Assembly (NCBI RefSeq): GCF_000023125.1
Contig: NC_013037.1
Coordinates: forward strand, 186,001-250,000
Direction: 5' to 3'
DNA from: Dyadobacter fermentans DSM 18053
GTDB taxonomy: Bacteria > Bacteroidota > Bacteroidia > Cytophagales > Spirosomataceae
DNA: 64,000 nucleotides
In this document: piece by piece, positions 1 through 64,000 of the stretch
How positions within the stretch are numbered: the stretch's first letter is position 1
Layout of the letters: the number at the start of each line of letters is the position of its first letter
Position numbers and translations under genes: made by a program
Notes under the pieces: model-generated
Seen by the model: the letters and a program-made list of their open reading frames with translations, nothing else
Told to the model about the DNA's origin: nothing
The model's database searches: none

Positions 1-354
1 CGCAAACTGGATATTAAAAGTGAACAACTGGCGGACGCGGGGCTGTCGGCGGCCGAAACGAAAGTGGTGGCAGCCGATACGCTCGCTCCGATGCCGGCGG
101 CAGGCTGGACGTCCTACCGGCAATATTTGGATAAAAATACAAAGTCCGCCATCGCCACGGGGCAGGTTTCGGTGGCATTCAGCGTGGGTATATCGGGCGA
201 ATTGTCCGGTTTTACGGCGAAAGGACCGGAAGCTTTGCTCGGCGAGGCGATCCGGATTGTCACCAATGGCCCCGCCTGGGCGCCTGCTCGTACGCAAGGA
301 AGGCCGGTCGCTGCCAAGGCCGAAATACAGCTACAATTTCGTTCGTCTAAATAA
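1..354 (+). CDS. TonB-like C-terminal domain protein (3' end only)
   Basis: The reading frame is open from the first base, so this is the 3' end of a gene that begins upstream of the window. The last 80 or so residues match the pattern of a TonB C-terminal domain as found in Bacteroidota energy-transducer-like proteins: a strand resembling 'GQVSVAFSVGISGELSGF', then an 'EALLGEAIRIV' helix, a 'GPAWAPA' turn and a final strand ending in 'QLQF'. Such domains contact outer-membrane TonB-dependent receptors from the periplasm. The upstream part, which would show any membrane anchor or receptor domain, is missing, so whether this is a true TonB or a surface protein with a TonB-like tail cannot be settled. 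Confidence 0.7.
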   Translation, partial: RKLDIKSEQLADAGLSAAETKVVAADTLAPMPAAGWTSYRQYLDKNTKSAIATGQVSVAFSVGISGELSGFTAKGPEALLGEAIRIVTNGPAWAPARTQGRPVAAKAEIQLQFRSSK

Positions 355-695
355 GCCTTTCCAAATCAAGCGGTTACCCATAGTCTTGTAGAAGTAATTT
401 TAAAAATATTCCTAAAATGGAGCACTTATTTTTTGTGATCTTCTTCCCAGTATTTAATTTTACTACAAGCTCTTAACTACTCACCTCTTAATTTTCTAGC
501 AAATCTGAGTTTGCAATTTCGTGGCATTCAAATGTACTGCGGCCATTTTCAGGCGGCGCACAACGGCTGATTCGAATGAAGTTTGCAATTTTCCGGCTTA
601 AATTTTGTTATGGCAAGTATTATTACTAATTCTACGAAATAATTGTCTGCCGCTTTCAATCGTACAACACCGAATTTGCCTATTTATATTTACCT
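355..695. other. AT-rich intergenic region
   Basis: This 341-base stretch is clearly richer in A and T than the genes around it and has no convincing coding frame. It separates the TonB-like gene end from the response regulator and probably carries the promoter of the exopolysaccharide locus. Just before the regulator start there is TATATTTA, a loose match to the Bacteroidota -7 box, but it sits too close to the ATG to be convincing. A weak inverted repeat (cttgtag near 385, ctacaag near 470) flanks its first part and may end the upstream transcript. Confidence 0.5.
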
Positions 696-1085
696 ATGGA
701 CAATAGAAAGAATCTGTTGATTATAGACGACGAACCTAGTATTACCAAAATACTGGAACATTTTCTGAAAAAGGATTTCAACGTAGTGATCAAAAATGAT
801 GGCTCGGAAGGAATGCTGTGGCTCGAAGAAGGCAACCAGGCCGACCTCATTATCGCCGACCTGCACATGCCCAACCTGAGCGGCAAGGAGTTTCTGAAAG
901 TGGCCAAAGCCAGTAACCTCTATTCCGAAATACCGATTATCATTCTGTCGGGTTCTGACGAGAGCAGCGAGCGCATTCAGTGCCTTAATCTGGGTGCCGA
1001 CGATTTCATGGTCAAGCCGTTCAACCCGATGGAGGTGCACGCGAAGATCAATGCCGTACTGCGGCGCAGCAAACGCTACTCTTAA
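696..1085 (+). CDS. Single-domain response regulator
   Basis: A 129-residue CheY-like receiver with no output domain. The acidic pair D11-D12, the phospho-acceptor D55 in 'LIIADLHMP', the switch residue S85 in 'IILSG' and K107 in 'MVKPF' are all present, so it should be phosphorylatable. It lies 11 bases upstream of a sugar transferase whose own N-terminus is a degenerate receiver, and about 10 kb from a hybrid histidine kinase on the other strand. A role as a diffusible phosphorelay part controlling exopolysaccharide synthesis is inferred from position only. Start chosen at the ATG giving a full-length receiver. Confidence 0.9.
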   Translation: MDNRKNLLIIDDEPSITKILEHFLKKDFNVVIKNDGSEGMLWLEEGNQADLIIADLHMPNLSGKEFLKVAKASNLYSEIPIIILSGSDESSERIQCLNLGADDFMVKPFNPMEVHAKINAVLRRSKRYS

Positions 1086-1096
1086 CCTAGACCGAC

Positions 1097-2311
1097 ATGA
1101 TGGAACTGGCCGGAACATCGACAGAGGCGGCAACGTCAGGCAAAACCTACGTTGCCCAGTTCAGGGTTATTTATGTTCATACCAATTTTCAGGAGTACCT
1201 CCGCTTTACCGAGCGGTTCGCCGAATACCTTCAGGTAGAATATTTCGATGCACCCGCCAGCGCGCTGGAAGCATTGAAGGAGAACTATCCGGCCGATGTG
1301 ATCGTGGCGCACGGCGGCAGCGGCGGCATGGAGCTGCTCGACACCATCCGCAAAAGCGCCGGCTTCGCCAATATCCCGTTCGTGCTGCTGGTGGACAAGC
1401 TCGACCGCCAGGCCATCGAAACAGCCCGCGCCAAGCATGCAGATGATGTTTTTTCGATCCATTTCGACGACGGCGACCTCATCACGCGCATCAAATACTT
1501 CAAAAAGCGGCAATGGTACGTGGCCAGCAAGGCCTCGCAGAAAATAGGTGCGCAAAGCAACAAAACGCCGCTCTGGAAGCGGGCGATCGACGTGGCCATG
1601 ACGGGCACGGCCGTGTTGCTGCTCCTGCCGGTGTTTATCCTCGTCGCGATCCTCATCAAACTGGATTCGAAAGGGCCCGTTTTCTACAAATCCAAAAGGG
1701 TAGGGAGCGGTTACAAGATATTTGACCTCTACAAGTTCAGGACCATGCGGACCGACGCCGACCAACTGATCCGTAAAATGGCGGCATTGAATATGTATTC
1801 CAAAGCGGAGCCGGTTTCGCAGATCGAAACGCAGGGACTGTGCGACGAATGTCTGGCTGGAAACCAATGCAAAAGTCTGCTGTTCCACGACGGCAAGGAG
1901 ATTTGTGAAAAGCTCTATCACTTCCAGAAGGAGCAGAAAGCGGCATTTATGAAATTCCAGAACGACCCGCGCATTACCCGCCTTGGCCGGTTCCTGCGGA
2001 ATTCGAGCATCGACGAGCTTCCTCAGCTGATCAACATCCTCAAAGGCGATATGTCGCTGGTGGGTAACCGCCCGCTGCCGCTGTACGAGGCCGAAAAAAT
2101 GACCACCGACGATAAAATATTGCGTTTTGCGGGTCCTGCCGGCCTTACCGGGTTATGGCAGGTAACCAAACGCGGCAAAGGCAAGGCCGATATGACCGAG
2201 GAAGAGCGCACACAGCTGGATATCACCTATGCCCGGGAATTTTCCTTTAAAATGGACATGGAAATCATCCTGAAAACGTTCCCGGCCCTGCTGCAATCGG
2301 AGAACGTCTGA
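1097..2311 (+). CDS. Sugar transferase with N-terminal pseudo-receiver domain
   Basis: Residues 22-135 have the length and pattern of a receiver, but the acidic pocket reads 'VIYVHTN', the phospho-acceptor position is H72 ('DVIVAHGG') and the lysine is replaced by isoleucine, so it should not be phosphorylated. A hydrophobic helix at 166-189 leads into a bacterial sugar transferase domain (WcaJ/WbaP type) with 'KFRTM', the catalytic pair D306-E307 in 'SSIDELPQL' and 'LVGNRPLPLYEAE'. These enzymes transfer a sugar phosphate to undecaprenyl phosphate at the inner membrane, starting repeat-unit synthesis. Between 'KFRTM' and 'FQNDPRITRLGRF' lies an insertion with C249, C252, C258 and C270. It probably forms an operon with the preceding receiver gene. 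Confidence 0.9.
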   Translation: MMELAGTSTEAATSGKTYVAQFRVIYVHTNFQEYLRFTERFAEYLQVEYFDAPASALEALKENYPADVIVAHGGSGGMELLDTIRKSAGFANIPFVLLVDKLDRQAIETARAKHADDVFSIHFDDGDLITRIKYFKKRQWYVASKASQKIGAQSNKTPLWKRAIDVAMTGTAVLLLLPVFILVAILIKLDSKGPVFYKSKRVGSGYKIFDLYKFRTMRTDADQLIRKMAALNMYSKAEPVSQIETQGLCDECLAGNQCKSLLFHDGKEICEKLYHFQKEQKAAFMKFQNDPRITRLGRFLRNSSIDELPQLINILKGDMSLVGNRPLPLYEAEKMTTDDKILRFAGPAGLTGLWQVTKRGKGKADMTEEERTQLDITYAREFSFKMDMEIILKTFPALLQSENV

Positions 2312-2328
2312 TGGTGTATAACGGTATG

Positions 2329-2946
2329 TCAGGAAGCTTTAACCCAATCTTTGTATTCGGGATCATATTTTTTGATGATACGCGCCGGGTTTCCGACGGC
2401 AACCGAGTAGGGCGGAACGTCCTTGGTCACCACGGCCCCCGCGGCGATCACCGAATGCCGGCCGATGGTAACCCCCGCGGTAACCACCGCATTGGCGCCG
2501 ATCCAGCATTCGTCTTCGATTACGATAGGGGCAACGCTTACGCCCTGTTTGTGAATCGGTTGCTGAATGTCCTGATAATTATGGTTCAGGCCGCTGGCAA
2601 CGATATGCTGCGCCAGGATAACGTCGTTGCCGATCGTAACCGGACCGATAATGACATTTCCAAGGCCCACGAGCGAGTTGGCGCCGATATGCACTGCCCC
2701 CACGCCATTGTTAATTGTACTGAAATCCTCGATCATGGAATTGTCGCCGATCGAAAAGGGATTGAACGGGAGTACATCCATGCGTACCCACCGGCGGATG
2801 ATCACATTTTTACCCCTTTTATGGAAGAAGCGGTTCAAAAATATCCGGACCCAGAGCCTCGGGCGCGCCTGATTGGTCGGGATCAGCATCCAATGGACAA
2901 ATTTTTTCAGCCCCGGACTGTTCCGGATTTGGTCGGATAACGACAT
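2329..2946 (-). CDS. Left-handed beta-helix (hexapeptide) acyltransferase
   Basis: A 205-residue protein with imperfect hexapeptide repeats from about residue 70 onward ('[22 protein letters not shown]', '[22 protein letters not shown]') and the terminal '[17 protein letters not shown]' loop typical of WcaF/LacA-type O-acetyltransferases. These use acetyl-CoA to acetylate sugars, which fits modification of the polysaccharide made by the surrounding genes. A longer frame opens with TTG at 2985, but that codon lies upstream of the likely transcription start of a good promoter (2983-3012), so the ATG at 2946 is preferred. The gene is antisense to the otherwise co-oriented locus, between the initiating transferase and the export genes. 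Confidence 0.85.
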
Positions 2947-2982
2947 TTTACCTAGATTAGAGAGGTGTAGTAATATTTTTAT

Positions 2983-3012
2983 CAAAAGTATTTTGTATTA
3001 CTACAAAGTCAA
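2983..3012 (-). promoter_or_regulatory. Bacteroidota-type promoter of the acyltransferase gene
   Basis: On the minus strand TTG (3012-3010) is followed by 19 bases and TACTTTTG (2990-2983), matching the -33 and TANNTTTG -7 boxes of Bacteroidota. The implied transcript starts near 2976, leaving a leader of about 30 bases to the ATG at 2946. Confidence 0.6.
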
Positions 3013-3047
3013 GCGAAAGTGATTTTAAATAAATATTGTTCCGTGAT

Positions 3048-3725
3048 ATGCCGATGAAATATGCCGCTTTGGGGCTCCTGCTTTTTTTTACCATTCAGAG
3101 CGCTTCTGCCCAGGAGTCTTTGAGCAAAGACGTCGATTACGCGTACCTGGACAGGCTGATCGCCATTAGCAAGGCCAATTATCCCAAAATCAAAATGTAC
3201 CAGGCGCATATCGATGCGGCTGCCACGGGAGTCAGAAAGGCGAAGCTTTCCTATTTCGATATTTTCAACTTCTCTTACCTGTACGTGCCCAAAAACGACC
3301 GTGCTGCGCCGGTTTCCCCTTCATTTCCATTCACTTATCAGTTCGGCTTTTTTGTCAATATCGGCGCCATTCTGCAAAAGCCGTCGATGGTGAAGCAGGC
3401 TAAAAGCGAACTGGCATCGGCGGAATACGACAAGCAGTCGTTCGACCTGAATATGGAAGCGGAGATCAAGAAAAGGTATTTCACATACATTCAGAAGAAG
3501 GCCGTCTACCGCGTGCGCTCGAATGCGTCGCTGGACGTCGAAAGCATGCTCGACAATGTGAAGAAACGCTTCGAAATGGGGCAGGAGACATTGGAAAAGT
3601 ATAATCAGGTGCTCATCATGCAAACCGACCACGCACAAAATCTCCTGAATTCGGAGAGCGAAGTGCTGGTGGCAAAAAGCAGCCTGGAAGAATTGTTAGG
3701 ACAAAAATTAGAAGATATCAAATGA
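3048..3725 (+). CDS. Half-length TolC-family outer membrane protein
   Basis: A 225-residue protein with a signal peptide ('MKYAALGLLLFFTIQSASAQ') followed by one TolC-like repeat. Helices such as 'LDRLIAISKANYPKIKMYQAHIDAAATGVRKAKLSYF' and 'AEYDKQSFDLNMEAEIKKRYFTYIQ' resemble the helical hairpin of outer membrane efflux proteins. Full TolC proteins are roughly twice this length with two repeats, so this is a half-size version. It overlaps the following chain-length gene by four bases (ATGA), so the two are translationally coupled and should work together. It may be the outer-membrane or periplasmic part of the exporter. The upstream TTG at 3036 was rejected because it adds nothing to the signal peptide; ATG at 3054 is an alternative start. 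Confidence 0.75.
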   Translation: MPMKYAALGLLLFFTIQSASAQESLSKDVDYAYLDRLIAISKANYPKIKMYQAHIDAAATGVRKAKLSYFDIFNFSYLYVPKNDRAAPVSPSFPFTYQFGFFVNIGAILQKPSMVKQAKSELASAEYDKQSFDLNMEAEIKKRYFTYIQKKAVYRVRSNASLDVESMLDNVKKRFEMGQETLEKYNQVLIMQTDHAQNLLNSESEVLVAKSSLEELLGQKLEDIK

Positions 3726-5902
3726 CGGAGGTTGTACAGTTTTTAAGATTGCTGCAGAGGAATAAGATCACCCTCATCCTGGTTCCGCTGATCACCGTTA
3801 TCGTGTGCTATTTCCTGGTGCGGCGGCTGCCGGATACCTACGAGTCGCATGCCCGCATTGCCACGGGCCTGGTGGATAAGACCGACCAGGTGGTAACGCG
3901 TGCCAAAGACGAGCAAGATCAGCAGATTGCCCGCAAATTCGAGAGCCTCATCCAGGTAATGCGCCTGAAACGGACGCTCGACCAGGTATCCTACCGCTTG
4001 ATTTTGAACGATTTGAAAGGCCTCAAAGACTCCACCTGGCGCGAGCCCGTGCGTGCGCTGGAAGAAATGAGCAAGGCCGATAAGGCGAACGCCATTGCGC
4101 TGATCACCCAGAAATACCAGAAGCGCGAGGAGCTGTTTTTGTGGAAGCCGGGAGAAAAGAAGCTCAACGACATCATCGTGGACATGGGCTACGGGGCCAA
4201 CTCGCTGCGCGAAAAGCTGGTCATTTACCGCACCGGCGTGGGCGATTATATCGATATCGAATACGAAGCGGAAGACCCCGATCTGGCTGCTTACGTGATC
4301 AATACGCTCGCCCAGGAGTTTATTTCGGACAATTCGTCGCGTGTGGTAGGGAATAATAAGAAGACCATTGACTTCCTGCAAAGTTTCATGCAGCAAAAGC
4401 TCAATGCGCTCAACGAGCGGATGAACACGCTGAAAAACTTCAAGATCCAGAACCGCGTACTGAACCTGAACGAGCAGGCTAAGAGCATTTACGGGCAAAT
4501 GGCCGACTTCGAAACGCGCCGCCAGATCGCCCAGAAGGATATTATCGCCTACACGGCGGCCATCGGCAACATCGATCGGCGCTTTAACCCCACCGAGCGC
4601 AAATATTTCGAAAGCGCGTTGACGGACATTAACCAGAAGATCATCGCCACAAAGAGCAATCTCAAAGCGATGAACGAGCGCTACATCCTGAGCAATTTCG
4701 ACAACCGCGTGAAGTTCAGCCTCGATTCGCTGCGGGGACGGCTTTCGGAGGAAATCAATGAGGCTACCGACAAATATGCCTACAATCCGATGGTGGTAAA
4801 GCAGGACCTGGTGACGCAGAAACTGAGCATGGAAATATCCCTGGAACTAGCGAGAAACAGCGTGTCGTCCATTCAGGCAGAGCTCGATCGGCTGAACCGG
4901 AAGTTTGACGGACTGGTGCCGAACGAGGCGAAAATCCAGGAATACGAAACGTCCATCGACATTGCCAGTAAGGAATACATCGAAGCATTGCAGCGCTACA
5001 ATGAAGCGAGCCTCGAATTCAGCTTCCCCGTGTACCTGCGCCTGATCGAGCGCGCGATGCCCGGCGAGGTGCAGGCTTCCAAGAAAATGGTGCTCGTGAT
5101 CCTCTCCGGCGTGATCAGCTTCACATTCTGCGTGTTTGTGTTCTTTATCCTTTTTTACCTCGACAAGTCAATCCGCTATCCGTTGCAGCTTGCGAACGAA
5201 ACAGGCAAGCCGGTACTCGGTTATCTGAATGCGCTGGATAAAGATTCGAACCTCAGCCTTTCGGGCATGAATGCGTCGGACGATAAGGCGATACGGTTGT
5301 ACAAAAACCTCGTGCGGTCCATCCGGTACGAACTGGATAATGAAATGAGCGATCCGAAAATCATCGCTGTCACGAGCCTGGGCTATGATGTGGGCAAAAC
5401 GCCGTTCGTGATTGCACTGGCCTGGGCATTTTCCAAGATCAATAAGACGGTTCTGATCATCGACGGCAACTTCGGGCAGCCCGACATTTCCAAACTGAAC
5501 CCGGAAAGCACGCCTTTCGAGAGTTTTGTTAAATCCAATACATTGCCGGAAGCGACGCCGGGGCAGATCAGCATTCTCGGTGCAAGATCCGGTGACATTT
5601 CGGTGCTCGAACTGGCCGATGAAAAGACGATCGGCGAGCGTTTGCAGGCATTGAAAACGCGCTTTGATATTATCCTGATCGAAACCGATTCGCTGCGTGC
5701 GATGAACCGCGCCAAAGAATGGGTGTCGTTTGCAGACCTGGTGGTGTCGGTGTTTGCGGCCGGCCGCTCGATCGGTTCGGAAGATCAGTCGAAAATACAG
5801 TATCTCGACAGCCTGAACGGCAAGTTTGCCGGGTGGGTACTGACCAACACCGAGAGCATTCCGGAACAAGCCGGAAAAGTGGCTAAACCCGTGGAAGCAT
5901 GA
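3722..5902 (+). CDS. Wzc/GumC-type polysaccharide chain-length and export protein
   Basis: 726 residues. A first membrane helix lies at 15-35, followed by a Wzz-like periplasmic region with long coiled coil (about 210-440) and a second helix at 456-480. A cytoplasmic BY-kinase-like domain spans 520-710. This family sets chain length and couples export of exopolysaccharide across the envelope. The ATPase motifs are altered: the Walker A region reads 'TSLGYDVGKT' (551-560), A' keeps D581 in 'VLIIDGN', and Walker B has E654 instead of aspartate ('IILIETD'). No C-terminal tyrosine cluster is present, so autophosphorylation is doubtful. ATGA overlaps link it to the TolC-like gene upstream and the GT2 downstream. 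Confidence 0.88.
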   Translation: MTEVVQFLRLLQRNKITLILVPLITVIVCYFLVRRLPDTYESHARIATGLVDKTDQVVTRAKDEQDQQIARKFESLIQVMRLKRTLDQVSYRLILNDLKGLKDSTWREPVRALEEMSKADKANAIALITQKYQKREELFLWKPGEKKLNDIIVDMGYGANSLREKLVIYRTGVGDYIDIEYEAEDPDLAAYVINTLAQEFISDNSSRVVGNNKKTIDFLQSFMQQKLNALNERMNTLKNFKIQNRVLNLNEQAKSIYGQMADFETRRQIAQKDIIAYTAAIGNIDRRFNPTERKYFESALTDINQKIIATKSNLKAMNERYILSNFDNRVKFSLDSLRGRLSEEINEATDKYAYNPMVVKQDLVTQKLSMEISLELARNSVSSIQAELDRLNRKFDGLVPNEAKIQEYETSIDIASKEYIEALQRYNEASLEFSFPVYLRLIERAMPGEVQASKKMVLVILSGVISFTFCVFVFFILFYLDKSIRYPLQLANETGKPVLGYLNALDKDSNLSLSGMNASDDKAIRLYKNLVRSIRYELDNEMSDPKIIAVTSLGYDVGKTPFVIALAWAFSKINKTVLIIDGNFGQPDISKLNPESTPFESFVKSNTLPEATPGQISILGARSGDISVLELADEKTIGERLQALKTRFDIILIETDSLRAMNRAKEWVSFADLVVSVFAAGRSIGSEDQSKIQYLDSLNGKFAGWVLTNTESIPEQAGKVAKPVEA

Positions 5903-7074
5903 GAATCCTGGAATGGATATGGCTGGCGATTCAGGTAGCGATCGGGTACAACCTGGTGTTTCCGGTGCTTCTGCTGCTGATTTACGGCATCAGAAAGGCC
6001 GTGAAAGGCCGTGCGGCCGTGAATGCGCAGGCCGGCCTGCTCGACTACGGCATTATCGTGACGGCCTATGAGTACACCGCTCAGCTGCCGGCCGTGGTGG
6101 GCTCGCTGTTACAGCTGCGCTACGAGCGGTACCACATTTACGTCGTGGCCGACAAATGCGATATCAGCAACCTGCATTTTCCGACGGACAAGGTGTCGCT
6201 GCTGCGTCCCGAGCAGGTTTTGGGCAGTAACACGCGGTCGCACTTTTATGCCATCCGCCGCTTCGTCCGTCCGCATTCGCACCTGACGATCATCGACAGC
6301 GATAACCTCACCGACCCCGACTATCTCCACGAACTGAACGCATATTTTGCCCAGGGGTACGAAGCCGTGCAGGGGGTTCGCGAAGCGAAAAACCTTGATA
6401 CCACCTACGCCTGCCTGGACGCGGCCCGCGATATTTATTACCATTTCTACGATGGAAAGGTGCTTTTCGGCGCCGGCTCATCCGCCACGCTGGCAGGCTC
6501 GGGTATGGCATTCACTACGGCATTGTACGAAAAGGTGCTGGGCCATCTGGACGTCACCGGCGCAGGCTTCGATAAAGTATTGCAGGAAGGCATTGTGAGC
6601 CGCGGCTATCGCATTGCTTTTGCGGAAAAGGCCATTGTCTATGACGAGAAAACAACCGGCTCCGACCAGCTGGTGAAGCAGCGCGCGCGGTGGATCAATA
6701 CCTGGTTCAAATACTTCGGCTACGGGTTTAAGATTTTGTTCAAAGGCATTACCCGGTTCAGTATGAACCAGATACTGTTCGGGCTGGTGCTGCTAAGGCC
6801 GCCTTTGTTCATTTTTCTGTTGCTTTCGGTGGCATTTATGTTGGTGAACGTGCTCATTGCTCCGGTGCTGGCGCTGGCCTGGCTGGGTGCATTGGTAGTG
6901 TTCGTGCTTGGTTTTTACATTTCCCTGAAAAGCTCGCCTACGGACCCGAAGATTTACCAGTCGCTGGTCAACATCCCGAAATTCATGTTTTACCAGCTCA
7001 CGGCGCTGCTTAATGCCCGGCGTGCGAACAAGATTTCGGTAGCGACGCGCCAGGAAAACAAAACGCAGGGTTAA
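5899..7074 (+). CDS. Membrane-associated family 2 glycosyltransferase
   Basis: 391 residues with an N-terminal membrane helix, a GT-A domain and two or three C-terminal membrane helices (about 295-350). The nucleotide-sugar binding 'DSDN' motif sits near residue 133 and the acceptor-side 'QRARW' (QxxRW type) near 263, the arrangement seen in processive or membrane-bound GT2 enzymes. It would add a sugar from a nucleotide donor to a lipid-linked intermediate on the cytoplasmic face. The start codon overlaps the stop of the chain-length gene. The exact sugar cannot be read from sequence. Confidence 0.88.
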   Translation: MRILEWIWLAIQVAIGYNLVFPVLLLLIYGIRKAVKGRAAVNAQAGLLDYGIIVTAYEYTAQLPAVVGSLLQLRYERYHIYVVADKCDISNLHFPTDKVSLLRPEQVLGSNTRSHFYAIRRFVRPHSHLTIIDSDNLTDPDYLHELNAYFAQGYEAVQGVREAKNLDTTYACLDAARDIYYHFYDGKVLFGAGSSATLAGSGMAFTTALYEKVLGHLDVTGAGFDKVLQEGIVSRGYRIAFAEKAIVYDEKTTGSDQLVKQRARWINTWFKYFGYGFKILFKGITRFSMNQILFGLVLLRPPLFIFLLLSVAFMLVNVLIAPVLALAWLGALVVFVLGFYISLKSSPTDPKIYQSLVNIPKFMFYQLTALLNARRANKISVATRQENKTQG

Positions 7075-7086
7075 CACACGGATGCC

Positions 7087-7233
7087 ATGAAAATTTATCC
7101 CGAAAAGAGAGTCACCGAGCGAAAGGGGGGATTAGCGTCGCTTACACCCTTGCAGCAAAAAATGCGTCAGGCAGCATTGCTGCTTGCGTTGGTGAGCGTG
7201 TTTGTCTGGTTTTTCAAAATACTATTTTTTTAG
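7087..7233 (+). CDS. Small membrane protein, 48 residues
   Basis: A short frame beginning at ATG 7087, 12 bases after the GT2 stop, encodes 48 residues. The first 28 are charged ('MKIYPEKRVTERKGG...'), and residues 29-48 form one hydrophobic helix rich in L, V, F and W that ends in 'KILFF'. Its TAG stop overlaps the GTG start of the polymerase gene (TAGTG at 7231-7235), which argues for real, coupled translation rather than a chance frame. I do not recognise a family. A single-pass accessory subunit of the neighbouring membrane polymerase or glycosyltransferase is a reasonable guess from position. Confidence 0.55.
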   Translation: MKIYPEKRVTERKGGLASLTPLQQKMRQAALLLALVSVFVWFFKILFF

Positions 7234-8717
7234 TGAAAGACATTCAGATACATATTCCCGGAAAAAGCAGTGAGGGGCTGAGCCGCGTGGAAAAGCTGCG
7301 GGCGCTGTTCGACCGCCGACTGGCGGGGCTTCTTGTGCTGCTGCTGATTTCGCTGGCATTCGGTGCGCTCATCGCCTACCAGGGCATTCTCGCCGGGGCG
7401 GGCATTCTGGGGCTGATGTTCGGTCCGCCGGTGGTGTACTGCATTGTAGCGTTTCCGGAATTTGGCATTACCGTGTTGCTGATGCTCGCCTACCTGCTGT
7501 TTTTCGTGGGCCGGCTGGGCGTTAACTTCCCGCTCGGCACCGTCATGGATGGCATCCAGGGGCTGCTCATCCTCGGATTTTTCATCCACCAGAAGCGCCG
7601 TTCCGACTGGAAGATATTCAAAGGGCCGATCAGCGTCATGATCCTCATCTGGATCGCCTACAACCTGATGCAGGTCGCTAATCCATCGGCCGAGTCGCGG
7701 CTGGCGTGGGTGTACACCATTCGCGCGGTGGCGATCGTGATGCTTACCTACTTTGTATTCATGTACCAGATCCGCACGATCAGCTTCCTGCGGTTCCTGA
7801 TCAAATTATGGCTCGGGCTGGCGCTGTTTGCGGCGCTGTACGCCTACAAGCAGGAATATATCGGTTTCTCGGCGGCCGAGGATGCCTGGCTCAACTCGGA
7901 GGGCGTTGCCGACCTGCTCTTTATCGCCGGGCATTGGCGTAAATTCTCCATTTTCTCGGACCCGGTGGCGTTTTCCTATAACATGGTGGTGGCCGCGATT
8001 ATCTGCATTGCCTTGCTCACTTTCGTGAAAGAAACCTGGAAAAAAGCGGTACTGGTAATCATGCTGCTGCTATTCTTTTCTTCCATGCTTTTTTCGGGCA
8101 CCCGCGGGGCATATGTGCTCATACCGGCGGCGATGGTGCTTTTTGTGATTTTGCGGATAAACAGGCAGGTGCTGATATTTACCGGGGTAGCCGGGTTGTT
8201 CTTCCTTTTCCTCGTTTTTGTCCCCACCACCGATTCGAACATCGTCCGTTTCCAGACAGCCTTCAAACCGAACGACGACATTTCGTTCCAGGCCCGTAAA
8301 AACAATCAGAAACGCATCCAGCCGTACATCCTGACGCACCCGATCGGAGGCGGGCTGGGAGCCACCGGAGCCTGGGGGCAGCGCTTTGCCCCGCAGTCAT
8401 ACCTCGCCAACTTCCCGCCCGACAGCGGTTATGTCCGCATTGCGGTGGAGCTGGGCTGGGTGGGCTTGTTTCTATTCTGCCTGCTGATGTTTTTTATATT
8501 GAGAGAGGGGATCAATAACTATTTCCTGATCCAAAACCCCGAACTGAAAACCTATTGCCTGGCGATGCTTTTAGTGGTGTTCGCTTACAACGTGGGCAAT
8601 TATCCGCAGGAAGCGCTGGTCCAGTTTCCTTCCAACATTTATTTCTACCTCGCAGCCGCGATCATCAATATCACACGCATCATCGACGAACGGGAGCGGA
8701 GGACGGTAAATGCATAA
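7233..8717 (+). CDS. O-antigen polymerase/ligase family protein (Wzy/WaaL-like)
   Basis: A 494-residue polytopic protein with about ten to twelve membrane helices. A signature near residue 287 ('MLFSGTRGAYVLIPA') and a large periplasmic segment with 'GGGLGATGAW' and 'PDSGYVRIAVELGWVGLFLF' are typical of the O-antigen ligase/polymerase superfamily. In this locus it most likely polymerises flipped repeat units in a Wzx/Wzy pathway. Translation starts at a GTG that overlaps the stop of the 48-residue gene. Polymerase and ligase members of the family cannot be told apart reliably from sequence; the presence of Wzx and Wzc partners favours polymerase. Confidence 0.85.
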   Translation: MKDIQIHIPGKSSEGLSRVEKLRALFDRRLAGLLVLLLISLAFGALIAYQGILAGAGILGLMFGPPVVYCIVAFPEFGITVLLMLAYLLFFVGRLGVNFPLGTVMDGIQGLLILGFFIHQKRRSDWKIFKGPISVMILIWIAYNLMQVANPSAESRLAWVYTIRAVAIVMLTYFVFMYQIRTISFLRFLIKLWLGLALFAALYAYKQEYIGFSAAEDAWLNSEGVADLLFIAGHWRKFSIFSDPVAFSYNMVVAAIICIALLTFVKETWKKAVLVIMLLLFFSSMLFSGTRGAYVLIPAAMVLFVILRINRQVLIFTGVAGLFFLFLVFVPTTDSNIVRFQTAFKPNDDISFQARKNNQKRIQPYILTHPIGGGLGATGAWGQRFAPQSYLANFPPDSGYVRIAVELGWVGLFLFCLLMFFILREGINNYFLIQNPELKTYCLAMLLVVFAYNVGNYPQEALVQFPSNIYFYLAAAIINITRIIDERERRTVNA

Positions 8718-8728
8718 TTACCCAGCGT

Positions 8729-9613
8729 ATGAAAATAGCTCACCTGATACTGGCGCACGCCGCACCGGCCCAACTATCGAAGCTGATCGGCGCACTTGCT
8801 CATCAAGACGCTTATGTATTTGTTCACCTCGACCAAAAGGCTGACCTGAGTGCATTCGGTTTCTTGTTGGAAAGTAAAAATGTGGTGCTCGTACCTGCAC
8901 GCATTCGTGTGGGCTGGGGCGCTTACAGCATTGTGGAAGCGACATTGCAGGGTTTCAGGGCCATTGCGCACTCCGGCATCCATTTCGATTACGTTAATCT
9001 GCTCAGCGGCGCCGATTACCCTTTGAAATCCGCCGGCGAAATCCATGACTTTTTCAGCCGGAACAACGGGCATAATTTTATGGAATACCATCGGGTGTCC
9101 GACGAATGGACGGAAGCCATTCCTCGCCTCACCGGTTATCACCTGACCAACTATCAGTTTCCGGGCAAACATCTGGCGGAGAAATGGCTGAACAAACTGC
9201 TTCCCGCACGCACGATGCCAGCCGGACTTGAAGCGGTGGGACGCTCGCAATGGATGACCCTCACGATGGACGCGGTGCAGTACATCCTGGCGTATCTGGA
9301 CGACCATCCCGAGGTGATAAGGTATTTCAAGCTCACCTGGGCCCCGGATGAGATAATTTTTCAAACTATTTTGTATAATTCACCATTCCGTTCTTCGCTC
9401 GTTAACGATAATTTGAGGTATATTGACTGGTCGAAAGGCGGGGCAAGCCCGAAAGTGCTGACGGAAGAGGACTTTGACAGATTATCGGATTCGGGGAAGC
9501 TGTTTGCAAGGAAGTTTGACCTGGCGCAATTCCCGACGGTACTTAGCAAGCTGGACAGAAAATTCGGAATCACTAATTATAAAGCGAGTCTCAACGGAGG
9601 TGGGAAGTTATAA
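8729..9613 (+). CDS. GT14 beta-1,6-N-acetylglucosaminyltransferase-like enzyme
   Basis: 294 residues starting at 'MKIAHLILAHAAPAQLSKL', the standard opening of bacterial Core-2/I-branching (GT14, Branch family) enzymes. 'YVFVHLDQKAD' near residue 33 and 'INLLSGADYPLKS'-like 'VNLLSGADYPLKSAGEI' near 92 are family hallmarks, and 'TWAPDEIIFQTIL' near 210 carries the likely catalytic acidic residues. Eukaryotic relatives add GlcNAc branches; bacterial ones occur in polysaccharide loci with uncertain donors. A longer frame beginning at 8555 overlaps the polymerase out of frame and was rejected. Confidence 0.85.
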   Translation: MKIAHLILAHAAPAQLSKLIGALAHQDAYVFVHLDQKADLSAFGFLLESKNVVLVPARIRVGWGAYSIVEATLQGFRAIAHSGIHFDYVNLLSGADYPLKSAGEIHDFFSRNNGHNFMEYHRVSDEWTEAIPRLTGYHLTNYQFPGKHLAEKWLNKLLPARTMPAGLEAVGRSQWMTLTMDAVQYILAYLDDHPEVIRYFKLTWAPDEIIFQTILYNSPFRSSLVNDNLRYIDWSKGGASPKVLTEEDFDRLSDSGKLFARKFDLAQFPTVLSKLDRKFGITNYKASLNGGGKL

Positions 9614-9637
9614 ACAACCCACATTAGCCACAGCAAC

Positions 9638-10822
9638 ATGGATATTGTCATTACGGGACAGCAGGCCTGGGATGTAGAAATCGGGAGTAACTGTAAAAAC
9701 ATCGCCCTGGAATTCAGCAAGAATCACAGGGTGCTGTACGTCAATTCCCCGCTCGACCGCGTCAGTTTGCTCAAAAATGGCGATGATCCCAAAATCGCGA
9801 AACGCCGGGATGTTGTACACGGCAAAGCCGCGGGGCTGGAAAAGGTCCAGGATAACCTCTGGGTACTCTACCCCGACAAGATGATCGAGTCGATCAACTG
9901 GCTGCCGGAGATGCTTTTCGATATTTTAAATAAGAGAAATAACCAGCTTTTTGCGGGCTCGATAGCGCGGGCCGCCAAGCACCTTGGGTTCAGGGATTAT
10001 GTTCATTTCAACGACAATGACATGTTCCGGAGCTTTTTTCTCAAAGACCTGCTCCAACCGCGCCTTTCCATTTATTATTCGCGGGATTACATGCTGGCTG
10101 TGGACTACTGGCGCAAGCATGGCGCCCGCGTAGAGCCGGCCCTGATCGCCAAAAGCGACCTTTGCGTAGCGAATTCCACCTATTTAGCCCAATATTGCGG
10201 CAGATACAACCCGCATTCCTATTATGTAGGGCAAGGCTGCGACCTCGACATTTTTATGGCAGGCAACGAAGCTCCCGAGCCCGCGGATATCAGCAGCGTA
10301 AAACGCCCGCGCATCGGGTATGTGGGCGCATTGCAGAGCATTCGCCTCGATATGGAACTGCTGCATTACATTGCCGAAACCCGGCCCGAATGGAGCATTG
10401 TGCTCATCGGGCCGGAGGATAACGAGTTCCTGCAGAGCAATCTGCACCAGCTGCCCAACGTCATTTTCACCGGCTCGCGCAATATCGCCGACCTGCCGGC
10501 ATACATCAATTCGTTCGACGTGTGCGTGAACCCGCAACTTCTCAACGAGGTCACGATCGGCAATTATCCCAGGAAAATAGACGAGTACCTGGCCGTTGGC
10601 AAGCCGGTAGTAGCCACCGCCACCGACGCCATGAGCGTTTTCGCCGAACATGTGTATCTGGGCAAAAGCAAAGAAGACTATGTGGAGCTGATCGAACTCG
10701 CATTACGTGAAAACTCCGGCGAGCGCACAGCGGCCCGCCGGTCGTTCGCCAGCTCGCACACGTGGGAAAACAGTGTCAGGGAAATTTACAAGGCCATCAG
10801 CACCGTCGGCGGCAGCCTTTGA
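9638..10822 (+). CDS. GT4-like glycosyltransferase (GT-B fold)
   Basis: 394 residues with two Rossmann-like halves. The C-terminal half shows 'RPRIGYVGALQSI', 'WSIVLIGPEDN', 'NVIFTGSRNIADLPAYINSFDVCVNPQ' and 'RKIDEYLAVGKPVVATAT', the order and spacing expected of GT4-type retaining transferases, with the donor-binding acidic residue in 'KIDEYLA'. It would act in the cytoplasm on the lipid-linked repeat unit. It is similar in layout to the gene at 20697 ('YLGAIERR', 'FEYLGAGKPVV'), suggesting two related steps or an old duplication. It ends only 8 bases from the convergent histidine kinase gene. Confidence 0.87.
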   Translation: MDIVITGQQAWDVEIGSNCKNIALEFSKNHRVLYVNSPLDRVSLLKNGDDPKIAKRRDVVHGKAAGLEKVQDNLWVLYPDKMIESINWLPEMLFDILNKRNNQLFAGSIARAAKHLGFRDYVHFNDNDMFRSFFLKDLLQPRLSIYYSRDYMLAVDYWRKHGARVEPALIAKSDLCVANSTYLAQYCGRYNPHSYYVGQGCDLDIFMAGNEAPEPADISSVKRPRIGYVGALQSIRLDMELLHYIAETRPEWSIVLIGPEDNEFLQSNLHQLPNVIFTGSRNIADLPAYINSFDVCVNPQLLNEVTIGNYPRKIDEYLAVGKPVVATATDAMSVFAEHVYLGKSKEDYVELIELALRENSGERTAARRSFASSHTWENSVREIYKAISTVGGSL

Positions 10823-10830
10823 GCGATACT

Positions 10831-13437
10831 TTACAGGTTTTTCAGCTGCGATAATCCCGTTTCCGATTCAGCTTTCAATTCCACCAGCTTCTGGTTAAGG
10901 CCGCTGTTCCAGTTGCCTTGTTTCAGGGTAGCTTCCAGCTCCTTGTATTGATTGGCGGTATTGAGCAATCCCACGGAAAACAGTGAAGATCGGAATTTGT
11001 GAATGGCCTGGCGCAGCTTTTCGAGGTCGTTGGCCAGTGACGCGTCGGCAATGTTCATCAGTTGAATTTTGCTGTCTTTTTCGAAAAGGGCGATCAGCTC
11101 GTCGCGCAATTCCTGGTCGCCGCCGGTAATTTCGGTGAGGTAGTCGAGATTCAGGATCGTGTCTGTCATTTTAGCAGGGGAGGGTTGTTGAGTAAATTCT
11201 TTGGGTTGTGCTTCGTAATTCTCTTTGTTTCCAAGATGTGCAATGGTATATAAAAGTTCACTTTCCTTAAAAGGTTTCGAAATATAGCTGTTGGCGCCGA
11301 TACTCAGGCATTCTTCTTTCTCTCCGACCATCGCGTGGGCGGTCATGGTGATGATCGGAATGGTGCTCGAAACCGTGCGGCGGATTTCCTTGATGGCCGT
11401 GTAGCCGTCCATGACGGGCATTTGAATGTCCATCAAAACGAGGTCGAATGTTTCCTCCCGAAGCCGGTCGAGCGCTTCCTGGCCGTTGTTCACGATCGTC
11501 AGCGGGATATTCAGCCGTTCGAAAATCGCTTTCAGCAGCTTCTGGTTCAATGTATTGTCTTCTGCCGCGAGAATGCGCAGTGAGGTTACAGATGCGGTAA
11601 TGTCAATTTCTTTCTCAATGTCGTCATGCAGCCCGGCGTCGTTCACGATCCTGAAAGGGAAGTCCATGGTAAACACGGTTCCCTGCCCCAGCTCGCTTTC
11701 GAGGTTCAATGTGCCTTCGAATAGCTGAACAAGCGATTTTACGATGCTCAGTCCAAGGCCCGTGCCGCCGAATACCCGCGTAGTGCTTTCAGTGGCCTGC
11801 ACGAAGCGGTTAAACACCTCTTTGAGTTTGTCTTTTGGAATACCCACACCCGTGTCTTTCACCTCGAAACGGATGTTCTGGACGTCGTTCAGCGGCTCGC
11901 CGATCGGTGCTACGCGGAGTTTTACGCTGCCTTTCTCCGTGAATTTCACCGCATTGCCGCACACATTGAGCAATATCTGCGTTAGCCGCAATTTGTCTGT
12001 TTCGATAAATTCGGGCAATCCGTCGGCCAGCAGCGCTTCGTAAACAATGCCTTTTTCGACGGCGCGGTGGTGCATGATCGCCGAAATCTCGTCGGCCAGC
12101 TCGCGGATGGATACGGGCGCTTTTTCGAGATGGACCTGCCCGGCTTCGATTTTGGAAAAGTCGAGAATGTCGTTGATCAGTTCGAGCAGGTTTTTGCCCG
12201 CGTACTGAATGTAACCGACATATTCCTGGCTTTTCTGGTCGGTCACTTCTCCCATAAGCAGGTTGGTGAACCCGATGATCGCATTGAGCGGCGTCCGGAT
12301 CTCGTGGCTCACATTGGAAAGGAAAATGTCCTTCACCCGCACGGATTTCTCGGCCAGGCTCCGTGCTTTTTCCAGCGTCGCCTCGTAGTTGGCCCGCTCG
12401 GTAATGTCCCTGAAAACGGTAATCGCGCTCTTGATCCGGCCGTCGAGCCCGATCACCGGCTGCACGCTGGTTTCGAGGTGATAAATCTTATCGTTTTTCA
12501 CCAGGTCGATCTTGTTGCCGGTGAGTTTTTCGCCTTGCAATGCCCGCGCAACGGGTAGGGTGTCGGCCGAGAAGCGGACGTGGTACCGTGTCGGATCGAG
12601 GAGTTTGATGCGCGTCACCTGCTCTTCGAGCGTCGCGGGCCGCTCGCCGTCCACGCCCAGGATTTCCCGCCCCGATTCGTTGATCAGTTCAATTTTCCGT
12701 TCGCTATTGATCACCATCACACCGTCGGGAATGGCTTCCAGGTACTGGCTCACCGTCCGTTCCCTTTCCTTGATTTCATTTTGAAGCAGCCGCTGCTTGC
12801 GCTTGTCGAGGTTCAGGAAGATGATCGAGAGGATGGTGAGGATGAAGCCGACCGCCCCGGTGAGCAGGATAAACAGGATGGAATTCTGCTGCGTGTCCGA
12901 AACGAGCTTCCGGCGCTGGTCCAGGTTGTGGTTTTCGTAATCTTCGATCTGGTCGATCTTGGCCGTGAGCAGCTGGTTGAGCCTGATCCCTTCGCCTTCC
13001 TGGATTTTCGCAAATGCAGGCTCGCTGCCCTGGGTCCGGTAAATGCTGACGACATTCTGCGTGTAGGCGACGATCTGGCTCGAAATGCTCAGTAGTTCCT
13101 TCACGCGCCGCGTCTGCGTTTCGTCAGTTTTAACAAGGTTGAACAGCGTGTCGGTAATGCTCACGAGCTGGATCTTCTTGTTGTAGTTATCCGAAAGCAG
13201 TTCATTATCCTGCGTGATCAGATAACCGCGCATATTCGACTGAAAATCTTTGGTGACAAGCCCGAAATTAGCCGTCTGGTTCAGCACGCCGATCGTCACA
13301 TTGAGGCGCTCGTTGTTGAGCGAAAGGTCGCGGACGTTCTTGTAGGTGAAATACTGGGAGCCGAAAATCAATGCCAATCCCAGGTAAATACTGGCATAAT
13401 ACCATCTGAATGAGTCAGTTGTCAGGCGGGTCGGCAT
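10831..13437 (-). CDS. Hybrid histidine kinase: CHASE3, PAS, HisKA, HATPase, REC and Hpt
   Basis: 868 residues. A first membrane helix (about 13-32) and a CHASE3-like sensor (35-180) are followed by a second helix (187-210), a PAS domain (225-345) and HisKA with H378 in 'SNVSHEIRTPLN'. HATPase has N491/N495 and 'GTGLGLSI'; the receiver has D670 in 'VLMDIQMP' and K721; the C-terminal Hpt has H813 in 'AIHKFRSS'. It can therefore carry out a full internal phosphorelay, with the Hpt passing phosphate on to a separate receiver such as the one at 696. CHASE3 domains sense unknown periplasmic signals. It lies antisense inside the polysaccharide locus, so control of this locus is a fair inference but unproven. 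Confidence 0.93.
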   Translation of the reverse strand: MPTRLTTDSFRWYYASIYLGLALIFGSQYFTYKNVRDLSLNNERLNVTIGVLNQTANFGLVTKDFQSNMRGYLITQDNELLSDNYNKKIQLVSITDTLFNLVKTDETQTRRVKELLSISSQIVAYTQNVVSIYRTQGSEPAFAKIQEGEGIRLNQLLTAKIDQIEDYENHNLDQRRKLVSDTQQNSILFILLTGAVGFILTILSIIFLNLDKRKQRLLQNEIKERERTVSQYLEAIPDGVMVINSERKIELINESGREILGVDGERPATLEEQVTRIKLLDPTRYHVRFSADTLPVARALQGEKLTGNKIDLVKNDKIYHLETSVQPVIGLDGRIKSAITVFRDITERANYEATLEKARSLAEKSVRVKDIFLSNVSHEIRTPLNAIIGFTNLLMGEVTDQKSQEYVGYIQYAGKNLLELINDILDFSKIEAGQVHLEKAPVSIRELADEISAIMHHRAVEKGIVYEALLADGLPEFIETDKLRLTQILLNVCGNAVKFTEKGSVKLRVAPIGEPLNDVQNIRFEVKDTGVGIPKDKLKEVFNRFVQATESTTRVFGGTGLGLSIVKSLVQLFEGTLNLESELGQGTVFTMDFPFRIVNDAGLHDDIEKEIDITASVTSLRILAAEDNTLNQKLLKAIFERLNIPLTIVNNGQEALDRLREETFDLVLMDIQMPVMDGYTAIKEIRRTVSSTIPIITMTAHAMVGEKEECLSIGANSYISKPFKESELLYTIAHLGNKENYEAQPKEFTQQPSPAKMTDTILNLDYLTEITGGDQELRDELIALFEKDSKIQLMNIADASLANDLEKLRQAIHKFRSSLFSVGLLNTANQYKELEATLKQGNWNSGLNQKLVELKAESETGLSQLKNL

Positions 13438-13498
13438 GTTTCTGGGGCGGAATCGTTGGGTTTAATGGCACCAAGATCGGAATAAACCGAGACTATAT

Positions 13499-14266
13499 TC
13501 AGGTCAGATAGTCAAAATTAAATTTCACGTGCCGGTAAAGGTCCCGGATTTGCTTCACAGGAAACCGGTCCGTCTGCCGCCAGTTCTCGCGGGACATGGT
13601 ACTGGGCTCGGACTCTGAGTTTTTTTGTTCGAACAACCCCTTGAAATCTTTGTAGAACCAGGCCTTGCCATTGTTTTTCAGGAAAGACATCATCATCCGG
13701 TATTCGGTGATGTCGCCCTTCTGGCCTTCCACATACCTTCCGAATTTGGTAAAAAAGGTACTCCTGCGCAGGTGCGGGTGGTCGCTGTACGCGTAGAATT
13801 TGCGGTAGCCCGGTTTCCAGAGTGCGAAATCCATTTCGTAGAACCCATTGCGCGGATTTTTCAGGTAGGGATATTCAAAATAGGCGTAAAACCGCACCAC
13901 ATCGGTTTGCGGTTGCTCATGCATAATGTCCACCGCCTGGCTGAAACGCTCGGGAAAAATGGCGGCCGGCGTGAAATCCTCCTGTACATACAATGTGAGC
14001 GGGGTTTGCACGGCATCCTGGCCCTTGTTGATGTTGTTGCCCAGGCCCCGGTTCTGCGGCGTGGTAATGAGCCTGAATTCATGCTTTTTCTGCAATTGGA
14101 GCAGGTAGTCAATGTGCTCGGGCTTGCTGCCGTCGTCGGACACCACAATGTCGCCGAAACGGCAATGCAGCCCCTCGAACGAAAGAAGCAGGTTTTCCAG
14201 CGACTGGCTTCGGTTGTAATGCGTGATGAGGAGCGTCACTTCCTCGAAGAAATATTCCTTGTTCAT
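13499..14266 (-). CDS. Family 2 glycosyltransferase, twin copy A
   Basis: A 255-residue GT-A enzyme. 'TLLITHYNRSQSLENLLLSF' opens the fold, 'DIVVSDDGSKPEH' holds the donor-binding aspartates, and 'RGLGNNINKGQDAVQTPLTLYVQEDF' supplies the metal site region. It shares many long blocks with the next gene (14282-15058), including 'YSDHPHLRRSTF', 'KFGRY.EG.KGD.TEY' and a tail with 'EPSTM.R..W', so the two are tandem duplicates. Neither has membrane helices. They face the opposite way to the export genes, in one unit with the GT2 at 15070, and lie downstream of it. Confidence 0.87.
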   Translation of the reverse strand: MNKEYFFEEVTLLITHYNRSQSLENLLLSFEGLHCRFGDIVVSDDGSKPEHIDYLLQLQKKHEFRLITTPQNRGLGNNINKGQDAVQTPLTLYVQEDFTPAAIFPERFSQAVDIMHEQPQTDVVRFYAYFEYPYLKNPRNGFYEMDFALWKPGYRKFYAYSDHPHLRRSTFFTKFGRYVEGQKGDITEYRMMMSFLKNNGKAWFYKDFKGLFEQKNSESEPSTMSRENWRQTDRFPVKQIRDLYRHVKFNFDYLT

Positions 14267-14281
14267 GCGTATCGGTGCGGT

Positions 14282-15058
14282 CTATTTCATGAAAACCAGG
14301 TCCAGGGTATTTTTCAGCCACCGGTAGCGCAGGTACCCGAGCCGGGCCAGCCTGATCACCGGGTTTTCGCTCAGCTTCCAGTCGGCACGTTCCATGGTAC
14401 TGGGCTCGTCGGAAGAGTTTTTTTGGTAAAATAATTTGGTAAACTCATTGAAAAACAGTCCTTTTCCTTTTTTCTGCAAAAAGCTCACCGCCATTTTGTA
14501 CTCGGTGAGGTCGCCCTTGATACCTTCGGGATAGCGGCCGAATTTTTGCAGGAATGTGCTCCGGCGCAAATGCGGATGGTCGCTGTAATAGTAGAATTTC
14601 AGGTGATTCATGTCCCAGAACCGGTACACCATTTCGGAATAACCCTTCTGAAATGGTTTCAGGGTAGGATAGGCAAAGTAGGCATAGAAACGCACAATGT
14701 CCCATTTCGGGTCTTCTCGCATGAATGTGACCGCGTCTTTGAAATGTTCGGGGAAAATGTCGGACGGCTGGAAATCCTCCTGCACATACAGGGTGTACTC
14801 CGATCGCACGGCGTCCTGACCTTTGTTGATATTGTTGCCTAGGCCCCGGTTTTTGGGAGTGGTAATGAGCCGGAAATGGAACCGGTTGGTGAGCGCTTTC
14901 ACCTGGTCGAGGTGTTCGGGCTTGCTGCCGTCGTCGGACACCACGATGTCGGCAAACCGGCAGCCCAGCGACTCGAAAGTCGCCAGCAGTCGTTCCAGGG
15001 AGCCGCTGCGGTTATAATGGGTGATCAGTAATGTTGTATCGGGAAAGTGGTGCTGCAT
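14282..15058 (-). CDS. Family 2 glycosyltransferase, twin copy B
   Basis: A 258-residue GT-A enzyme, tandem twin of the gene at 13499. It keeps the same fold markers: 'TLLITHYNRSGSLERLLATF', 'DIVVSDDGSKPEH', 'RGLGNNINKGQDAV' and 'LYVQEDFQPSD'. The two differ most in the last 40 residues, where copy B ends in a basic, hydrophobic stretch ('VIRLARLGYLRYRWLKNTLDLVF') that could associate with the membrane. After duplication the pair may add two different sugars, or the same sugar at two places. Gaps of 15 bases to copy A and 11 to the next gene indicate one transcript. Confidence 0.87.
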   Translation of the reverse strand: MQHHFPDTTLLITHYNRSGSLERLLATFESLGCRFADIVVSDDGSKPEHLDQVKALTNRFHFRLITTPKNRGLGNNINKGQDAVRSEYTLYVQEDFQPSDIFPEHFKDAVTFMREDPKWDIVRFYAYFAYPTLKPFQKGYSEMVYRFWDMNHLKFYYYSDHPHLRRSTFLQKFGRYPEGIKGDLTEYKMAVSFLQKKGKGLFFNEFTKLFYQKNSSDEPSTMERADWKLSENPVIRLARLGYLRYRWLKNTLDLVFMK

Positions 15059-15069
15059 AATGCCTGGAA

Positions 15070-15936
15070 TTACGAAAGATAGTCGCGCATGCCCTGCAAC
15101 TGGCGTTTGGCCCGGTTGAAGAAGGCTTTGGAAATGCTGCCGTCGTCGAGCAGGCGGCGGGGCGAGGTGAAAACCGTTGCTTTGGAGCTGGTTACCTGTT
15201 GCAGGTCACCTTCTTTTTTGAGGTTGAGGGCCATCCGGCCATCTTCCGCCTCGTTCTGGAAATCGCTGCCGACGATGTTGGCATAAATGCGCTGGCCGCT
15301 GACTTTGAAACCGCCCGTGCGGCGCCCCACTTCCGTCACGAAGCCCATGTTGAAGCCGTAGACATTGAGGTACTCGCGGTTTTTCTTGCGTATCTGGATC
15401 ATCAGGCCCGCAAATTTTTCGTAAAACCACAGCCCGAGCCGTCCCTGGCCGTCGGGCGGGATGAATGCGTAATTCCCGTAAACGCCGGTAACGCGCGCGT
15501 TTTTGGCCATGGGCTCCACCATGAGGTCGATCCAGTCGGGTGGGTAAAAAGTATCGGAATCGGCGCAGAGGTGGAACTTGCCGCGGGCATTATCGAGGCC
15601 CATCTGGCGGGCGAAGGGCGTTCCCTGCACGGTTTGCAGGTAATTGCGCACCCCGAGCTTGTCGAGCACATTCTGTGTGCCGTCGGTGGAATTGTTGTTC
15701 ACCACCACGATCTCTACATTATACCGGGTGCGGCTGGCGGAAAGCGACGAGAGCGTCCGGTAAATATTATTTTCTTCGTTCCAGGCGGGGATTACCACCG
15801 ACACGTCGGGGGTTTCGTGCTTAAAACGGCTGATCCGTTCCCGCAGCGCCTGAATCTCGGCTTCCGTGAGGTCTTCGAATCGCTTGTTTGTAAAAAGGTG
15901 CGGCAAGATCCATTTAGGTAAACCCAATAAACTCAT
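15070..15936 (-). CDS. Family 2 glycosyltransferase
   Basis: 288 residues. After a basic N-terminus the GT-A domain opens with 'DVSVVIPAWNEENNIYRTLSSL', continues with 'IVVVNNNSTDGTQNVLDKL' and has a DxD-like 'LCADSDTFYPPDWI' near residue 130. No strong membrane helix is visible. It is the first gene of a three-gene minus-strand set of GT2 enzymes (15936 down to 13499) and diverges from the flippase gene at 16150 across a 213-base intergenic region. A TATTTTTG box on the minus strand at 16042-16035 could be its -7 element, but no -33 partner is clear. Confidence 0.87.
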   Translation of the reverse strand: MSLLGLPKWILPHLFTNKRFEDLTEAEIQALRERISRFKHETPDVSVVIPAWNEENNIYRTLSSLSASRTRYNVEIVVVNNNSTDGTQNVLDKLGVRNYLQTVQGTPFARQMGLDNARGKFHLCADSDTFYPPDWIDLMVEPMAKNARVTGVYGNYAFIPPDGQGRLGLWFYEKFAGLMIQIRKKNREYLNVYGFNMGFVTEVGRRTGGFKVSGQRIYANIVGSDFQNEAEDGRMALNLKKEGDLQQVTSSKATVFTSPRRLLDDGSISKAFFNRAKRQLQGMRDYLS

Positions 15937-16149
15937 AATCTGGCAATCAGTAGGTTTTGTACATCTTTACAATCAGGCGAACCCATGCGGCAGGGCAGTT
16001 GGGAGGAAAGTTAAAACAATATTCCTGCTTTGTGCAAAAATATTGTAAAATTACTTCGCATATTGCGTTTGGTTCCAACTTCGGTGCATTTGTCAAATGA
16101 ATTTTGGAAAAATAATTCGTATTGACCACCCCATCTTTTGCGCAACCTG

Positions 16150-17499
16150 ATGGCATTTCAGCTCTTACAGAAATTAAGGAATAAACACTTTCTTTCGCTG
16201 GCCGGCAACGGCATTATGTCGGTGCTGGGCATGCTCAATATGATTATCCTGTACCGCGCATTACCCGTGGCGGGCATCGGGATGTGGGTGTTCTTCCTGT
16301 CGATTTTGCTGTTGGTGGATACATTCCGGTCGGGCTTTCTCACCACCGCCTTCATCAAGTTCTACGCAGGCGCGGGCGATGCGCGGAAGCGCGAGGTCGT
16401 CGGTTCGGCCTGGTTTATCGGCGGGGCCATTACAGGCATTCTTGCATTGATCAACATTCCAGCATTCCTGTTTTCGGATTGGTTCAAAAATCCCTCCGTG
16501 GTACTGTTCGTGGAGTGGTTTGGCATTATTTATATCGCCTCGCTGCCGTATTTCATCGCTTCCTGCGTGGTGCAGGCGGAGCAGCGGTTCGATCAACTGC
16601 TGTGCATCCGCTTCCTGAGCCAGGGGTTTTTCATTCTTTTTGTGATGATCATGGCATTCACCAAAACGGCGACCCTGCAAAACATCATTTACGCCTACCT
16701 GGGCGGCGCGGCGCTTACGAGCACTTTTACCATCATCATGGGCTGGGCGCGGCTTGCCAATTTCAAGGACCGCACGCGCGAATGCATCCGGGAGATCTTC
16801 CATTTTGGCAAATTTTCGGTGGGTACCACATTGAGTTCCAACCTGTTCGGGACGTCCAACACGATGATCATCAACTTCATGCTCGGTCCGGCGGCATTAG
16901 CGGTTTTCAACCTCGGGCAGCGGCTGATGGAGATCATTGAAATACCCCTGAGAAGCTTTGCCGCTACCGGAATGCCCGAACTGTCGGCCGCCTATAACGA
17001 GAACAACCGCCCGAAGGTGATCGACACCATGAAACGCTACGCCGGGCTCATTACCATGGCTTTGCTGCCCGCGTGCATTGGCGCGGTGGTGCTGGCCGAT
17101 GTGGCGATTCACATTATCGGCGGTGAAAAGTACATCGACTCCGAAGCCGCGAACATCATGCGCCTGTACATGACATTCGCGCTCCTGTACCCGCTCGACC
17201 GCTTTTTTGCATTAACACTCGACGTTATCCATCAGCCCAAAATCAATTTCATCAAAGTCCTGATCATGCTCGCGGGCAGCGTCATTGCGTCCGTCACGGG
17301 CATTTATCTCACCGGCAGCATTTACGGCGTCGCCATCGCGGGCGTCGTTCCTACGCTCATCGGCGTGGGGATCGGCTACTGGGGGCTCAACCGGTTTCAG
17401 CCTTTCAGTATCCTGAGCGTCTTTACGACGGGTTATGCCGAGGCGGTAGGGCTGGTGAGGATCTGGTGGGGCAAGCTGATGGTTCACAAGGCACATTAA
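16150..17499 (+). CDS. Polysaccharide flippase, Wzx-like (copy 1)
   Basis: 449 residues with about 12 to 14 hydrophobic helices and the MATE/MOP pattern of Wzx translocases, for example 'VGTTLSSNLFGTSNTMIINFMLGPAALAVFNLGQRLMEI' in the middle. Wzx proteins move lipid-linked repeat units across the inner membrane. The reading frame extends to a TTG at 16138, but the ATG at 16150 gives a normal N-terminus ('MAFQLLQKLRNKHFLSL') and is preferred. It is followed six bases later by an unrecognised gene and then a second flippase, which is unusual for one locus. Confidence 0.88.
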   Translation: MAFQLLQKLRNKHFLSLAGNGIMSVLGMLNMIILYRALPVAGIGMWVFFLSILLLVDTFRSGFLTTAFIKFYAGAGDARKREVVGSAWFIGGAITGILALINIPAFLFSDWFKNPSVVLFVEWFGIIYIASLPYFIASCVVQAEQRFDQLLCIRFLSQGFFILFVMIMAFTKTATLQNIIYAYLGGAALTSTFTIIMGWARLANFKDRTRECIREIFHFGKFSVGTTLSSNLFGTSNTMIINFMLGPAALAVFNLGQRLMEIIEIPLRSFAATGMPELSAAYNENNRPKVIDTMKRYAGLITMALLPACIGAVVLADVAIHIIGGEKYIDSEAANIMRLYMTFALLYPLDRFFALTLDVIHQPKINFIKVLIMLAGSVIASVTGIYLTGSIYGVAIAGVVPTLIGVGIGYWGLNRFQPFSILSVFTTGYAEAVGLVRIWWGKLMVHKAH

Positions 17500-17505
17500 T
17501 GGATT

Positions 17506-18441
17506 ATGCTGAACAAAATACTTAGTCTGGTTGTGTTGCTGCGGTATGGAAAGCTACCGTGGGAGCACCGCTATTTTTACCGGGATACATTGCGCTGCCA
17601 GGTGCAGCAGTGGAAATACATCTGGAAGGATTACGTCAGCCGGAAGAAATACAAGCGACTGGCGTTCAGCGGGGAGTTTGCGCCGGAGCTGCAATTTGTG
17701 CTGCCATTTGCCTACTGGCATTACAAAAACGGCACCCTCGAAAGCACCGTTTCTTCGAAATACACGAAAGAACTTTACTTTTTTTCGCCCGATCACCGCG
17801 AGCAGTTCGATACCCGCTCGAATGAGGGCAATTACAATTTCGAAATGCCGCGCATCCTGTACAGCCAGGATTACGACATGTCGAAATGGGTTCCGGTGCC
17901 GCTCAAAGAGACTTACCGAAACGATATTTACGTCTATCAAAAGCCCATTCTGATCATTGCCAACCGGTATAATATGGAATGGGACGGTCCTCCGGTGAGC
18001 TATTACAGCATGGAAATGCTCGGTTTCATTCTCGACAGGCTGAAAAGCAAGTACACGGTGATTTACAACCGTCCACGCCCGCAGCACATCACGATGGACA
18101 ACTCCGACATTTATGATATGGACGAGTTCAGTTGGCTTGCCGCCGAGCATCCCGACGTGATTTTAATGGAAAACCTTTTCAGGGAGAATAGGGCTAATGC
18201 CAACAATTTCAATCATTTGCAACTGATGGTGTATGCCAATGCCAGCCATTTCATATCGATCCACGGCGGCACAGCCACTTTGGCGAGTTACTTCGGAGGC
18301 ACCAACCTGATCCTCTCCAAAAAGGGGCCGGAGCATTATTTCAAATGTTTTGAGAAGCTGTACCCGCAATTTTCGGGTGCAAAAATACTGCATGCGAAAA
18401 CCGACGACGAGGTTAAACAATACGTCGAAGCGCATTTCTGA
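17506..18441 (+). CDS. Uncharacterised protein, possibly GT-B-like glycosyltransferase
   Basis: 311 residues, soluble apart from a short hydrophobic N-terminus, rich in Tyr, Trp and Phe. I do not recognise the family. The C-terminal part has a Rossmann-like flavour: 'KPILIIANRYNMEW', 'YTVIYNRPRP', 'ANASHFISIHGGTATLASYFGGTNLILSKKGPEHYFK', the last resembling the donor-binding loop of GT-B enzymes or polysaccharide pyruvyl or heptosyl transferases. It sits between two flippase genes, spaced by six bases on each side, so it is firmly part of the polysaccharide operon. A glycosyltransferase or a surface-sugar modifying enzyme is the best guess. Confidence 0.6.
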   Translation: MLNKILSLVVLLRYGKLPWEHRYFYRDTLRCQVQQWKYIWKDYVSRKKYKRLAFSGEFAPELQFVLPFAYWHYKNGTLESTVSSKYTKELYFFSPDHREQFDTRSNEGNYNFEMPRILYSQDYDMSKWVPVPLKETYRNDIYVYQKPILIIANRYNMEWDGPPVSYYSMEMLGFILDRLKSKYTVIYNRPRPQHITMDNSDIYDMDEFSWLAAEHPDVILMENLFRENRANANNFNHLQLMVYANASHFISIHGGTATLASYFGGTNLILSKKGPEHYFKCFEKLYPQFSGAKILHAKTDDEVKQYVEAHF

Positions 18442-18447
18442 CGGGAT

Positions 18448-19788
18448 ATGGAGGGAAAAAAGGATTACTGGCTCAAATCGGGGTTTATCAATATCGTCCA
18501 GAACTTCTCGGGCGTATTCTTCGGCTTCGCGGGCTTCTATTTGCTGGTGCGGCTGTTGACAAAGCACGATTTTGGGGTGTGGACGCTCTTCATCTCCACG
18601 ACCACCATCCTGGAAGCGATCCGCAGCGGCCTCTTGCAGAATGCATTGATCAAATACATTTCATCATCCGACGCCCGCGAACATCCGGCCATTATTACCG
18701 CCTCGTTTGCGATCAACGGCATCGTGCAGGTCGTTTGCATTGCCGCGATCCTCGTTTTCTCACCCTGGCTGAGCCGGCTCTGGGATGCGCCCCAGCTCGT
18801 GGAAATGATGTATTGGTACATCGCCATTTATCTGCTTTCGGGCTTGCAGGCGCAGTTTAACGGCATCGAACAGGCCAATTTGCGGTTCAACGGCATTTTC
18901 GTCACCACCCTGATCCGCCAGGGCGTTTTCTTTACGTTTGTGCTGGTTTGCTACTTTTTCAGCTTATCGGTTGAACTGATTTTCCTCGTGTGGGTGCAGA
19001 TCGCGAGCGCGCTTGCGGGCATGCTCATCGCGTACAGCCATGCGCGCGGGCATCTTGCATTATCTGCCAAAATAAGTCGCGAATGGATGGCCAAGCTGTT
19101 TGGGTACGGCAAATATGCTTTTGGCACATTAATCAGCTCCCTGCTTTCCGGCACCATCGACCAGATGATGCTCGGCGCGATGCTCTCACCGGCGGCTTCG
19201 GGCGCATTCAATATCGCCGTGCGGATCACCAACCTGATCGACATTCCGGGTAACGCGGTGGCTACGATCGTGTTTCCGCAGAGCGCAAAGCGCATGGAGT
19301 CGGAAGGGCCGGCGGCCATTAAGTATTTGTACGAAAAATCGGTGGGTACGACGCTCGCCCTGGTTGTGCCGGTAGTAATTTTTCTGTACCTGTTTTCCGG
19401 CATTGTGATCACGCTCATTGCGGGAGAAAAATATGCGGATTCCATTCCATTACTTCAAATCACGCTGCTTTACTGCCTGTTGATCCCTTTTGGAAGGCAG
19501 TTCGGCACCATTCTGGATTCCATCGGAAAAACGCGGATGACGTTTTTTGTCGTCATAGGTACGGCTACGTTGAACCTCTGCCTGAATTATTTTTTCATCC
19601 GGGAATGGGGCGTCGTAGGTGCGGCTTACGCAACTTTATGTTCCAATATCGTAGGTTTTGCAGTGGCGCAGGTGATTCTGCGGAGGGAAATCGGCGTGAG
19701 TGTTTTGAATACGTTCGTGTATATGTACAAATTCTATCCCGAGTTCCTTGACCGTTATTTGCGGCCTATGTTGAAAGCGCGGTCTTAA
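18448..19788 (+). CDS. Polysaccharide flippase, Wzx-like (copy 2)
   Basis: 446 residues, about 12 to 14 membrane helices, same superfamily as the gene at 16150. It shows 'YGKYAFGTLISSLLSGTIDQMMLGAMLSPAASGAFNIAVRITNLIDIPGNAVATIVFPQSAKRM', aligning with the mid-region of copy 1. The two are clearly different sequences, so this is not a recent duplication; they may flip different lipid-linked glycans, or one may export a modified donor. It starts six bases after the preceding stop and is followed 13 bases later by a fucosyltransferase. Confidence 0.88.
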   Translation: MEGKKDYWLKSGFINIVQNFSGVFFGFAGFYLLVRLLTKHDFGVWTLFISTTTILEAIRSGLLQNALIKYISSSDAREHPAIITASFAINGIVQVVCIAAILVFSPWLSRLWDAPQLVEMMYWYIAIYLLSGLQAQFNGIEQANLRFNGIFVTTLIRQGVFFTFVLVCYFFSLSVELIFLVWVQIASALAGMLIAYSHARGHLALSAKISREWMAKLFGYGKYAFGTLISSLLSGTIDQMMLGAMLSPAASGAFNIAVRITNLIDIPGNAVATIVFPQSAKRMESEGPAAIKYLYEKSVGTTLALVVPVVIFLYLFSGIVITLIAGEKYADSIPLLQITLLYCLLIPFGRQFGTILDSIGKTRMTFFVVIGTATLNLCLNYFFIREWGVVGAAYATLCSNIVGFAVAQVILRREIGVSVLNTFVYMYKFYPEFLDRYLRPMLKARS

Positions 19789-19801
19789 AAATCAGCACAT
19801 T

Positions 19802-20611
19802 ATGGTAGGTGTATATTTTTCGGGCCGGCTCGGCAATCAATTGTTCCAGTACTATTTTTTGTTGTACCTGAAAACCAGGAACCCGCGCCTGACGTATTTC
19901 TTCCCGAATCCCCATCACGCGTACCTGAGCAAATATTTCGATCTGGGCGGTTATCATAACCTCACATTGGGTTCCAAACTCTATTCCGGATTCACGCGCA
20001 TCATCCCGCGGTTCATCAGCTTTGCGCCGGTTTACGTGCATAACTTTTTCAGCCCGAAAGAGTTTTCGCCGAAAAACGGGCAAATGTACTACGGCTATTA
20101 CCAGTCGGATTTTTACATTAAGCATTTACCCAAAGGCACATTGCCGAAGCTGAAACCGGAGTTTGAAAAGGCGTTTGACGAGCAGTATGGGGCTATTTTC
20201 AGGAACGAGAAGACGGTAGTAGTGCACATCCGGCGGACGGACTATCTTTCCTACGGCAAGCGCGACATCTCGCTGCCGGTCGAATATTTCCAGAAACAGC
20301 TCAGCTCGATCGAAAACCTGGATGCGTACAAGGTGTATTTCGTGAGTGACGATATGGATTTCGTCAAAGCCGCATTCCCGGCCCGCGACAACTTTCATTT
20401 CGTTTCGAACCCGGAGATCATCGACTTTCAGCTGATCATGAATGCCGATGTCGCCATTATATCCAACAGCACTTTTGCGTGGTGGGCTGCGTACATTTGT
20501 AAAAAGAAAAACCACGTGATCGCGCCAAAGAACTGGTTTGGCTTCCGAATTGGCCGCGAACACCCCAAAGGCATTATGACCGACCGGTTCGAATGGAGGG
20601 ATGTATTGTAA
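19802..20611 (+). CDS. GT11 alpha-1,2-fucosyltransferase-like enzyme
   Basis: 269 residues with the hallmarks of GT11: 'GRLGNQLFQYYFLLYL' at 8-23, the GDP-fucose binding 'VVVHIRRTDYLS' with H142, R145 and D147, and 'ISNSTFAWWAAYICKKKNHVIAPKNWF' near the C-terminus. The family transfers fucose from GDP-L-fucose to galactose or related sugars, usually in an alpha-1,2 link. This suggests the polysaccharide or another surface glycan carries fucose or a similar 6-deoxyhexose. No GDP-fucose synthesis genes are in the window, so the donor must come from elsewhere. Confidence 0.88.
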   Translation: MVGVYFSGRLGNQLFQYYFLLYLKTRNPRLTYFFPNPHHAYLSKYFDLGGYHNLTLGSKLYSGFTRIIPRFISFAPVYVHNFFSPKEFSPKNGQMYYGYYQSDFYIKHLPKGTLPKLKPEFEKAFDEQYGAIFRNEKTVVVHIRRTDYLSYGKRDISLPVEYFQKQLSSIENLDAYKVYFVSDDMDFVKAAFPARDNFHFVSNPEIIDFQLIMNADVAIISNSTFAWWAAYICKKKNHVIAPKNWFGFRIGREHPKGIMTDRFEWRDVL

Positions 20612-20696
20612 AAATTTTTATATTGCCGCAATGGCTTCCCGCTCGACGCACGCCGCTTCTACGATCTGATGTGAATCTCTTGAATACGCTTTGCCA

Positions 20697-21911
20697 ATGA
20701 AACTGAAAGGACATCAGATCATCATTTTTGGTTTACCGCGATTTGACGCACCTATCGAGTCCACCAATTACACGACCGCCAAGCTGCTCGCACGGGAAAA
20801 CGAGGTGTATTACGTTGAAAACCCCTTCACGCTGAGGGATTTTTTCAGGCTTCGGCGCACGCCGGAATATCAGCTGCGCAAGGAGCATTTTTCGCTCACA
20901 GGCCATTCACTGATCGAAACCGACACGCCGAACCTCAAAGTGATCATTCCGCCGATATTGTTGTCGGTGAACTTCCTTCCGGAAAACAGGCTGTTCCGTG
21001 CGGCGCTGAAATTCAATGAATTCCTCATCCGCGCCAAGCTGAAAAGCATTCTCGAAACCTACCGGATCAGGGATTACATTTTCATCAATTCCTTCAACTT
21101 CCATTACCCCACGCTCTCGGAAGGCCTCTCGCCGAGGCTCAAAGTGTACCATTGCCTCGATCCGATGGTGCTGCCTTTCAACCGGCGGCACGGTGTGGTT
21201 TCGGAGGATATCCTCGTGAAGCAGAGCGACGTGGTGATTTGCAGCAGCAGGCAATTGTACGAGGAGAAAAAACAGCAGAACCCGTACAGCTATTTCGTGG
21301 CCAATGCGGCCGATCTGGGCCATAGCAGCAAGGCTTTGAACCCCGATTTGCCGGTTTACCCGGCCATTGCCGCATTAAAAAAGCCGGTAATCGGTTACCT
21401 GGGTGCGATCGAGCGGCGCATGGATTATGATTTGCTGAAAACGGTCATACTCGCGAATCCCGATAAGAGCTTTGCATTCGTGGGGCCGGTGTCGCGGGAG
21501 TTTGTGCCCGACTGGTTCTTTACCGCCGAAAATGTCCATTTCCCCGGCCCGATCGATTACGACGATATGCCTGCGGTGATCAAAGGCTTCGATGTCGCGC
21601 TGATCCCGTTCAAGAAAGACGACGTAAGCAGCAGCATTTTTCCATTGAAACTCTTCGAATACCTCGGCGCGGGCAAACCCGTGGTCGCAATTGACTTTAA
21701 CCCTGATTTAAAGGAGTTTACCAAAGGCGAGGTGACATTCTGCGAAACTGCGGACAGTTTTTCGGAAGCCATTAACACGGCTCTTCAAACCGATAATGCC
21801 GAGCAGCGCAAAAACCGCGTAACGATCGCCGCCGAAAACACGTGGGAAAACCGTGTGGATGCCATTGGCGACATTATCCATTACCACCTCGAACAGGTGA
21901 TCCAGCCGTAG
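20697..21911 (+). CDS. GT4-like glycosyltransferase (GT-B fold)
   Basis: 404 residues. The N-terminal half begins 'MKLKGHQIIIFGLPRFDAPIESTNYTTAKLLAREN', and the C-terminal half carries 'KPVIGYLGAIERRMDYDLL', 'SFAFVGPVS', 'NVHFPGPIDYDDMPAVIKGFDVALIPFKKDD' and 'PLKLFEYLGAGKPVVAIDF'. This is the standard donor-binding region of GT4-like enzymes, with the glutamate of 'FEYLGAG'. The ATG at 20697 is preferred over the in-frame TTG six bases earlier. It is the last gene of the forward polysaccharide operon and is separated by 85 bases from the fucosyltransferase. Downstream lies one copy of the 68-nt repeat element, then a convergent acyltransferase. Confidence 0.87.
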   Translation: MKLKGHQIIIFGLPRFDAPIESTNYTTAKLLARENEVYYVENPFTLRDFFRLRRTPEYQLRKEHFSLTGHSLIETDTPNLKVIIPPILLSVNFLPENRLFRAALKFNEFLIRAKLKSILETYRIRDYIFINSFNFHYPTLSEGLSPRLKVYHCLDPMVLPFNRRHGVVSEDILVKQSDVVICSSRQLYEEKKQQNPYSYFVANAADLGHSSKALNPDLPVYPAIAALKKPVIGYLGAIERRMDYDLLKTVILANPDKSFAFVGPVSREFVPDWFFTAENVHFPGPIDYDDMPAVIKGFDVALIPFKKDDVSSSIFPLKLFEYLGAGKPVVAIDFNPDLKEFTKGEVTFCETADSFSEAINTALQTDNAEQRKNRVTIAAENTWENRVDAIGDIIHYHLEQVIQP

Positions 21912-21918
21912 CGACTCC

Positions 21919-21986
21919 GGAGGCTCCGCAGGAGCCGGATTTCGGTATTGTAATTGATCCCTATAAACAGGATGCCCCTCCGGGGC
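21919..21986 (+). repeat. 68-nt two-hairpin repeat element, copy 1
   Basis: The element reads, in order, a hairpin GGAGGCTCCGCAGGAGCC (21919-21936), a 24-nt spacer (21937-21960), the core CTATAAACAGG (21961-21971), two bases, and a second hairpin GCCCCTCCGGGGC (21974-21986). Two more copies of exactly the same length and layout lie at 52858-52925 and 52939-53006. Between copies the spacer differs but keeps its length, and the stems change in a pairing-preserving way. It lies between two convergent genes, as REP-type elements often do. Confidence 0.8.
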
Positions 21987-21994
21987 GGCCGCAC

Positions 21995-23110
21995 CTACTT
22001 CCGCGCCATTTCTCCTTCCTGTACCTTCTTAGGTGATTTGTACTGGAAACGCATTTCAATGTGCTTGTACGTCCATGCGGATACAAAATAGATCAGCACG
22101 AAATTGACGATAAACAGGTAAGAATATGCTTCCGGGGGAAATTTCAATATCCGGATAAATAATACATTGAAAAGGCTGATCAGCAGCGCGTGCGTCATGT
22201 AGATCGAGTAGGAGTATTGCCCGAGCTTATGCAGCAACCGCACGCTTTTGAGCCCTTTTGAAATAAACCCCTTTTCGAAGGAGAATGTGTAAATGCAAAT
22301 GAAGAAGAGTATTTCAAAGACTGCGCCCCACGGTTTCATGAACTCCCCGTTGTAAATGCTGAGGCAAATGAGGCTCAACGATATCGCTTCCACGGCCGAA
22401 AATAGTGCGGGCGACCATTCGCGCACGCGTACGTGGGTGACGCTGAAAAAGTTGAAGCACAAAACGCCGGTGAAAAAACCTAGAATGCCCCTCAAAAAGC
22501 CGTAATCGAAGCTGTAATTGATCTGGAAACTTTTGGAAACAGACCAGAGCGCGGCGAGGGAAATGACGATCATGAGTCCGTACCACGCATTGCGACTGCG
22601 AAACTGGTTGCTGCGGTGAATGAACACCACCAGACTCCCGAAAACCAGGTAAGCCATCATTTCCGCGCTGATAGACCAGCTGGGAATGTTCCAGCTCACA
22701 TCCCGCACGCCCGGCACCGGCGTGGAGTTGATCAGGAAAAGTGACGTGAAAAAGGTGTAGACATTGTTGGCCGGATTCACCAGGTTATTGACTTTAATGT
22801 AAGGCACCAGCAGGTTTTTGGCCACTTCCATCCCGACAAATGCCAGCAGCATCACGAAATGCAGCGGGTAAATGCGATAAACCCTTTTTTTGAGAAACAG
22901 GCCGAACTGGCCCCAATCGGCCAGCGATTGGTAGCTGTACGCGATCACGAACCCGCTGAGGACGAAGAAAAAGTCCACGAACATGTCGGAGTTTTCAATG
23001 AAACGGTTGTTCAGAATGGGCGTGTTGGCGAAGGGGCCGAGATGGAACATGAACACGAGCGAGGCAAACAGCCCGCGGAATATGTCCAGTACTTCGAAAC
23101 GGTGTTTCAT
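21995..23110 (-). CDS. Acyltransferase 3 family membrane protein
   Basis: 371 residues, about ten membrane helices. The N-terminus 'RFEVLDIFRGLFASLVFMFHL' has the catalytic-site histidine context of the OafA/acyltransferase 3 family, and 'FFFVLSGFVIAYSY' is the usual second motif. Members O-acetylate exopolysaccharide, O-antigen or peptidoglycan using cytoplasmic acyl-CoA. Its ATG overlaps the stop of the SiaB-like kinase gene (23107-23110), making it the last gene of a five-gene operon with a PP2C phosphatase, STAS protein and kinase. That context suggests its activity or amount is under partner-switch control. Confidence 0.88.
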   Translation of the reverse strand: MKHRFEVLDIFRGLFASLVFMFHLGPFANTPILNNRFIENSDMFVDFFFVLSGFVIAYSYQSLADWGQFGLFLKKRVYRIYPLHFVMLLAFVGMEVAKNLLVPYIKVNNLVNPANNVYTFFTSLFLINSTPVPGVRDVSWNIPSWSISAEMMAYLVFGSLVVFIHRSNQFRSRNAWYGLMIVISLAALWSVSKSFQINYSFDYGFLRGILGFFTGVLCFNFFSVTHVRVREWSPALFSAVEAISLSLICLSIYNGEFMKPWGAVFEILFFICIYTFSFEKGFISKGLKSVRLLHKLGQYSYSIYMTHALLISLFNVLFIRILKFPPEAYSYLFIVNFVLIYFVSAWTYKHIEMRFQYKSPKKVQEGEMARK

Positions 23111-23676
23111 GCCGGTGAATTGAGGTAGAATGTGCTGATAAAGCGGTTTACGCCCGTGTCGGTATCGTGCTCGTACGCGAACTCGTCGGATGCCTTGGTC
23201 ATGATCAGTAGCCCGAAATGCTCGCTGGTATCGGACAGCAGTGCGGGCATTTCGAGCTCATCGAGCTGTTCGATGAAAAAGGTCGCCCGGCCCGCTTCGT
23301 CGGTCCGCACGCACAGCGAATCCATTCCATTGTGGTAAATCGGGAAGTCCATCGGCCGCACAATGTCTTCAAGCGGCCACATGATCTTCTTCCGGTCCTG
23401 GCCCACGAGGACGAGCGGCTTGCCGTAATCTTCCTTTTCGAGCACCACGGCCCCGCCGGTAAACCCGATTTTGAGCAGCGATTCCCGCTCGCCGGAGTGT
23501 TTCACGGCATTGGTGAGCAATTCCATGATCACCCATTTGATTTTGGCCATCAGGGTATCGTCGAGCGGCGTAATGCCCGCTTTTTCCCGGATGTGGCCCA
23601 GGCACACGTTCAACGTGCCCGGGATACCTTCCCGGTTACAATCGAAAACTATTCTGATCTGATCCTCCTCCCTCAT
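23107..23676 (-). CDS. SiaB-like serine kinase / GHKL ATPase (anti-sigma-type)
   Basis: 189 residues with a histidine-kinase-type ATPase fold in the style of SiaB (DUF6272) and SpoIIAB-like kinases. The N-box is 'VIMELLTNAVKHSG' (E52, N56), and a downstream 'HFGLLIMTKASDEF' region resembles the family C-terminus. These kinases phosphorylate a serine on a STAS partner, here most likely the protein encoded three bases upstream (23680-24018). It is translationally linked to the acyltransferase by a four-base overlap. The exact target is inferred from gene order and from the SiaABC system of Pseudomonas. Confidence 0.8.
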   Translation of the reverse strand: MREEDQIRIVFDCNREGIPGTLNVCLGHIREKAGITPLDDTLMAKIKWVIMELLTNAVKHSGERESLLKIGFTGGAVVLEKEDYGKPLVLVGQDRKKIMWPLEDIVRPMDFPIYHNGMDSLCVRTDEAGRATFFIEQLDELEMPALLSDTSEHFGLLIMTKASDEFAYEHDTDTGVNRFISTFYLNSPA

Positions 23677-23679
23677 AAA

Positions 23680-24018
23680 CTAACTTAGTGAGCCCATCGC
23701 CTCCTCGAAATTGTCAAATATCCTGAACACCTTGTCCATCCGGATGAGCGTGAGCAGGTTCTTAACATCCGGTTTCAGGGAGACCAGGTAAATATCGACA
23801 TTGCGCGGCATCGCATATTTCAATGCCACGACGAGGCTTCCCAGGAATGAACTGTCGATATAATTCACGTTTTCAAAACTGACGATCACCAGGCGTACTC
23901 CCCGGCCGATGATCGTGATCATTTCTTCCTTAAATGCGTCGGCATTCGAAAGACTTGCCTCTTCCGGTAAAATAGTGGCGTGCACGACGCGGTTTGCTTC
24001 CTCAACTTTCAGTATCAT
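23680..24018 (-). CDS. STAS domain protein (anti-anti-sigma type)
   Basis: 112 residues forming a single STAS domain. The phosphorylation loop reads 'VNYIDSSFLGSLVVALK' with D55-S56-S57, equivalent to the 'DSSG' loop of SpoIIAA, where the second serine is phosphorylated; the usual glycine is a phenylalanine here. A cycle of phosphorylation by the SiaB-like kinase and dephosphorylation by the PP2C protein of the same operon is the expected switch. Which output protein the STAS form binds is unknown; no sigma factor is encoded nearby. Confidence 0.88.
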   Translation of the reverse strand: MILKVEEANRVVHATILPEEASLSNADAFKEEMITIIGRGVRLVIVSFENVNYIDSSFLGSLVVALKYAMPRNVDIYLVSLKPDVKNLLTLIRMDKVFRIFDNFEEAMGSLS

Positions 24019-24024
24019 ATATGG

Positions 24025-25182
24025 CTATTGTTTTTCTATAAAAATGATGCTCGCGTCGTCCATCTGGTTGCTGTCGTCAATCAGGTCGAGGACGTTCCTG
24101 CGAATCTGCTCGAAGCTGTCGGGCTGGCCGAGGTAGGGGGTTATTTTTTCTACAAAAAACGGATAGTCGCTTTTCTTCGATCCGTTGGACGGAATGTCGA
24201 TCATCCCGTCGGTGAAGATCGCGAGCTGGTCGCCGGCTTTCATTTGTACGATTTGCTTGTCATAAAGGCCGTCTTCGAGCAAGCCCAGCAGCAGCCCGGT
24301 CGATTGTATGGTGGATGTCCTGCCGTTTTCGGGCGAGTAGCTGATCAGCGGAAGGTCGCCCGCCCCCGTGTAATGCACCTCGCCCGTGTGGGTGTCGAGC
24401 AAGAGCAGCGACAGGCTCGACAGGATGTTCTGCAAACTTTCATCGAGGTAAATCAGCTTGTTGATCTTCTGTACGATCGTCGCCAGCTCGAAATCCTGGT
24501 CGAGCACGCAGAAGCGGATCGCGGCACGGATGTAGCTCAGGAAACCGAAGGTGAAAAACCAGGCTTTCCATTTTTTACCCATAATATCCCCCAGGAATGC
24601 GAAGCAATACCGGCTGTCGACCTGCACGAAATCAATAAAATCACCACCCGGATACCCGCGGTAGCCTTTGTGCCAGTAAAAAATCCGGTAACCGCTCACC
24701 CGCGGCGCGTGCGTGGGAATGGACTTTACATTCAGCGTTTCCGCCGCTACTTTCAATTCCCTTACCGACCTTACGTGCTCGTTTTCAAGGGTTTTGATGA
24801 TATTATTCAGCTTGGTGATGATCACCGGGATCGGCGTCTCTTTGTTGATGAAGTCCAATGCCGACATATTGAGGCCTTCGAGCACCAGTTTATTATCGGT
24901 GAACGATGTCAGGAACACGAAAGGAATGTCGCTGATGTTGGGATTGAGCAGCACGGCCTGCCGGAAATCGAAACCGTTCATTTCGGGCATATCATAGTCT
25001 GAAAGGATCAGGTCGGGCGTTTCCACGAGCAGCATTTTCAATGCCTCCGTCGCCGATTCGCACAGCACGCAGGTGTATCCGGCCCGCACCAACGCGTGTT
25101 CAACCACCGTTCGGAACAGCAGGTTATCCTCCACGAGCAGGATTTTCTTGACGGTGGTCGGCGGATCGGGGAAGCTGATCAT
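24025..25182 (-). CDS. Response regulator with PP2C (SpoIIE/RsbU-type) phosphatase output
   Basis: 385 residues. An N-terminal receiver has E18-D19, the phospho-acceptor D62 in 'LILSDYDMP', T90 and K112. A short linker leads to a SpoIIE-like PP2C domain (about 160-383) with all metal-binding aspartates in place: D179 in 'PGGDF', D197 in 'LGDIMG', D323 in 'FTDGM' and D373-D374 in 'QMDDAS'. It should dephosphorylate a phospho-STAS protein, very likely the one encoded just downstream, in response to receiver phosphorylation. The orphan Hpt at 28034 or the hybrid kinase at 10831 could be its donor. Its start overlaps the upstream membrane gene by four bases. Confidence 0.92.
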   Translation of the reverse strand: MISFPDPPTTVKKILLVEDNLLFRTVVEHALVRAGYTCVLCESATEALKMLLVETPDLILSDYDMPEMNGFDFRQAVLLNPNISDIPFVFLTSFTDNKLVLEGLNMSALDFINKETPIPVIITKLNNIIKTLENEHVRSVRELKVAAETLNVKSIPTHAPRVSGYRIFYWHKGYRGYPGGDFIDFVQVDSRYCFAFLGDIMGKKWKAWFFTFGFLSYIRAAIRFCVLDQDFELATIVQKINKLIYLDESLQNILSSLSLLLLDTHTGEVHYTGAGDLPLISYSPENGRTSTIQSTGLLLGLLEDGLYDKQIVQMKAGDQLAIFTDGMIDIPSNGSKKSDYPFFVEKITPYLGQPDSFEQIRRNVLDLIDDSNQMDDASIIFIEKQ

Positions 25183-25718
25183 TTCTTGTTGAAGTTAAGC
25201 ACAAATAAAAGTACCCCACCGAAAATAATGAGCAGCGACACCAGGTCCATAATCGTAACGCCGTCATTGATATTGAAATAATACACCGTAAAAAGCTCGA
25301 AGCTCGGCGGCGCGGGCATGATGATCATCGCAAAGCCGACCACGATGAGCAGGATCGCGAGAATGAACATGACGCCTTTCTGAACGATTTTGCCGCGCTT
25401 GGGTGCATTGATCCGGCTATCGAACTGGTTTTCGGAAAGCAGTTTTTCCAATCCTTCCAGTAATTCTTCCCGCGACAGGTTATTTTCCTGATCGAGCTCT
25501 TTGAATGGCGCCAGCCGTTTTTGTGTGGCCGCCGACCGCTGAAACGCGTCGGCGATCTGTTTCTGAAAATCCCGCGAATGATGCCCGTCCACATCGGACT
25601 GCTCAATGGCCTCGATCAGCTCTGCTACCTTTCGCTCCACGCGCGTAATGTCCTGTCCCTGAGAAGCAGGCGGAGTGGAGTCGGGATTTTGGTCGTTGAG
25701 CAGGCGGTTGAGTTTCAC
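25179..25718 (-). CDS. Uncharacterised membrane protein heading the partner-switch operon
   Basis: 179 residues. The first 105 are hydrophilic and helical, with heptad-like stretches ('ERKVAELIEAIEQ', 'LSREELLEGLEKLLSENQF'), and two membrane helices follow at about 113-135 and 155-175. I recognise no family. It is the first gene of the five-gene operon running down to 21995 and overlaps the phosphatase start (ATGA at 25179-25182), so it probably works with it, for instance by holding the switch at the membrane. No enzymatic motif is visible. Confidence 0.7.
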   Translation of the reverse strand: MKLNRLLNDQNPDSTPPASQGQDITRVERKVAELIEAIEQSDVDGHHSRDFQKQIADAFQRSAATQKRLAPFKELDQENNLSREELLEGLEKLLSENQFDSRINAPKRGKIVQKGVMFILAILLIVVGFAMIIMPAPPSFELFTVYYFNINDGVTIMDLVSLLIIFGGVLLFVLNFNKK

Positions 25719-25800
25719 GCTTGGATTAGTTTGTTCGTCGGAAGGCTGTCAGGAATGCATTCAGGGATGTTTTTACAAAAACCGGCGATCATCTCCGGAT

Positions 25801-25834
25801 TTTGGTTAAAGCTATGTTTTTATTATTAAATTTG
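25801..25834 (+). promoter_or_regulatory. Likely promoter of the GT2 gene at 25901
   Basis: TTTG (25801-25804) and TAAATTTG (25827-25834) are separated by 22 bases, slightly longer than the usual 19-21 of Bacteroidota promoters. The -7 box is a perfect TANNTTTG. The implied leader is about 60 bases. Confidence 0.45.
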
Positions 25835-25900
25835 AAATAGTTCTACAAATCAACACAAATATTCCTTCGTTTCAGCAGCATTACCGGCACAATTTTGCGC

Positions 25901-26818
25901 ATGAAAAAAGTTTCGATCGTAACGGTGAATTTCAATCAGCCGAAGGTTACCGAAGACTTACTGAAATCGCTGGCGGAAGTGAATAACTACCCCGATCTGG
26001 AAATCATCGTCGTCGACAATGGCAGCAAAGCAAACCCCGTGCCGGAGTGGAAGGAGCGGTATCCCGGCATATTGTTTATCCGGTCGGATGAGAATACGGG
26101 CTTTGCAGGGGGCAACAACATCGGTATGGCCCACGCCACAGGCGATTACCTTTTCCTGATCAACAACGACACCGAGGTAACGGCCGACCTGATCGGAAAA
26201 CTGGTGGATTCGATGGAGGCTAACCCGAAAATCGGGATGATATCCCCCAAAATCCATTATTTCGACCAGCCCGGGATGCTGCAATACACCGGCTACACGC
26301 CGATGAACTACTACACTTGCCGCAATGCGTGCATCGGGCAGTTTGAGCAGGACCGCGGGCAATACGATTTCCTCACCGGCCCCACCGGCTACGCGCACGG
26401 AGCCGCAATGATGATCAGCCGGGAAGCGTGGCAAAAGGCCGGCGGAATGGCCGAGAACTATTTCCTTTATTATGAAGAGCTCGACTGGTGCGAGCGCATT
26501 AAAAAAGCCGGGTACGAAATCCACGTCAACCTCGACGCGCTGATTTACCACAAGGAATCGGTGTCAGTAGGTAAGCGCACTGCGCTGAAAGAGTTTTTTA
26601 TGAACCGCAACCGCATTTTGTTTATCCGCAAAAATGCGCCCGGTTTTACATTCCTGCTGTTTTGGTGCTATTTCATGCTGGCGGTGGTGCCGCGGAATAT
26701 CATTCAATACATTAAAAATAAAGAGTACCATTTCATCCCGGTGTTGCTGAGCGCCATTACCTGGCATTTCAAAAACAAACCCGATAGCAAAAACCTAGGC
26801 TTCCCGTTGACCCGCTGA
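25901..26818 (+). CDS. Family 2 glycosyltransferase (rhamnosyltransferase-like)
   Basis: 305 residues. 'KKVSIVTVNFNQPKVTEDLLKSL', 'LEIIVVDNGSKANPVPEW', 'NTGFAGGNNIGMAHATGDYLFLINNDTEV' and 'SREAWQKAGGMAENYFLYYEELDWCERIKKAGY' are in the order seen in WbbL-type GT2 enzymes that add rhamnose or similar sugars. The NDT motif binds the donor and metal. A hydrophobic helix near 245-262 suggests membrane association. The ATG at 25901 is preferred to the TTG two codons earlier. It pairs with the GT2 gene starting 3 bases after its stop. Confidence 0.88.
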   Translation: MKKVSIVTVNFNQPKVTEDLLKSLAEVNNYPDLEIIVVDNGSKANPVPEWKERYPGILFIRSDENTGFAGGNNIGMAHATGDYLFLINNDTEVTADLIGKLVDSMEANPKIGMISPKIHYFDQPGMLQYTGYTPMNYYTCRNACIGQFEQDRGQYDFLTGPTGYAHGAAMMISREAWQKAGGMAENYFLYYEELDWCERIKKAGYEIHVNLDALIYHKESVSVGKRTALKEFFMNRNRILFIRKNAPGFTFLLFWCYFMLAVVPRNIIQYIKNKEYHFIPVLLSAITWHFKNKPDSKNLGFPLTR

Positions 26819-26821
26819 TTT

Positions 26822-27994
26822 ATGGAGATCGTTTTCTGGCTCAGTTTGTTCATTGTTTTCTACACATTTCTTGGCTACGGCATCGTGCTGTACCTGCTCG
26901 TGCGCATTCGCAGGGCATTCAGGGGAAAACGGCTCGCACCAGGTCTCGACCAGGATTTCCCGACGCTCACGCTGGTGATAGCGGCCTACAACGAGGAAAG
27001 CATTATTGAAGAAAAAATCGCGGATACGCTCAGCCTGTCGTACCCGGCGGGCAAGCTGCGGCTGCTTTTCGTTACCGACGGCTCCACCGACCGCACGCCG
27101 GAACTCGTAGCGAAGTACCCGCAGATCAAGCTCATGCACACGCCCGTACGCAGCGGGAAAATCCTCGCCATGCACCGTGCTATGGACGCAGTGGACACCG
27201 AAGTGGTCGTTTTCACGGACGCCAACACGTTTCTGAACAAAGACGCATTGCTGCTCATTGCCAGGCATTATGCCGATGCCCGGGTAGGGGCGGTGTCGGG
27301 CGAGAAGCGCGTAATGCAGGATGCGCTTTCCGATGCCACGGCGGGGGAGGGTTTCTACTGGAAATACGAATCGGCCCTCAAAACTTGGGATTCGGAGCTG
27401 TATTCCGTGGTGGGAGCAGCGGGCGAGCTGTTCAGCGTGCGGCGGTCGCTGTACCGTTCCGTGGAGCCCGATACCATTCTCGACGATTTCATGATCTCAA
27501 TGCAGATCGCCGAAAAGGGTTACCGCATTGTGTATGAGCCGGAAGCGTATGCTTCGGAATTGTCGTCAGAGAACATTAAAGAAGAGTTGAAACGGAAGGT
27601 GCGCATTGCGGCGGGCGGTATTCAGTCGATATTGCGCCTGAAAAAGCTGCTGAACCCGTTTCATGATCCGCTGCTGTCCTTCCAATACATCAGTCACCGC
27701 GTGCTTCGCTGGACGGTGACGCCGTTCCTGATGATCCTCGCGCTGGTGCTCAATATAATTATCGTGGCCCAATCGGGCGGGCTCATTTATCAGGTGCTGC
27801 TCGCCGGACAGGCCGGATTTTACCTGCTCGCGCTGGCGGGATGGGTGCTGGAAACCCGGAAGATCAAAATCAAGGCCCTTTTTGTGCCCTACTACTTTTG
27901 CATGATGAACTACGCGGTGCTGGCGGGCATCCGGCGGTACATTCGCGGCTCGCAAAGTGCTGCCTGGGAAAAATCCAAAAGAAAAAGCGCATAG
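26822..27994 (+). CDS. Membrane family 2 glycosyltransferase
   Basis: 390 residues with one N-terminal membrane helix (about 4-25), a GT-A domain and two or three C-terminal helices. Motifs are 'TLTLVIAAYNEESIIEEKI', 'LLFVTDGSTDRTPELV', 'VVVFTDANTFLNKDAL', 'DDFMISMQIAEKGYRI' (base region) and 'KRKVRIAAGGIQSILRL' in place of the QxxRW loop. It resembles hyaluronan- or cellulose-synthase-like enzymes in layout. It forms a two-gene unit with the GT2 immediately upstream and converges on the Hpt gene. Confidence 0.87.
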   Translation: MEIVFWLSLFIVFYTFLGYGIVLYLLVRIRRAFRGKRLAPGLDQDFPTLTLVIAAYNEESIIEEKIADTLSLSYPAGKLRLLFVTDGSTDRTPELVAKYPQIKLMHTPVRSGKILAMHRAMDAVDTEVVVFTDANTFLNKDALLLIARHYADARVGAVSGEKRVMQDALSDATAGEGFYWKYESALKTWDSELYSVVGAAGELFSVRRSLYRSVEPDTILDDFMISMQIAEKGYRIVYEPEAYASELSSENIKEELKRKVRIAAGGIQSILRLKKLLNPFHDPLLSFQYISHRVLRWTVTPFLMILALVLNIIIVAQSGGLIYQVLLAGQAGFYLLALAGWVLETRKIKIKALFVPYYFCMMNYAVLAGIRRYIRGSQSAAWEKSKRKSA

Positions 27995-28011
27995 CAGGTA
28001 TTGCTATGCGC
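27987..28011 (-). terminator. Terminator for the Hpt gene
   Basis: A perfect 10-bp stem (27987-27996 with 28002-28011, loop GGTAT) overlaps the stop codon of the forward GT2 gene. On the minus strand it is followed by TTTTTCTTTT, so it works mainly for the Hpt transcript. Confidence 0.65.
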
Positions 28012-28033
28012 CAATAAAAGCTCATTACTGATA

Positions 28034-28402
28034 TTACAGCGTCTTCAACCGCTCCGATTCCGATTCCAGGATCGGGATCAGCCCGTCGATTTCTGCCGAA
28101 ATGCGGTGGTACATGTCCAGCAGGTGTTCCTTCGATTGTTCGTCCTTGATGGCCTTTTCAAGCACTTCCACTTTCGGTCTCACGTGCGTGAGGCCTGTCA
28201 TCGTGAATGAAGGTTTCAATCCGTGCACGATACTGGCTGATTCTTTCAGATCGCCCGATTCCAGAGCGCCCTGCAAGGCCCGCCAGCGGGGCACCGAGTC
28301 GCTCAGAAATGCATCAAAAATCATGTACAGGATTACAGGATCTTCTCCGTACGCCTGGTCGATGTAGGCAAGGTCCAGGGAGGGGTTGAGTTGTAAGGCC
28401 AT
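28034..28402 (-). CDS. Orphan Hpt (histidine phosphotransfer) protein
   Basis: 122 residues, all helical, with the Hpt signature 'ESASIVHGLKPSFTMTGL' where H60 is the phospho-acceptor and K63 follows. Hpt proteins shuttle phosphate between hybrid kinases and response regulators. There is no kinase beside it; the nearest candidates are the receiver of the PP2C protein (24025) and the stand-alone receiver (696). It follows mlaD on the same strand across about 100 bases that contain a TAGTTTTG box (minus strand 28499-28492), so it may have its own promoter. Confidence 0.82.
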   Translation of the reverse strand: MALQLNPSLDLAYIDQAYGEDPVILYMIFDAFLSDSVPRWRALQGALESGDLKESASIVHGLKPSFTMTGLTHVRPKVEVLEKAIKDEQSKEHLLDMYHRISAEIDGLIPILESESERLKTL

Positions 28403-28504
28403 CGGTTCGTGTTAAAAGTTTTCCAGAGGTCAGTTAGTGGGAATTCGTGTTACTATTTGAAGAAATATTTCGACAATATAACCCGATTCTGCAAAACTAT
28501 CACA

Positions 28505-29518
28505 TTATTGTTGGTTCTCCTGCTCTTTTACTTCTTCTTTGGCCGGCTGCTTGGCCTGTTCCTTCTCTTTCTTACGGAAATACCTGCGAAACAGGAAGTT
28601 GGAACGAAGCGCGGTCATGTTTTCGTCCAGCTTCTCGGTAGTGCTTTCCAGGTTTTTCAGCGTTTCTTTCAGGTTGGAAGCCGTGGCTTCGTCGTGCAGC
28701 AGGACGCCCAGCGGACTGGTTTTATTCGAATTGAGATCCGCGCTGGCTGTTTTCAGGTTATTGACCATCACATTCGCCGACGACACCGTTTCGTTCAGGC
28801 GCGCAATGCTGCTCCGAAGGTCTTTCATGATCACGGTGTCCGTAGCGAAATCATTCGCCAGCCCGCCTTTTTCATTCAGTTTCGCCGAGAAGCCGGCCAG
28901 CGAGGCAGTGAGTGACTGCGCATTCACGGACGCTTTTTTCATCGCGCCCAGGGTCTGGTCGAGGTCGTTGTAAAGACGCTCGTCGTTAAGCAGCATACCT
29001 ACCGTACCTTTTCCGGCGAGGATGTTTTTACTGATGGTCTTGAATGCGCTGGTGATGCCGAGCAGGTTTTTGTTGTTTTCCGAAAGCACGGCGAGCATTT
29101 CTTCCGTACTTTCAATTTTCTCCACGAGCAGCTCATCGCCGTCCTCAATGGAAGGCACTTTTTGCGTGCCGCCGTAAATGACGATGATCTTGTTGCCGAT
29201 CAGACCGTCGGTGCTGACCTTGGCCTTGGCATTTTTGCGGATGAATTCCTGCGACTTTTCTTCGATGTTGAGCATTACCTCTACCTTGGAATTGTCGAGG
29301 AAACGGATGCTCTTGACAGTTCCGATCTTCACCCCGGAATACCAGATATTGTTACCGATTTTCAGTCCGTTTACATCATCGAAAATGGTTTTGACGGTAA
29401 TAGTCGATGAAAAAACCTTCTTCATGCTTCCGATGGTGAGAATCCCCACTACGAAAATGAGAATGCCGATGATGACGAAAAGGCCTACGTTGACCGAGCG
29501 TTTGGTTGATGTTGCCAT
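28505..29518 (-). CDS. mlaD: MlaD-like MCE domain lipid transport protein
   Basis: 337 residues. One N-terminal membrane helix (about 10-30) is followed by an MCE domain (about 37-115: 'TVKTIFDDVNGLKIGNNIWYSGVKIGTVKSIRFL'), then a long helical region with repeated 'NLKTASADLNS' and 'NLKETLKNLESTTEKLDENM' segments and a charged tail. MlaD-type proteins form rings that bind phospholipids in the periplasm and deliver them to or from the MlaE/MlaF transporter. The gene follows mlaF by two bases. The longer helical tail than in E. coli MlaD is common in Bacteroidota. Confidence 0.9.
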   Translation of the reverse strand: MATSTKRSVNVGLFVIIGILIFVVGILTIGSMKKVFSSTITVKTIFDDVNGLKIGNNIWYSGVKIGTVKSIRFLDNSKVEVMLNIEEKSQEFIRKNAKAKVSTDGLIGNKIIVIYGGTQKVPSIEDGDELLVEKIESTEEMLAVLSENNKNLLGITSAFKTISKNILAGKGTVGMLLNDERLYNDLDQTLGAMKKASVNAQSLTASLAGFSAKLNEKGGLANDFATDTVIMKDLRSSIARLNETVSSANVMVNNLKTASADLNSNKTSPLGVLLHDEATASNLKETLKNLESTTEKLDENMTALRSNFLFRRYFRKKEKEQAKQPAKEEVKEQENQQ

Positions 29519-29520
29519 TA

Positions 29521-30285
29521 TTAGTGGATGAAATTATAATCGTAAAAACTCTTGATCCGCTCTTCGTCGGAACTAAATACTTCTTCAAATGTGCCCGTTT
29601 TCAGGAACTTGCCGTCGAGGAGCATCGCAACGCGGTCGCCGGTGTCGCGTGCGCAGGTAAGGTCGTGCGTGATGATGATGGAGGTGGTTTGGTATTTCTC
29701 CTTCACTTCATTGATCAGCTCGTTGATTTCGAGACAGGTAATAGGGTCGAGGCCGGCCGTTGGCTCATCGTAGAGCATGATTTCCGGTTTGAGGATCAAT
29801 GTGCGCGCGATCCCGATCCGCTTGCGCTGGCCTCCCGAAAGCTCCGCGGGGACCTGGTTGATCGTTTGCAGCAGGCCCACGGCGTCGAGTACATATTCAA
29901 CCTGCTCGTCAATCTCCGCACGGGTGAGGTTCGGGATGTTCCGCACGAGCGGGAATTCGAGGTTCTCACGGACGGTCATACTATCGTACAAGGCGCTGTT
30001 TTGGAATGAAAACCCGATTTTAAGCCGCAAATCGCGCAAATCGTTGCCTTCTTGTTTGGAGACTTCTTTCCCCAGCACCACACAATCGCCCCGGTCCTGT
30101 TTGAGCAGGCCTACCATGATTTTGATCAACACGGACTTACCCGTTCCCGAGCGGCCGAGCACCACCATATTTTCACCCTTGTTCACGGTGAGGTCCACGC
30201 CTTGCAGCACGTGCAGGTCGCCGAACGACTTGTACAGGTCGCGTACCTCGATAACCGGCTCGCCGGGTTTGAATACTTCTTCCAT
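29521..30285 (-). CDS. mlaF: MlaF-like ABC transporter ATPase
   Basis: 254 residues with a complete ATPase: Walker A 'GRSGTGKSV', the ABC signature 'LSGGQRKRIGIA', Walker B 'IMLYDEPTAGLD' and the switch histidine in 'IIITHD'. 'LKIGFSFQNSALYDSMTVRENLEFPL' is the Q-loop stretch usual in MlaF. It powers phospholipid transport by MlaE. The frame runs to a TTG at 30318, but that overlaps mlaE; the ATG at 30285 leaves a one-base gap and gives the normal length. Confidence 0.93.
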   Translation of the reverse strand: MEEVFKPGEPVIEVRDLYKSFGDLHVLQGVDLTVNKGENMVVLGRSGTGKSVLIKIMVGLLKQDRGDCVVLGKEVSKQEGNDLRDLRLKIGFSFQNSALYDSMTVRENLEFPLVRNIPNLTRAEIDEQVEYVLDAVGLLQTINQVPAELSGGQRKRIGIARTLILKPEIMLYDEPTAGLDPITCLEINELINEVKEKYQTTSIIITHDLTCARDTGDRVAMLLDGKFLKTGTFEEVFSSDEERIKSFYDYNFIH

Positions 30286-30286
30286 C

Positions 30287-31075
30287 TTAAATTCTGAAAT
30301 AATTGGATATCTGTACAATGATCACCTCCTCGATAAAAATGAGGAACATGGATGTCACGACAGCTGAGTTGGCCGCCTTTCCGACGCCCTCTGTGCCTTT
30401 GCTTGCATTATAACCCTGGTAACTGCCCACGATGCCGATCGTGAAGCCGTACGCGATCGCCTTCGCCACGGATGTCCAGATGTCCAGGAAGGTGATTTGT
30501 TCAAATGCGTTTTCAAAAAAGGCTATAAAACTGGTGCCTTCGTTCAATGTGACGTTCAGGTACGCGCCCAGCAGGCTGACCAGCGCACAATAAAACATGA
30601 GTACGGGAATGGCGATCGTGCAGGCCACGACGCGCGTCACGACAAGGAATTTGAACGGGTTGACGGCCGAAACCTCCATCGCGTCGATTTGCTCCGTTAC
30701 CCGCATCGAGCCCAGTTCCGCACCGATGCTCGAGCCGATTTTACCCGCGCTGATGAGCGCCGTAACCAGTGGTGCAAGCGCCCGGACAATGGCGATCGCC
30801 ACCAGGGATGGCAGCCACGAGGTGGCCCCGAATTCGGACAATGATGGCCGCGACTGCTTGGTGAACACCATCCCGGTGATAAACCCGGTGAGGCTGATCA
30901 GCAACAGTGATTTGTTGCCGATTGCATAGCACTGTTTGACAATCTCCTGGAATTCCATTCTGCCACGGAAAATTTCGCGGAAGAAACGGATGAAAAACAC
31001 GTACGCATTATAGACCGCCAGCAGGGAATTGTCCAGGCCTTTGCCGTATGTGTATTGCTTTTTGTTAGCGCTCAT
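30287..31075 (-). CDS. mlaE: MlaE-like ABC transporter permease
   Basis: 262 residues with five or so membrane helices and the MlaE family pattern 'ALAPLVTALISAGKIGSSIGAELGSMRVTEQIDAMEVSAVNPFKFLVVTRV'. It is the inner-membrane part of the Mla phospholipid transporter. The usual neighbours mlaF and mlaD follow; mlaB and mlaC are absent, as is common in Bacteroidota. The EcsC-family gene lies 35 bases upstream on the same strand. Confidence 0.92.
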   Translation of the reverse strand: MSANKKQYTYGKGLDNSLLAVYNAYVFFIRFFREIFRGRMEFQEIVKQCYAIGNKSLLLISLTGFITGMVFTKQSRPSLSEFGATSWLPSLVAIAIVRALAPLVTALISAGKIGSSIGAELGSMRVTEQIDAMEVSAVNPFKFLVVTRVVACTIAIPVLMFYCALVSLLGAYLNVTLNEGTSFIAFFENAFEQITFLDIWTSVAKAIAYGFTIGIVGSYQGYNASKGTEGVGKAANSAVVTSMFLIFIEEVIIVQISNYFRI

Positions 31076-31110
31076 TCAATCGGATAAAAATTTGCATTAA
31101 ACTTTATTTA

Positions 31111-31872
31111 TTAGGCTGTTACGGGCAGCAGGGCTTTTTCACCGCCAAGCATCCGCTCCTCGAACCATCGCATCCGGTAGGCATTCATCGCATTCTTGCC
31201 CAACTGATCGAGCAGCCGGTAGTTTACGATCAGTCCCACGGCCGCACCGATTCCCGGAATGAGCTGCGCCATTTTGGCGAGGTCGATGTAGTCGCGGTAT
31301 TCCTGCTGGAACGTTTTCCAGTTGAATTCGTGAATGTCGGTCGGGAGGTCTTTGCTGCGGACGTCCCAATGGATCATTTGCGCAAAAACATCCTGCCGGC
31401 CTTTCTGGCTTGAAAATGTCAGCTGGAAAATGTGGAGTATAAAAAGCCGTTCCCGGTAATCGTTCACGGGCCTGCCGTACAAGGCTGCGATTTCAAAAAG
31501 GAGTTTGATTTTAATGCCGATCAGGATCGGAAACTCTGCCAATGCAAGCAGGAAACCGCCCGCGCCGGTAATGCCGCCTTCCGCCGCTCCGGCTTTTTTA
31601 TAGAAATCGATTTTTTTGCGGACCGCCGTTTCAATCTCTTCCAGCGTTGCGCCGGGGATGCCCTGGCTGGTGGTATATTCGGCCCCTGTGAGCACGCCGC
31701 GCACCATCTGTTTGATCGTGCCGGTGATTACCTGGTGGACCTTGTCGGGGATAATGTCGTTGATTTTATCCTGAAACTTCTTGGAAGTCCGGTCGATGAA
31801 GTTCGGCCGCTTCTGCATTTTGAGCTGCCATTTGGTGAATTCAGGTTTTATCTGCTCTTCATATGGGTGCAT
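31111..31872 (-). CDS. EcsC family protein
   Basis: 253 residues. The central part carries glycine- and alanine-rich amphipathic stretches ('AAEGGITGAGGFLLALAEFPILIGIKIKLLFEIAALYG', 'AKMAQLIPGIGAAVGLIVNYRLLDQLGKNAMNAYRMRW') characteristic of EcsC-family proteins, named from the Bacillus ecs locus. Their biochemical role is not settled; membrane association is likely. Its stop lies 35 bases before mlaE, so it may share a transcript with the Mla transporter. A promoter matching the Bacteroidota form lies upstream (31931-31961). Confidence 0.82.
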   Translation of the reverse strand: MHPYEEQIKPEFTKWQLKMQKRPNFIDRTSKKFQDKINDIIPDKVHQVITGTIKQMVRGVLTGAEYTTSQGIPGATLEEIETAVRKKIDFYKKAGAAEGGITGAGGFLLALAEFPILIGIKIKLLFEIAALYGRPVNDYRERLFILHIFQLTFSSQKGRQDVFAQMIHWDVRSKDLPTDIHEFNWKTFQQEYRDYIDLAKMAQLIPGIGAAVGLIVNYRLLDQLGKNAMNAYRMRWFEERMLGGEKALLPVTA

Positions 31873-31930
31873 ATCGTTTCAGGGCTAATGTCGGACAGGA
31901 TAGAGAAACGGTGGTTTTGCATGTGGTCAG

Positions 31931-31961
31931 CAAAAATCATTCCAATATCGTATAAAGTCAA
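31931..31961 (-). promoter_or_regulatory. Likely promoter of the EcsC-mla operon
   Basis: On the minus strand TTG (31961-31959) is followed by 20 bases and GATTTTTG (31938-31931), one mismatch from the TANNTTTG -7 consensus. The implied leader to the ATG at 31872 is about 55 bases. Confidence 0.4.
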
Positions 31962-32052
31962 AAAACAGCCTTAGAATTCCCCGGAAGATATGCAGGTGCT
32001 TGCCCACTCCGGGGTTTCAGCAAATAGCAACGCTTACTATTATATGTTCAAA

Positions 32053-34095
32053 CTATCTGATCCATAGTTTTTTACTGAACACCCTGCCATTCGATTCAAA
32101 CTTGATCAAATGCATCCCGGAAATTTGCTTCGGAATGGTGAATGTCCCATTGGGGCGGGCATTCAGTTTCCGGTGTACCAAAGATTGGCCATCGAGGCCG
32201 ATCAGGCTGATCTGGCCGGTTTGCTGCCGGGCGAATTGCACGGTAACCTGTTCGCCGCGCACAGCCGGGTTTGGAAATATGTCGAAGCGCGCATCCGGGT
32301 CTTTTTCCGTACCCAGCACGAGGGTAGGGGCAACTTCCGCAATGGCAGGCGCGGCGGATTCCGCCACGTCGTTCACCGCTACCAGCCGATAAATAATCGG
32401 TAGGGCCGATTCGCCCGGTTCGTCACGCCATTCGGCCACGGTTCCTTCTACGCGGGCAAGCGGCGCGAAAGCCGCATCCTCGCCAAACTTGCGTTCCAGC
32501 ACATAATGCTTAGCTCCGGCAACCGGCTGCCAGGTAAGCCGCACGTTTCCGTCTGCCCCGCTTTGGGCAGTGAGTACCGTGCCCGGCAGCGCCGTGGCAA
32601 TGGATACGCCGAAAAACGTAAATGCCCGCATACCCTTGGAGTTGGTAATGTACGGACCGGTGAAAGGATAGTACGGGCCTCCCTGTTCGAGGTAAGGGGG
32701 CAGGTAATCGAGCTTGGATGCGTTTTGCGGGGATTTAAGGTCGAGGATAATGCGGTTGCCCTCCGCTTTGCCGCTTGCTGCGGCGCCTGCCTGGTGATCG
32801 AGGTAGAAAAATGTGCTCAGGTCGAGCACGGGGCCGCTGGGGTGGTTGTAGGGTTCGGGGTATTTCAATTGCTGGCCCTCGTCGAATACCAGGGTGAGGC
32901 TGTTCTTTTCGGCATTGTTGTAAAATGCCTTTCTCAGGTTCGGCGAGGCGATGTCGGTGGTGTCCTTGGAACCGTAAAAATCACGGAGCATGAGGCGGGA
33001 AAGCTCAAATGCGCTCTGCTTGTTGCCATCGCGATTGTAATGCAGGCCGTCGAAACCGGTGGTTCCGACGGTTGCGAGGTTGTCGATGTCGGGATAAATA
33101 TCGGGCAGGCGCCGCTGGTAGTCGCGGATGAGCACGCCTATCAGCGAAGAATGGTAAATGATGTCGATCTGGTAAACATAGAGCTTTTCGAGCCCGGCAA
33201 AATCGGTTTTCAGGTTTTTGTACAAAACATCGAAATGTCCTTCCCAATTGCCGCCCTCGCCGTACGATTCGCTTTCGCCTTGTCTGAAAATGTAGGCCTT
33301 CACCGCATGTGCGACGCCCGCTTTCTGTGCCCGGTAAAGCATCCGGCCGTAGCCGGTCGTGAAATCCGTGGGATTGTTTTCCGTGCGCAGCGAATGCGAA
33401 TAGGCCGACGACCAGTGGTATCCCGCATTGATGAGGCAGTTCGGCACACCCGACTTTTCCATCAATTGTTTCTGGATTTCAAAGCCGATCGAGCCGACGC
33501 CGTTGTTGTACGGATGCATATTCGACAATGCCCAAAGCGTGTCGGCGGCATTGTAGGGCGTCGTGTTGAGGTTATCGGTAATCCTTCCGAATGTCCGGCA
33601 GAACATACTCGTGTCCCGTTCCGCGAAAAAGCCCGTCGAATTGGATTGGCCGGAAAGGATGTACACGTCACCGGCCACTACGCGCGTCCGTGAGACGATC
33701 AGCGAAGAGTCGCCGTCTTTGCAAAGAAAAACTTTGAAATCATAGTTGGCCCGCTCCGCCTTGATTGTCGCCTCGGTGCTGAATGTACCCTTTTCATTCC
33801 CTCCATACTGAATGTTTGCCCTCCTGTACTGATATGCCTCGCCGTTCCGCAGCACTTGCACCGATACATATTTCCACCCGGGGGCATCCACAATCCCGGA
33901 AACGGGCGCATGGCCCTCGCTGTTGGCATCGCGCGGATAGAGCTGGTAGTCTTGCGGCAGTTTTCCGAACAGTACCTGGTCGAAGCGTTGCGCGGTGGTG
34001 TAAGTAACCGTCAGAAGCGTTAGTCCGAATGACCACAGCAGGGTTTTGGCGGCTTTCTCGTCGAATAGCCTGCCTTGATAGAGGATTTTCAGCAC
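32053..34095 (-). CDS. Secreted SGNH (sialate O-acetylesterase-like) hydrolase with T9SS tail
   Basis: 680 residues. A hydrophobic N-terminal signal (about 17-35) is followed by a beta-rich region and an SGNH hydrolase of the sialate O-acetylesterase type: catalytic S151 in 'YILSGQSNSTG', 'FRQGESE' near 271 and D349/H352 in 'GFDGLHYNRDGN'. A fibronectin-III-like segment follows (about 510-600), then a type IX secretion sorting domain beginning 'FDIFPNPAVRGEQVTVQF' and ending 'FSKKLWIR'. The enzyme should remove ester groups from sugars outside the cell. The only possible start is GTG 34095, because a stop lies just upstream and the signal peptide needs it. It follows the GH43 gene by 12 bases. 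Confidence 0.87.
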   Translation of the reverse strand: MLKILYQGRLFDEKAAKTLLWSFGLTLLTVTYTTAQRFDQVLFGKLPQDYQLYPRDANSEGHAPVSGIVDAPGWKYVSVQVLRNGEAYQYRRANIQYGGNEKGTFSTEATIKAERANYDFKVFLCKDGDSSLIVSRTRVVAGDVYILSGQSNSTGFFAERDTSMFCRTFGRITDNLNTTPYNAADTLWALSNMHPYNNGVGSIGFEIQKQLMEKSGVPNCLINAGYHWSSAYSHSLRTENNPTDFTTGYGRMLYRAQKAGVAHAVKAYIFRQGESESYGEGGNWEGHFDVLYKNLKTDFAGLEKLYVYQIDIIYHSSLIGVLIRDYQRRLPDIYPDIDNLATVGTTGFDGLHYNRDGNKQSAFELSRLMLRDFYGSKDTTDIASPNLRKAFYNNAEKNSLTLVFDEGQQLKYPEPYNHPSGPVLDLSTFFYLDHQAGAAASGKAEGNRIILDLKSPQNASKLDYLPPYLEQGGPYYPFTGPYITNSKGMRAFTFFGVSIATALPGTVLTAQSGADGNVRLTWQPVAGAKHYVLERKFGEDAAFAPLARVEGTVAEWRDEPGESALPIIYRLVAVNDVAESAAPAIAEVAPTLVLGTEKDPDARFDIFPNPAVRGEQVTVQFARQQTGQISLIGLDGQSLVHRKLNARPNGTFTIPKQISGMHLIKFESNGRVFSKKLWIR

Positions 34096-34107
34096 AGGGT
34101 TTGGGTT

Positions 34108-35082
34108 TTATTTTAACCGGACAGGCTTGACGCCCTCCCGCGTTATTTTCACGGGGTTGATCAGTCCTTTGTCGTCGAAAGACATTACGTCAATGCAAGT
34201 TTCCCGGTGGTTGCCATCGGTTTCTGTCAAAGGGCGGCGGTGGTAAACGATGTACCATTCGTCTTTGCCCGGAACCTGTATTACCGAATGGTGACCGGCA
34301 CCGGTAGCCACTTTGGGATCTTGCTGCAAAATTTTATCTACTCGTTCGAAAGGCCCGAAAGGCGAATCGGAGATGGCATAGGCCACGGAATAATCCGGTC
34401 CTGTCCAGCCGCCTTCCGACCACATGAAATAGTACTTACCATTGCGGATAAACATGAACGGGCCTTCCACATAGCCTTTCGGCGTAATTTCCCTGAATAT
34501 AGTACCATCTTCGAACGGAACAAAGCCGGTGAAGTCGCTTTTTAGCTTGGCCACATTGCAATGCCGCCAGCCGCCATAGAAAAGGTAATATTGGCCGTCT
34601 TTGTCCTTGAACACAAACTGGTCGATCGGCTGCGCGCCGTTGTGGAACTTGTCGATGAGCGGTTTGCCCAGGTAATCCTTGAATGGGCCTTCGGGACGAT
34701 CGGCGACGGCCACGCCTATACCGCCTTTTTCATTGTCGTTCTGAATGTCGTTGGCGCCGAAGAAGAGGTAGTATTTCTTATCTTTTTCGATGATGGAAGG
34801 CGCCCACATGGCCCGCTTAGCCCATTTTACGGCCGAAGTGTCGATGATGTTGGGATGTTTGTTCCAGGTCACGAGGTCTTTGGACGAGAATGCATCCATA
34901 TGGACCTGTTTGTTGTAAGGGGCCGAGAATGTGGGGTAAATCCAAAATGTTTTGTTAAAGATGATTCCCTCGGGATCGGCATACCATCCGGGGAACACCG
35001 GGTTGCCGGAAGTTTTCTGGGCTTGTGCGAAGGATGCGTAACAAAAGAGGTTTAGTAATGCAAATGCAAGCAGTTTTTTCAT
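34108..35082 (-). CDS. Secreted GH43-family glycoside hydrolase
   Basis: 324 residues with a signal peptide ('MKKLLAFALLNLFCYASFAQ'). The five-bladed propeller of GH43 is shown by its catalytic triad contexts: D36 in 'GWYADPEGI', D154 in 'QPIDQFVF' and E206 in 'YVEGPFMF', with repeated 'YYLFFGA', 'YYLFYGG' and 'YYFMWSEGG' blades. GH43 enzymes act on arabinose-, xylose- or galactose-containing glycans. Together with the esterase 12 bases downstream it could trim acetylated plant polysaccharide. No SusCD pair is nearby. Confidence 0.87.
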   Translation of the reverse strand: MKKLLAFALLNLFCYASFAQAQKTSGNPVFPGWYADPEGIIFNKTFWIYPTFSAPYNKQVHMDAFSSKDLVTWNKHPNIIDTSAVKWAKRAMWAPSIIEKDKKYYLFFGANDIQNDNEKGGIGVAVADRPEGPFKDYLGKPLIDKFHNGAQPIDQFVFKDKDGQYYLFYGGWRHCNVAKLKSDFTGFVPFEDGTIFREITPKGYVEGPFMFIRNGKYYFMWSEGGWTGPDYSVAYAISDSPFGPFERVDKILQQDPKVATGAGHHSVIQVPGKDEWYIVYHRRPLTETDGNHRETCIDVMSFDDKGLINPVKITREGVKPVRLK

Positions 35083-35138
35083 AATTGAGTTTCGGTAATG
35101 GGCAATGTAACTGCTGCAAGATCCAAATTTTTGCGCAA

Positions 35139-36281
35139 TTAATAAACCTCGCCCGCACCTCCTCCGCCGAATTCTCCTCCACCGAATTCCAGGCCCTGCC
35201 CGTCCGGCGTTGCGCCCAGCTGGTGGGCGGCGATAATGGCTTCCAGATTTGCATACCGGCGTTTCCTGTCCTGCTCGTCCGAGATCCCGTGGCGGGGCGT
35301 GTGCAGGTACTTCATGAGCGCAACCGACGCGACGATCATGAGCACGCCCGCGAGCACCATTTCCTGCGAACCGGTAAGCGGGCTGAAATAATGCAGGTAA
35401 GTATAAGCCGAAAATGCGAAAGCCAGCAAACCCACGATGAACAGCACGCGGTTAGCCGTCTTTAAACCAACCCAAACATACAGCACCGGGATAATGAACG
35501 TAAACATGTAGAAAAGCGGCGCGAAAGCGATTTGCGGTGCAATGGACACATTCAAGCCGCTGATCACAGCATTCAATTCTCGCACGACGAGGTAATTTCC
35601 ACCCAAATAGAAGGTTACGAGCGAAAGTAGTTCAAGGATTTGCTTGCATTCGCGGTAATAAAGCGCCTTGTTCTTACGGCTTCCGAAATAAATGGCAGCG
35701 GAGAGGATCATCACGCCAAACGGGAGCAGGGCTTTCCCGAGCGGGAACTTCATCATGAGATCGGCCAGCACGGTAAATAACAGCCCGAAAATGACCACCG
35801 GCCCAAGCAGATCGGCATAGCGTAACGTGGCGGGGATGACAATGGCAAGCCCCACCAGGCAGTACATCCACAGCGGCGCGTTTTCAAAAACGAGGAACAC
35901 TGGTACAATCCCTGCGCCGACGGCCGCGTAAAGCAGTGCATTATCGACGCCGGAGTGGAAAAGGTTTCTGGTTTTGATTAAAAATTCGAGGGAAAACAGG
36001 AAGCAGACGCAGCAAATGAGGCTGAGCATCGAAAAGCGGACTTCTGAACCTCCATCGTACAGAAACAGCGACAGAAAACCGACGAAAAACGTGCATGCGA
36101 TCACGCCGAAGAAAAACAGACCGATTTTGACGAATATGCCTGGCCGGTAAAATTTTTCGGGAAATACTTCCTTCACCGCTTCGAGCTGCTCTTCGGAAAG
36201 CAGGTTCTTCGCTTTCCATTCTGCCGCCTGCGCCTGGATGTGCAGGTTTTCGACCCAGGTTTCGTTGTATGCCTTCTTCAT
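35139..36281 (-). CDS. Polytopic membrane protein related to DUF2157 proteins
   Basis: 380 residues. A hydrophilic N-terminus ('KKAYNETWVENLHIQAQAAEWKAKNLLSEEQLEAVKEVFPEKF') precedes about ten membrane helices, ending in a glycine-rich tail. The layout resembles DUF2157 and DUF4401-type proteins, in which a short helix-rich 'LSEEQL' segment precedes a helical membrane domain. Function is unknown. The longer frame from 36494 overlaps the upstream gene out of frame; the ATG at 36281 forms an ATGA overlap with that gene and is chosen. The two appear to be a functional pair. Confidence 0.72.
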   Translation of the reverse strand: MKKAYNETWVENLHIQAQAAEWKAKNLLSEEQLEAVKEVFPEKFYRPGIFVKIGLFFFGVIACTFFVGFLSLFLYDGGSEVRFSMLSLICCVCFLFSLEFLIKTRNLFHSGVDNALLYAAVGAGIVPVFLVFENAPLWMYCLVGLAIVIPATLRYADLLGPVVIFGLLFTVLADLMMKFPLGKALLPFGVMILSAAIYFGSRKNKALYYRECKQILELLSLVTFYLGGNYLVVRELNAVISGLNVSIAPQIAFAPLFYMFTFIIPVLYVWVGLKTANRVLFIVGLLAFAFSAYTYLHYFSPLTGSQEMVLAGVLMIVASVALMKYLHTPRHGISDEQDRKRRYANLEAIIAAHQLGATPDGQGLEFGGGEFGGGGAGEVY

Positions 36282-37246
36282 TTTTTGATTCCCAGGAATT
36301 TTTTGAAGTTCAACAGGAAATAGATGACGCCGATGCTGGAAAAGAAAAAGTAGAAAATACCCAGTCCCACCGCAGCGTCGGCGCCGAGGTTGGTGAAAAT
36401 GACGTATGTAAGAATCGAGTACCCATAAACCGTGCCCATCAGCAAAAACAGCAGTGACTGCGCCTGCCGCGCCCGGAGAATGAAAAAGTAGCATAGGCCG
36501 AGCCCAATCACGAAGTAGAGGGTTTTGGGATCATAACTGAACAGCCCGATCTGTGCCGCAATGCAAGCCAGATTGCCGCCCATGAGCATATAGGTGAATG
36601 CGAAGTGCTTTTTGACATTTTGTTCCTCCGATATCCAGCCTGTCGCGGTAAGTACCGAGCCGAGCGCAATGGCCGGGATGATCAGTTTGCCGTCCGAAAA
36701 ATCGTTGCCGGATAGCACGGAAAGCGGCGCGATGGTGAGCCCGAGCCAGGAAGCGAGGCCGGTAATGGCCATGGACAATGCGCCGCGGTGGTCGAAACGG
36801 TAGGCGCAGAAAAAGAACAGGATGGTCGGGATCATGACAGCCAGCCCGTACCGCGTTCCGAATACATTGTATTGGTATTGAATGTAACCTTCGAGCCCCA
36901 GGAACGTCGAGCAGCCGAGCAGCAGCACGTAATCCGCGAATTTGTTGGGATTATGCACCTGCTCGCGGGAATAGGGAAGGCTGTTTTTGTAAGTGTAGTA
37001 AAAACAGGCCACCGTAATGCAGGCAATGGCGGCAATAATGGCCTGGTGCCCGATCGTGTCAATGTTTTCGTAGATCAGCACACCCGCGCCGGAACTGAAC
37101 AGCAGGATGCCCAGGTATAAAACCGAGCGCAATTCCCAGTGAATGGAAAATGCTTTTTCGTTCTCGAATGATGCAATGGCATCCGCCTGCCGGTCGGAAA
37201 TAATTCCCTTGCTGCTGAGGGAATTAAGGATGGATTGTATAGTCAT
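36278..37246 (-). CDS. DUF2157-like membrane protein
   Basis: 322 residues. The N-terminus 'MTIQSILNSLSSKGIISDRQADAIASFENEK' followed by 'FSIHWELRSVLYLGILLFSSGAGVLIYENI' matches the opening of DUF2157 membrane proteins, and eight to ten helices follow. It overlaps the next gene by four bases. Role unknown. The frame extends to 37279, but the ATG at 37246 gives the family-typical start. Confidence 0.75.
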   Translation of the reverse strand: MTIQSILNSLSSKGIISDRQADAIASFENEKAFSIHWELRSVLYLGILLFSSGAGVLIYENIDTIGHQAIIAAIACITVACFYYTYKNSLPYSREQVHNPNKFADYVLLLGCSTFLGLEGYIQYQYNVFGTRYGLAVMIPTILFFFCAYRFDHRGALSMAITGLASWLGLTIAPLSVLSGNDFSDGKLIIPAIALGSVLTATGWISEEQNVKKHFAFTYMLMGGNLACIAAQIGLFSYDPKTLYFVIGLGLCYFFILRARQAQSLLFLLMGTVYGYSILTYVIFTNLGADAAVGLGIFYFFFSSIGVIYFLLNFKKFLGIKK

Positions 37247-37354
37247 GGAAGTTGAGACGAGGGGAGACAAAAATAGCAAACTTTACCATGAACCCTTCTT
37301 CGGACGGCTTCCGCAATTATCTAACGGGCCTAGCAAATACTTAACGGTATAATA

Positions 37355-38131
37355 TCAGAACCGCAGCACGAAATCCTCCTTCACCTGCTCGCTTCGGAAG
37401 AAAACCAGTCCGATCCAGAACAGGTCCACCGTCACCGTCACTTGCGGATGCGCCTTGATGTACTCCCAGGCACGGGTCATTTCTTCCGACCAATAAATAT
37501 CGTCGAAAATGAACAGCGAGCCGTTTTGAATGTGTGGCAGGCACTGTTCGAAATACCGTACGGTTGGTTCGTAGCGGTGGTTGGCGTCGAAATACGCAAA
37601 GTCAATGGGCCGGTCGAGCGTTTCAAGCCTTTTGGGAAGCGTTTCATCAATATTGCCCAGCACGACTTCGACATTTTCCGCGCCCTCCCGTTCGAAATGC
37701 TCCTGCGCCTTGCCGGCCGTTTGCGGACAGCCCTCGAAGGTGATCAGCTGCGCATCCGGCTTCGCTTTCGACATATATAAGGTAGTGAGCCCGAGTGATG
37801 TGCCGAGCTCGATGATCGTCGCCGGTTGAAAACGCCGGATTAGCCGGTAGAAAAGTCGGCCGAATTTGGCGGGTTTTTCTGCGTTTTTTGCGATGGTCCT
37901 GATCTTGCGCAGGTTGGATTTGTTGATGCGCGAGCCGGCGCCGAGGTCGAGGATCTCGATTTGCTCGTCGGAACGCAGCAGTTCGTTCCGCAGCTTTCGG
38001 ATCGCCTCGTATTCCGGGTTATTGTCCTTCCGGACGGCAATTACTTGGTTGTAAAGTTCGAACAGGAAAGGGGAGTGTATGGCATGCTCGTTTCCCGAGC
38101 GCAAAAGGTACTTAATATAAGCAGCAATCAA
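37355..38131 (-). CDS. Class I SAM-dependent methyltransferase
   Basis: 258 residues. Residues about 107-190 form a Rossmann methyltransferase: motif I 'IIELGTSLGLTTLYMSKAKPDAQLITFEGCP', then 'AENVEVVLGNIDETLPKRL' and 'IDFAYFDANHRYEPTVRYFEQCLPHIQNGSLFIFDDIYW', which resemble O-methyltransferases with a metal-binding D-x-N-H. A helical N-terminal part carries 'IEILDLGAGSRIN'. The substrate is unknown. No ATG is available near the N-terminus and a stop lies just upstream, so TTG 38131 is taken as the start. Confidence 0.83.
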   Translation of the reverse strand: MIAAYIKYLLRSGNEHAIHSPFLFELYNQVIAVRKDNNPEYEAIRKLRNELLRSDEQIEILDLGAGSRINKSNLRKIRTIAKNAEKPAKFGRLFYRLIRRFQPATIIELGTSLGLTTLYMSKAKPDAQLITFEGCPQTAGKAQEHFEREGAENVEVVLGNIDETLPKRLETLDRPIDFAYFDANHRYEPTVRYFEQCLPHIQNGSLFIFDDIYWSEEMTRAWEYIKAHPQVTVTVDLFWIGLVFFRSEQVKEDFVLRF

Positions 38132-38166
38132 TGCAGTGGAATTTTAAGTTCGGCCGGGCCGACGAT

Positions 38167-38553
38167 TTAGTTGAGGCGATAAGGCGCTACCAGCGAAAAT
38201 GCGGGGATCACGACGCGGAACTGGCGGCCGTCGAGCACGCGCTCCATCAGGTAGGTGCCCGCCATTTTGCCCATATCGGTACGCAGGTTGCAGCCCGACA
38301 CGTAATCATGCACATCGCCCGGTTCCAGCACGGGTTGCAGCCCTACAATGCCCGCGCCTTCCACTTCGCGTACGGTTCCGTTGGCGTCGTGGATCAGCCA
38401 GTGCCTTCTCAGCAGTTTAACGGTATGCTCGCTGTGGTTCTCGATCAGGATTTTGTAGGTAAACACAAAATGATCCTGACCCGGATTGGAGTAGTCGGGC
38501 TGATATTCCGTCAAAACGGTGACTTTGACACCATCTGTAACCTTGGAAACCAT
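38167..38553 (-). CDS. apaG: ApaG domain protein
   Basis: 128 residues, the full length of ApaG, with the fibronectin-like fold markers 'FVFTYKILIENHSEHTVKLLRRHWLIHDANG', 'VEGAGIVGLQPVLEPGDVHDYVSGCNL' and 'GTYLMERVLDGRQFRVVIPAFSLVAP'. ApaG was linked to cobalt resistance and magnesium efflux in Salmonella; its molecular role is not firmly known. It ends 36 bases before the methyltransferase start on the same strand. A promoter overlapping an inverted repeat lies upstream (38630-38662). Confidence 0.92.
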   Translation of the reverse strand: MVSKVTDGVKVTVLTEYQPDYSNPGQDHFVFTYKILIENHSEHTVKLLRRHWLIHDANGTVREVEGAGIVGLQPVLEPGDVHDYVSGCNLRTDMGKMAGTYLMERVLDGRQFRVVIPAFSLVAPYRLN

Positions 38554-38629
38554 ATAGATCGAGGGTGTTGTAAAAGTAATGGGACTATCGGAGCGGCGGT
38601 AAATATACCTGTTTGCACCTCACTTTTAA

Positions 38630-38662
38630 CGAAAATAGTCATCAATTGCTGATAAAACCAAA
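38630..38662 (-). promoter_or_regulatory. Likely apaG promoter
   Basis: On the minus strand TTTG (38662-38659) is separated by 21 bases from TATTTTCG (38637-38630), one mismatch from the TANNTTTG -7 box. The -33 box falls inside the inverted repeat at 38654-38686. Confidence 0.45.
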
Positions 38663-38686
38663 TCAAAAAAGACATAATTTGGTTTT
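38654..38686. repeat. 10-bp inverted repeat between apaG and ung
   Basis: AAAACCAAAT (38654-38663) and ATTTGGTTTT (38677-38686) are perfect complements around 13 bases. The repeat lies in the divergent region, 19 bases before the ung ATG and over the apaG -33 box, so an operator is possible. Confidence 0.5.
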
Positions 38687-38705
38687 CTAAAACAAATTCA
38701 ACCGC

Positions 38706-39371
38706 ATGGATGTAAAAATTGAGCAGTCGTGGAAAGAGCGGCTCGCGCCCGAGTTTGAAAAGCCCTATTTCGCGTCACTCACCGCTTTTGTGAGGGAAGA
38801 ATACCAGACCAAACAGATATTTCCGCCCGCTAAGCAGATATTCAACGCCTTCAATTATTGCAGTTTCGATGAATGCAAAGTCGTAATCCTGGGGCAGGAC
38901 CCTTACCACGGTCCCGGCCAGGCGCACGGCCTCTGTTTTTCGGTGAATGACGGTGTGCGCATGCCGCCTTCGCTGATCAATATCTTCAAGGAAATCCAGC
39001 AGGACCTCGGAAAGCCCTTCCCGCCATCGGGTAACCTCGAACGCTGGGCGAAGCAGGGCGTGCTGCTTTTGAATGCGACGCTCACGGTGCAGGCCGCCAC
39101 GGCCGGCTCGCACCAGGGAAAAGGCTGGGAGCGATTTACGGACGCGGTGATCAAATGCGTGTCCGACGAGAAAAGCAACGTCGTGTTTATGCTTTGGGGC
39201 CGGTATGCGCAGGAAAAAGGCGCGGTAATCGCCGCTTCGAAGCATTTCGTGCTGAAAGCGAAGCACCCTTCGCCCATGTCGGCGAATGGCGGCGGCTGGT
39301 TCGGGACGAAGCATTTCAGTAAGGCAAACGAGTACCTGGAAAGCAAAGGCCTGGAACCGATCAACTGGTAA
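38706..39371 (+). CDS. ung: Uracil-DNA glycosylase, family 1
   Basis: 221 residues, normal length for family 1 UDG. The water-activating motif 'GQDPYHGPGQAHGL' carries catalytic D65, 'MPPSLINIFKEIQQDLG' is the uracil-pocket loop, 'VLLLNATLTVQ' supplies the asparagine that reads uracil, and 'HPSPMSANGG' is the DNA-intercalating histidine/leucine loop, here with methionine. It removes uracil from DNA as the first step of base excision repair. Transcribed alone, with a strong terminator at 39384-39412. Confidence 0.97.
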   Translation: MDVKIEQSWKERLAPEFEKPYFASLTAFVREEYQTKQIFPPAKQIFNAFNYCSFDECKVVILGQDPYHGPGQAHGLCFSVNDGVRMPPSLINIFKEIQQDLGKPFPPSGNLERWAKQGVLLLNATLTVQAATAGSHQGKGWERFTDAVIKCVSDEKSNVVFMLWGRYAQEKGAVIAASKHFVLKAKHPSPMSANGGGWFGTKHFSKANEYLESKGLEPINW

Positions 39372-39383
39372 CCGTGGAAATAA

Positions 39384-39412
39384 AAAGAGAGCCGGGATGC
39401 CCGGCTCTCTTT
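39384..39412 (+). terminator. Terminator of ung
   Basis: A 13-bp perfect stem (39384-39396 with 39400-39412) around the loop ATG, ending in TTT. It lies 12 bases after the ung stop and, being symmetric, can also serve the convergent gene at 39442. Confidence 0.85.
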
Positions 39413-39441
39413 AAGATTTTCACTCCTATTACTATTATTAA

Positions 39442-39846
39442 TTACTTCTCGATGTTGGAATTCATCTCCAGCACTTTGTCCCATTGGCCTTCGTTGGCTT
39501 TCACAAATGCTTGTCTGTCGGCATTTTGTGTGTACTCGCGGGCAGCGTCGCTGGTGCGGAATGTCAGGTAATGGATCACATCGAATTCCTCACCACTCTC
39601 GTCCGACTTCTGCACATGTCCGGCCGAGTAGGCCACCACATCTTTCACCGCTTTCTTCATCGTCGCAAAATCGCGGAGGTGTTTTTCAACTTCCTGTGTG
39701 CTGGTACCGGGCTTGAACTTGATGCAAACCACCCGCTGAATCTCGGCCGGTTTGTGCGGTACATAAGCGCCGTAAATGACCAGCATAAAAACGCAAAGCG
39801 CGAAAACGGGGACCAAATATCCTAATGTTTTATTTCTCTTCTTCAT
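39442..39846 (-). CDS. Membrane-anchored Dabb (stress-responsive A/B barrel) protein
   Basis: 134 residues. An N-terminal basic stretch and hydrophobic helix (about 6-25) anchor or export a ferredoxin-like Dabb domain: 'IQRVVCIKFKPGTSTQEVEKHLRDFATMKKAVKDVVAYSAG', 'EFDVIHYLTFRTSDAAREYTQNADRQAFVKANEGQWDKVLEM'. Dabb proteins are small dimeric barrels of varied or unknown function. The ATG at 39846 gives 'MKKRNK...', a typical signal start; one five codons upstream is possible. A perfect -7 box TACATTTG lies on the minus strand at 39896-39889. Confidence 0.8.
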   Translation of the reverse strand: MKKRNKTLGYLVPVFALCVFMLVIYGAYVPHKPAEIQRVVCIKFKPGTSTQEVEKHLRDFATMKKAVKDVVAYSAGHVQKSDESGEEFDVIHYLTFRTSDAAREYTQNADRQAFVKANEGQWDKVLEMNSNIEK

Positions 39847-40191
39847 TATAGCAAAATCCATGAATGCAATGAACCATTTTTCTTGCTACAAATGTAAAAC
39901 TTAAATCGATTATTGTATTATTTGGATAATAAATATAAATAATTTTGAAAAAATAATATTTGAGAAAAGAAACGATCCCTGGAAATCTACTTTCCGAAAT
40001 AATATTCGGCGAATATTTTTTTGCATAATTTTTAAATGAGGCTTGCGCGTTGCTCACTGAATATCGCTTGTGGGTTTAAAAAGTCGCGCTAGTGAAAAAT
40101 CAAGTGTCGCAAACCCGGCATTGTGTTACTTTTTTTGCAAATGACGTCTCAATAGGTGTAAAACAGCCGAAAACCACCTTCCGAATATTGT
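39847..40191. other. AT-rich divergent intergenic region
   Basis: This 345-base stretch separates two divergent genes and is very rich in A and T. It holds the TACATTTG -7 box of the Dabb gene (minus strand 39896-39889). A T-run TTACTTTTTTTG near 40126-40137 could be part of the promoter of the forward gene. A 75-codon minus-strand frame here was rejected as chance. I see no stable RNA or repeat. Confidence 0.5.
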
Positions 40192-41217
40192 ATGGCGCCA
40201 TTCCATTCACCGCAGCGAAAAAAAACTGAAAAAAAGCGGATTTTTTTCATCTACGCACTGCATCTCAGTCTTATAGTCGCATTTATATTGCTTCAAACCG
40301 GTGCAAAACCGCGTTGGGGCTTCTGGGCGCACAAGCGGATCAACCGCCTGGCGGTATTCCGGCTGCCGATGGAAATGCAGGTTTTTTACAAAAAGCATAT
40401 CGACTATCTGACCGAAAATGCCGTGAATCCGGACAAGCGGCGTTATGCCGTCGTGGGCGAGGCTGAGCGGCATTTTATCGACCTGGATGTGTACGGCGAC
40501 AGCGCATTGGCAGTACTACCCAAACATTGGCAGGCGGCCGTGAATAAGGTGGGCGAGGACAGCCTTCGCAAACACGGCATTGTGCCGTGGCATGTGCAGA
40601 TCGCCGCTTCGCAGCTAACGTCTGCATTCAGGGAAAAGAATGCGGCCCGCATTCTCCGCATGTCGGCGGACCTCGGCCATTACATTGCCGATGCCCACGT
40701 GCCGTTGCACACCACGCGCAACTATAATGGGCAGCTCACCGGCCAGGACGGCATTCACGGTTTCTGGGAATCGCGGCTGCCGGAGATTTATGCAGAACAA
40801 TATGATATGTGGCTCGGCCCCGCCGCTTACCGTGAGGATATCGCCCACGACATTTGGCAGGCCGTCGAGGCCTCGCATTCGGGAAGTGATTCTGTGCTGG
40901 CTTTTGAAAAGCAACTTACGGAAGCATTCAAGCCGGACAAAAAGTACGCATTCGAATTGCGGAACAACATACTTACCCGCATGCATTCCCGCGACTTTTC
41001 CGAAAAGTACCACCGCGCGCTGGCCGGACAAGTGGAGCGGCGGATGCGGGCCTCGGTGCAAATGGTGGGGGATGTTTGGTATACCTGCTGGGTGAATGCC
41101 GGGCAGCCCGATCTCGGAACTTTGGTGAATGAAGAGATGGACGAAAAACAACAAGCCGCTGAGCAACAAGGTTGGTTGCAGCGGCTTTTGAAAGTCAGGC
41201 CGGAGTCGGAAGACTGA
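40192..41217 (+). CDS. S1/P1 nuclease / zinc-dependent phospholipase C-like protein
   Basis: 341 residues. A basic N-terminus and hydrophobic helix (about 17-35) form a signal or anchor, followed directly by 'WGFWAHKRINRLAVF' with W42 and H47. 'ERHFIDLDVYG' near 93 and 'SADLGHYIADAHVPLHTTRNYNGQLTGQDGIHGFWESRLPE' near 165 supply the other zinc-binding H and D residues of the S1-P1 nuclease/phospholipase C fold. In known members the first mature residue is a zinc-binding tryptophan, which W42 could be after signal cleavage. Nuclease or phospholipase activity cannot be told apart from sequence. Confidence 0.82.
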   Translation: MAPFHSPQRKKTEKKRIFFIYALHLSLIVAFILLQTGAKPRWGFWAHKRINRLAVFRLPMEMQVFYKKHIDYLTENAVNPDKRRYAVVGEAERHFIDLDVYGDSALAVLPKHWQAAVNKVGEDSLRKHGIVPWHVQIAASQLTSAFREKNAARILRMSADLGHYIADAHVPLHTTRNYNGQLTGQDGIHGFWESRLPEIYAEQYDMWLGPAAYREDIAHDIWQAVEASHSGSDSVLAFEKQLTEAFKPDKKYAFELRNNILTRMHSRDFSEKYHRALAGQVERRMRASVQMVGDVWYTCWVNAGQPDLGTLVNEEMDEKQQAAEQQGWLQRLLKVRPESED

Positions 41218-41286
41218 GCGGTGTTGGGATGTTGGGTAAGAGCCGGACGATTAGTTGGTTGATTAATCGCTGGATTAGCCGGTTGA

Positions 41287-41805
41287 TTAATGTATGGAAA
41301 TGAGCACTTTGGCTGTTACCAACAGTTGTCCTACGTGCCGCTGCGTGTGTTCGGCGGCGTGAAACAGCAGTCCCAAATGCGTGGAGGGCACCATCGCGCG
41401 GCCTACGTAGCGGATTTCGGTCAATGTTTCGGAATTCGTTGCGCGGAGTTGCTGCAATGCGGTTTCCAGCTGATTGCTGAACTGTTCCAGCAAATAATTG
41501 TAGGTGCAATCCACAAACGGTTCATTGCCTTCGGCTTTGAGAAACGCCATCTGGCTCTCGCTGAGCGACTCTTCGCGTGCGTAGGTGAACAGGCGGTCGA
41601 GCACGCCCGCGAGGTGCTGCAAATGGAAGCCCACCGAGGCAACGCCAGCCGGTTTTTCCCAGAGCAGTTTGGTAGGAAATGTGTTGGCAAAAATGCCAAG
41701 TTCCTCACGCGCCTGCAACAATGCATGCGCCACGGGTTGGAGCAGTGCGGGTATTTCGGGAAGCGGGCCGCGGAGCCACACTTCAAGTTGTTCTTTTTTT
41801 TGCAT
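41287..41805 (-). CDS. DinB family protein
   Basis: 172 residues forming a four-helix DinB-like bundle. The three metal-binding histidines are visible in context: 'GFHLQHLAGVLDRLFTYA' near residue 60, and 'LLFHAAEHTQRHVGQLLVTAKVL' near 150-165. DinB proteins of Bacteroidota and Bacilli are often thiol-dependent transferases or of unknown role; the name comes from a damage-inducible Bacillus gene. It lies 69 bases after the helicase stop on the same strand, with a terminator between, so it is probably transcribed separately. Confidence 0.85.
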   Translation of the reverse strand: MQKKEQLEVWLRGPLPEIPALLQPVAHALLQAREELGIFANTFPTKLLWEKPAGVASVGFHLQHLAGVLDRLFTYAREESLSESQMAFLKAEGNEPFVDCTYNYLLEQFSNQLETALQQLRATNSETLTEIRYVGRAMVPSTHLGLLFHAAEHTQRHVGQLLVTAKVLISIH

Positions 41806-41818
41806 GGCTAAAAATAAA

Positions 41819-41852
41819 CGAAAAAGGGACCTTTTTACAAGTCCCTTTTCGC
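41819..41852 (-). terminator. Terminator of the DEAD-box helicase gene
   Basis: CGAAAAAGGGAC and GTCCCTTTTCG form a stem of about 11 bp just downstream of the helicase stop and 14 bases before the DinB start. On the minus strand the 3' side ends in TTTTTCG. Confidence 0.65.
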
Positions 41853-41874
41853 ACTAATCAATTGTTGTCAGAAT

Positions 41875-43647
41875 TTATTTTGCAATGTCGATCTGCACCG
41901 GCTTGCCTTTGATGGTGTTGCCATCCATCGCACGCAATACCGCGCGTGCATCGCGCTCAGGTACGTCTACGAAAGTGAATTTGTCGTAAATGTCGATCGC
42001 ACCGATGGTTTTGCCCGGAATGTTGGCTTCGCCGGCAATAGCACCCACGATGTCTTTCGGCATGATGTGGTCTTTACGGCCCAAGCTCAGGAACAAGCGG
42101 GTCATACCAGCTTCGGGGGCCGACTGACGGCGCTCTCCGCGGTCACCACCTCTGTCGCCACGCTCGCCACGCGGTGCATAACGGTCGCCTCCGCGGTCAC
42201 TGCCGAAACGGCTTCCGCCTTCGCGACGATCACCGAAACGGCCGCCTTCACGACGTTCGCCACGACCGAAGCGGTCGTTACCGCCTTCGCGACGTTCGCT
42301 GCGACGCTCTTCCCATGCGAGGTTGCTGTCGGAGTATTCGTTTTTCTGAACGCCCATGATCTGCTTCGCCATTGCGCCTACGATTTGCTCGGTTGAGAAA
42401 CCGCTGTGGTGCAGCATTTCAAGTACGTCGTTGTACAGTTCTTCGTCGTTGCTTTCTTTGATGGAGTTTGAAATATTCTCCACAAAACGTGCCTTACGAA
42501 CACCTACGATATCTTCGAATGAAGGAATTACCCCTTTCTCGATTTTAACCTTGGTATAGCTTTCAATGGATTTCAGACGGTATTTTTCGTCACGGGCAAC
42601 GAGTGAGAACGCCTTACCCGACATTCCCGCACGCCCCGTACGGCCGATCCGGTGTACGTAATATTCTTCGTCCATCGGAATGTCGTAGTTGATCACGCCA
42701 TCCAGTCCGCTTACGTCGATACCGCGTGCTGCAACGTCAGTAGCAACCAGGATAGTAGTAACACCCGCCTTGAATTTGCTCATAACATTGCTGCGCTGCT
42801 GCTGGCGGAGGTCTCCGTGGATACCTTCCGAAGCGTAACCACGCAATTGCAGGTCTTCCACAATCTCGTCCACCTTGCGTTTGGTATTACAAAAAACCAG
42901 CAGGGACTTAATGTGGTGCATATCGATCAGCCGGGTCATTACTTCGACTTTCGCCTGTGGTTTTACTTCAAAGTAAACCTGCTCGATATTCTGGTTGGTC
43001 AGCTCGTTGCGAACTACCTTAATTAAGGTAGGGTCGTTCAAAAAGCGCTTGGTGATCGACATGATCGGCTTCGACATGGTTGCCGAGAAAAGGATCGTCT
43101 GGCGATCTTCCGGCATGTCGGCCAGGATGCTCTCGATGTCCTCACGGAAGCCCATATCGAGCATTTCGTCAGCCTCATCGAGTACCATCATGCGTACTTC
43201 GTCGAATTTCAGGGTGCGGCGCTCCATGTGGTCCATTACACGGCCCGGAGTTCCTACAACGATGTGTACACCTTTTTTCAGGGAGCGGATCTGACGGTCG
43301 ATCGAGTCACCACCGTAGATGGCTTCGATGCGCACGCCACGCATAAATTTGGACAGACGGCCGAGTTCTTCCGAAACCTGCACCGCGAGTTCGCGGGTAG
43401 GGCAGAGGATCAGGGCTTGTACTGCATTACTGGATGTATCTATTCTTTCCAGCACGGGAATACCGAATGCCGCAGTTTTACCGGTACCGGTTTGAGCCTG
43501 ACCAATTACGTCAGAGCCCTGCAAAACTGCCGGGATTCCCTGTGCCTGTATCGGTGAGGGTTTTTCAAAACCCATTTCTTGCAAGGCTTTCAGGATGTTT
43601 TCGTTGAGTCCAAGCTCTTCGAAAGTTTGAAAAGTTTCAGTAGTCAT
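41875..43647 (-). CDS. DEAD-box RNA helicase with RGG-like linker and DbpA-type RNA-binding domain
   Basis: 590 residues. Helicase core motifs are complete: Q motif 'FEELGLNENILKALQEMGFEKPSPIQAQ', Walker A 51-58 'AQTGTGKT', 'DEAD' at 157-160, 'SAT' at 188-190 and 'HRIGRTGR' near 335. A low-complexity stretch of Arg, Gly, Glu and Asp (about 455-515) follows, then a DbpA/CsdA-like RNA-binding domain (about 520-590: 'RLFLSLGRKDHIMPKDIVGAIAGEANIPG'). It unwinds RNA in ribosome assembly or mRNA decay, especially in the cold. The frame continues upstream to 43752, but the ATG at 43647 starts the usual Q-motif region. A leader of about 320 nt precedes it. Confidence 0.93.
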   Translation of the reverse strand: MTTETFQTFEELGLNENILKALQEMGFEKPSPIQAQGIPAVLQGSDVIGQAQTGTGKTAAFGIPVLERIDTSSNAVQALILCPTRELAVQVSEELGRLSKFMRGVRIEAIYGGDSIDRQIRSLKKGVHIVVGTPGRVMDHMERRTLKFDEVRMMVLDEADEMLDMGFREDIESILADMPEDRQTILFSATMSKPIMSITKRFLNDPTLIKVVRNELTNQNIEQVYFEVKPQAKVEVMTRLIDMHHIKSLLVFCNTKRKVDEIVEDLQLRGYASEGIHGDLRQQQRSNVMSKFKAGVTTILVATDVAARGIDVSGLDGVINYDIPMDEEYYVHRIGRTGRAGMSGKAFSLVARDEKYRLKSIESYTKVKIEKGVIPSFEDIVGVRKARFVENISNSIKESNDEELYNDVLEMLHHSGFSTEQIVGAMAKQIMGVQKNEYSDSNLAWEERRSERREGGNDRFGRGERREGGRFGDRREGGSRFGSDRGGDRYAPRGERGDRGGDRGERRQSAPEAGMTRLFLSLGRKDHIMPKDIVGAIAGEANIPGKTIGAIDIYDKFTFVDVPERDARAVLRAMDGNTIKGKPVQIDIAK

Positions 43648-43972
43648 TCTATTGCTTTTAGTATTAATTCTTGAATTGAACGGATGTTCCGGTTTGAGGG
43701 GCGATGATGGCTGAAAACAGCACAATGATCCTGCGGGACAAGCCCAACACATGCATCAGTCCCGATGAAATCGGACCACATCACCGGCATTCCGGTTTTA
43801 CTCGTAAAAAATTGAAAGGGATTGCGACAAAGCCCACCACTAACCATCCGTGGGGCTCTGCGTGTGAACGGTAGGTCCAGCCGGGACAAATTTTGAGGCT
43901 GGCAGGTGATCTATAATGTACTAGACCGTTTATGAGCAGAGAAGCGAACGGATGTTCCTTCAAATTGTGACG
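43648..43972 (-). promoter_or_regulatory. Long structured 5' leader of the helicase gene
   Basis: From the promoter at 43973-44003 to the ATG at 43647 the transcript would have a leader of about 320 nt with no sound coding frame. A 13-base direct repeat (plus-strand GAACGGATGTTCC at 43678-43690 and 43946-43958) brackets it. Stems are possible, for example between the minus-strand AGCCC and GGGCT around 43832-43858, and GTCCGAT with ATCGGGAC around 43758-43776. Long leaders are common on cold-induced helicase and cold-shock mRNAs, so temperature or self-control is likely but unproven. Confidence 0.5.
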
Positions 43973-44003
43973 CAAAAGTAAGAACAATATTTTGTAATCG
44001 CAA
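43973..44003 (-). promoter_or_regulatory. Promoter of the DEAD-box helicase gene
   Basis: On the minus strand TTG (44003-44001), 20 bases, then TACTTTTG (43980-43973): a full match to the Bacteroidota -33 and -7 boxes. It lies just past the terminator of ald. Confidence 0.65.
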
Positions 44004-44042
44004 TGCTTTTTGAAAAGTAATTGTAATATTTCTAGAAAACGA

Positions 44043-44072
44043 AAACCCGGCGCGTTAAAAACGGCCGGGTTT
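44043..44072 (-). terminator. Terminator of ald
   Basis: AAACCCGGC (44043-44051) pairs with GCCGGGTTT (44064-44072). On the minus strand the stem is followed by TTCGTTTTC, about 20 bases after the ald stop. Confidence 0.75.
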
Positions 44073-44092
44073 ATCCAGTCAGGTTTGCTGAT

Positions 44093-45205
44093 TCAGAATA
44101 ATTCTTTGACGTCCGTATAAGGCAAATGCCATGCTTCGGCAACACCTTTAAATACTACTTTTCCGTGAACGACATTCAATCCCCTGCGCAGCTCCTCGTT
44201 GGTGGAGCAAGCCTGCTTCCAGCCCTGGTTGGCCAGTTGCAGGGCATAGGGGAGGGTAGCGTTGGTTAATGCGAGGGTGGAGGTGTAAGGTACCGCGCCC
44301 GGCATGTTGGCCACGCAATAATGTACGACGCCGTCCACTTCGTAGATCGGATCTTCGTGTGTGGTTGCTTTGGATGTTTCGAAGCAGCCGCCCTGGTCGA
44401 TCGCCACGTCCACCATCACGGTGCCGGGCTTCATGAGTTTGAGCATGTCGCGGGTAATAAGCGACGGGGCTTTCGCGCCAGGAATCAATACGCCGCCGAT
44501 GATCAGGTTGGCGCCCTGGATGAGCTCGCGGATATTGTATTCGTTGGACATCACCGTGTCCACATTCGCGGGCATAATGTCTTCCAGGTAGCGCAGCCGG
44601 GGCAGGCTGATATCCATAATCGTTACATTCGCTCCCAGTCCTGCGGCCATCTTCGCCGATTGCGTTCCTACAATGCCGCCGCCGAGCACCAGCACATTGG
44701 CCGGTTTCACGCCTGCCACGCCGCCGAGCAGGATACCAAAGCCGCCCATCGGTTTTTCAAGGTATTTGGCACCTTCCTGGATTGCCATTCGGCCGGCTAC
44801 TTCGCTCATCGGAACGAGTAATGGAAGGCTTCTGTCTGTTTTTTCGACGGTTTCGTAGGCGAGGCAAACTGCTTTGCGCTCGATCATCGCGTGGGTGAGG
44901 GGCTCGGAGGACGCGAAGTGGAAGTAGGTGAACAGGAGCTGGTTTTCTTTAATTAGTGGGTATTCACTCGCAATGGGCTCTTTTACCTTTATAATCATTT
45001 CGGCAATGCCGTAAACTTCTTCGATGGTGGGGAGAATGCTCGCTCCGGCTTGCGCATACTGTTCGTCGGTAAATCCGCTGCCTTTGCCCGCTTCCGCCTG
45101 CACGTACACTGTGTGTCCGTGCTTACGCAGCTCTGTGACTCCTGCGGGCGTTAAAGCTACCCGGTTCTCGTTGTTCTTGATTTCTTTGGGGACGCCAATG
45201 GTCAT
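44093..45205 (-). CDS. ald: Alanine dehydrogenase
   Basis: 370 residues, full length. Substrate and catalytic residues are in place: K75 in 'IIKVKEPI', H96 in 'FTYFHFAS' and D270 in 'MVDVAIDQGG'; the NAD-binding loop is 'LVLGGGIVGTQSAKMAAGLGA' at 173-193. The enzyme oxidises L-alanine to pyruvate and ammonia with NAD, or the reverse. It is divergent from an Lrp/AsnC-type regulator at 45378, an arrangement in which the regulator often responds to alanine or leucine and controls ald. A TACTTTTG -7 box lies on the minus strand at 45249-45242. Confidence 0.96.
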   Translation of the reverse strand: MTIGVPKEIKNNENRVALTPAGVTELRKHGHTVYVQAEAGKGSGFTDEQYAQAGASILPTIEEVYGIAEMIIKVKEPIASEYPLIKENQLLFTYFHFASSEPLTHAMIERKAVCLAYETVEKTDRSLPLLVPMSEVAGRMAIQEGAKYLEKPMGGFGILLGGVAGVKPANVLVLGGGIVGTQSAKMAAGLGANVTIMDISLPRLRYLEDIMPANVDTVMSNEYNIRELIQGANLIIGGVLIPGAKAPSLITRDMLKLMKPGTVMVDVAIDQGGCFETSKATTHEDPIYEVDGVVHYCVANMPGAVPYTSTLALTNATLPYALQLANQGWKQACSTNEELRRGLNVVHGKVVFKGVAEAWHLPYTDVKELF

Positions 45206-45241
45206 CGGTATGTGCAGTGTTTTAGTTTAGATTAATGAGGA

Positions 45242-45249
45242 CAAAAGTA
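45242..45249 (-). promoter_or_regulatory. -7 box of the ald promoter
   Basis: TACTTTTG on the minus strand, 37 bases before the ald ATG, fits TANNTTTG exactly. No clear TTG -33 box is found at the right distance, which would suit an activated promoter. Confidence 0.45.
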
Positions 45250-45377
45250 ATTTCAGGCAGAAAAACATACTATAATGGCTCAAAAAGACAGAAAAGAAAA
45301 CTATTTTTGATCTGATCTGTAAGAAAAATTTCTGCCGGTAACGCTTACAATCGGCATACAACCACAAAAAATACTTT

Positions 45378-45839
45378 ATGCAGCCCGACCAGACCGACCG
45401 CAAGATTCTGGATTTACTACAAAACAATGCCCAGATGACGATCAAGGAGATCGCGAGCAAGATCAACTTGTCGGTCACGCCGGTGCATGAGCGCATCCGG
45501 AAGCTTGAAAAAGAGGGGTTTATCGATAAATATGTATGCTTGCTGAACCGGCGGAAATTGGGGAAAAGCCTCGTCGTGTATTGCAATGTAACGCTCGATA
45601 AGCAGCGGAAAGAGAGCTTCGAGGACTTCAACCAGGCCATTGTGCAAATGCCCGAAGTGCTGGAATGCTCGGTTGTTTCGGGCAACTTCGATTACATGCT
45701 GAAAGTGGTCGTCGAGGACGGCGAGGCGTACAATCAGTTTTACCAGCATAAACTTTCTGCCCTGTCGAGCGTGTTACACATCAGCAGTTATTTCGTAATT
45801 TCCGAGATCAAGTACACCACCGGAATCGCTGTTTTATAA
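45378..45839 (+). CDS. Lrp/AsnC family transcriptional regulator
   Basis: 153 residues. The winged-helix N-terminus 'DRKILDLLQNNAQMTIKEIASKINLSVTPVHERIRKLEKEGFIDKYV' is followed by the ligand-binding RAM domain (about 68-150: 'VVYCNVTLDKQRKESFEDFNQAIVQMPEVLECSVVSGNFDYMLKVVVED'). These regulators form octamers that bind amino acids. The divergent pairing with ald across 172 bases makes ald its most likely target, with control of its own gene. Confidence 0.93.
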   Translation: MQPDQTDRKILDLLQNNAQMTIKEIASKINLSVTPVHERIRKLEKEGFIDKYVCLLNRRKLGKSLVVYCNVTLDKQRKESFEDFNQAIVQMPEVLECSVVSGNFDYMLKVVVEDGEAYNQFYQHKLSALSSVLHISSYFVISEIKYTTGIAVL

Positions 45840-45859
45840 TTCACAACGATATTTGAACT

Positions 45860-45887
45860 GATCATCAGGCCCGTAGGCCCGCTGATC
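45860..45887 (+). terminator. Imperfect hairpin between the regulator and radical SAM genes
   Basis: GATCA (45860-45864) and GGCC (45868-45871) pair with GGCC (45876-45879) and TGATC (45883-45887) around small internal loops. No T-run follows, so it may be a weak terminator or a hairpin near the start of the radical SAM mRNA. Confidence 0.3.
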
Positions 45888-45903
45888 GTTGAATGCCCAG
45901 CAT

Positions 45904-46926
45904 ATGAACAAGAATTTTAAGGATGGCCTGAACCTGATGTCGAAAGTGACGCCGAAGCGTGCCTGGAACGCAATGCAGATATTGGGGAGCTATTTTTATT
46001 CCAAAATGACGGGTAACCCGGTGCATTGGGGAATGCCGATCGCAATTTCTTTCGAACCGACCACTTCCTGCAACCTCCGCTGCCCCGAATGCCCCAGCGG
46101 CCTCCGATCCTTCACAAGGCCGACGGGGATGATGGAGGAAAAGTTGTATAAAAGAACCATCGACGAGCTCGGCAATACCTTATTGTATCTCATATTCTAC
46201 TTCCAGGGCGAGCCCTACCTGCATCCGAAATTCTTCGAACTGGTAAAATATGCCAGTGCCAAGGGCATTTACACGGCTACTTCCACCAATGCGCATTACC
46301 TCACCGACGAGAAAGCGCGTAAAACCGTGGAATCCGGCCTGGATCGCCTCATTATTTCCATTGACGGCACCACGCAGGACGTGTACCAGCAATACCGCGT
46401 CGGCGGGAACCTGGAAAAAGTGCTGGAAGGAACGCGCAACATTATTAAATGGAAGAAGGAATTGAAATCGGCGACGCCGCATGTGATCTTCCAGTTCCTC
46501 GTCGTGAAACCGAACGAGCACCAGATCGAGGACGTGAAAAAGCTGGCCGAGGAAATGGGTGTGGATGAAGTAGGTTTGAAAACGGCGCAGATTTACGATT
46601 ATGAAGAAGGCTCCGACCTCATCCCTACCATTGAAAAGTACTCCCGCTACCAGGCACAGGCCGACGGCAAATATTCGATCAAAAACAAATTCGTGGACCA
46701 CTGCTGGAAAATGTGGCATTCGTGCGTGATCACGTGGGACGGTGCCGTGGTGCCCTGCTGCTTCGATAAAGACGCCGAGTACAAGCTGGGCGACATGAAA
46801 ACTTCGACCTTCCGCCAACTTTGGAAAGGCAAGAAGTACCGCGACTTCCGCGCTTCGTTGATCCGATCTCGTTCAGAGATAGAGATGTGCAAGAACTGTA
46901 CGGAAGGCACGCAGGTGTGGGCGTGA
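45904..46926 (+). CDS. Radical SAM/SPASM domain protein
   Basis: 340 residues. The radical SAM cluster motif is 'TTSCNLRCPECPSG' (C56, C60, C63). The barrel continues through 'FYFQGEPYLHPKFFELVKYA' and 'GLDRLIISIDGTTQDVYQQYR', and a C-terminal SPASM domain has cysteines in 'DHCWKMWHSCVITWDGAVVPCCFDKD' and 'EMCKNCTEG', binding one or more further clusters. SPASM proteins modify peptides or small molecules. No precursor peptide gene is visible beside it, so the substrate is unknown. The ATG at 45904 is preferred to the in-frame TTG five codons earlier. Confidence 0.92.
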   Translation: MNKNFKDGLNLMSKVTPKRAWNAMQILGSYFYSKMTGNPVHWGMPIAISFEPTTSCNLRCPECPSGLRSFTRPTGMMEEKLYKRTIDELGNTLLYLIFYFQGEPYLHPKFFELVKYASAKGIYTATSTNAHYLTDEKARKTVESGLDRLIISIDGTTQDVYQQYRVGGNLEKVLEGTRNIIKWKKELKSATPHVIFQFLVVKPNEHQIEDVKKLAEEMGVDEVGLKTAQIYDYEEGSDLIPTIEKYSRYQAQADGKYSIKNKFVDHCWKMWHSCVITWDGAVVPCCFDKDAEYKLGDMKTSTFRQLWKGKKYRDFRASLIRSRSEIEMCKNCTEGTQVWA

Positions 46927-47024
46927 AACATTTTGCCGATTTTTCGTACAATTTATTTTTAATTAAATAATAATATCATTTAAAACACTGATAGTAAGTT
47001 AGTTTGAGGTTTTCTTGAAAACTC

Positions 47025-47033
47025 CGTGGAACA
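47025..47033. promoter_or_regulatory. Possible parS half-site upstream of parA
   Basis: CGTGGAACA matches the right half of TGTTCCACGTGGAACA, the parS form expected in Bacteroidota; the left half is not kept. It sits 59 bases before parA and could be a weak ParB contact or chance. Confidence 0.25.
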
Positions 47034-47091
47034 TTTTTTGGTGAATTGCCCCGAATAATAGAAATTTGACATTGGTAACTCAAATGAATAC

Positions 47092-47880
47092 ATGGGCAAA
47101 GTAATTGCAATTGCAAACCAAAAGGGAGGCGTAGGGAAAACCACCACTGCTATTAACCTTGCGGCCAGTTTGGCCGCGCTAGAATTCCGCACACTCATCA
47201 TCGACGCCGATCCACAGGCCAATTCAACCTCAGGGCTTGGTTTCAACCCGCAGGAGATGGAAAACAGCATTTACGAATGCATGGTGGAGCAGGCGAAGAC
47301 ATCCGAAATTATCCTGCAAACCGATTTCCCGAACCTGAACCTGCTGCCGTCGCATATCGACCTGGTGGGTGCGGAGATCGAGATGATTAACCTTAAAAAC
47401 AGGGAGCATAGAATGAAGGACGCCATCGCCGAAGTGCGCGATGATTACGACTTCATCATCATCGACTGCTCACCATCATTAGGCCTTATCACAATCAACA
47501 GCCTTACCGCCGCCGACTCGGTGATCATTCCCGTGCAATGCGAGTATTTTGCATTGGAGGGATTGGGTAAGTTGCTCAATACCATTACCATCATTCAGTC
47601 GCGACTGAATACGAACCTGATCATCGAGGGCATCCTGCTCACGATGTACGACCTCCGCCTGCGTCTGTCCAACCAGGTGGTGACCGAGGTTACCAACCAC
47701 TTCGAATCTCTTGTTTTCAATACCATTATACCTCGTAACGTACGTATCAGTGAGGCGCCTAGCTTCGGGATTCCTGTGATGGCGCAGGATTCGGACAGCA
47801 AAGGGGCCGTCAGCTATCTGAACCTTGCAAGAGAGATTCTCAGTAAAAACGGTTTGCTCTCGTCCGACAGGGTGAACTGA
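47092..47880 (+). CDS. parA: Chromosome partitioning ATPase ParA
   Basis: 262 residues. The deviant Walker A 'KGGVGKTTTAINLAASL' (11-27), A' 'TLIIDADPQANSTSGLG' and Walker B 'YDFIIIDCSPSLGLITINSL' are all standard for chromosomal ParA/Soj, and it lacks the N-terminal DNA-binding extension of plasmid ParA. It forms dynamic ATP-dependent assemblies that move ParB-bound origins. It begins the conserved run parA-parB-DUF5683-dapB-lepB. Confidence 0.96.
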   Translation: MGKVIAIANQKGGVGKTTTAINLAASLAALEFRTLIIDADPQANSTSGLGFNPQEMENSIYECMVEQAKTSEIILQTDFPNLNLLPSHIDLVGAEIEMINLKNREHRMKDAIAEVRDDYDFIIIDCSPSLGLITINSLTAADSVIIPVQCEYFALEGLGKLLNTITIIQSRLNTNLIIEGILLTMYDLRLRLSNQVVTEVTNHFESLVFNTIIPRNVRISEAPSFGIPVMAQDSDSKGAVSYLNLAREILSKNGLLSSDRVN

Positions 47881-47901
47881 TAACGATACTACGAACAGGC
47901 A

Positions 47902-48819
47902 ATGGACAACAGCAGCAAGACGAAAAAAATGACCGGATTGGGAAGGGGATTGGGCGCTCTTCTGCAAGATTCTGAAAAAATCAACACGCCCAGGACGAGT
48001 ACGCGCATGGCGCCCGCGGAGGTGATCGGTTCGATGAACGAGATCCACGTGAGCCAGATCGAGGCGAACCCGTACCAGCCGCGGACGAAGTTTGACCAGG
48101 AATCGCTAGAAGAACTGGCGGATTCCATTCGCGTGCAGGGTATTATTCAGCCCATTACCGTGCGCCAGCTTTCGGAGGACTCGTACCAGCTCATTTCGGG
48201 TGAGCGCCGCTTGCAGGCGTCCCGTTCGCTGGGGATGACAACCATACCTGCGTACATCCGCACGGCCAACGATCAGCAAATGCTGGAAATGGCGCTCATC
48301 GAGAACATCCAGCGCGAAAACCTGAATGCGATCGAGATTGCATTGAGCTACCAGCGGCTGATCCTCGAATGCAGCCTTAAACAGGAAGAACTCGGCGCGC
48401 GCGTGGGCAAAAACCGCACGACCGTCAATAACTATATCCGTTTGCTCAAACTGCCGCCGGTAATCCAGGCCGCATTGCGCGACGACAAGATCAGTATGGG
48501 CCACGCCCGCGCATTGATCACGATCAACAGCGACCAGAGCCAGCTCAAAATTTTTAACCAGATCATCGAAGAAGGATGGTCGGTGCGGAAAGTGGAGGAC
48601 GAGGTGCGGAAGCTCGGAATGGTGAGCAATATCCCTATCGAGTCGAAAAAGCAGCCGACAATTAATCAGGAAATAAAGTCGTTACAGTTCCAGCTTTCGT
48701 CCTACTTCGGGGCGAAGGTGTCCGTGAAAGCCAACGAGCAGCACAAGGGTGAAATTAAGATCCCTTTTGGCTCTCAGGACGAACTGAAAAAGATTTTAGA
48801 AACACTGAAATTCAAATAA
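47902..48819 (+). CDS. parB: Chromosome partitioning protein ParB
   Basis: 305 residues. The N-terminal CTPase/ParB domain contains 'IHVSQIEANPYQPRTKFDQESLEELADSIRVQGIIQPITVRQL' and the arginine patch 'ISGERRLQASRSLG'. A helix-turn-helix region follows ('LSYQRLILECSLKQEELGARVGKNRTTVNNYIRLLKLP') and a C-terminal dimer domain. It binds parS sites and slides as a CTP clamp. The gene starts 21 bases after parA. Confidence 0.96.
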   Translation: MDNSSKTKKMTGLGRGLGALLQDSEKINTPRTSTRMAPAEVIGSMNEIHVSQIEANPYQPRTKFDQESLEELADSIRVQGIIQPITVRQLSEDSYQLISGERRLQASRSLGMTTIPAYIRTANDQQMLEMALIENIQRENLNAIEIALSYQRLILECSLKQEELGARVGKNRTTVNNYIRLLKLPPVIQAALRDDKISMGHARALITINSDQSQLKIFNQIIEEGWSVRKVEDEVRKLGMVSNIPIESKKQPTINQEIKSLQFQLSSYFGAKVSVKANEQHKGEIKIPFGSQDELKKILETLKFK

Positions 48820-48822
48820 ACG

Positions 48823-49518
48823 TTGAAAAACTGGGTATTGTTAGGGTTGATTTTGCTGGTATCGGGTCGGATTGCAGCACAGACAGAGGGTAAAAAAGAC
48901 AGTCTGAAAATTGAAAATTTGCCGTCCGTTCCGCTGGACAGCGCTACTCTGGCCCAGGCCGACACGTTAAAAAACGTTAAAAAGAAGTGGATGCCGGTGC
49001 CGAAAACGGCCACCCGGCTGGCCCTGATCCCCGGCGCGGGGCAGCTGTACAACCGGGATTACTGGAAGGCGCCTATCGTGTACCTCGCATTCGGGGGAGG
49101 GCTTTACACCTATTATCTGAACACGATCAAGTATAACGACTTTCTGAGCGCTTACAAGTCGTTTTACATTCTGGACAAAAACAGTCCGGATTACGGTAAC
49201 AAGAAGAAGGAGCTGCAAAGCGCCGATGCCCGGGTGCCGGTGCGGGTCCGTAACCTGCTGAATACGAGCAGCGAATATGTGGATGCGACGGAAGACCAGA
49301 TTATCCGCCAAAAGAACTACTGGCGCCGGAACCGTGGCTTTGCCCTTATTGTAACAGGGCTTATTTACACGCTGTCGATCATTGAAGCCAACGTAGCGGC
49401 GCATTTGAAGACATTTGACCTTTCGGACGACCTCACATTGAACGTGAGCCCGAAGCTGAACCAGCCGTCGATGACCACCCCGACACCTGGCGTGCGGCTG
49501 GTTTTTAACATTAAATAA
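48823..49518 (+). CDS. DUF5683 domain membrane protein
   Basis: 231 residues. A signal peptide ('KNWVLLGLILLVSGRIAAQ') precedes a hydrophilic stretch and a membrane-embedded DUF5683 region with 'ATRLALIPGAGQLYNRDYWKAPIVYLAFGGGLYTYYLNTIKYNDFLSAYKSFY', then a second helix near 170. The only start that keeps the signal peptide is TTG 48823, three bases after the parB stop. Its function is not known, but its place between parB and dapB is conserved in Bacteroidota. Confidence 0.85.
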   Translation: MKNWVLLGLILLVSGRIAAQTEGKKDSLKIENLPSVPLDSATLAQADTLKNVKKKWMPVPKTATRLALIPGAGQLYNRDYWKAPIVYLAFGGGLYTYYLNTIKYNDFLSAYKSFYILDKNSPDYGNKKKELQSADARVPVRVRNLLNTSSEYVDATEDQIIRQKNYWRRNRGFALIVTGLIYTLSIIEANVAAHLKTFDLSDDLTLNVSPKLNQPSMTTPTPGVRLVFNIK

Positions 49519-49553
49519 TACAAACAGAGTACTGATTTTCAAATAACTGATTA

Positions 49554-50267
49554 ATGAGAATACTATTACTGGGGTACGGCAAGATGGGAAAAACGATCGA
49601 ACAGATCGCCCTGGACAGGGGACACTCGATCGTAGGTAAAATTGATGTACAAAACCGCGCCGATATGGACAAGCTCCAAACTGCCGACGTGGACGTGGCC
49701 ATCGAATTCAGCTCGCCGGAATCCGCATTTGAGAATATCACTTATTGCCTTAAAAAAGGCTGGCCGATCGTTTGCGGCACTACCGGCTGGCTCGACCACC
49801 GCACCGAAGTGGAAGCACTTTGCAAGGCGCAGTCGGGATCGTTTTTCTACGCATCCAATTACAGCATCGGCGTAAACCTGTTTTTCCGGCTGAACCGCAT
49901 GCTTGCAAGGCTCATGAATGGCCATGAATACCAAAGCTCGATGACCGAGGTGCACCATATCCACAAGCTGGATGCGCCCAGCGGCACGGCGATCACGCTT
50001 GCAGAAGGCATTATCGAGGAAATCGGGAACATCGACGGCTGGAAGCTGGCGCCGGAAAATGAGGAAGGATACCTGCAAATCCTGGCCGAACGCCGCGGGG
50101 AAGTGCCCGGCACGCACATCGTGCGCTACGAATCGGAAGTGGATACGATTGAAATATCCCACACGGCCCATAACCGCCAGGGATTTGCGCTGGGCGCCGT
50201 GGTGGCAGCCGAATGGCTTCCAGGTAAATTCGGGGTGTTCGGAATGAACGACCTCCTCAAAATTTAA
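49554..50267 (+). CDS. dapB: 4-hydroxy-tetrahydrodipicolinate reductase
   Basis: 237 residues. NAD(P)-binding 'ILLLGYGKMGKTIEQIALDRGH' opens the protein; the short second helix region and 'SNYSIGVNLFFRLNRML' are the family form found in Bacteroidota. The catalytic segment is 'MTEVHHIHKLDAPSGTAITLAEGI' with its histidine pair and lysine. It makes tetrahydrodipicolinate for lysine and diaminopimelate, hence peptidoglycan. It lies between the DUF5683 gene and the signal peptidases with short gaps. Confidence 0.96.
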   Translation: MRILLLGYGKMGKTIEQIALDRGHSIVGKIDVQNRADMDKLQTADVDVAIEFSSPESAFENITYCLKKGWPIVCGTTGWLDHRTEVEALCKAQSGSFFYASNYSIGVNLFFRLNRMLARLMNGHEYQSSMTEVHHIHKLDAPSGTAITLAEGIIEEIGNIDGWKLAPENEEGYLQILAERRGEVPGTHIVRYESEVDTIEISHTAHNRQGFALGAVVAAEWLPGKFGVFGMNDLLKI

Positions 50268-50291
50268 AGCATTATAACTATCAATCATCGC

Positions 50292-51428
50292 ATGGCTGTT
50301 AATAGAGAATTGACTTCCAGTTCAGTTGAATCCAAAAAGAGAAAGTCACCGGCGCGGGAGTGGTTCGACTCCATTTTGTTTGCGGTAGTGGCCGCTACAC
50401 TCATCCGCTGGCTGTTTTTCGAAGCATTTACCATCCCTACACCGTCGATGGAGAACAGCCTGCTTGTGGGAGACTTCCTGTTTGTGAGCAAGCTGCATTA
50501 CGGTACGCGGACGCCGAAAACGCCGTTGCAGGTGCCATTGACGCACCAGACCATCTGGGGAACCAATATTCCTTCTTACACCAGCCTGATCCAGCTGCCG
50601 CAATACCGGCTGCCGGGTTTCAGCGAAGTAAAGCGCGGCGATGTGGTGGTATTCAACTACCCGCCCGAAATGCAGCATCCGGTGGATTTGAAAACCAATT
50701 ATATCAAACGTTGCGTAGGTATTCCGGGCGATAAAGTGGAAGTGCGTGACTTGCAGGTGTATAACAATGGTCAGCCAATGGAAAACCCTCCAAGAATGGA
50801 GAACGAGTACTTCGTGGCTACTACCACCGCCGTAAACGAGGAAAAAGTGTTCCGCGAGAATGGTATTTCGGAGTTCAACTCCTTTACCGACGGCGAAAAC
50901 GATACAATCCGAGGCAATGAGCAAATGGGTTACCTCGTGTTTACAACCGAAGAAATTGCGGCAAAGCTCAAAACCTATGATTTTGTCAAAAGCATCACGC
51001 TCGTGAAAACGGATAACGGCATCAGCGAACCGATGCTTTACCCGAATTCGTCGCTGTTTAAATGGAACCGCGACAACTACGGACCGATTACCGTGCCCAA
51101 AAAAGGGATGACCGTGCAGCTTACACCTGAGAACATCGCGACCTACGGACCGGTGATCAAAAGCTACGAGGACAATGACGACGTGACGATCGAAGAAAAT
51201 GCGATCAAAGTCGGCGGAAAGGCCATTACTTCCTACACATTCAAGCAGGATTACTATTTTATGATGGGCGATAACCGCCACAATTCGGCCGACTCGCGCT
51301 ACTGGGGCTTCGTACCCATGGACCACATCGTGGGCAAGGCGGTATTCGTGTGGATGTCTATCGATCCCAACCCGACCAGCTTCTTCAACAAAATCCGTTG
51401 GAGCCGCATTTTCCGGGTGATCAACTAG
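50292..51428 (+). CDS. lepB: Signal peptidase I, copy 1
   Basis: 378 residues. A membrane helix (about 28-46) leads to the catalytic serine S52 in '[20 protein letters not shown]'; the general base is K139 in '[16 protein letters not shown]'; '[22 protein letters not shown]' is the conserved box E. It removes signal peptides at the outer face of the inner membrane. Like other Bacteroidota LepB it is longer than the E. coli enzyme because of an insertion between the catalytic lysine and box E. A terminator follows, then a paralogue. Confidence 0.95.
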
Positions 51429-51451
51429 CAGAAAACAGCTATCAGCATTAG

Positions 51452-51480
51452 GGGAGGGCCGCGAGGCTCCTCCCTTTATT
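51452..51480 (+). terminator. Terminator after lepB copy 1
   Basis: GGGAGG-GCC (51452-51460) pairs with GGC-T-CCTCCC (51465-51474) around GCGA, followed by a TTTATTTTT run. It separates the two lepB genes and ends the conserved operon. Confidence 0.7.
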
Positions 51481-51589
51481 TTTGTGATGTATATATAAAT
51501 AAATGCTATATAATGGTTGTTGGTTTATTAAAATTGATGGTATATTGCGTTCACTTGAATCCTCTGAGCTTTTAATTGAACGAAGCACC

Positions 51590-52768
51590 ATGCCACTTAC
51601 TGAACCCATATCCAAGCCCGCCACTGCCCCGCGTAAAAAGTCGGCTATCCGCGAATGGATTGATTCGGTACTATTTGCCGTAATCGCCGCCACGCTGATC
51701 CGCTGGCTGTTTTTCAGCGCATTTGTGATCCCGACGCCGTCGATGGAGAACAGTTTGCTCGTGGGCGACTACCTGTTTGTGAGCAGGCTACATTACGGCA
51801 CCACCACGCCCGTCACACCATTGCAGGTGCCTCTCACGCACCAGACGATCTGGGGAACGAACATTCCGTCGTATCTCGACTGGATTCAACTCCCTCAATA
51901 CCGCCTGCCGGGCTTCACCGATGTGAAAAACGGTGATGTGGTCGTATTTTATCTGCCGGTGGAACACCCCGATATGTATCAGAAATACAGCCGTGTGCTC
52001 CCCGACCTGCACCCGCATCCCATAGACTTGCGTTCGAACTACATTAAGCGCTGCGTAGGTATTCCGGGGGATAAGCTAGAAGTGCGCCGCGGGGAGGTGT
52101 ACGTGAATGGCCAGGCACAGACGTCACCCCCGCGTATGCAGAATGAGTATTTTGTTTCCGTCAAAACAGCTGTGAATGAGGAAAATGTGTTTCGAAAGAA
52201 TGGAATCGTAGATTTCTCGCAGTTCACGGAGACATTCGGCGACAGCATTGCCACTAACGATGAATTTGGATATGTGGTTAAAACAACGGCCGACCTCGCA
52301 GAAAAGCTGAGAGGCTACGACTTCGTCAACCGCGTCGAGCCGGTGTTTATGGAGCAAGGCCTGAAAGAGCCATTTCTATTCCCAGAAAACAACGCAACCA
52401 ACTGGAACAAGGATAACTACGGCCCGATAGTGGTGCCGAAAGCGGGTATGACAGTTCAGTTAAGTGAAATCAACATCGCCCAGTACGGCGACATCATCAC
52501 GAGCTACGAAGGCAACGAAAACGTCGCGATCGAGAATGGCAAGATCAGCATTGACAGGAAACCGGTCACGAGCTACACGTTCAAGCAAGATTACTACTTC
52601 ATGATGGGCGACAACCGCCACGATTCCGCCGACTCGCGCTACTGGGGCTTCGTTCCCAAGGACCACATCGTCGGAAAAGCCGTTTTCGTATGGATGTCCA
52701 TCGACCCCAACCCGACTAGCTTCTTAAAAAAAATCCGCTGGGACCGAATTTTCAGGATGATTAATTGA
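51590..52768 (+). CDS. lepB: Signal peptidase I, copy 2
   Basis: 392 residues, a tandem paralogue of the gene at 50292. The catalytic pair is intact: S51 in '[20 protein letters not shown]' and K153 in '[16 protein letters not shown]'; box E reads '[22 protein letters not shown]'. It differs by an extra 14 or so residues before the lysine ('PVEHPDMYQKYSRVLPDLHPHP') and by a diverged insertion domain, so substrate preference may differ. The frame extends to 51503, but ATG 51590 aligns with copy 1. A terminator between the copies means it probably has its own promoter in the AT-rich stretch 51480-51589. Confidence 0.94.
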   Translation: MPLTEPISKPATAPRKKSAIREWIDSVLFAVIAATLIRWLFFSAFVIPTPSMENSLLVGDYLFVSRLHYGTTTPVTPLQVPLTHQTIWGTNIPSYLDWIQLPQYRLPGFTDVKNGDVVVFYLPVEHPDMYQKYSRVLPDLHPHPIDLRSNYIKRCVGIPGDKLEVRRGEVYVNGQAQTSPPRMQNEYFVSVKTAVNEENVFRKNGIVDFSQFTETFGDSIATNDEFGYVVKTTADLAEKLRGYDFVNRVEPVFMEQGLKEPFLFPENNATNWNKDNYGPIVVPKAGMTVQLSEINIAQYGDIITSYEGNENVAIENGKISIDRKPVTSYTFKQDYYFMMGDNRHDSADSRYWGFVPKDHIVGKAVFVWMSIDPNPTSFLKKIRWDRIFRMIN

Positions 52769-52857
52769 TGGAGCAAGAAGCAGAACGGAAGAAAGAGTCA
52801 GGAATAGAAGAATGAGTAATGTGGGAATGGACCAAGCAAGAAATGTCCAAAGAACAT

Positions 52858-52925
52858 GGCCCGGAGGGCGATCCTGTTTATAGCAACTCAGGCACGACCC
52901 ACGTTTCGGCTCCTTCGGAGCCTCC
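52858..52925 (-). repeat. 68-nt two-hairpin repeat element, copy 2 (inverted)
   Basis: Read on the minus strand: hairpin GGAGGCTCCGAAGGAGCC (52925-52908), 24-nt spacer (52907-52884), core CTATAAACAGG (52883-52873), two bases and a second hairpin of GCCC/GGGC type. Length and spacing match the copies at 21919 and 52939 exactly. Confidence 0.8.
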
Positions 52926-52938
52926 TAATCACAGCGCA

Positions 52939-53006
52939 GGAGGCCCCGAAGGGGCCAGCCGCCAGATCGGCGTTTGATTGCTATAAACAGGGTGCCACTC
53001 CGTGGC
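52939..53006 (+). repeat. 68-nt two-hairpin repeat element, copy 3
   Basis: Hairpin GGAGGCCCCGAAGGGGCC (52939-52956), 24-nt spacer (52957-52980), core CTATAAACAGG (52981-52991), two bases and hairpin GCCACTCCGTGGC (52994-53006). Compared with copy 1 both stems carry paired changes that keep base pairing (T-A to C-G in the first, C-G to A-T in the second). A run of five T follows. Confidence 0.8.
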
Positions 53007-53123
53007 TTTTTGTCCCTACTTCCATTTATTGCCTTCGTCTATTACTCTCTCTCAATGCCTTCGTTCATCCATCGCTTGCTCCCTTCCTCGATTCCGCTCT
53101 CGCTCCATTCGACCCTTCCCCCG

Positions 53124-54947
53124 CTACTCTTCCTGCGAGAAGATCAGCGCTGAATATGGGGGAATTTGTAATTCGCCCCATTGTTCGTAGATGTCCATTT
53201 CGCCTTCGCTGGTTTCGATGTCGAATACGCCCAGGTGAGAGAAGTCGGCGTCGTAGTGTTCGTTGTCGGTGTTGAGGCGGAGGTGCCATTTACCGGGCCG
53301 CGGGAAGCCGATTTTGTAATCGGAGAAAGTTTCGGTGGAGAAGTTGAATACCACTACCACGCTATCTTTCGGACCGCCTTCTGCCCAGCGGTGCATTACC
53401 ACCACCTTTTTCTCATTGTCCTGGCGGACGATCTCCGTGTTTTGGCCTTGCAAGCCGCGCGTCACGCCGAACCAGTTGCGGCGGATATGGATCATATCGC
53501 GGTGCAATGCAGCGAATCCGCTGAATTTTTCGAGACGTGACCAGTCGATCGGGTCGCTGTCCGAGAACCATTTGTCTTCCAGCAGCGGCTGGCCCTGGAA
53601 AATCATCGGGATGCCGGGAGAGGTGAGCACCAGCGCTACGCCCAACGCCGCGCGTTTTTTGGAATACCAGTTGTCCACATCGCCGTCGGCAATCTCTTCG
53701 GCCACGCGCGCCTGGCCATTCGCTACTTCGTCGTGCGATTCGGTGTAGATAATGCGTTGGAACGAGTCGTTGTTGTAGCGGCTTGTGATCGCGGATACCA
53801 CGCCTTCCATGTCGCGGTCTTCGTCGTTGGCGGTGATGATTGCGTCGCGGATCGTGTGCACGAATTTCGCATCCCATTGCGACCCATACCCAAGCCCGCC
53901 ATCTTCCACGCGGCTGGTGATAAAATCCAGCGAATGCATATCCTCGGCGATCGTAATGCAGTTGGCGCAGCTGTCGCGGATGTCCTTATTGATCCATTGC
54001 ATAAGCGAAATGCCCTCGGGGATATCGTCGCCGGGATTGCCATTCGCTTTCACATTGCGGATGTAAGGCACCATATCCATGCGGAGGCCGTCGATGCGGT
54101 AGTCGCGGAGCCACATTAATGCATTGTCGTGAATGTACTGGCGCACTTCGCCGCGACCGTAGTCGGGGCGGGTGTTGCCCCAGGGGGTTTCGGAGCGCCA
54201 GTCGTTGTAAAAGTAGATACCGCCGCCATCGTTCTCATGCCAGCCGTCGAACTGCCACAGGTCGAGGTCGGAGGGGCCGAAATGGTTGTACACCACGTCG
54301 AGGATCACCGCGATGCCGGCCTCGTGGGCCGCTTTCACGAATGCTTTCAGGCCATCGGGACCGCCGTAGTCGGACTCTATCGCGAACGGGTTGGAGGGGT
54401 TGTAGCCCCACGACTTATCGCCCGGGAACTCCGAGCACGGCATGAGCTCAACAGCATTGAAACCCATGTCTTTCAGGTACGGGATGCGTTCGATAGCGGT
54501 GTAGAATGTGCCGACCTGACCTTCCTCCGTAACATTGAAAGTGCCCACATGCATTTCATAAATGACCAGTTCATGCCAGCCGGGCATTTGGAAGGACACA
54601 TCCTGCCAGTCAAAAGACTCGTGATTGTAAACCACGCAATTGCCTGCGGAATTGGTTACTTTAAGCGCGTACGGATCGTTGCGTTGCAGCTCTCCGGCGG
54701 GTGTTTTGAGGAAAAATTTGTATTCATCTCCTTCTTTTGAATTTTCGACTAGTGCGCCCCACACTCCGTTCTCTTCGGGTTGCAGCGGGTTGGCGGACGA
54801 ATCCCAGTCGTTGAAACTTCCTATGACCGAAACGCTTTCTGCGTGCGGCGCCCACACCCGGTAATAAACTCCGTCGGGGTGGCAGGTTGCGCCCATGCCT
54901 TCATAGTGTTGCTCGGTTTCGGCTACATCGGTTTCGAGGTTTTCCAT
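53124..54947 (-). CDS. GH13 alpha-glucan branching enzyme-like protein
   Basis: 607 residues. An N-terminal CBM48-like domain (about 22-105: 'GVYYRVWAPHAESVSVIGSFNDWD') precedes a GH13 barrel with all four conserved regions: 'ILDVVYNHFGPS', 'GLRMDMVPYI' (nucleophile D), 'ITIAEDMHSL' (acid/base E) and 'YTESHDEV' (stabiliser D). A beta-rich C-terminal domain follows. Domain order and length fit 1,4-alpha-glucan branching enzymes and close relatives acting on glycogen or maltodextrin. No other glycogen genes are nearby, so the exact reaction is not certain; it converges on lepB copy 2. Confidence 0.85.
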   Translation of the reverse strand: MENLETDVAETEQHYEGMGATCHPDGVYYRVWAPHAESVSVIGSFNDWDSSANPLQPEENGVWGALVENSKEGDEYKFFLKTPAGELQRNDPYALKVTNSAGNCVVYNHESFDWQDVSFQMPGWHELVIYEMHVGTFNVTEEGQVGTFYTAIERIPYLKDMGFNAVELMPCSEFPGDKSWGYNPSNPFAIESDYGGPDGLKAFVKAAHEAGIAVILDVVYNHFGPSDLDLWQFDGWHENDGGGIYFYNDWRSETPWGNTRPDYGRGEVRQYIHDNALMWLRDYRIDGLRMDMVPYIRNVKANGNPGDDIPEGISLMQWINKDIRDSCANCITIAEDMHSLDFITSRVEDGGLGYGSQWDAKFVHTIRDAIITANDEDRDMEGVVSAITSRYNNDSFQRIIYTESHDEVANGQARVAEEIADGDVDNWYSKKRAALGVALVLTSPGIPMIFQGQPLLEDKWFSDSDPIDWSRLEKFSGFAALHRDMIHIRRNWFGVTRGLQGQNTEIVRQDNEKKVVVMHRWAEGGPKDSVVVVFNFSTETFSDYKIGFPRPGKWHLRLNTDNEHYDADFSHLGVFDIETSEGEMDIYEQWGELQIPPYSALIFSQEE

Positions 54948-55054
54948 ATTTGGTTTTCAGATAATTGTTTATTTTTGAAATATGCTGCTGACGTATATTC
55001 GCAAAATGCATGCCAGCATTTTCAGCTATTTCAACTCAACCAACACACTATATT

Positions 55055-56173
55055 ATGCACGTATCTTCCGACGCAGAGAAAATCTGCATCCTAGCGCTTA
55101 TGCACACGCCCGGAATCGGGGCGGTGACGATCCGGCAACTGATCAGCTACTGCGGCAGCGCGTCCCAGGTTTTCGAGTCCGACTATCGGAAACTCATCAA
55201 AATCCCCGGCATCGGTGACAAGATCGTGAAGGCGATTTTGAACAAATCCACATTGGAATATGCTGAAAAAGAGGTGGTACAATGCCAGAAGACAGCCACC
55301 CAGCTGCTTTTCTTCACCGATCCCGACTATCCTGCAAGGCTCCGGCCGCTTTACGACGCCCCGATCGCATTGTATGCAAAAGGCAATACAAACTTCAACT
55401 GGCCGCGCACGGTGGGCATTGTGGGTACCCGCAAAATCAGTGAATATGGCAAGGCCGTTACAGAGCAAATCATCCGCGACCTGGTGCCTTACCAGCCCCT
55501 CGTGGTGAGCGGACTGGCTTATGGTGTGGATATCACTGCACACCGGCATTGCATCCGGAACAACCTCGCCACACTCGGCGTGATGGCGAGCGGTGCGGAT
55601 GTGATCTATCCGGCGGTGCATCAGCGCACAGCTGCCGACATGCAGGCCAACGGCGGCATCGTCACGGAGAATGCGCTGGGTACGAAACCTGATTTTATGA
55701 GATTTCCCGCGCGCAACCGAATTATTGCCGGGCTCAGTGATGTTACCATCGTAGTGGAATCGGGGCGGACGGGCGGGAGCCTGATCACGGTCGAATTTGC
55801 GCAGAACTACCACCGGGAGGTTTTCGCCGTGCCGGGGATGATTAACGAGCCGCAGTCGGAAGGGTGTAATTATCTGATCCGGGACAACAAGGCAGCGATA
55901 TTCACGTCGGTGACCGATATGGCGGAGGCATTGGGCTGGACAGCCGGCATGCCCGAATCAGTTCCGGCCGAGGCGCAGCCGGTCAGTTTTGAGGGTTTTA
56001 CGCAGGACGAAGGGCAGGTGCTGGCATTACTGAAACAGCACGGACCGACGCAGATCGACGAGCTGGCCTGGCAAACGGGCATCCATCTGAATCGCCTCGC
56101 GTCGCTGCTCCTGAACCTCGAATTCCAGGGAATGGTCCGCTCGATGCCGGGCAAGAAATACGGGTTGATTTAA
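55055..56173 (+). CDS. dprA: DNA-processing protein DprA
   Basis: 372 residues. A short helix-hairpin-helix region ('LALMHTPGIGAVTIRQLISYCGSASQVFES', 'KIPGIGDKIVKAIL') precedes the Rossmann-like DprA core with 'TVGIVGTRKISEYGKAVTEQIIRDL', 'VVSGLAYGVDITAHRHCI' and 'RFPARNRIIAGLSDVTIVVESGRTGGSLITVEFA'. A winged-helix-like tail (about 310-372) completes it. DprA loads RecA on incoming single-stranded DNA in natural transformation. The frame extends to ATG 55010, but 55055 starts the family-typical N-terminus. A TATTTTTG box lies just upstream, near 54970. Confidence 0.94.
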   Translation: MHVSSDAEKICILALMHTPGIGAVTIRQLISYCGSASQVFESDYRKLIKIPGIGDKIVKAILNKSTLEYAEKEVVQCQKTATQLLFFTDPDYPARLRPLYDAPIALYAKGNTNFNWPRTVGIVGTRKISEYGKAVTEQIIRDLVPYQPLVVSGLAYGVDITAHRHCIRNNLATLGVMASGADVIYPAVHQRTAADMQANGGIVTENALGTKPDFMRFPARNRIIAGLSDVTIVVESGRTGGSLITVEFAQNYHREVFAVPGMINEPQSEGCNYLIRDNKAAIFTSVTDMAEALGWTAGMPESVPAEAQPVSFEGFTQDEGQVLALLKQHGPTQIDELAWQTGIHLNRLASLLLNLEFQGMVRSMPGKKYGLI

Positions 56174-56177
56174 ATGC

Positions 56178-56807
56178 ATGACTAAAAGTATTATTCAATT
56201 AGTGAAAGAAGGGGAGAGCCTTACGACCGAGTTCAAACGGACGGTCGACAGCCCTTTTAAAATTGCCAAAACCATTGTGTCATTTGCCAATACCTCCGGC
56301 GGTGAACTGCTCATCGGCGTGGCCGACCACGGCGCGATCATGGGTGTGCAATCCGAACTGCGGGAGCTGCAAAAGCTGGAAAAGGCGCTTGTCAAGCTGA
56401 TCGAGCCCGAACTGGTGGTGCAGATCAAGACGGAAAACCTGGATGGCAAGAAGGTGTTGCGGGTGAGCGTAGCCGAAAGCGCGGACAAGCCGCATCATGC
56501 GCTGAACGAGAAAGGGGAGCGGATCATTTATATCCGTGTAAAAGACAAAAGCATGCCCATTCCGAGGCTATTGCTGTATAACGGTGCCGACGTCGAAACG
56601 GAGAAGCTGCTGGCCACGCGCCATGTGAAAACATTGATCACCTACCTGAAAGAAACGGATTCGATTACTGCCAAAGCATTTTCCAAAATTATCAACATTT
56701 CCGAAAAGCGGGCCGAGCGCATGTTGCAGGACCTGGCCGCGAGGCAGATTTTGCTGAAACTCTCGAAAGGTAAGCCGGAAAGTTTCAGCCTGAAATGGAC
56801 GGAATAA
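56178..56807 (+). CDS. AlbA_2 (Schlafen-like) domain protein
   Basis: 209 residues. Residues about 8-130 form an AlbA_2 domain: 'EGESLTTEFKRTVDSPFKIAKTIVSFANTSGGELLIGVADHGAIMGV', then 'KKVLRVSVAESADKPHHAL' and 'IIYIRVKDKSMPIPR'. The rest resembles a winged helix ('AKAFSKIINISEKRAERMLQDLAARQILLKLSKG'). AlbA_2 proteins often bind DNA or act as transcription regulators, sometimes near helicases. It follows dprA by four bases, so the two are co-transcribed and a nucleic-acid role is likely. Confidence 0.82.
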   Translation: MTKSIIQLVKEGESLTTEFKRTVDSPFKIAKTIVSFANTSGGELLIGVADHGAIMGVQSELRELQKLEKALVKLIEPELVVQIKTENLDGKKVLRVSVAESADKPHHALNEKGERIIYIRVKDKSMPIPRLLLYNGADVETEKLLATRHVKTLITYLKETDSITAKAFSKIINISEKRAERMLQDLAARQILLKLSKGKPESFSLKWTE

Positions 56808-56809
56808 AA

Positions 56810-56844
56810 ATGCGGCTTGCGTCGGTTTCCCGCTGCAAGCCGCA
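56810..56844. terminator. Bidirectional terminator after the AlbA_2 gene
   Basis: ATGCGGCTTGC (56810-56820) pairs with GCAAGCCGCAT (56834-56844), an 11-bp stem with a 13-base loop between convergent genes. Confidence 0.7.
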
Positions 56845-56863
56845 TGACCGACTTTATCGATAA

Positions 56864-57292
56864 TTAGTTGATACCTACCAATTCGAGTTCGAAAATCAGG
56901 TCCTGGCCAGCCAATGGGTGGTTTGCGTCCAGTACCACGTAAGTTTCGGTAACTTCTCTTACGACTACCGGGATCACCTGGCCGCCGTCCTGGTGCATGT
57001 TCAGGGTGCCGCCGATTTCCAGGGGAATATCGGCAGGGATTTGCGCACGGTCGAAACGGATCACCATTTCGTCGTTCACAGGGCCGTAAGCTTCGGCATT
57101 TGGAATGTTAATGGTCTTTTTATCGCCCACTTCCATGCCGGTCACGCCATCGTCGAATCCTTTGATAACCTGTCCGCTTCCAAGCGTGAAGCTCAAAGGC
57201 TCACGTCCCTCGGAGGAATCAAAAAGTTGTCCGTCCGGCAGGGTACCTTTGTAATGTACCTGCACTTTGTCACCAGCCTTTGCTTGACTCAT
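56864..57292 (-). CDS. FKBP-type peptidyl-prolyl isomerase (SlyD-like)
   Basis: 142 residues. 'AKAGDKVQVHYKGTLPDGQLFDSSEGREPLSFTLGSGQVIKGFDDGVTGMEVGDKKTINIPNAEAYG' is the FKBP fold with the insert-in-flap region (about 65-115) typical of SlyD-like chaperone isomerases. No metal-binding histidine tail is present. It would speed proline isomerisation and hold unfolded chains in the cytoplasm. The ATG at 57292 gives 'MSQAKAGD', the usual start; a 48-base upstream extension was rejected. Confidence 0.92.
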   Translation of the reverse strand: MSQAKAGDKVQVHYKGTLPDGQLFDSSEGREPLSFTLGSGQVIKGFDDGVTGMEVGDKKTINIPNAEAYGPVNDEMVIRFDRAQIPADIPLEIGGTLNMHQDGGQVIPVVVREVTETYVVLDANHPLAGQDLIFELELVGIN

Positions 57293-57358
57293 AGTTTTTA
57301 TTGATTTGGTTGAAAAAAGCATTCGCGAAGCAACCTTCACGAATGCGGGAATTGTAAA

Positions 57359-58834
57359 TTAGTATGCCCGGGCGAACACCACGCGTCCTTTGGACGGCTT
57401 GCCCGAGTAGATGCAAACGCCTTCTTCGGCTTCCTGGTTCAAAGGAATGCAGCGGATGGTCGCTTTGGTTTCCTCCTTGATTTTCTCTTCCGTTTCGGAA
57501 GTGCCGTCCCAGTGGGCGAGGACGAAGCCGCCTTTGGTATCGAGGATATTGTTAAATTCTTCAAAGGAATCGACCTTGTAGGTATTCTCTTCGCGGAATG
57601 TCAGCGCTTTTTTGTAAATGGACTCCTGAATGTCGTTCAGCAGGTTTTGAACATAAGCGGCGATGCCTGCCACTGAAACCGTTTCCTTCGTTTTGGTATC
57701 ACGGCGGGCTACTTCCACCGTGCCGTTTTCGAGGTCGCGGCCGCCCATGGCCAATCTTACGGGAACACCTTTCAGTTCATATTCCGCAAATTTGAAACCC
57801 GGCTTCGCATTGTCGCTGCTGTCGTATTTCACGCTGATGCCCAGTTTTTTGAGGTCTTTCGTGATTTCCGCCACTTTTTCGGAGATCTGCGCGAGCTGTT
57901 CGTCGTTGCGGTAAATCGGCACGATCACCACCTGGATCGGCGCCAGTTTGGGAGGTAAAACAAGCCCTGCGTCATCGGAATGCGCCATAATGAGCGCGCC
58001 CATCAGGCGGGTGCTCACGCCCCATGAAGTTCCCCAAACGTAGTCCAGCTTGCCCTCTTTGTCCTGGAACTTCACATCGAACGCATTCGCGAAGTTCTGA
58101 CCTAAGAAGTGGGAAGTACCCGCCTGCAATGCTTTTCCGTCCTGCATCATGGCTTCGATGCAGTAGGTATCTTCGGCACCGGCAAACCGTTCGTTCGCTG
58201 TTTTCACGCCTTTGATAACCGGTACGGCCATCCATTCTTCGGCGAACTGCGCGTATACTTCCAGCATTTGTTTGGTTTCGGCAATCGCTTCCTGTGCAGT
58301 GGCGTGCGCGGTGTGGCCTTCCTGCCAGAGGAACTCGGCCGTACGCAGGAACAGGCGCGTTCGCATTTCCCAGCGCACCACGTTGGCCCACTGGTTAATG
58401 AGCAGGGGGAGGTCGCGGTACGACTGAATCCAGTTTTTATAAGTGCTCCATATCACCGTTTCCGACGTCGGGCGCACGATCAGTTCTTCTTCCAGTTTCG
58501 CATCCGGGTCCACGATCACGCCTTTGCCATCGGGATCGTTTTTGAGGCGATAATGCGTCACAACCGCGCATTCCTTGGCAAATCCTTCCACGTGTGAAGC
58601 CTCCTTGCTCAGGTACGATTTCGGGATGAAAAGCGGGAAATAGGCATTGGTGTGGCCGGTTTCCTTGAACATGTCATCCAGCGCGCGCTGCATTTTTTCC
58701 CAGATCGAATAACCGTACGGCTTGATCACCATACAACCCCGGACGGGCGAGTTTTCGGCCAGATCGGCGCGTTTCACTAATTCATTGTACCATTCGGAGT
58801 AGTTTTCACTTCGTGTTGGTAAGGCTTTACTCAT
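57359..58834 (-). CDS. proS: Prolyl-tRNA synthetase (short, archaeal/eukaryotic type)
   Basis: 491 residues. Class II motifs are clear: '[39 protein letters not shown]' (motif 1), '[24 protein letters not shown]' (motif 2) and '[24 protein letters not shown]' (motif 3). The anticodon domain and the zinc-like C-terminal domain ending in tyrosine are present; there is no editing insertion, as in the shorter ProS type found in Bacteroidota. It charges tRNA-Pro. A TATCTTTG -7 box lies on the minus strand at 58912-58905. Confidence 0.96.
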
Positions 58835-58904
58835 TTTACTTTGTATTATTTTGGAATTGAAATGGAGTATTACGGTAATCCGGACCTGTTTTTCAGGGGA
58901 GTTG

Positions 58905-58912
58905 CAAAGATA
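58905..58912 (-). promoter_or_regulatory. -7 box of the proS promoter
   Basis: TATCTTTG on the minus strand fits TANNTTTG and lies 71 bases before the proS ATG. No clear -33 box is seen. Confidence 0.4.
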
Positions 58913-59020
58913 GTTTTTTATGTTAACTTTGGAATTAATGTATAGTTACGGACGTTTGCTTCATAGTAGGAATGCGTTTTTTACATATATTAGCAACAAA
59001 CTTTTAAATCCTTAAAAGCC

Positions 59021-60316
59021 ATGAGTATGTTCAATAAAGCAAAATATTTGTCTTTGCTGGTGCTGTTGGGAGCTTGGGGATGTACTTCGAATCAGTATGC
59101 ATCGCGTTCGGGCGGCGGTTATGACGATCTCTACGGAGGAAATTCCGGCGGAGGCCTCGTGTTGACAGACCGGGGTGATGATCAGGAAGTCTCCCGTTCC
59201 GATAACCCGGATTATGCCTATACCGGTAATTATTCAGAAAACGGTACAGCCGATTATTACGACGAAAACTATCTTTCGTCGAGAAGTGTAAAACGCCAGG
59301 TTTCATCCGACGTGGGCTATAATGCCGGCTTTGCAGACGGTTATAACTCCGCTGCCCTTAACAATCCTTATTTCGGACGGTTGGGTTCCTTCTGGCCCGG
59401 AAGCTATGCTGGTCTATCACTCAACTTTGGTTACGGCCCAGGTTTCAGAATGCGTCCTTACTTCGGTTTAGGTTACGGATCAATGCTAGGCTATTCGCCT
59501 TGGGCCTATGGCGGCATGATGGGATACGGGGGAATGGGCTTCGGTTACGATCCGTTCGGGTATAATTCCTGGGGATATTCACCATGGGGTTACTCTCCAT
59601 GGGGTTATAACAGCATGTACGGCTTCGGCGGTTATTACGATGGCTTCGGCTACGGTTACTCGCCATGGGCTTACAGCCGTCCGGTAATCGTGATCAATAA
59701 TCCTGAGAGAGGCATTTCCAGAACTTACGGCCCACGTGTGGTGGATGCGAGTAGAAGCCGCAGCAACAACGAGCGCTACAATTCCAATTATGCCAACTCA
59801 TCACGCAACCGTTCCGCATCAGGTACCACAAGAGGTAGCCGCGACGGCGGTCGGGTAGTGTCGAGTGATACTTATGCATCGCCAAGAACATCGAGAAGCT
59901 CAGGACGCAGTAATGCAGTTTCGGCCGGCGGACGCACCAGTGGAGAGTCTTACGGCTCGCGTGGCGTAGTGAATGGTGGAAATACCTATTATTCACGTCC
60001 TCGTTCCAGCAATTCGAGCAATTACTCGTCTGAGGGTGGAAACAGCAATGGCGCAGCTTACTACTCGCCGCGCTCATCAAGAGGTTCTTCTTCCAGCTCG
60101 TCTTCGTACAGCACACCGTCGTACAGCACGCCTTCACGGACCCGTTCCGATTACAGCGCGCCGACCAGAAGCTACCAGAGCCCAAGAAGCGAATACAGCG
60201 CACCGACGCGGACTTACAGCCAGCCGTCGTACAGCGCTCCTTCGAGAAGTTACAGCGCACCATCCGGTGGAGGAGGTGGCGGCGGTTCAAGCCGTTCTTC
60301 GAGAGGTCCAAGATAA
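59021..60316 (+). CDS. Gly/Tyr/Ser-rich low-complexity lipoprotein
   Basis: 431 residues. The N-terminus 'SMFNKAKYLSLLVLLGAWGCTSNQ' is a lipoprotein signal with cysteine 21. Residues about 135-220 are rich in Gly, Tyr, Phe, Pro and Trp with tandem 'WGYSPWGY' units, and the C-terminal 200 residues are dominated by Ser, Arg, Tyr and Thr with repeats such as 'PSYSTPS', 'DYSAPTRSY' and 'EYSAPTRTY'. There is no known domain. Composition suggests a surface-exposed, disordered or sticky protein. It lies between divergent proS and a FadL-like barrel gene and has a strong terminator at 60349-60386. Confidence 0.75.
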   Translation: MSMFNKAKYLSLLVLLGAWGCTSNQYASRSGGGYDDLYGGNSGGGLVLTDRGDDQEVSRSDNPDYAYTGNYSENGTADYYDENYLSSRSVKRQVSSDVGYNAGFADGYNSAALNNPYFGRLGSFWPGSYAGLSLNFGYGPGFRMRPYFGLGYGSMLGYSPWAYGGMMGYGGMGFGYDPFGYNSWGYSPWGYSPWGYNSMYGFGGYYDGFGYGYSPWAYSRPVIVINNPERGISRTYGPRVVDASRSRSNNERYNSNYANSSRNRSASGTTRGSRDGGRVVSSDTYASPRTSRSSGRSNAVSAGGRTSGESYGSRGVVNGGNTYYSRPRSSNSSNYSSEGGNSNGAAYYSPRSSRGSSSSSSSYSTPSYSTPSRTRSDYSAPTRSYQSPRSEYSAPTRTYSQPSYSAPSRSYSAPSGGGGGGGSSRSSRGPR

Positions 60317-60348
60317 TCCGATTGTCCTGGCACAGAGATAGTCAAGTC

Positions 60349-60386
60349 GAAAACCCTGCAAAATGTCATAATTTTGCAGGGTTTTC
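60349..60386 (+). terminator. Terminator of the lipoprotein gene
   Basis: A perfect 16-bp stem (60349-60364 with 60371-60386) with the loop GTCATA, ending in TTTTCGTTT. It lies 36 bases before the next gene, so that gene probably has its own promoter or read-through. Confidence 0.85.
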
Positions 60387-60421
60387 GTTTAAATTGTGTT
60401 GAAAAAAAGTCACAACTTCCC

Positions 60422-61975
60422 ATGTCTAAACCATACTCAGGATTAGCGTTCCTATTTTCGCTACTCACTTCATCAGCGGCATTCGCACAATATGCAACCG
60501 ATGCACTTCGGTACTCGGAAATCACCCAGACGGGCTCGGCGCGTTTTCAAGGCCTGGGTGGTAACCACGCATCCATCGGCGGTGATCCGAGCTCCATTCA
60601 CGGCAACCCGGCAGGACTAGGCTTTTACAACCGGTCGGAATTTACATTCACCCCGGCGGTGACCATTGCGGGCACGAAAACCAGCTATCTCGGAAACGAT
60701 ACCAAGGAAAGTAACAGTTTGATCAACATTCCTCAGGCATCGGTGGTGTTCACGAGCCAGCCCGGCTTTCAGCGCAAATGGAAACGGTCCGCATTCGGGG
60801 TTTCATTCTCGCGGCAGCAGTCATTTCAGAATGGCTACACTTATGGCGGGCGGAACAACAACAGTGCCTACATCGACAATGTCATTGAAGGTGTAAACGG
60901 TGCCAAAACTTCCGTAAGTGACCTCGAAAGGGATTTCGACAGCGGCGCAACCGGCGGCGCGGTTGCGTACAGCATTCCGGCTGCCTATTACCAGATGTAC
61001 CTCATCAATCCTACCACCGAAGCCGGACCTCCTTACCAGGCTTTGGACGGCAATAGTGTAGTGGACCAAACGGGCACATTTACATCCAAGGGCGCGGTTT
61101 CGCAATGGACATTTGCCTATGCTGGAAATTTGAATGACAAGTTCTATCTCGGCGGTAACATCGGTTTCAGCCGGATCAGGTATGAATATTCATCGACTTT
61201 CAGCGACGACTACGTGGATAGCCCCGAATTGACCTACATTGATCAGTTTGAAGACTTTACCGTCAGAGGCAACGGGTTTAATTTCTCATTGGGCGCGATT
61301 TATAAAATCAATCCTATGTTCCAGATCGGTGGAACGCTTGCCAGCCCTACATTCAGCGCGATAAAAGAAACATTCAGCCAAAGCGTAGCTGCCGGTTATG
61401 TGGATGGCAAAGTGACCGGCCCGGACGGAAACCTGATTACGCCCCCATACACCTCAATTCCCATTGCCCCGAACGACTTCGAATATAGCCTGATTGGCCC
61501 GCTGCGAGGAAATATCGGTGCCACGGTCTTTTTCCAAAACAAAGGCTTCCTGACCGGAACCATCGAGTACGCAGGTTACAGCGGCATGCGCGCCCGGACA
61601 AGCTACTTGACCAGCGCCGACAACGACGCATTCAAAACCGATGTGAAGAGCGAAATTACAGACACATTCCGCAACACGGTAAACTTCCGGCTTGGCGGAG
61701 AGATCCGCGCGAATATTTTCCGTGCACGGCTCGGCGGGGCATACATTACCGACCCTTATCTCGACCAAAGCGACGGCATCGACCGCAGCAAAATCGTGGC
61801 TTCGGCAGGCGTTGGCGTTCGCACCGACCGGTTTTTTGTCGATTTGACAGGCACATTCACCACCTACAAATCGGCCTACACGCCTTATTACCTGAACAAT
61901 CCGATTACTTACGGTTCGGCGGAGATTACCAACCGGCCGGTTAATGTGATGGTTACAGGCGGTATCTTCTTCTGA
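60422..61975 (+). CDS. OmpP1/FadL-family outer membrane barrel protein
   Basis: 517 residues. Signal peptide 'SKPYSGLAFLFSLLTSSAAFAQ', then 'SEITQTGSARFQGLGGNHASIGGDPSSIHGNPAGLGFYNRSEFTFTPAV', whose 'NPAGLG' motif is a FadL/OmpP1 hallmark, and many alternating beta strands ending in phenylalanine ('MVTGGIFF'). FadL proteins take up hydrophobic compounds; many Bacteroidota members have unknown cargo. The frame reaches to 60374, but the ATG at 60422 directly precedes the signal peptide. It converges on aroK with a shared terminator. Confidence 0.87.
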   Translation: MSKPYSGLAFLFSLLTSSAAFAQYATDALRYSEITQTGSARFQGLGGNHASIGGDPSSIHGNPAGLGFYNRSEFTFTPAVTIAGTKTSYLGNDTKESNSLINIPQASVVFTSQPGFQRKWKRSAFGVSFSRQQSFQNGYTYGGRNNNSAYIDNVIEGVNGAKTSVSDLERDFDSGATGGAVAYSIPAAYYQMYLINPTTEAGPPYQALDGNSVVDQTGTFTSKGAVSQWTFAYAGNLNDKFYLGGNIGFSRIRYEYSSTFSDDYVDSPELTYIDQFEDFTVRGNGFNFSLGAIYKINPMFQIGGTLASPTFSAIKETFSQSVAAGYVDGKVTGPDGNLITPPYTSIPIAPNDFEYSLIGPLRGNIGATVFFQNKGFLTGTIEYAGYSGMRARTSYLTSADNDAFKTDVKSEITDTFRNTVNFRLGGEIRANIFRARLGGAYITDPYLDQSDGIDRSKIVASAGVGVRTDRFFVDLTGTFTTYKSAYTPYYLNNPITYGSAEITNRPVNVMVTGGIFF

Positions 61976-61994
61976 CCCGTTTTTGAAATAGACA

Positions 61995-62032
61995 AAAACG
62001 AAAAAACCTGCTTCGGCAGGTTTTTTCGTTTT
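61995..62032. terminator. Bidirectional terminator between the FadL-like gene and aroK
   Basis: A 17-bp perfect stem (61995-62011 with 62016-62032) capped by a TTCG tetraloop, with A- and T-runs on both sides, so it works in both directions. It overlaps the aroK stop codon by two bases. Confidence 0.9.
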
Positions 62033-62534
62033 ATAGCAACGGCGTAAGTACTTCGAGCAAATGGCTCACGTCTATTTCACCTTTCAGCGTGAAATCGGCC
62101 TGCGTGTAGTAGGGGAGCCGGTCGGTAATGCGGGCCTGCAAGGTGTCCACGAGCGAGGTTGTGCCGGAAAGAATGGGCCGGTCGTCCTTGCCGTGGTTTT
62201 CGATGCGGCGTGCCAGGTCCCCGGCGGGAACGTCGAGGAAAATGCTGATGCCCATCGCTTTAATCACCTCCATATTATCGAAGAAACAGGGCGTGCCACC
62301 GCCTGAGGCCAGCACAATGCCTTTTTGGCTGGCGGTTTCTTTCAAAATCCTGCTTTCCACTTCACGGAAATAGGCTTCTCCGCGCTGCGCGAAAATGGAC
62401 GAAATCTCCATGCCCTGATCTTTCTCGATCAGCTTGTCAAGGTCGACAAACTGGTAATTCAATGCACGGGCGAGCTTTTTGCCGAGCGTGGTCTTGCCGG
62501 AAGACATCATTCCGACGAGGATAATATTCTTCAT
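62031..62534 (-). CDS. aroK: Shikimate kinase
   Basis: 167 residues. P-loop 'GMMSSGKTTLGKKLA' (8-22), 'FVDLDKLIEKDQGMEISSIFAQRGEAYFREVESRIL' (shikimate-binding D33 and arginine region) and 'VLASGGGTPCF' are standard. It phosphorylates shikimate in aromatic amino acid synthesis. The 21-base gap to the DoxX-type gene upstream suggests co-transcription. Confidence 0.95.
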   Translation of the reverse strand: MKNIILVGMMSSGKTTLGKKLARALNYQFVDLDKLIEKDQGMEISSIFAQRGEAYFREVESRILKETASQKGIVLASGGGTPCFFDNMEVIKAMGISIFLDVPAGDLARRIENHGKDDRPILSGTTSLVDTLQARITDRLPYYTQADFTLKGEIDVSHLLEVLTPLL

Positions 62535-62555
62535 GAAATTCTGGTGTCGGTCACA

Positions 62556-63647
62556 CTATTTGGCCAGTTCAACGACCTCTTCCGCCGTAGGCGTGTCGTT
62601 GTAATGCCATTTGCCTTTTACAATGCCGTCTTTCAAAAGCCATAAGCCCGGATTGGAGCGGGAAATGGTTTTCAGAACGGTCGCATCTACGTAATAATAT
62701 GGAGCTGTAAGCTGGTGCTGCGTGAGGAAATTTTCAATATCCGCGCTGTTTCCCGACGTCAGGATCACCGGCTCCACGCCCTTGCCCTTCACGGCGCTGA
62801 TCAGCTTGTGAATGTCCGGCAATGCGGCCGTGTTAATGTCGGTAAGGCTTTTGATGATCAGGAAGAGCTTTTTGCCCTGGAATGTGCCTTCGGTAAAATC
62901 GCCGGCGTCGTTCCAAACCTTGTAGTCGGTAATCTTCGGCTTTGCATCTTCATTCAGCACCACCATTTCCTTGAATTGCAGCGTGGTGTCGCTCGGATAT
63001 TGCTCATATTCAAGTGTTTTTCCGTCTTTTTCAAATATATACAAATAGCGCAGCGGCTCGGAAGGCTTCATCTGCGCGGGAATGCTCGCGCCCACCCGGT
63101 AGGGCAGCAGATCGACGATCGGAAGGTGACGCAGTGAATAAACGGCAACGCCAAGTGACACCAGCGTGGAAATGACGATGATAATACCCGTAGGATAGGA
63201 TTTGAATTTTTTCCGGTAATAAACGATAACCAGAATCAAAATCAGCAGGAATATGTCCTTCCCGAACGACGTCCACGGCGTAAGCTTGATCGCCGCGCCG
63301 AAGCAGCCGCAATCGGTTACCTTGTTGAAATAGGCCGAATAGAATGTGAGGAACGTAAAGAAAACGATAATGATCAGCAGCAGCCAGGAAATTGTCCGGG
63401 GCTTGTAGGCTACCAGCAATGCAATGCCCAGTACAACTTCCGCCGTGCAGAGAAACACCGAAAAATACAGCGCCAGCGGCACGAGGCCCATGAAGAAATC
63501 ATGCATTGCGGGAAGATCGGTCGCGAAAACCTCGAAGTATTCTTCCAGCTTGTACTGCGTCCCGATGGGGTCGTTCAGCTTGATGATTCCGGAGAAAATG
63601 AAGAGTAATCCTACTACAACTCGTGAGATCTGGGCAAAGATTTTCAT
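62556..63647 (-). CDS. BT_3928-type DoxX family membrane protein with thioredoxin-like tail
   Basis: 363 residues. Four membrane helices (about 5-165) show the DoxX pattern 'RVVVGLLFIFSGIIKLNDPIGTQYKLEEYFEVF' and 'YSAYFNKVTDCGCFGAAIKLTPWTSFGKDIFLL', with the 'DCGCFG' cysteine pair of MauE/DoxX proteins. After another helix (about 175-195) a periplasmic thioredoxin-like domain follows ('KKLFLIIKSLTDINTAALPDIHKLI', 'WLLKDGIVKGKWHYND') without an active-site CXXC. The combination is conserved in Bacteroidota next to DUF1599 and tpiA genes. A link to redox or quinone chemistry is likely but unproven. Confidence 0.85.
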   Translation of the reverse strand: MKIFAQISRVVVGLLFIFSGIIKLNDPIGTQYKLEEYFEVFATDLPAMHDFFMGLVPLALYFSVFLCTAEVVLGIALLVAYKPRTISWLLLIIIVFFTFLTFYSAYFNKVTDCGCFGAAIKLTPWTSFGKDIFLLILILVIVYYRKKFKSYPTGIIIVISTLVSLGVAVYSLRHLPIVDLLPYRVGASIPAQMKPSEPLRYLYIFEKDGKTLEYEQYPSDTTLQFKEMVVLNEDAKPKITDYKVWNDAGDFTEGTFQGKKLFLIIKSLTDINTAALPDIHKLISAVKGKGVEPVILTSGNSADIENFLTQHQLTAPYYYVDATVLKTISRSNPGLWLLKDGIVKGKWHYNDTPTAEEVVELAK

Positions 63648-63678
63648 TGCAAACTAGCGGCGGTTTGGAGTGTCCTTG

Positions 63679-64000
63679 TTAGTTGGTCTGTAAGGCATTC
63701 GATTTAATCAGACAAAATACCGAGTAATTGATAATGTCCTGGTAGCCGGCTTTTATACCCTCTGAAACGAGTGTAAGTCCCTGATTGTCTTCGATTTGTT
63801 TGATCCTTAGCAGTTTCATGAGAATGATGTCGGTCATGGAGCTAACACGCATGTCGCGCCACGCTTCGCCATAGTCATGATTTTTATTAAACAACAATTC
63901 CTTCACTTCGTTCACCTGCTGATTGTAAAGAATTGTTAATGCAGAATCGTCGATATCCTGGCTTTGCTCCGCGGCAGTGATCTGGATGAGCGCCATCACG
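63679..64000 (-). CDS. DUF1599 protein (5' end beyond the window)
   Basis: The last 106 or so residues of a DUF1599 protein: 'QVNEVKELLFNKNHDYGEAWRDMRVSSMTDIILMKLLRIKQIEDNQGLTLVSEGIKAGYQDIINYSVFCLIK'. The 'KNHDYGEAWRDMR' stretch is the family hallmark. DUF1599 resembles all-alpha NTP pyrophosphohydrolases, but its activity is unknown. In-frame GTG and ATG codons at the edge are probably internal, because the family is longer. It precedes the DoxX-type gene by 31 bases, probably in one operon. Confidence 0.85.
   Translation of the reverse strand, partial: VMALIQITAAEQSQDIDDSALTILYNQQVNEVKELLFNKNHDYGEAWRDMRVSSMTDIILMKLLRIKQIEDNQGLTLVSEGIKAGYQDIINYSVFCLIKSNALQTN

Follow-up and report, generated by a model that had tools for sequence, protein, structure and literature searches.

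BIMEs of enterobacteria are mosaics of inverted palindromic repeats that lie between genes. They are named in the available text of PMC8266576, according to which known REP transposases cut at a CT dinucleotide near a hairpin, guided by a 5' motif. In the REPIN/RAYT systems of Pseudomonas, E. coli and Stenotrophomonas, as described in the available parts of PMC3116915 and PMC8266576, extragenic palindromic repeats form inverted doublets, each folding into a single hairpin; they occur in clusters and flank a single-copy, vertically kept Y1 gene. Palindromic dimers are reported also from Bacteroidetes in the form of CGTC-tagged REPs, with stems of up to 9 bp, loops of 4-5 nt and a CGTC or TGTC end, which, according to the accessible part of PMC3733652, seem to lack a dedicated transposase. 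Among the transposases, the available text of PMC6006769 describes a TnpA-Y1 subclass 1.2 of approximately 150 aa, with a Y---Q--HH-type motif, a low copy number and Bacteroidetes among its phyla. This subclass is generally without the typical terminal IS200 structures, and its table entry is 'no' in the column that gives REP types for other subclasses (PMC6006769, same part).

The locus analysed here, positions 52858-53006 of a 64,000-nt stretch of the Dyadobacter fermentans DSM 18053 genome (the window), contains two outward-facing elements, the left one on the minus strand and the right one on the plus strand, with an 11-nt centre. When the first A of AGGA is counted, each element of the pair is 69 nt long and the total span is 149 nt. 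The preliminary description had divided the same 149 nt into 68 + 13 + 68, and its two outward-facing elements are real. A third copy, which it had placed at 21919, was found as a singlet at 21918-21986. The features are (window coordinates, strand, description):

52858..53006, no strand: inverted pair, probably a REPIN-like unit, predicted to fold as one long hairpin
52858..52926, minus: element copy A (covariance model match, 71.3 bits)
52923-52926, 52908-52922 and 52884-52907, minus: AGGA, 6-bp hairpin and spacer of copy A
52873-52883 and 52858-52870, minus: core CTATAAACAGG and second hairpin of copy A, one of the five pairs broken (CGCCC/GGGCC)
52927..52937, no strand: centre between the divergent elements, 11 nt
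52938..53006, plus: element copy B (covariance model match, 70.8 bits)
52938-52941, 52942-52956 and 52957-52980, plus: AGGA, 6-bp hairpin and spacer of copy B
52981-52991 and 52994-53006, plus: core and second hairpin of copy B
51503..52768, plus: signal peptidase I, left neighbour of the pair (TIGR02227, 133 bits, cut-off 47)
53124..54947, minus: branching-enzyme-like protein of the alpha-amylase family, right neighbour of the pair, convergent (GlgB models below their cut-offs)
21918..21986, plus: third copy in the window, singlet
21918-21921, 21922-21936 and 21937-21960, plus: CGGA, hairpin and spacer of the singlet
21961-21971 and 21974-21986, plus: core and second hairpin of the singlet
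20691..21911, plus: glycosyltransferase, left neighbour of the singlet
21995..23110, minus: acyltransferase-domain protein, right neighbour of the singlet, convergent

The element thus reads, in this order, AGGA, a 6-bp hairpin with a 3-nt loop, the spacer, CTATAAACAGG, 2 bases and a 5-bp hairpin. Since AGGA stands before hairpin 1 and CAGG plus 2 nt before hairpin 2, the element can be described as an in-line arrangement of two hairpin modules that resemble each other, with CTATAAAC in front of the second. All three copies in the window have a 24-nt spacer, the exact core and a 2-nt gap before the second hairpin. Folded as single-stranded DNA, the pair at 52858-53006 (the one pair folded) gave a single hairpin of -47.5 kcal/mol (z -7.9), as expected of an inverted repeat. 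The left flank of the pair (52769-52857) is rich in purines and the right flank (53007-53123) in pyrimidines. The signal peptidase ORF (51503-52768) and the adjacent ORF at 50292-51428 show 74% DNA likeness near their 3' ends.

We consider it probable that the pair is a REPIN-like non-autonomous unit that is moved as single-stranded DNA by a transposase of subclass 1.2, here called TnpA-alpha, and that the D. fermentans population of this unit is an orphan.

The genome (6,967,790 bp, one contig) contains the exact core 52 times against 9 for the reversed pattern, showing that the element is not a product of chance; 3 of the 52 cores lie outside an element, as judged by eye. A covariance model was built from 42 copies, which had been chosen for the alignment by their exact core; the ten cores left out were the 3 outside elements, 6 in one array (L013) and 1 tandem unit of locus L021. 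The model matched 96 places in the genome at E<=1. Three were dropped before grouping (E 0.05, 0.43 and 0.60) and 93 were kept (92 at E<0.01, one at 0.03), which group into 36 loci; the further copies envisaged in the preliminary description are therefore present, and they occur in other Dyadobacter genomes as well. Plain '-+' pairs make up 17 of the 36 loci, and arrays with this polarity a further 7; the remainder are '+-' pairs (7 loci), single elements (4) and one '+--' group. The gap is 6-18 nt in 15 of the 17 plain pairs, and in the other two the elements overlap. Like BIMEs, the loci are mosaics of inverted palindromes between genes; unlike BIMEs, all 7 arrays keep the minus copies on the left and the plus copies on the right (for instance '---++' and '----+++++++++++++'), and within a run most neighbours overlap by 18 nt, which corresponds to a shared hairpin. 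The array L013 (genome 908368-909524) has 17 model matches, 4 minus followed by 13 plus, with units approximately 52-55 nt apart within the runs. When eight pairs were aligned with 60-nt flanks, similarity was confined to about 149 nt; 3 of the 8 had probably been turned the wrong way, which lowers the inner identity and leaves the border unaffected.

The larger sample changes the picture of the spacer. The preliminary description had taken it to be fixed in length and free in sequence. The 24 nt of the three window copies hold for 19 of the 42 aligned copies, the others having 25 (9 copies), 27 (8), 23 (3) or 26 nt (3). The spacers of the two arms of one pair do differ, but the same arm is similar in some other loci: 41 of 861 spacer pairs were above the 99.9% level of shuffled spacers, with a best value of 0.85. 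In 33 of the 42 copies AGGA stands in front of the first hairpin, and the rest have AGGC, AGGT, CGGA or AGAA there; the second hairpin follows CAGG and two bases in 42 of 42, these copies having been selected by that core.

Paired substitutions in the stems, already noted in the three window copies, were recovered in the alignment. In total 92.9% of the stem cells were paired, compared to 79.6% in shuffled alignments (none of 500 shuffles was as high), and 61 cells carried a double change against 13.9 in shuffles, which ignore the relatedness of the copies; the number of pair types was not in excess (16 against 15.7). Such covariation would also suit structured RNA or bidirectional transcript ends (a terminator or mRNA-stabilising hairpins), with the linkage to a transposase being secondary. 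The orientation of the flanking genes, which the preliminary description had suggested checking, points the same way: according to a rough gene caller, 12 of 30 loci have convergent, 17 tandem and 1 divergent neighbour genes, compared to 7, 18 and 8 among the 33 intergenic spaces of the window. However, inert repeats would avoid promoter regions too. Moreover, most loci are inverted pairs with copies in both orientations, no Rfam family matched the 64-kb window at the gathering threshold, the elements are absent at the signal-peptidase site in 26 of 28 genomes and their number ranges from 0 to at least 105 inside one genus (see below). We regard an RNA or terminator origin as very improbable, and for the small RNA option of the preliminary description we found nothing in favour beyond the covarying stems.

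Several traits are shared with REPs and REPINs: the element is a short palindromic repeat with many extragenic copies (28 of the 30 loci examined are intergenic, and 2 overlap an ORF predicted by a rough gene caller), and it forms inverted doublets with a hairpin fold. In contrast to REPINs, of which a half contains one hairpin, the Dyadobacter half-unit consists of two hairpins and the core. The GTAG/GTGG tetranucleotide found at the foot of REP hairpins was not found in the 42 copies, and the phylum is Bacteroidota. From CGTC-tagged REPs, the elements are set apart, by description, by their stems of 5-6 bp, mostly 3-nt loops and AGGA/CAGG foot. In the titles and abstract starts of the open-licence papers listed, which look unrelated, CTATAAACAGG was not found, and apparently none of these papers treats interspersed palindromic repeats of Dyadobacter.

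To find the partner, 48 Dyadobacter genomes were scanned for elements and Y1 genes. Among the matches listed, Y1 genes were present in 47 of the 48 genomes, and 146 loci from relatives were examined together with the one of D. fermentans, three weak matches being left out. From these 147 loci 134 proteins were extracted, and the 132 of at least 120 aa were placed in a tree, leaving 15 loci outside it. One clade of 14 (support 98/100), TnpA-alpha, stands out, as all 14 genes have an element model match at 0-137 nt from the open frame. Within 2 kb of the 118 other tree members only 4 weak matches were found, at L137 (31 bits), L176 (27 bits), L195 (20 bits) and L204 (16.9 bits, E 0.006, approximately 500 nt from the gene); 17 loci were labelled in the tree, the clade of 14 with L137, L176 and L195, and L204 was left out. 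The usual layout at the clade-alpha loci is '- tnpA +', the polarity of the pair with the gene in its centre, and several genomes (L198, L203) have element pairs on both sides of the gene. The preliminary description had offered a small RNA, a transposase-recognised DNA hairpin pair and a protein-bound spacing. Judged from sequence comparison, the second of these appears to be favoured, as copies flank one Y1 clade in 14 of 14 cases and the architecture recurs in Bacteroidota.

TnpA-alpha is 153-156 aa long. The HxH motif and the tyrosine are kept in 14 of 14 proteins, as are the Y, Q and HH of the Y---Q--HH-type motif, although L120 is without the two residues between Q and HH. The protein scores over the cut-offs of the IS200 model NF033573 (70.4 bits, cut-off 55) and of PF01797 (85.8 bits, cut-off 23), and below that of the NCBIfam REP-transposase model NF047646 (30.3 bits, cut-off 80). 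Its solved relatives in the PDB are ISHp608 and other IS200-type transposases, some of which we take to be ISDra2. In motif, length, low copy number and phylum TnpA-alpha resembles TnpA-Y1 subclass 1.2, to which it is assigned by motif and not by the profile of PMC6006769. It differs from the published subclass, which is described as having no REP or IS-type structures in the available text of that paper, in being flanked by a repeat family. Apart from PMC6006769, the titles and abstract starts of open-licence papers yielded nothing on REPs of subclass 1.2. RAYTs differ in their motif (Y--NP). The Dyadobacter system thus looks like a REPIN system in build and inheritance, but we have not filed it as classical REP/RAYT.

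In each of the 14 genomes the tree contains a single clade-alpha gene. Thirteen of the 14 are found at one chromosomal place, next to a glutamine-synthetase-like gene and an SDR gene, both of which are seen in most cases and at least one in all (L135 shows the downstream neighbour alone, in a short locus, and L200 the upstream neighbour alone); in the remaining genome, G016, the gene lies elsewhere and the shared place is empty. TnpA-alpha thereby shows the RAYT traits of being flanked, single-copy and vertically inherited, the last being indicated by the common neighbours together with the single copy per genome. With IS200/IS605 elements (IS608, ISDra2) the system shares the protein superfamily and the presence, 5' of the hairpins, of a short motif with a possible guide function. 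However, tnpA-alpha occurs once per genome at one place with inverted two-hairpin elements as flanks, and a transposase gene that moves and multiplies was not seen in this between-species comparison.

These data also bear on the explanation that a true insertion sequence gave rise to the unit as a miniature derivative. In this case element-tnpA-element would jump in one piece, and the 149-nt pair would be its internal deletion product. The '- tnpA +' layout, having the polarity of the pair with the gene central, would fit this, as would a TnpA-alpha that exceeds the NF033573 cut-off and stays below that of the REP-transposase model. One clade-alpha gene per genome, beside the same neighbours in 13 of 14 cases, with G016 as the sole case of a gene elsewhere, speaks against a jumping gene, and we think this origin unlikely.

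The clade-alpha gene was not found in the D. fermentans genome. The REP/REPIN trait of copies that flank a RAYT-type gene of their own genome was therefore seen in 14 other Dyadobacter genomes and not in D. fermentans. The RAYT/Y1 gene that the preliminary description had suggested looking for does exist in D. fermentans as one Y1 gene (L010, the sole Y1_Tnp match), but this gene belongs to another clade, has other hairpins beside it and lies approximately 3 kb from the nearest element pair, and it was rejected as the partner. The search for a degraded partner gave one more match in the genome, with E 0.09 and 27% identity; it falls in an ORF that resembles a sigma factor by eye and was likewise rejected. 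Beside the Y1 gene, at L010:9000-9500 (genome about 5819000-5819500), lies a different array of short hairpins, and array and gene apparently make up another repeat-transposase system, which has a core of its own.

The first neighbour gene of the tnpA-alpha place is present in 48 of 48 genomes, and the place could be judged in 42 of them (G004, G015, G017, G036, G045 and G047 were left out; in G017 the element model matches 148 nt beyond the first neighbour). The gene is present in 13 genomes (and elsewhere in G016), elements without the gene in 8, a gene fragment in 2 and neither in 18. One fragment, in G029, matches tnpA-alpha over 52 aa at 79%; the candidate in G014 (27 aa at 56%) is only probable in view of its E value of 0.014. 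In D. fermentans the two neighbour genes are 133 nt apart, with no tnpA match and one element between them, on the minus strand (genome 5634305-5634372), which starts 22 nt beyond the point where the match to the first gene stops. Places with neither gene nor elements have gaps of 31-248 nt, with a trace of 12 bits (E 0.06) in G037. In G007 (L351) a different tandem repeat of approximately 50 nt fills the tnpA-alpha site.

Element counts in the 48 genomes range from 0 (7 genomes) to at least 105, counts near 100 being lower bounds. The median was 94 in genomes with the gene (n=14), 44 with elements only (n=8), 3 with a fragment (n=2) and 2 with neither (n=18). Statistics that ignore phylogeny gave p=6e-6 over three place states (Kruskal), p=0.07 for gene present versus elements only and p=3e-4 for elements only versus neither. 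Genomes with clade-alpha as such had a median of 94 (n=14) and those without it one of 5.5 (n=34; p=7e-6, phylogeny again ignored); in the same test 2 of 8 other Y1 clades also went with higher counts (p=0.024 and 0.036) and six did not. Genomes without the gene may still carry many copies, as do D. fermentans (90), G013 (90) and G031 (52). We infer that the absence of tnpA-alpha in D. fermentans is a loss. As element pairs can lie on both sides of the gene, loss by recombination between the flanking pairs, leaving one pair, is plausible.

The site of the pair itself was compared across relatives. Of 30 loci fetched, two had elements between the signal-peptidase and branching-enzyme genes (D. 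fermentans and G026); 28 span both genes, and 26 are element-free, with a space of 26-232 nt. The elements of D. fermentans and G026 differ in arrangement and spacing, which suggests that they stem from separate insertions. Three further empty-site queries (L051, L045 and L059) gave many-copy matches or diverged sites. Several element-free relatives have an imperfect purine/pyrimidine palindrome at the signal-peptidase site, and the flanks of this site are suggestive of insertion into a palindrome. REP dimers inside palindromes have been reported in other bacteria (PMC3733652, accessible part). Insertion into the loops of larger palindromes is not claimed here for the family, as flank complementarity over 30 loci was barely above that of mismatched flanks (8.8 against 7.5, p=0.045).

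Taken as a REPIN-like unit, the pair could be moved in the following way. When the region is single-stranded during replication or repair, the hairpins would be exposed, and TnpA-alpha would recognise each of them with its short 5' motif (AGG/CAGG). It would then cut nearby, perhaps in the CTAYAA stretch, the CT of which is the same dinucleotide that is cut by known REP transposases; from this analogy the CT in CTAYAA and AGG/CAGG are a candidate cut site and guide. By rejoining, the unit of 149 nt would be copied or moved to intergenic sites elsewhere. In D. fermentans, TnpA-alpha would have been lost from the conserved place, with the 36 loci kept as orphans. Recognition, cleavage and transposition of the elements by TnpA-alpha are thus putative activities.

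A two-hairpin module flanks related Y1 genes across Bacteroidota, and these genes, too, resemble subclass 1.2. Scanning GTDB with one clade-alpha protein gave 98 loci, of which the best 80 were used, mostly from Bacteroidota and a few from other phyla. The element model matched 34 of these 80 at E<=0.01, in every case with a match at no more than 250 nt from the gene, and the nearest element pointed outward in 19 of 21 cases upstream and 20 of 27 downstream. Beyond the genus the core varies (CTACAAACAT, CTATAATCAT), with 13 nt from the core start to the second hairpin in most rows. A generic search for a hairpin, spacer, YTAYWA and hairpin found modules within 250 nt of the gene in 56 of the 80 loci, with 2.1/kb near the gene (counted as one per side and strand) against 0.03/kb (6 modules) more than 1 kb away, in flanks that are largely coding, and none in shuffles. 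As this search was written after the flanks had been inspected, it describes the pattern and is no independent test. In the family of D. fermentans the model matched at E<=1e-5 in at least 51 of 200 genomes and at least 14 of 36 genera (best 25 candidates per genome). Module variants preceded by TGTC occur in other Bacteroidota.

Of the nearest downstream elements, 12 of 27, from many genera, start 3-10 nt after the matched gene end. This is hard to reconcile with an accidental proximity, in which the elements would belong to another mobiliser and tnpA-alpha loci would merely be frequent targets. The many copies that D. fermentans keeps without the gene do allow that something else maintains the elements. 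However, matches at 14 of 14 genes in one clade against weak ones at 4 of 118 others, and the other hairpin families beside some other Y1 genes, leave this as the least probable of the explanations considered, with hardly any weight.

TnpA-alpha as the mover of a REPIN-like unit could be part of a wider phenomenon. Tentatively, and with more doubt than belief, we put forward that in subclass 1.2 TnpA, across Bacteroidota, IS200-type transposases were domesticated for REP spreading a second time and independently, and that each 68-nt element is a complete end pair, with hairpin 1 as the left and hairpin 2 as the right end, own guides and a cut site in CTAYAA. If so, a single element could excise or amplify alone, which would explain the arrays with a period of approximately 52 nt that share hairpins and have one polarity on each side of the centre. 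The subclass 1.2 HUH nucleases of Bacteroidota, published as generally without flanking structures, gain a candidate substrate of definite anatomy. In addition, one genus offers the place of the partner gene intact, with elements only, with a gene fragment or empty, at element counts of 0 to at least 105. Dyadobacter thereby provides natural cases of transposase gain and loss, named in the available text of a study on REPIN persistence as a main issue left unaddressed (PMC8049555), and the absence of the likely partner gene from D. fermentans opens the fate of repeats after loss of their transposase to study.

Within Dyadobacter the generic search found modules at 8 of 14 clade-alpha loci, at 7 of 7 and 14 of 16 loci in two other clades and at no more than 0-2 loci per group in the remaining ten, with 0.45/kb near the gene against 0.04/kb far from it. 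The modules that flank the genes of two other Y1 clades (e.g. L074, L079, L134 and L150) are of the same type but differ in their stems (GGTGC; ACCCG and ATCCC), hinting that the repeat families are clade-specific among Dyadobacter Y1 genes.
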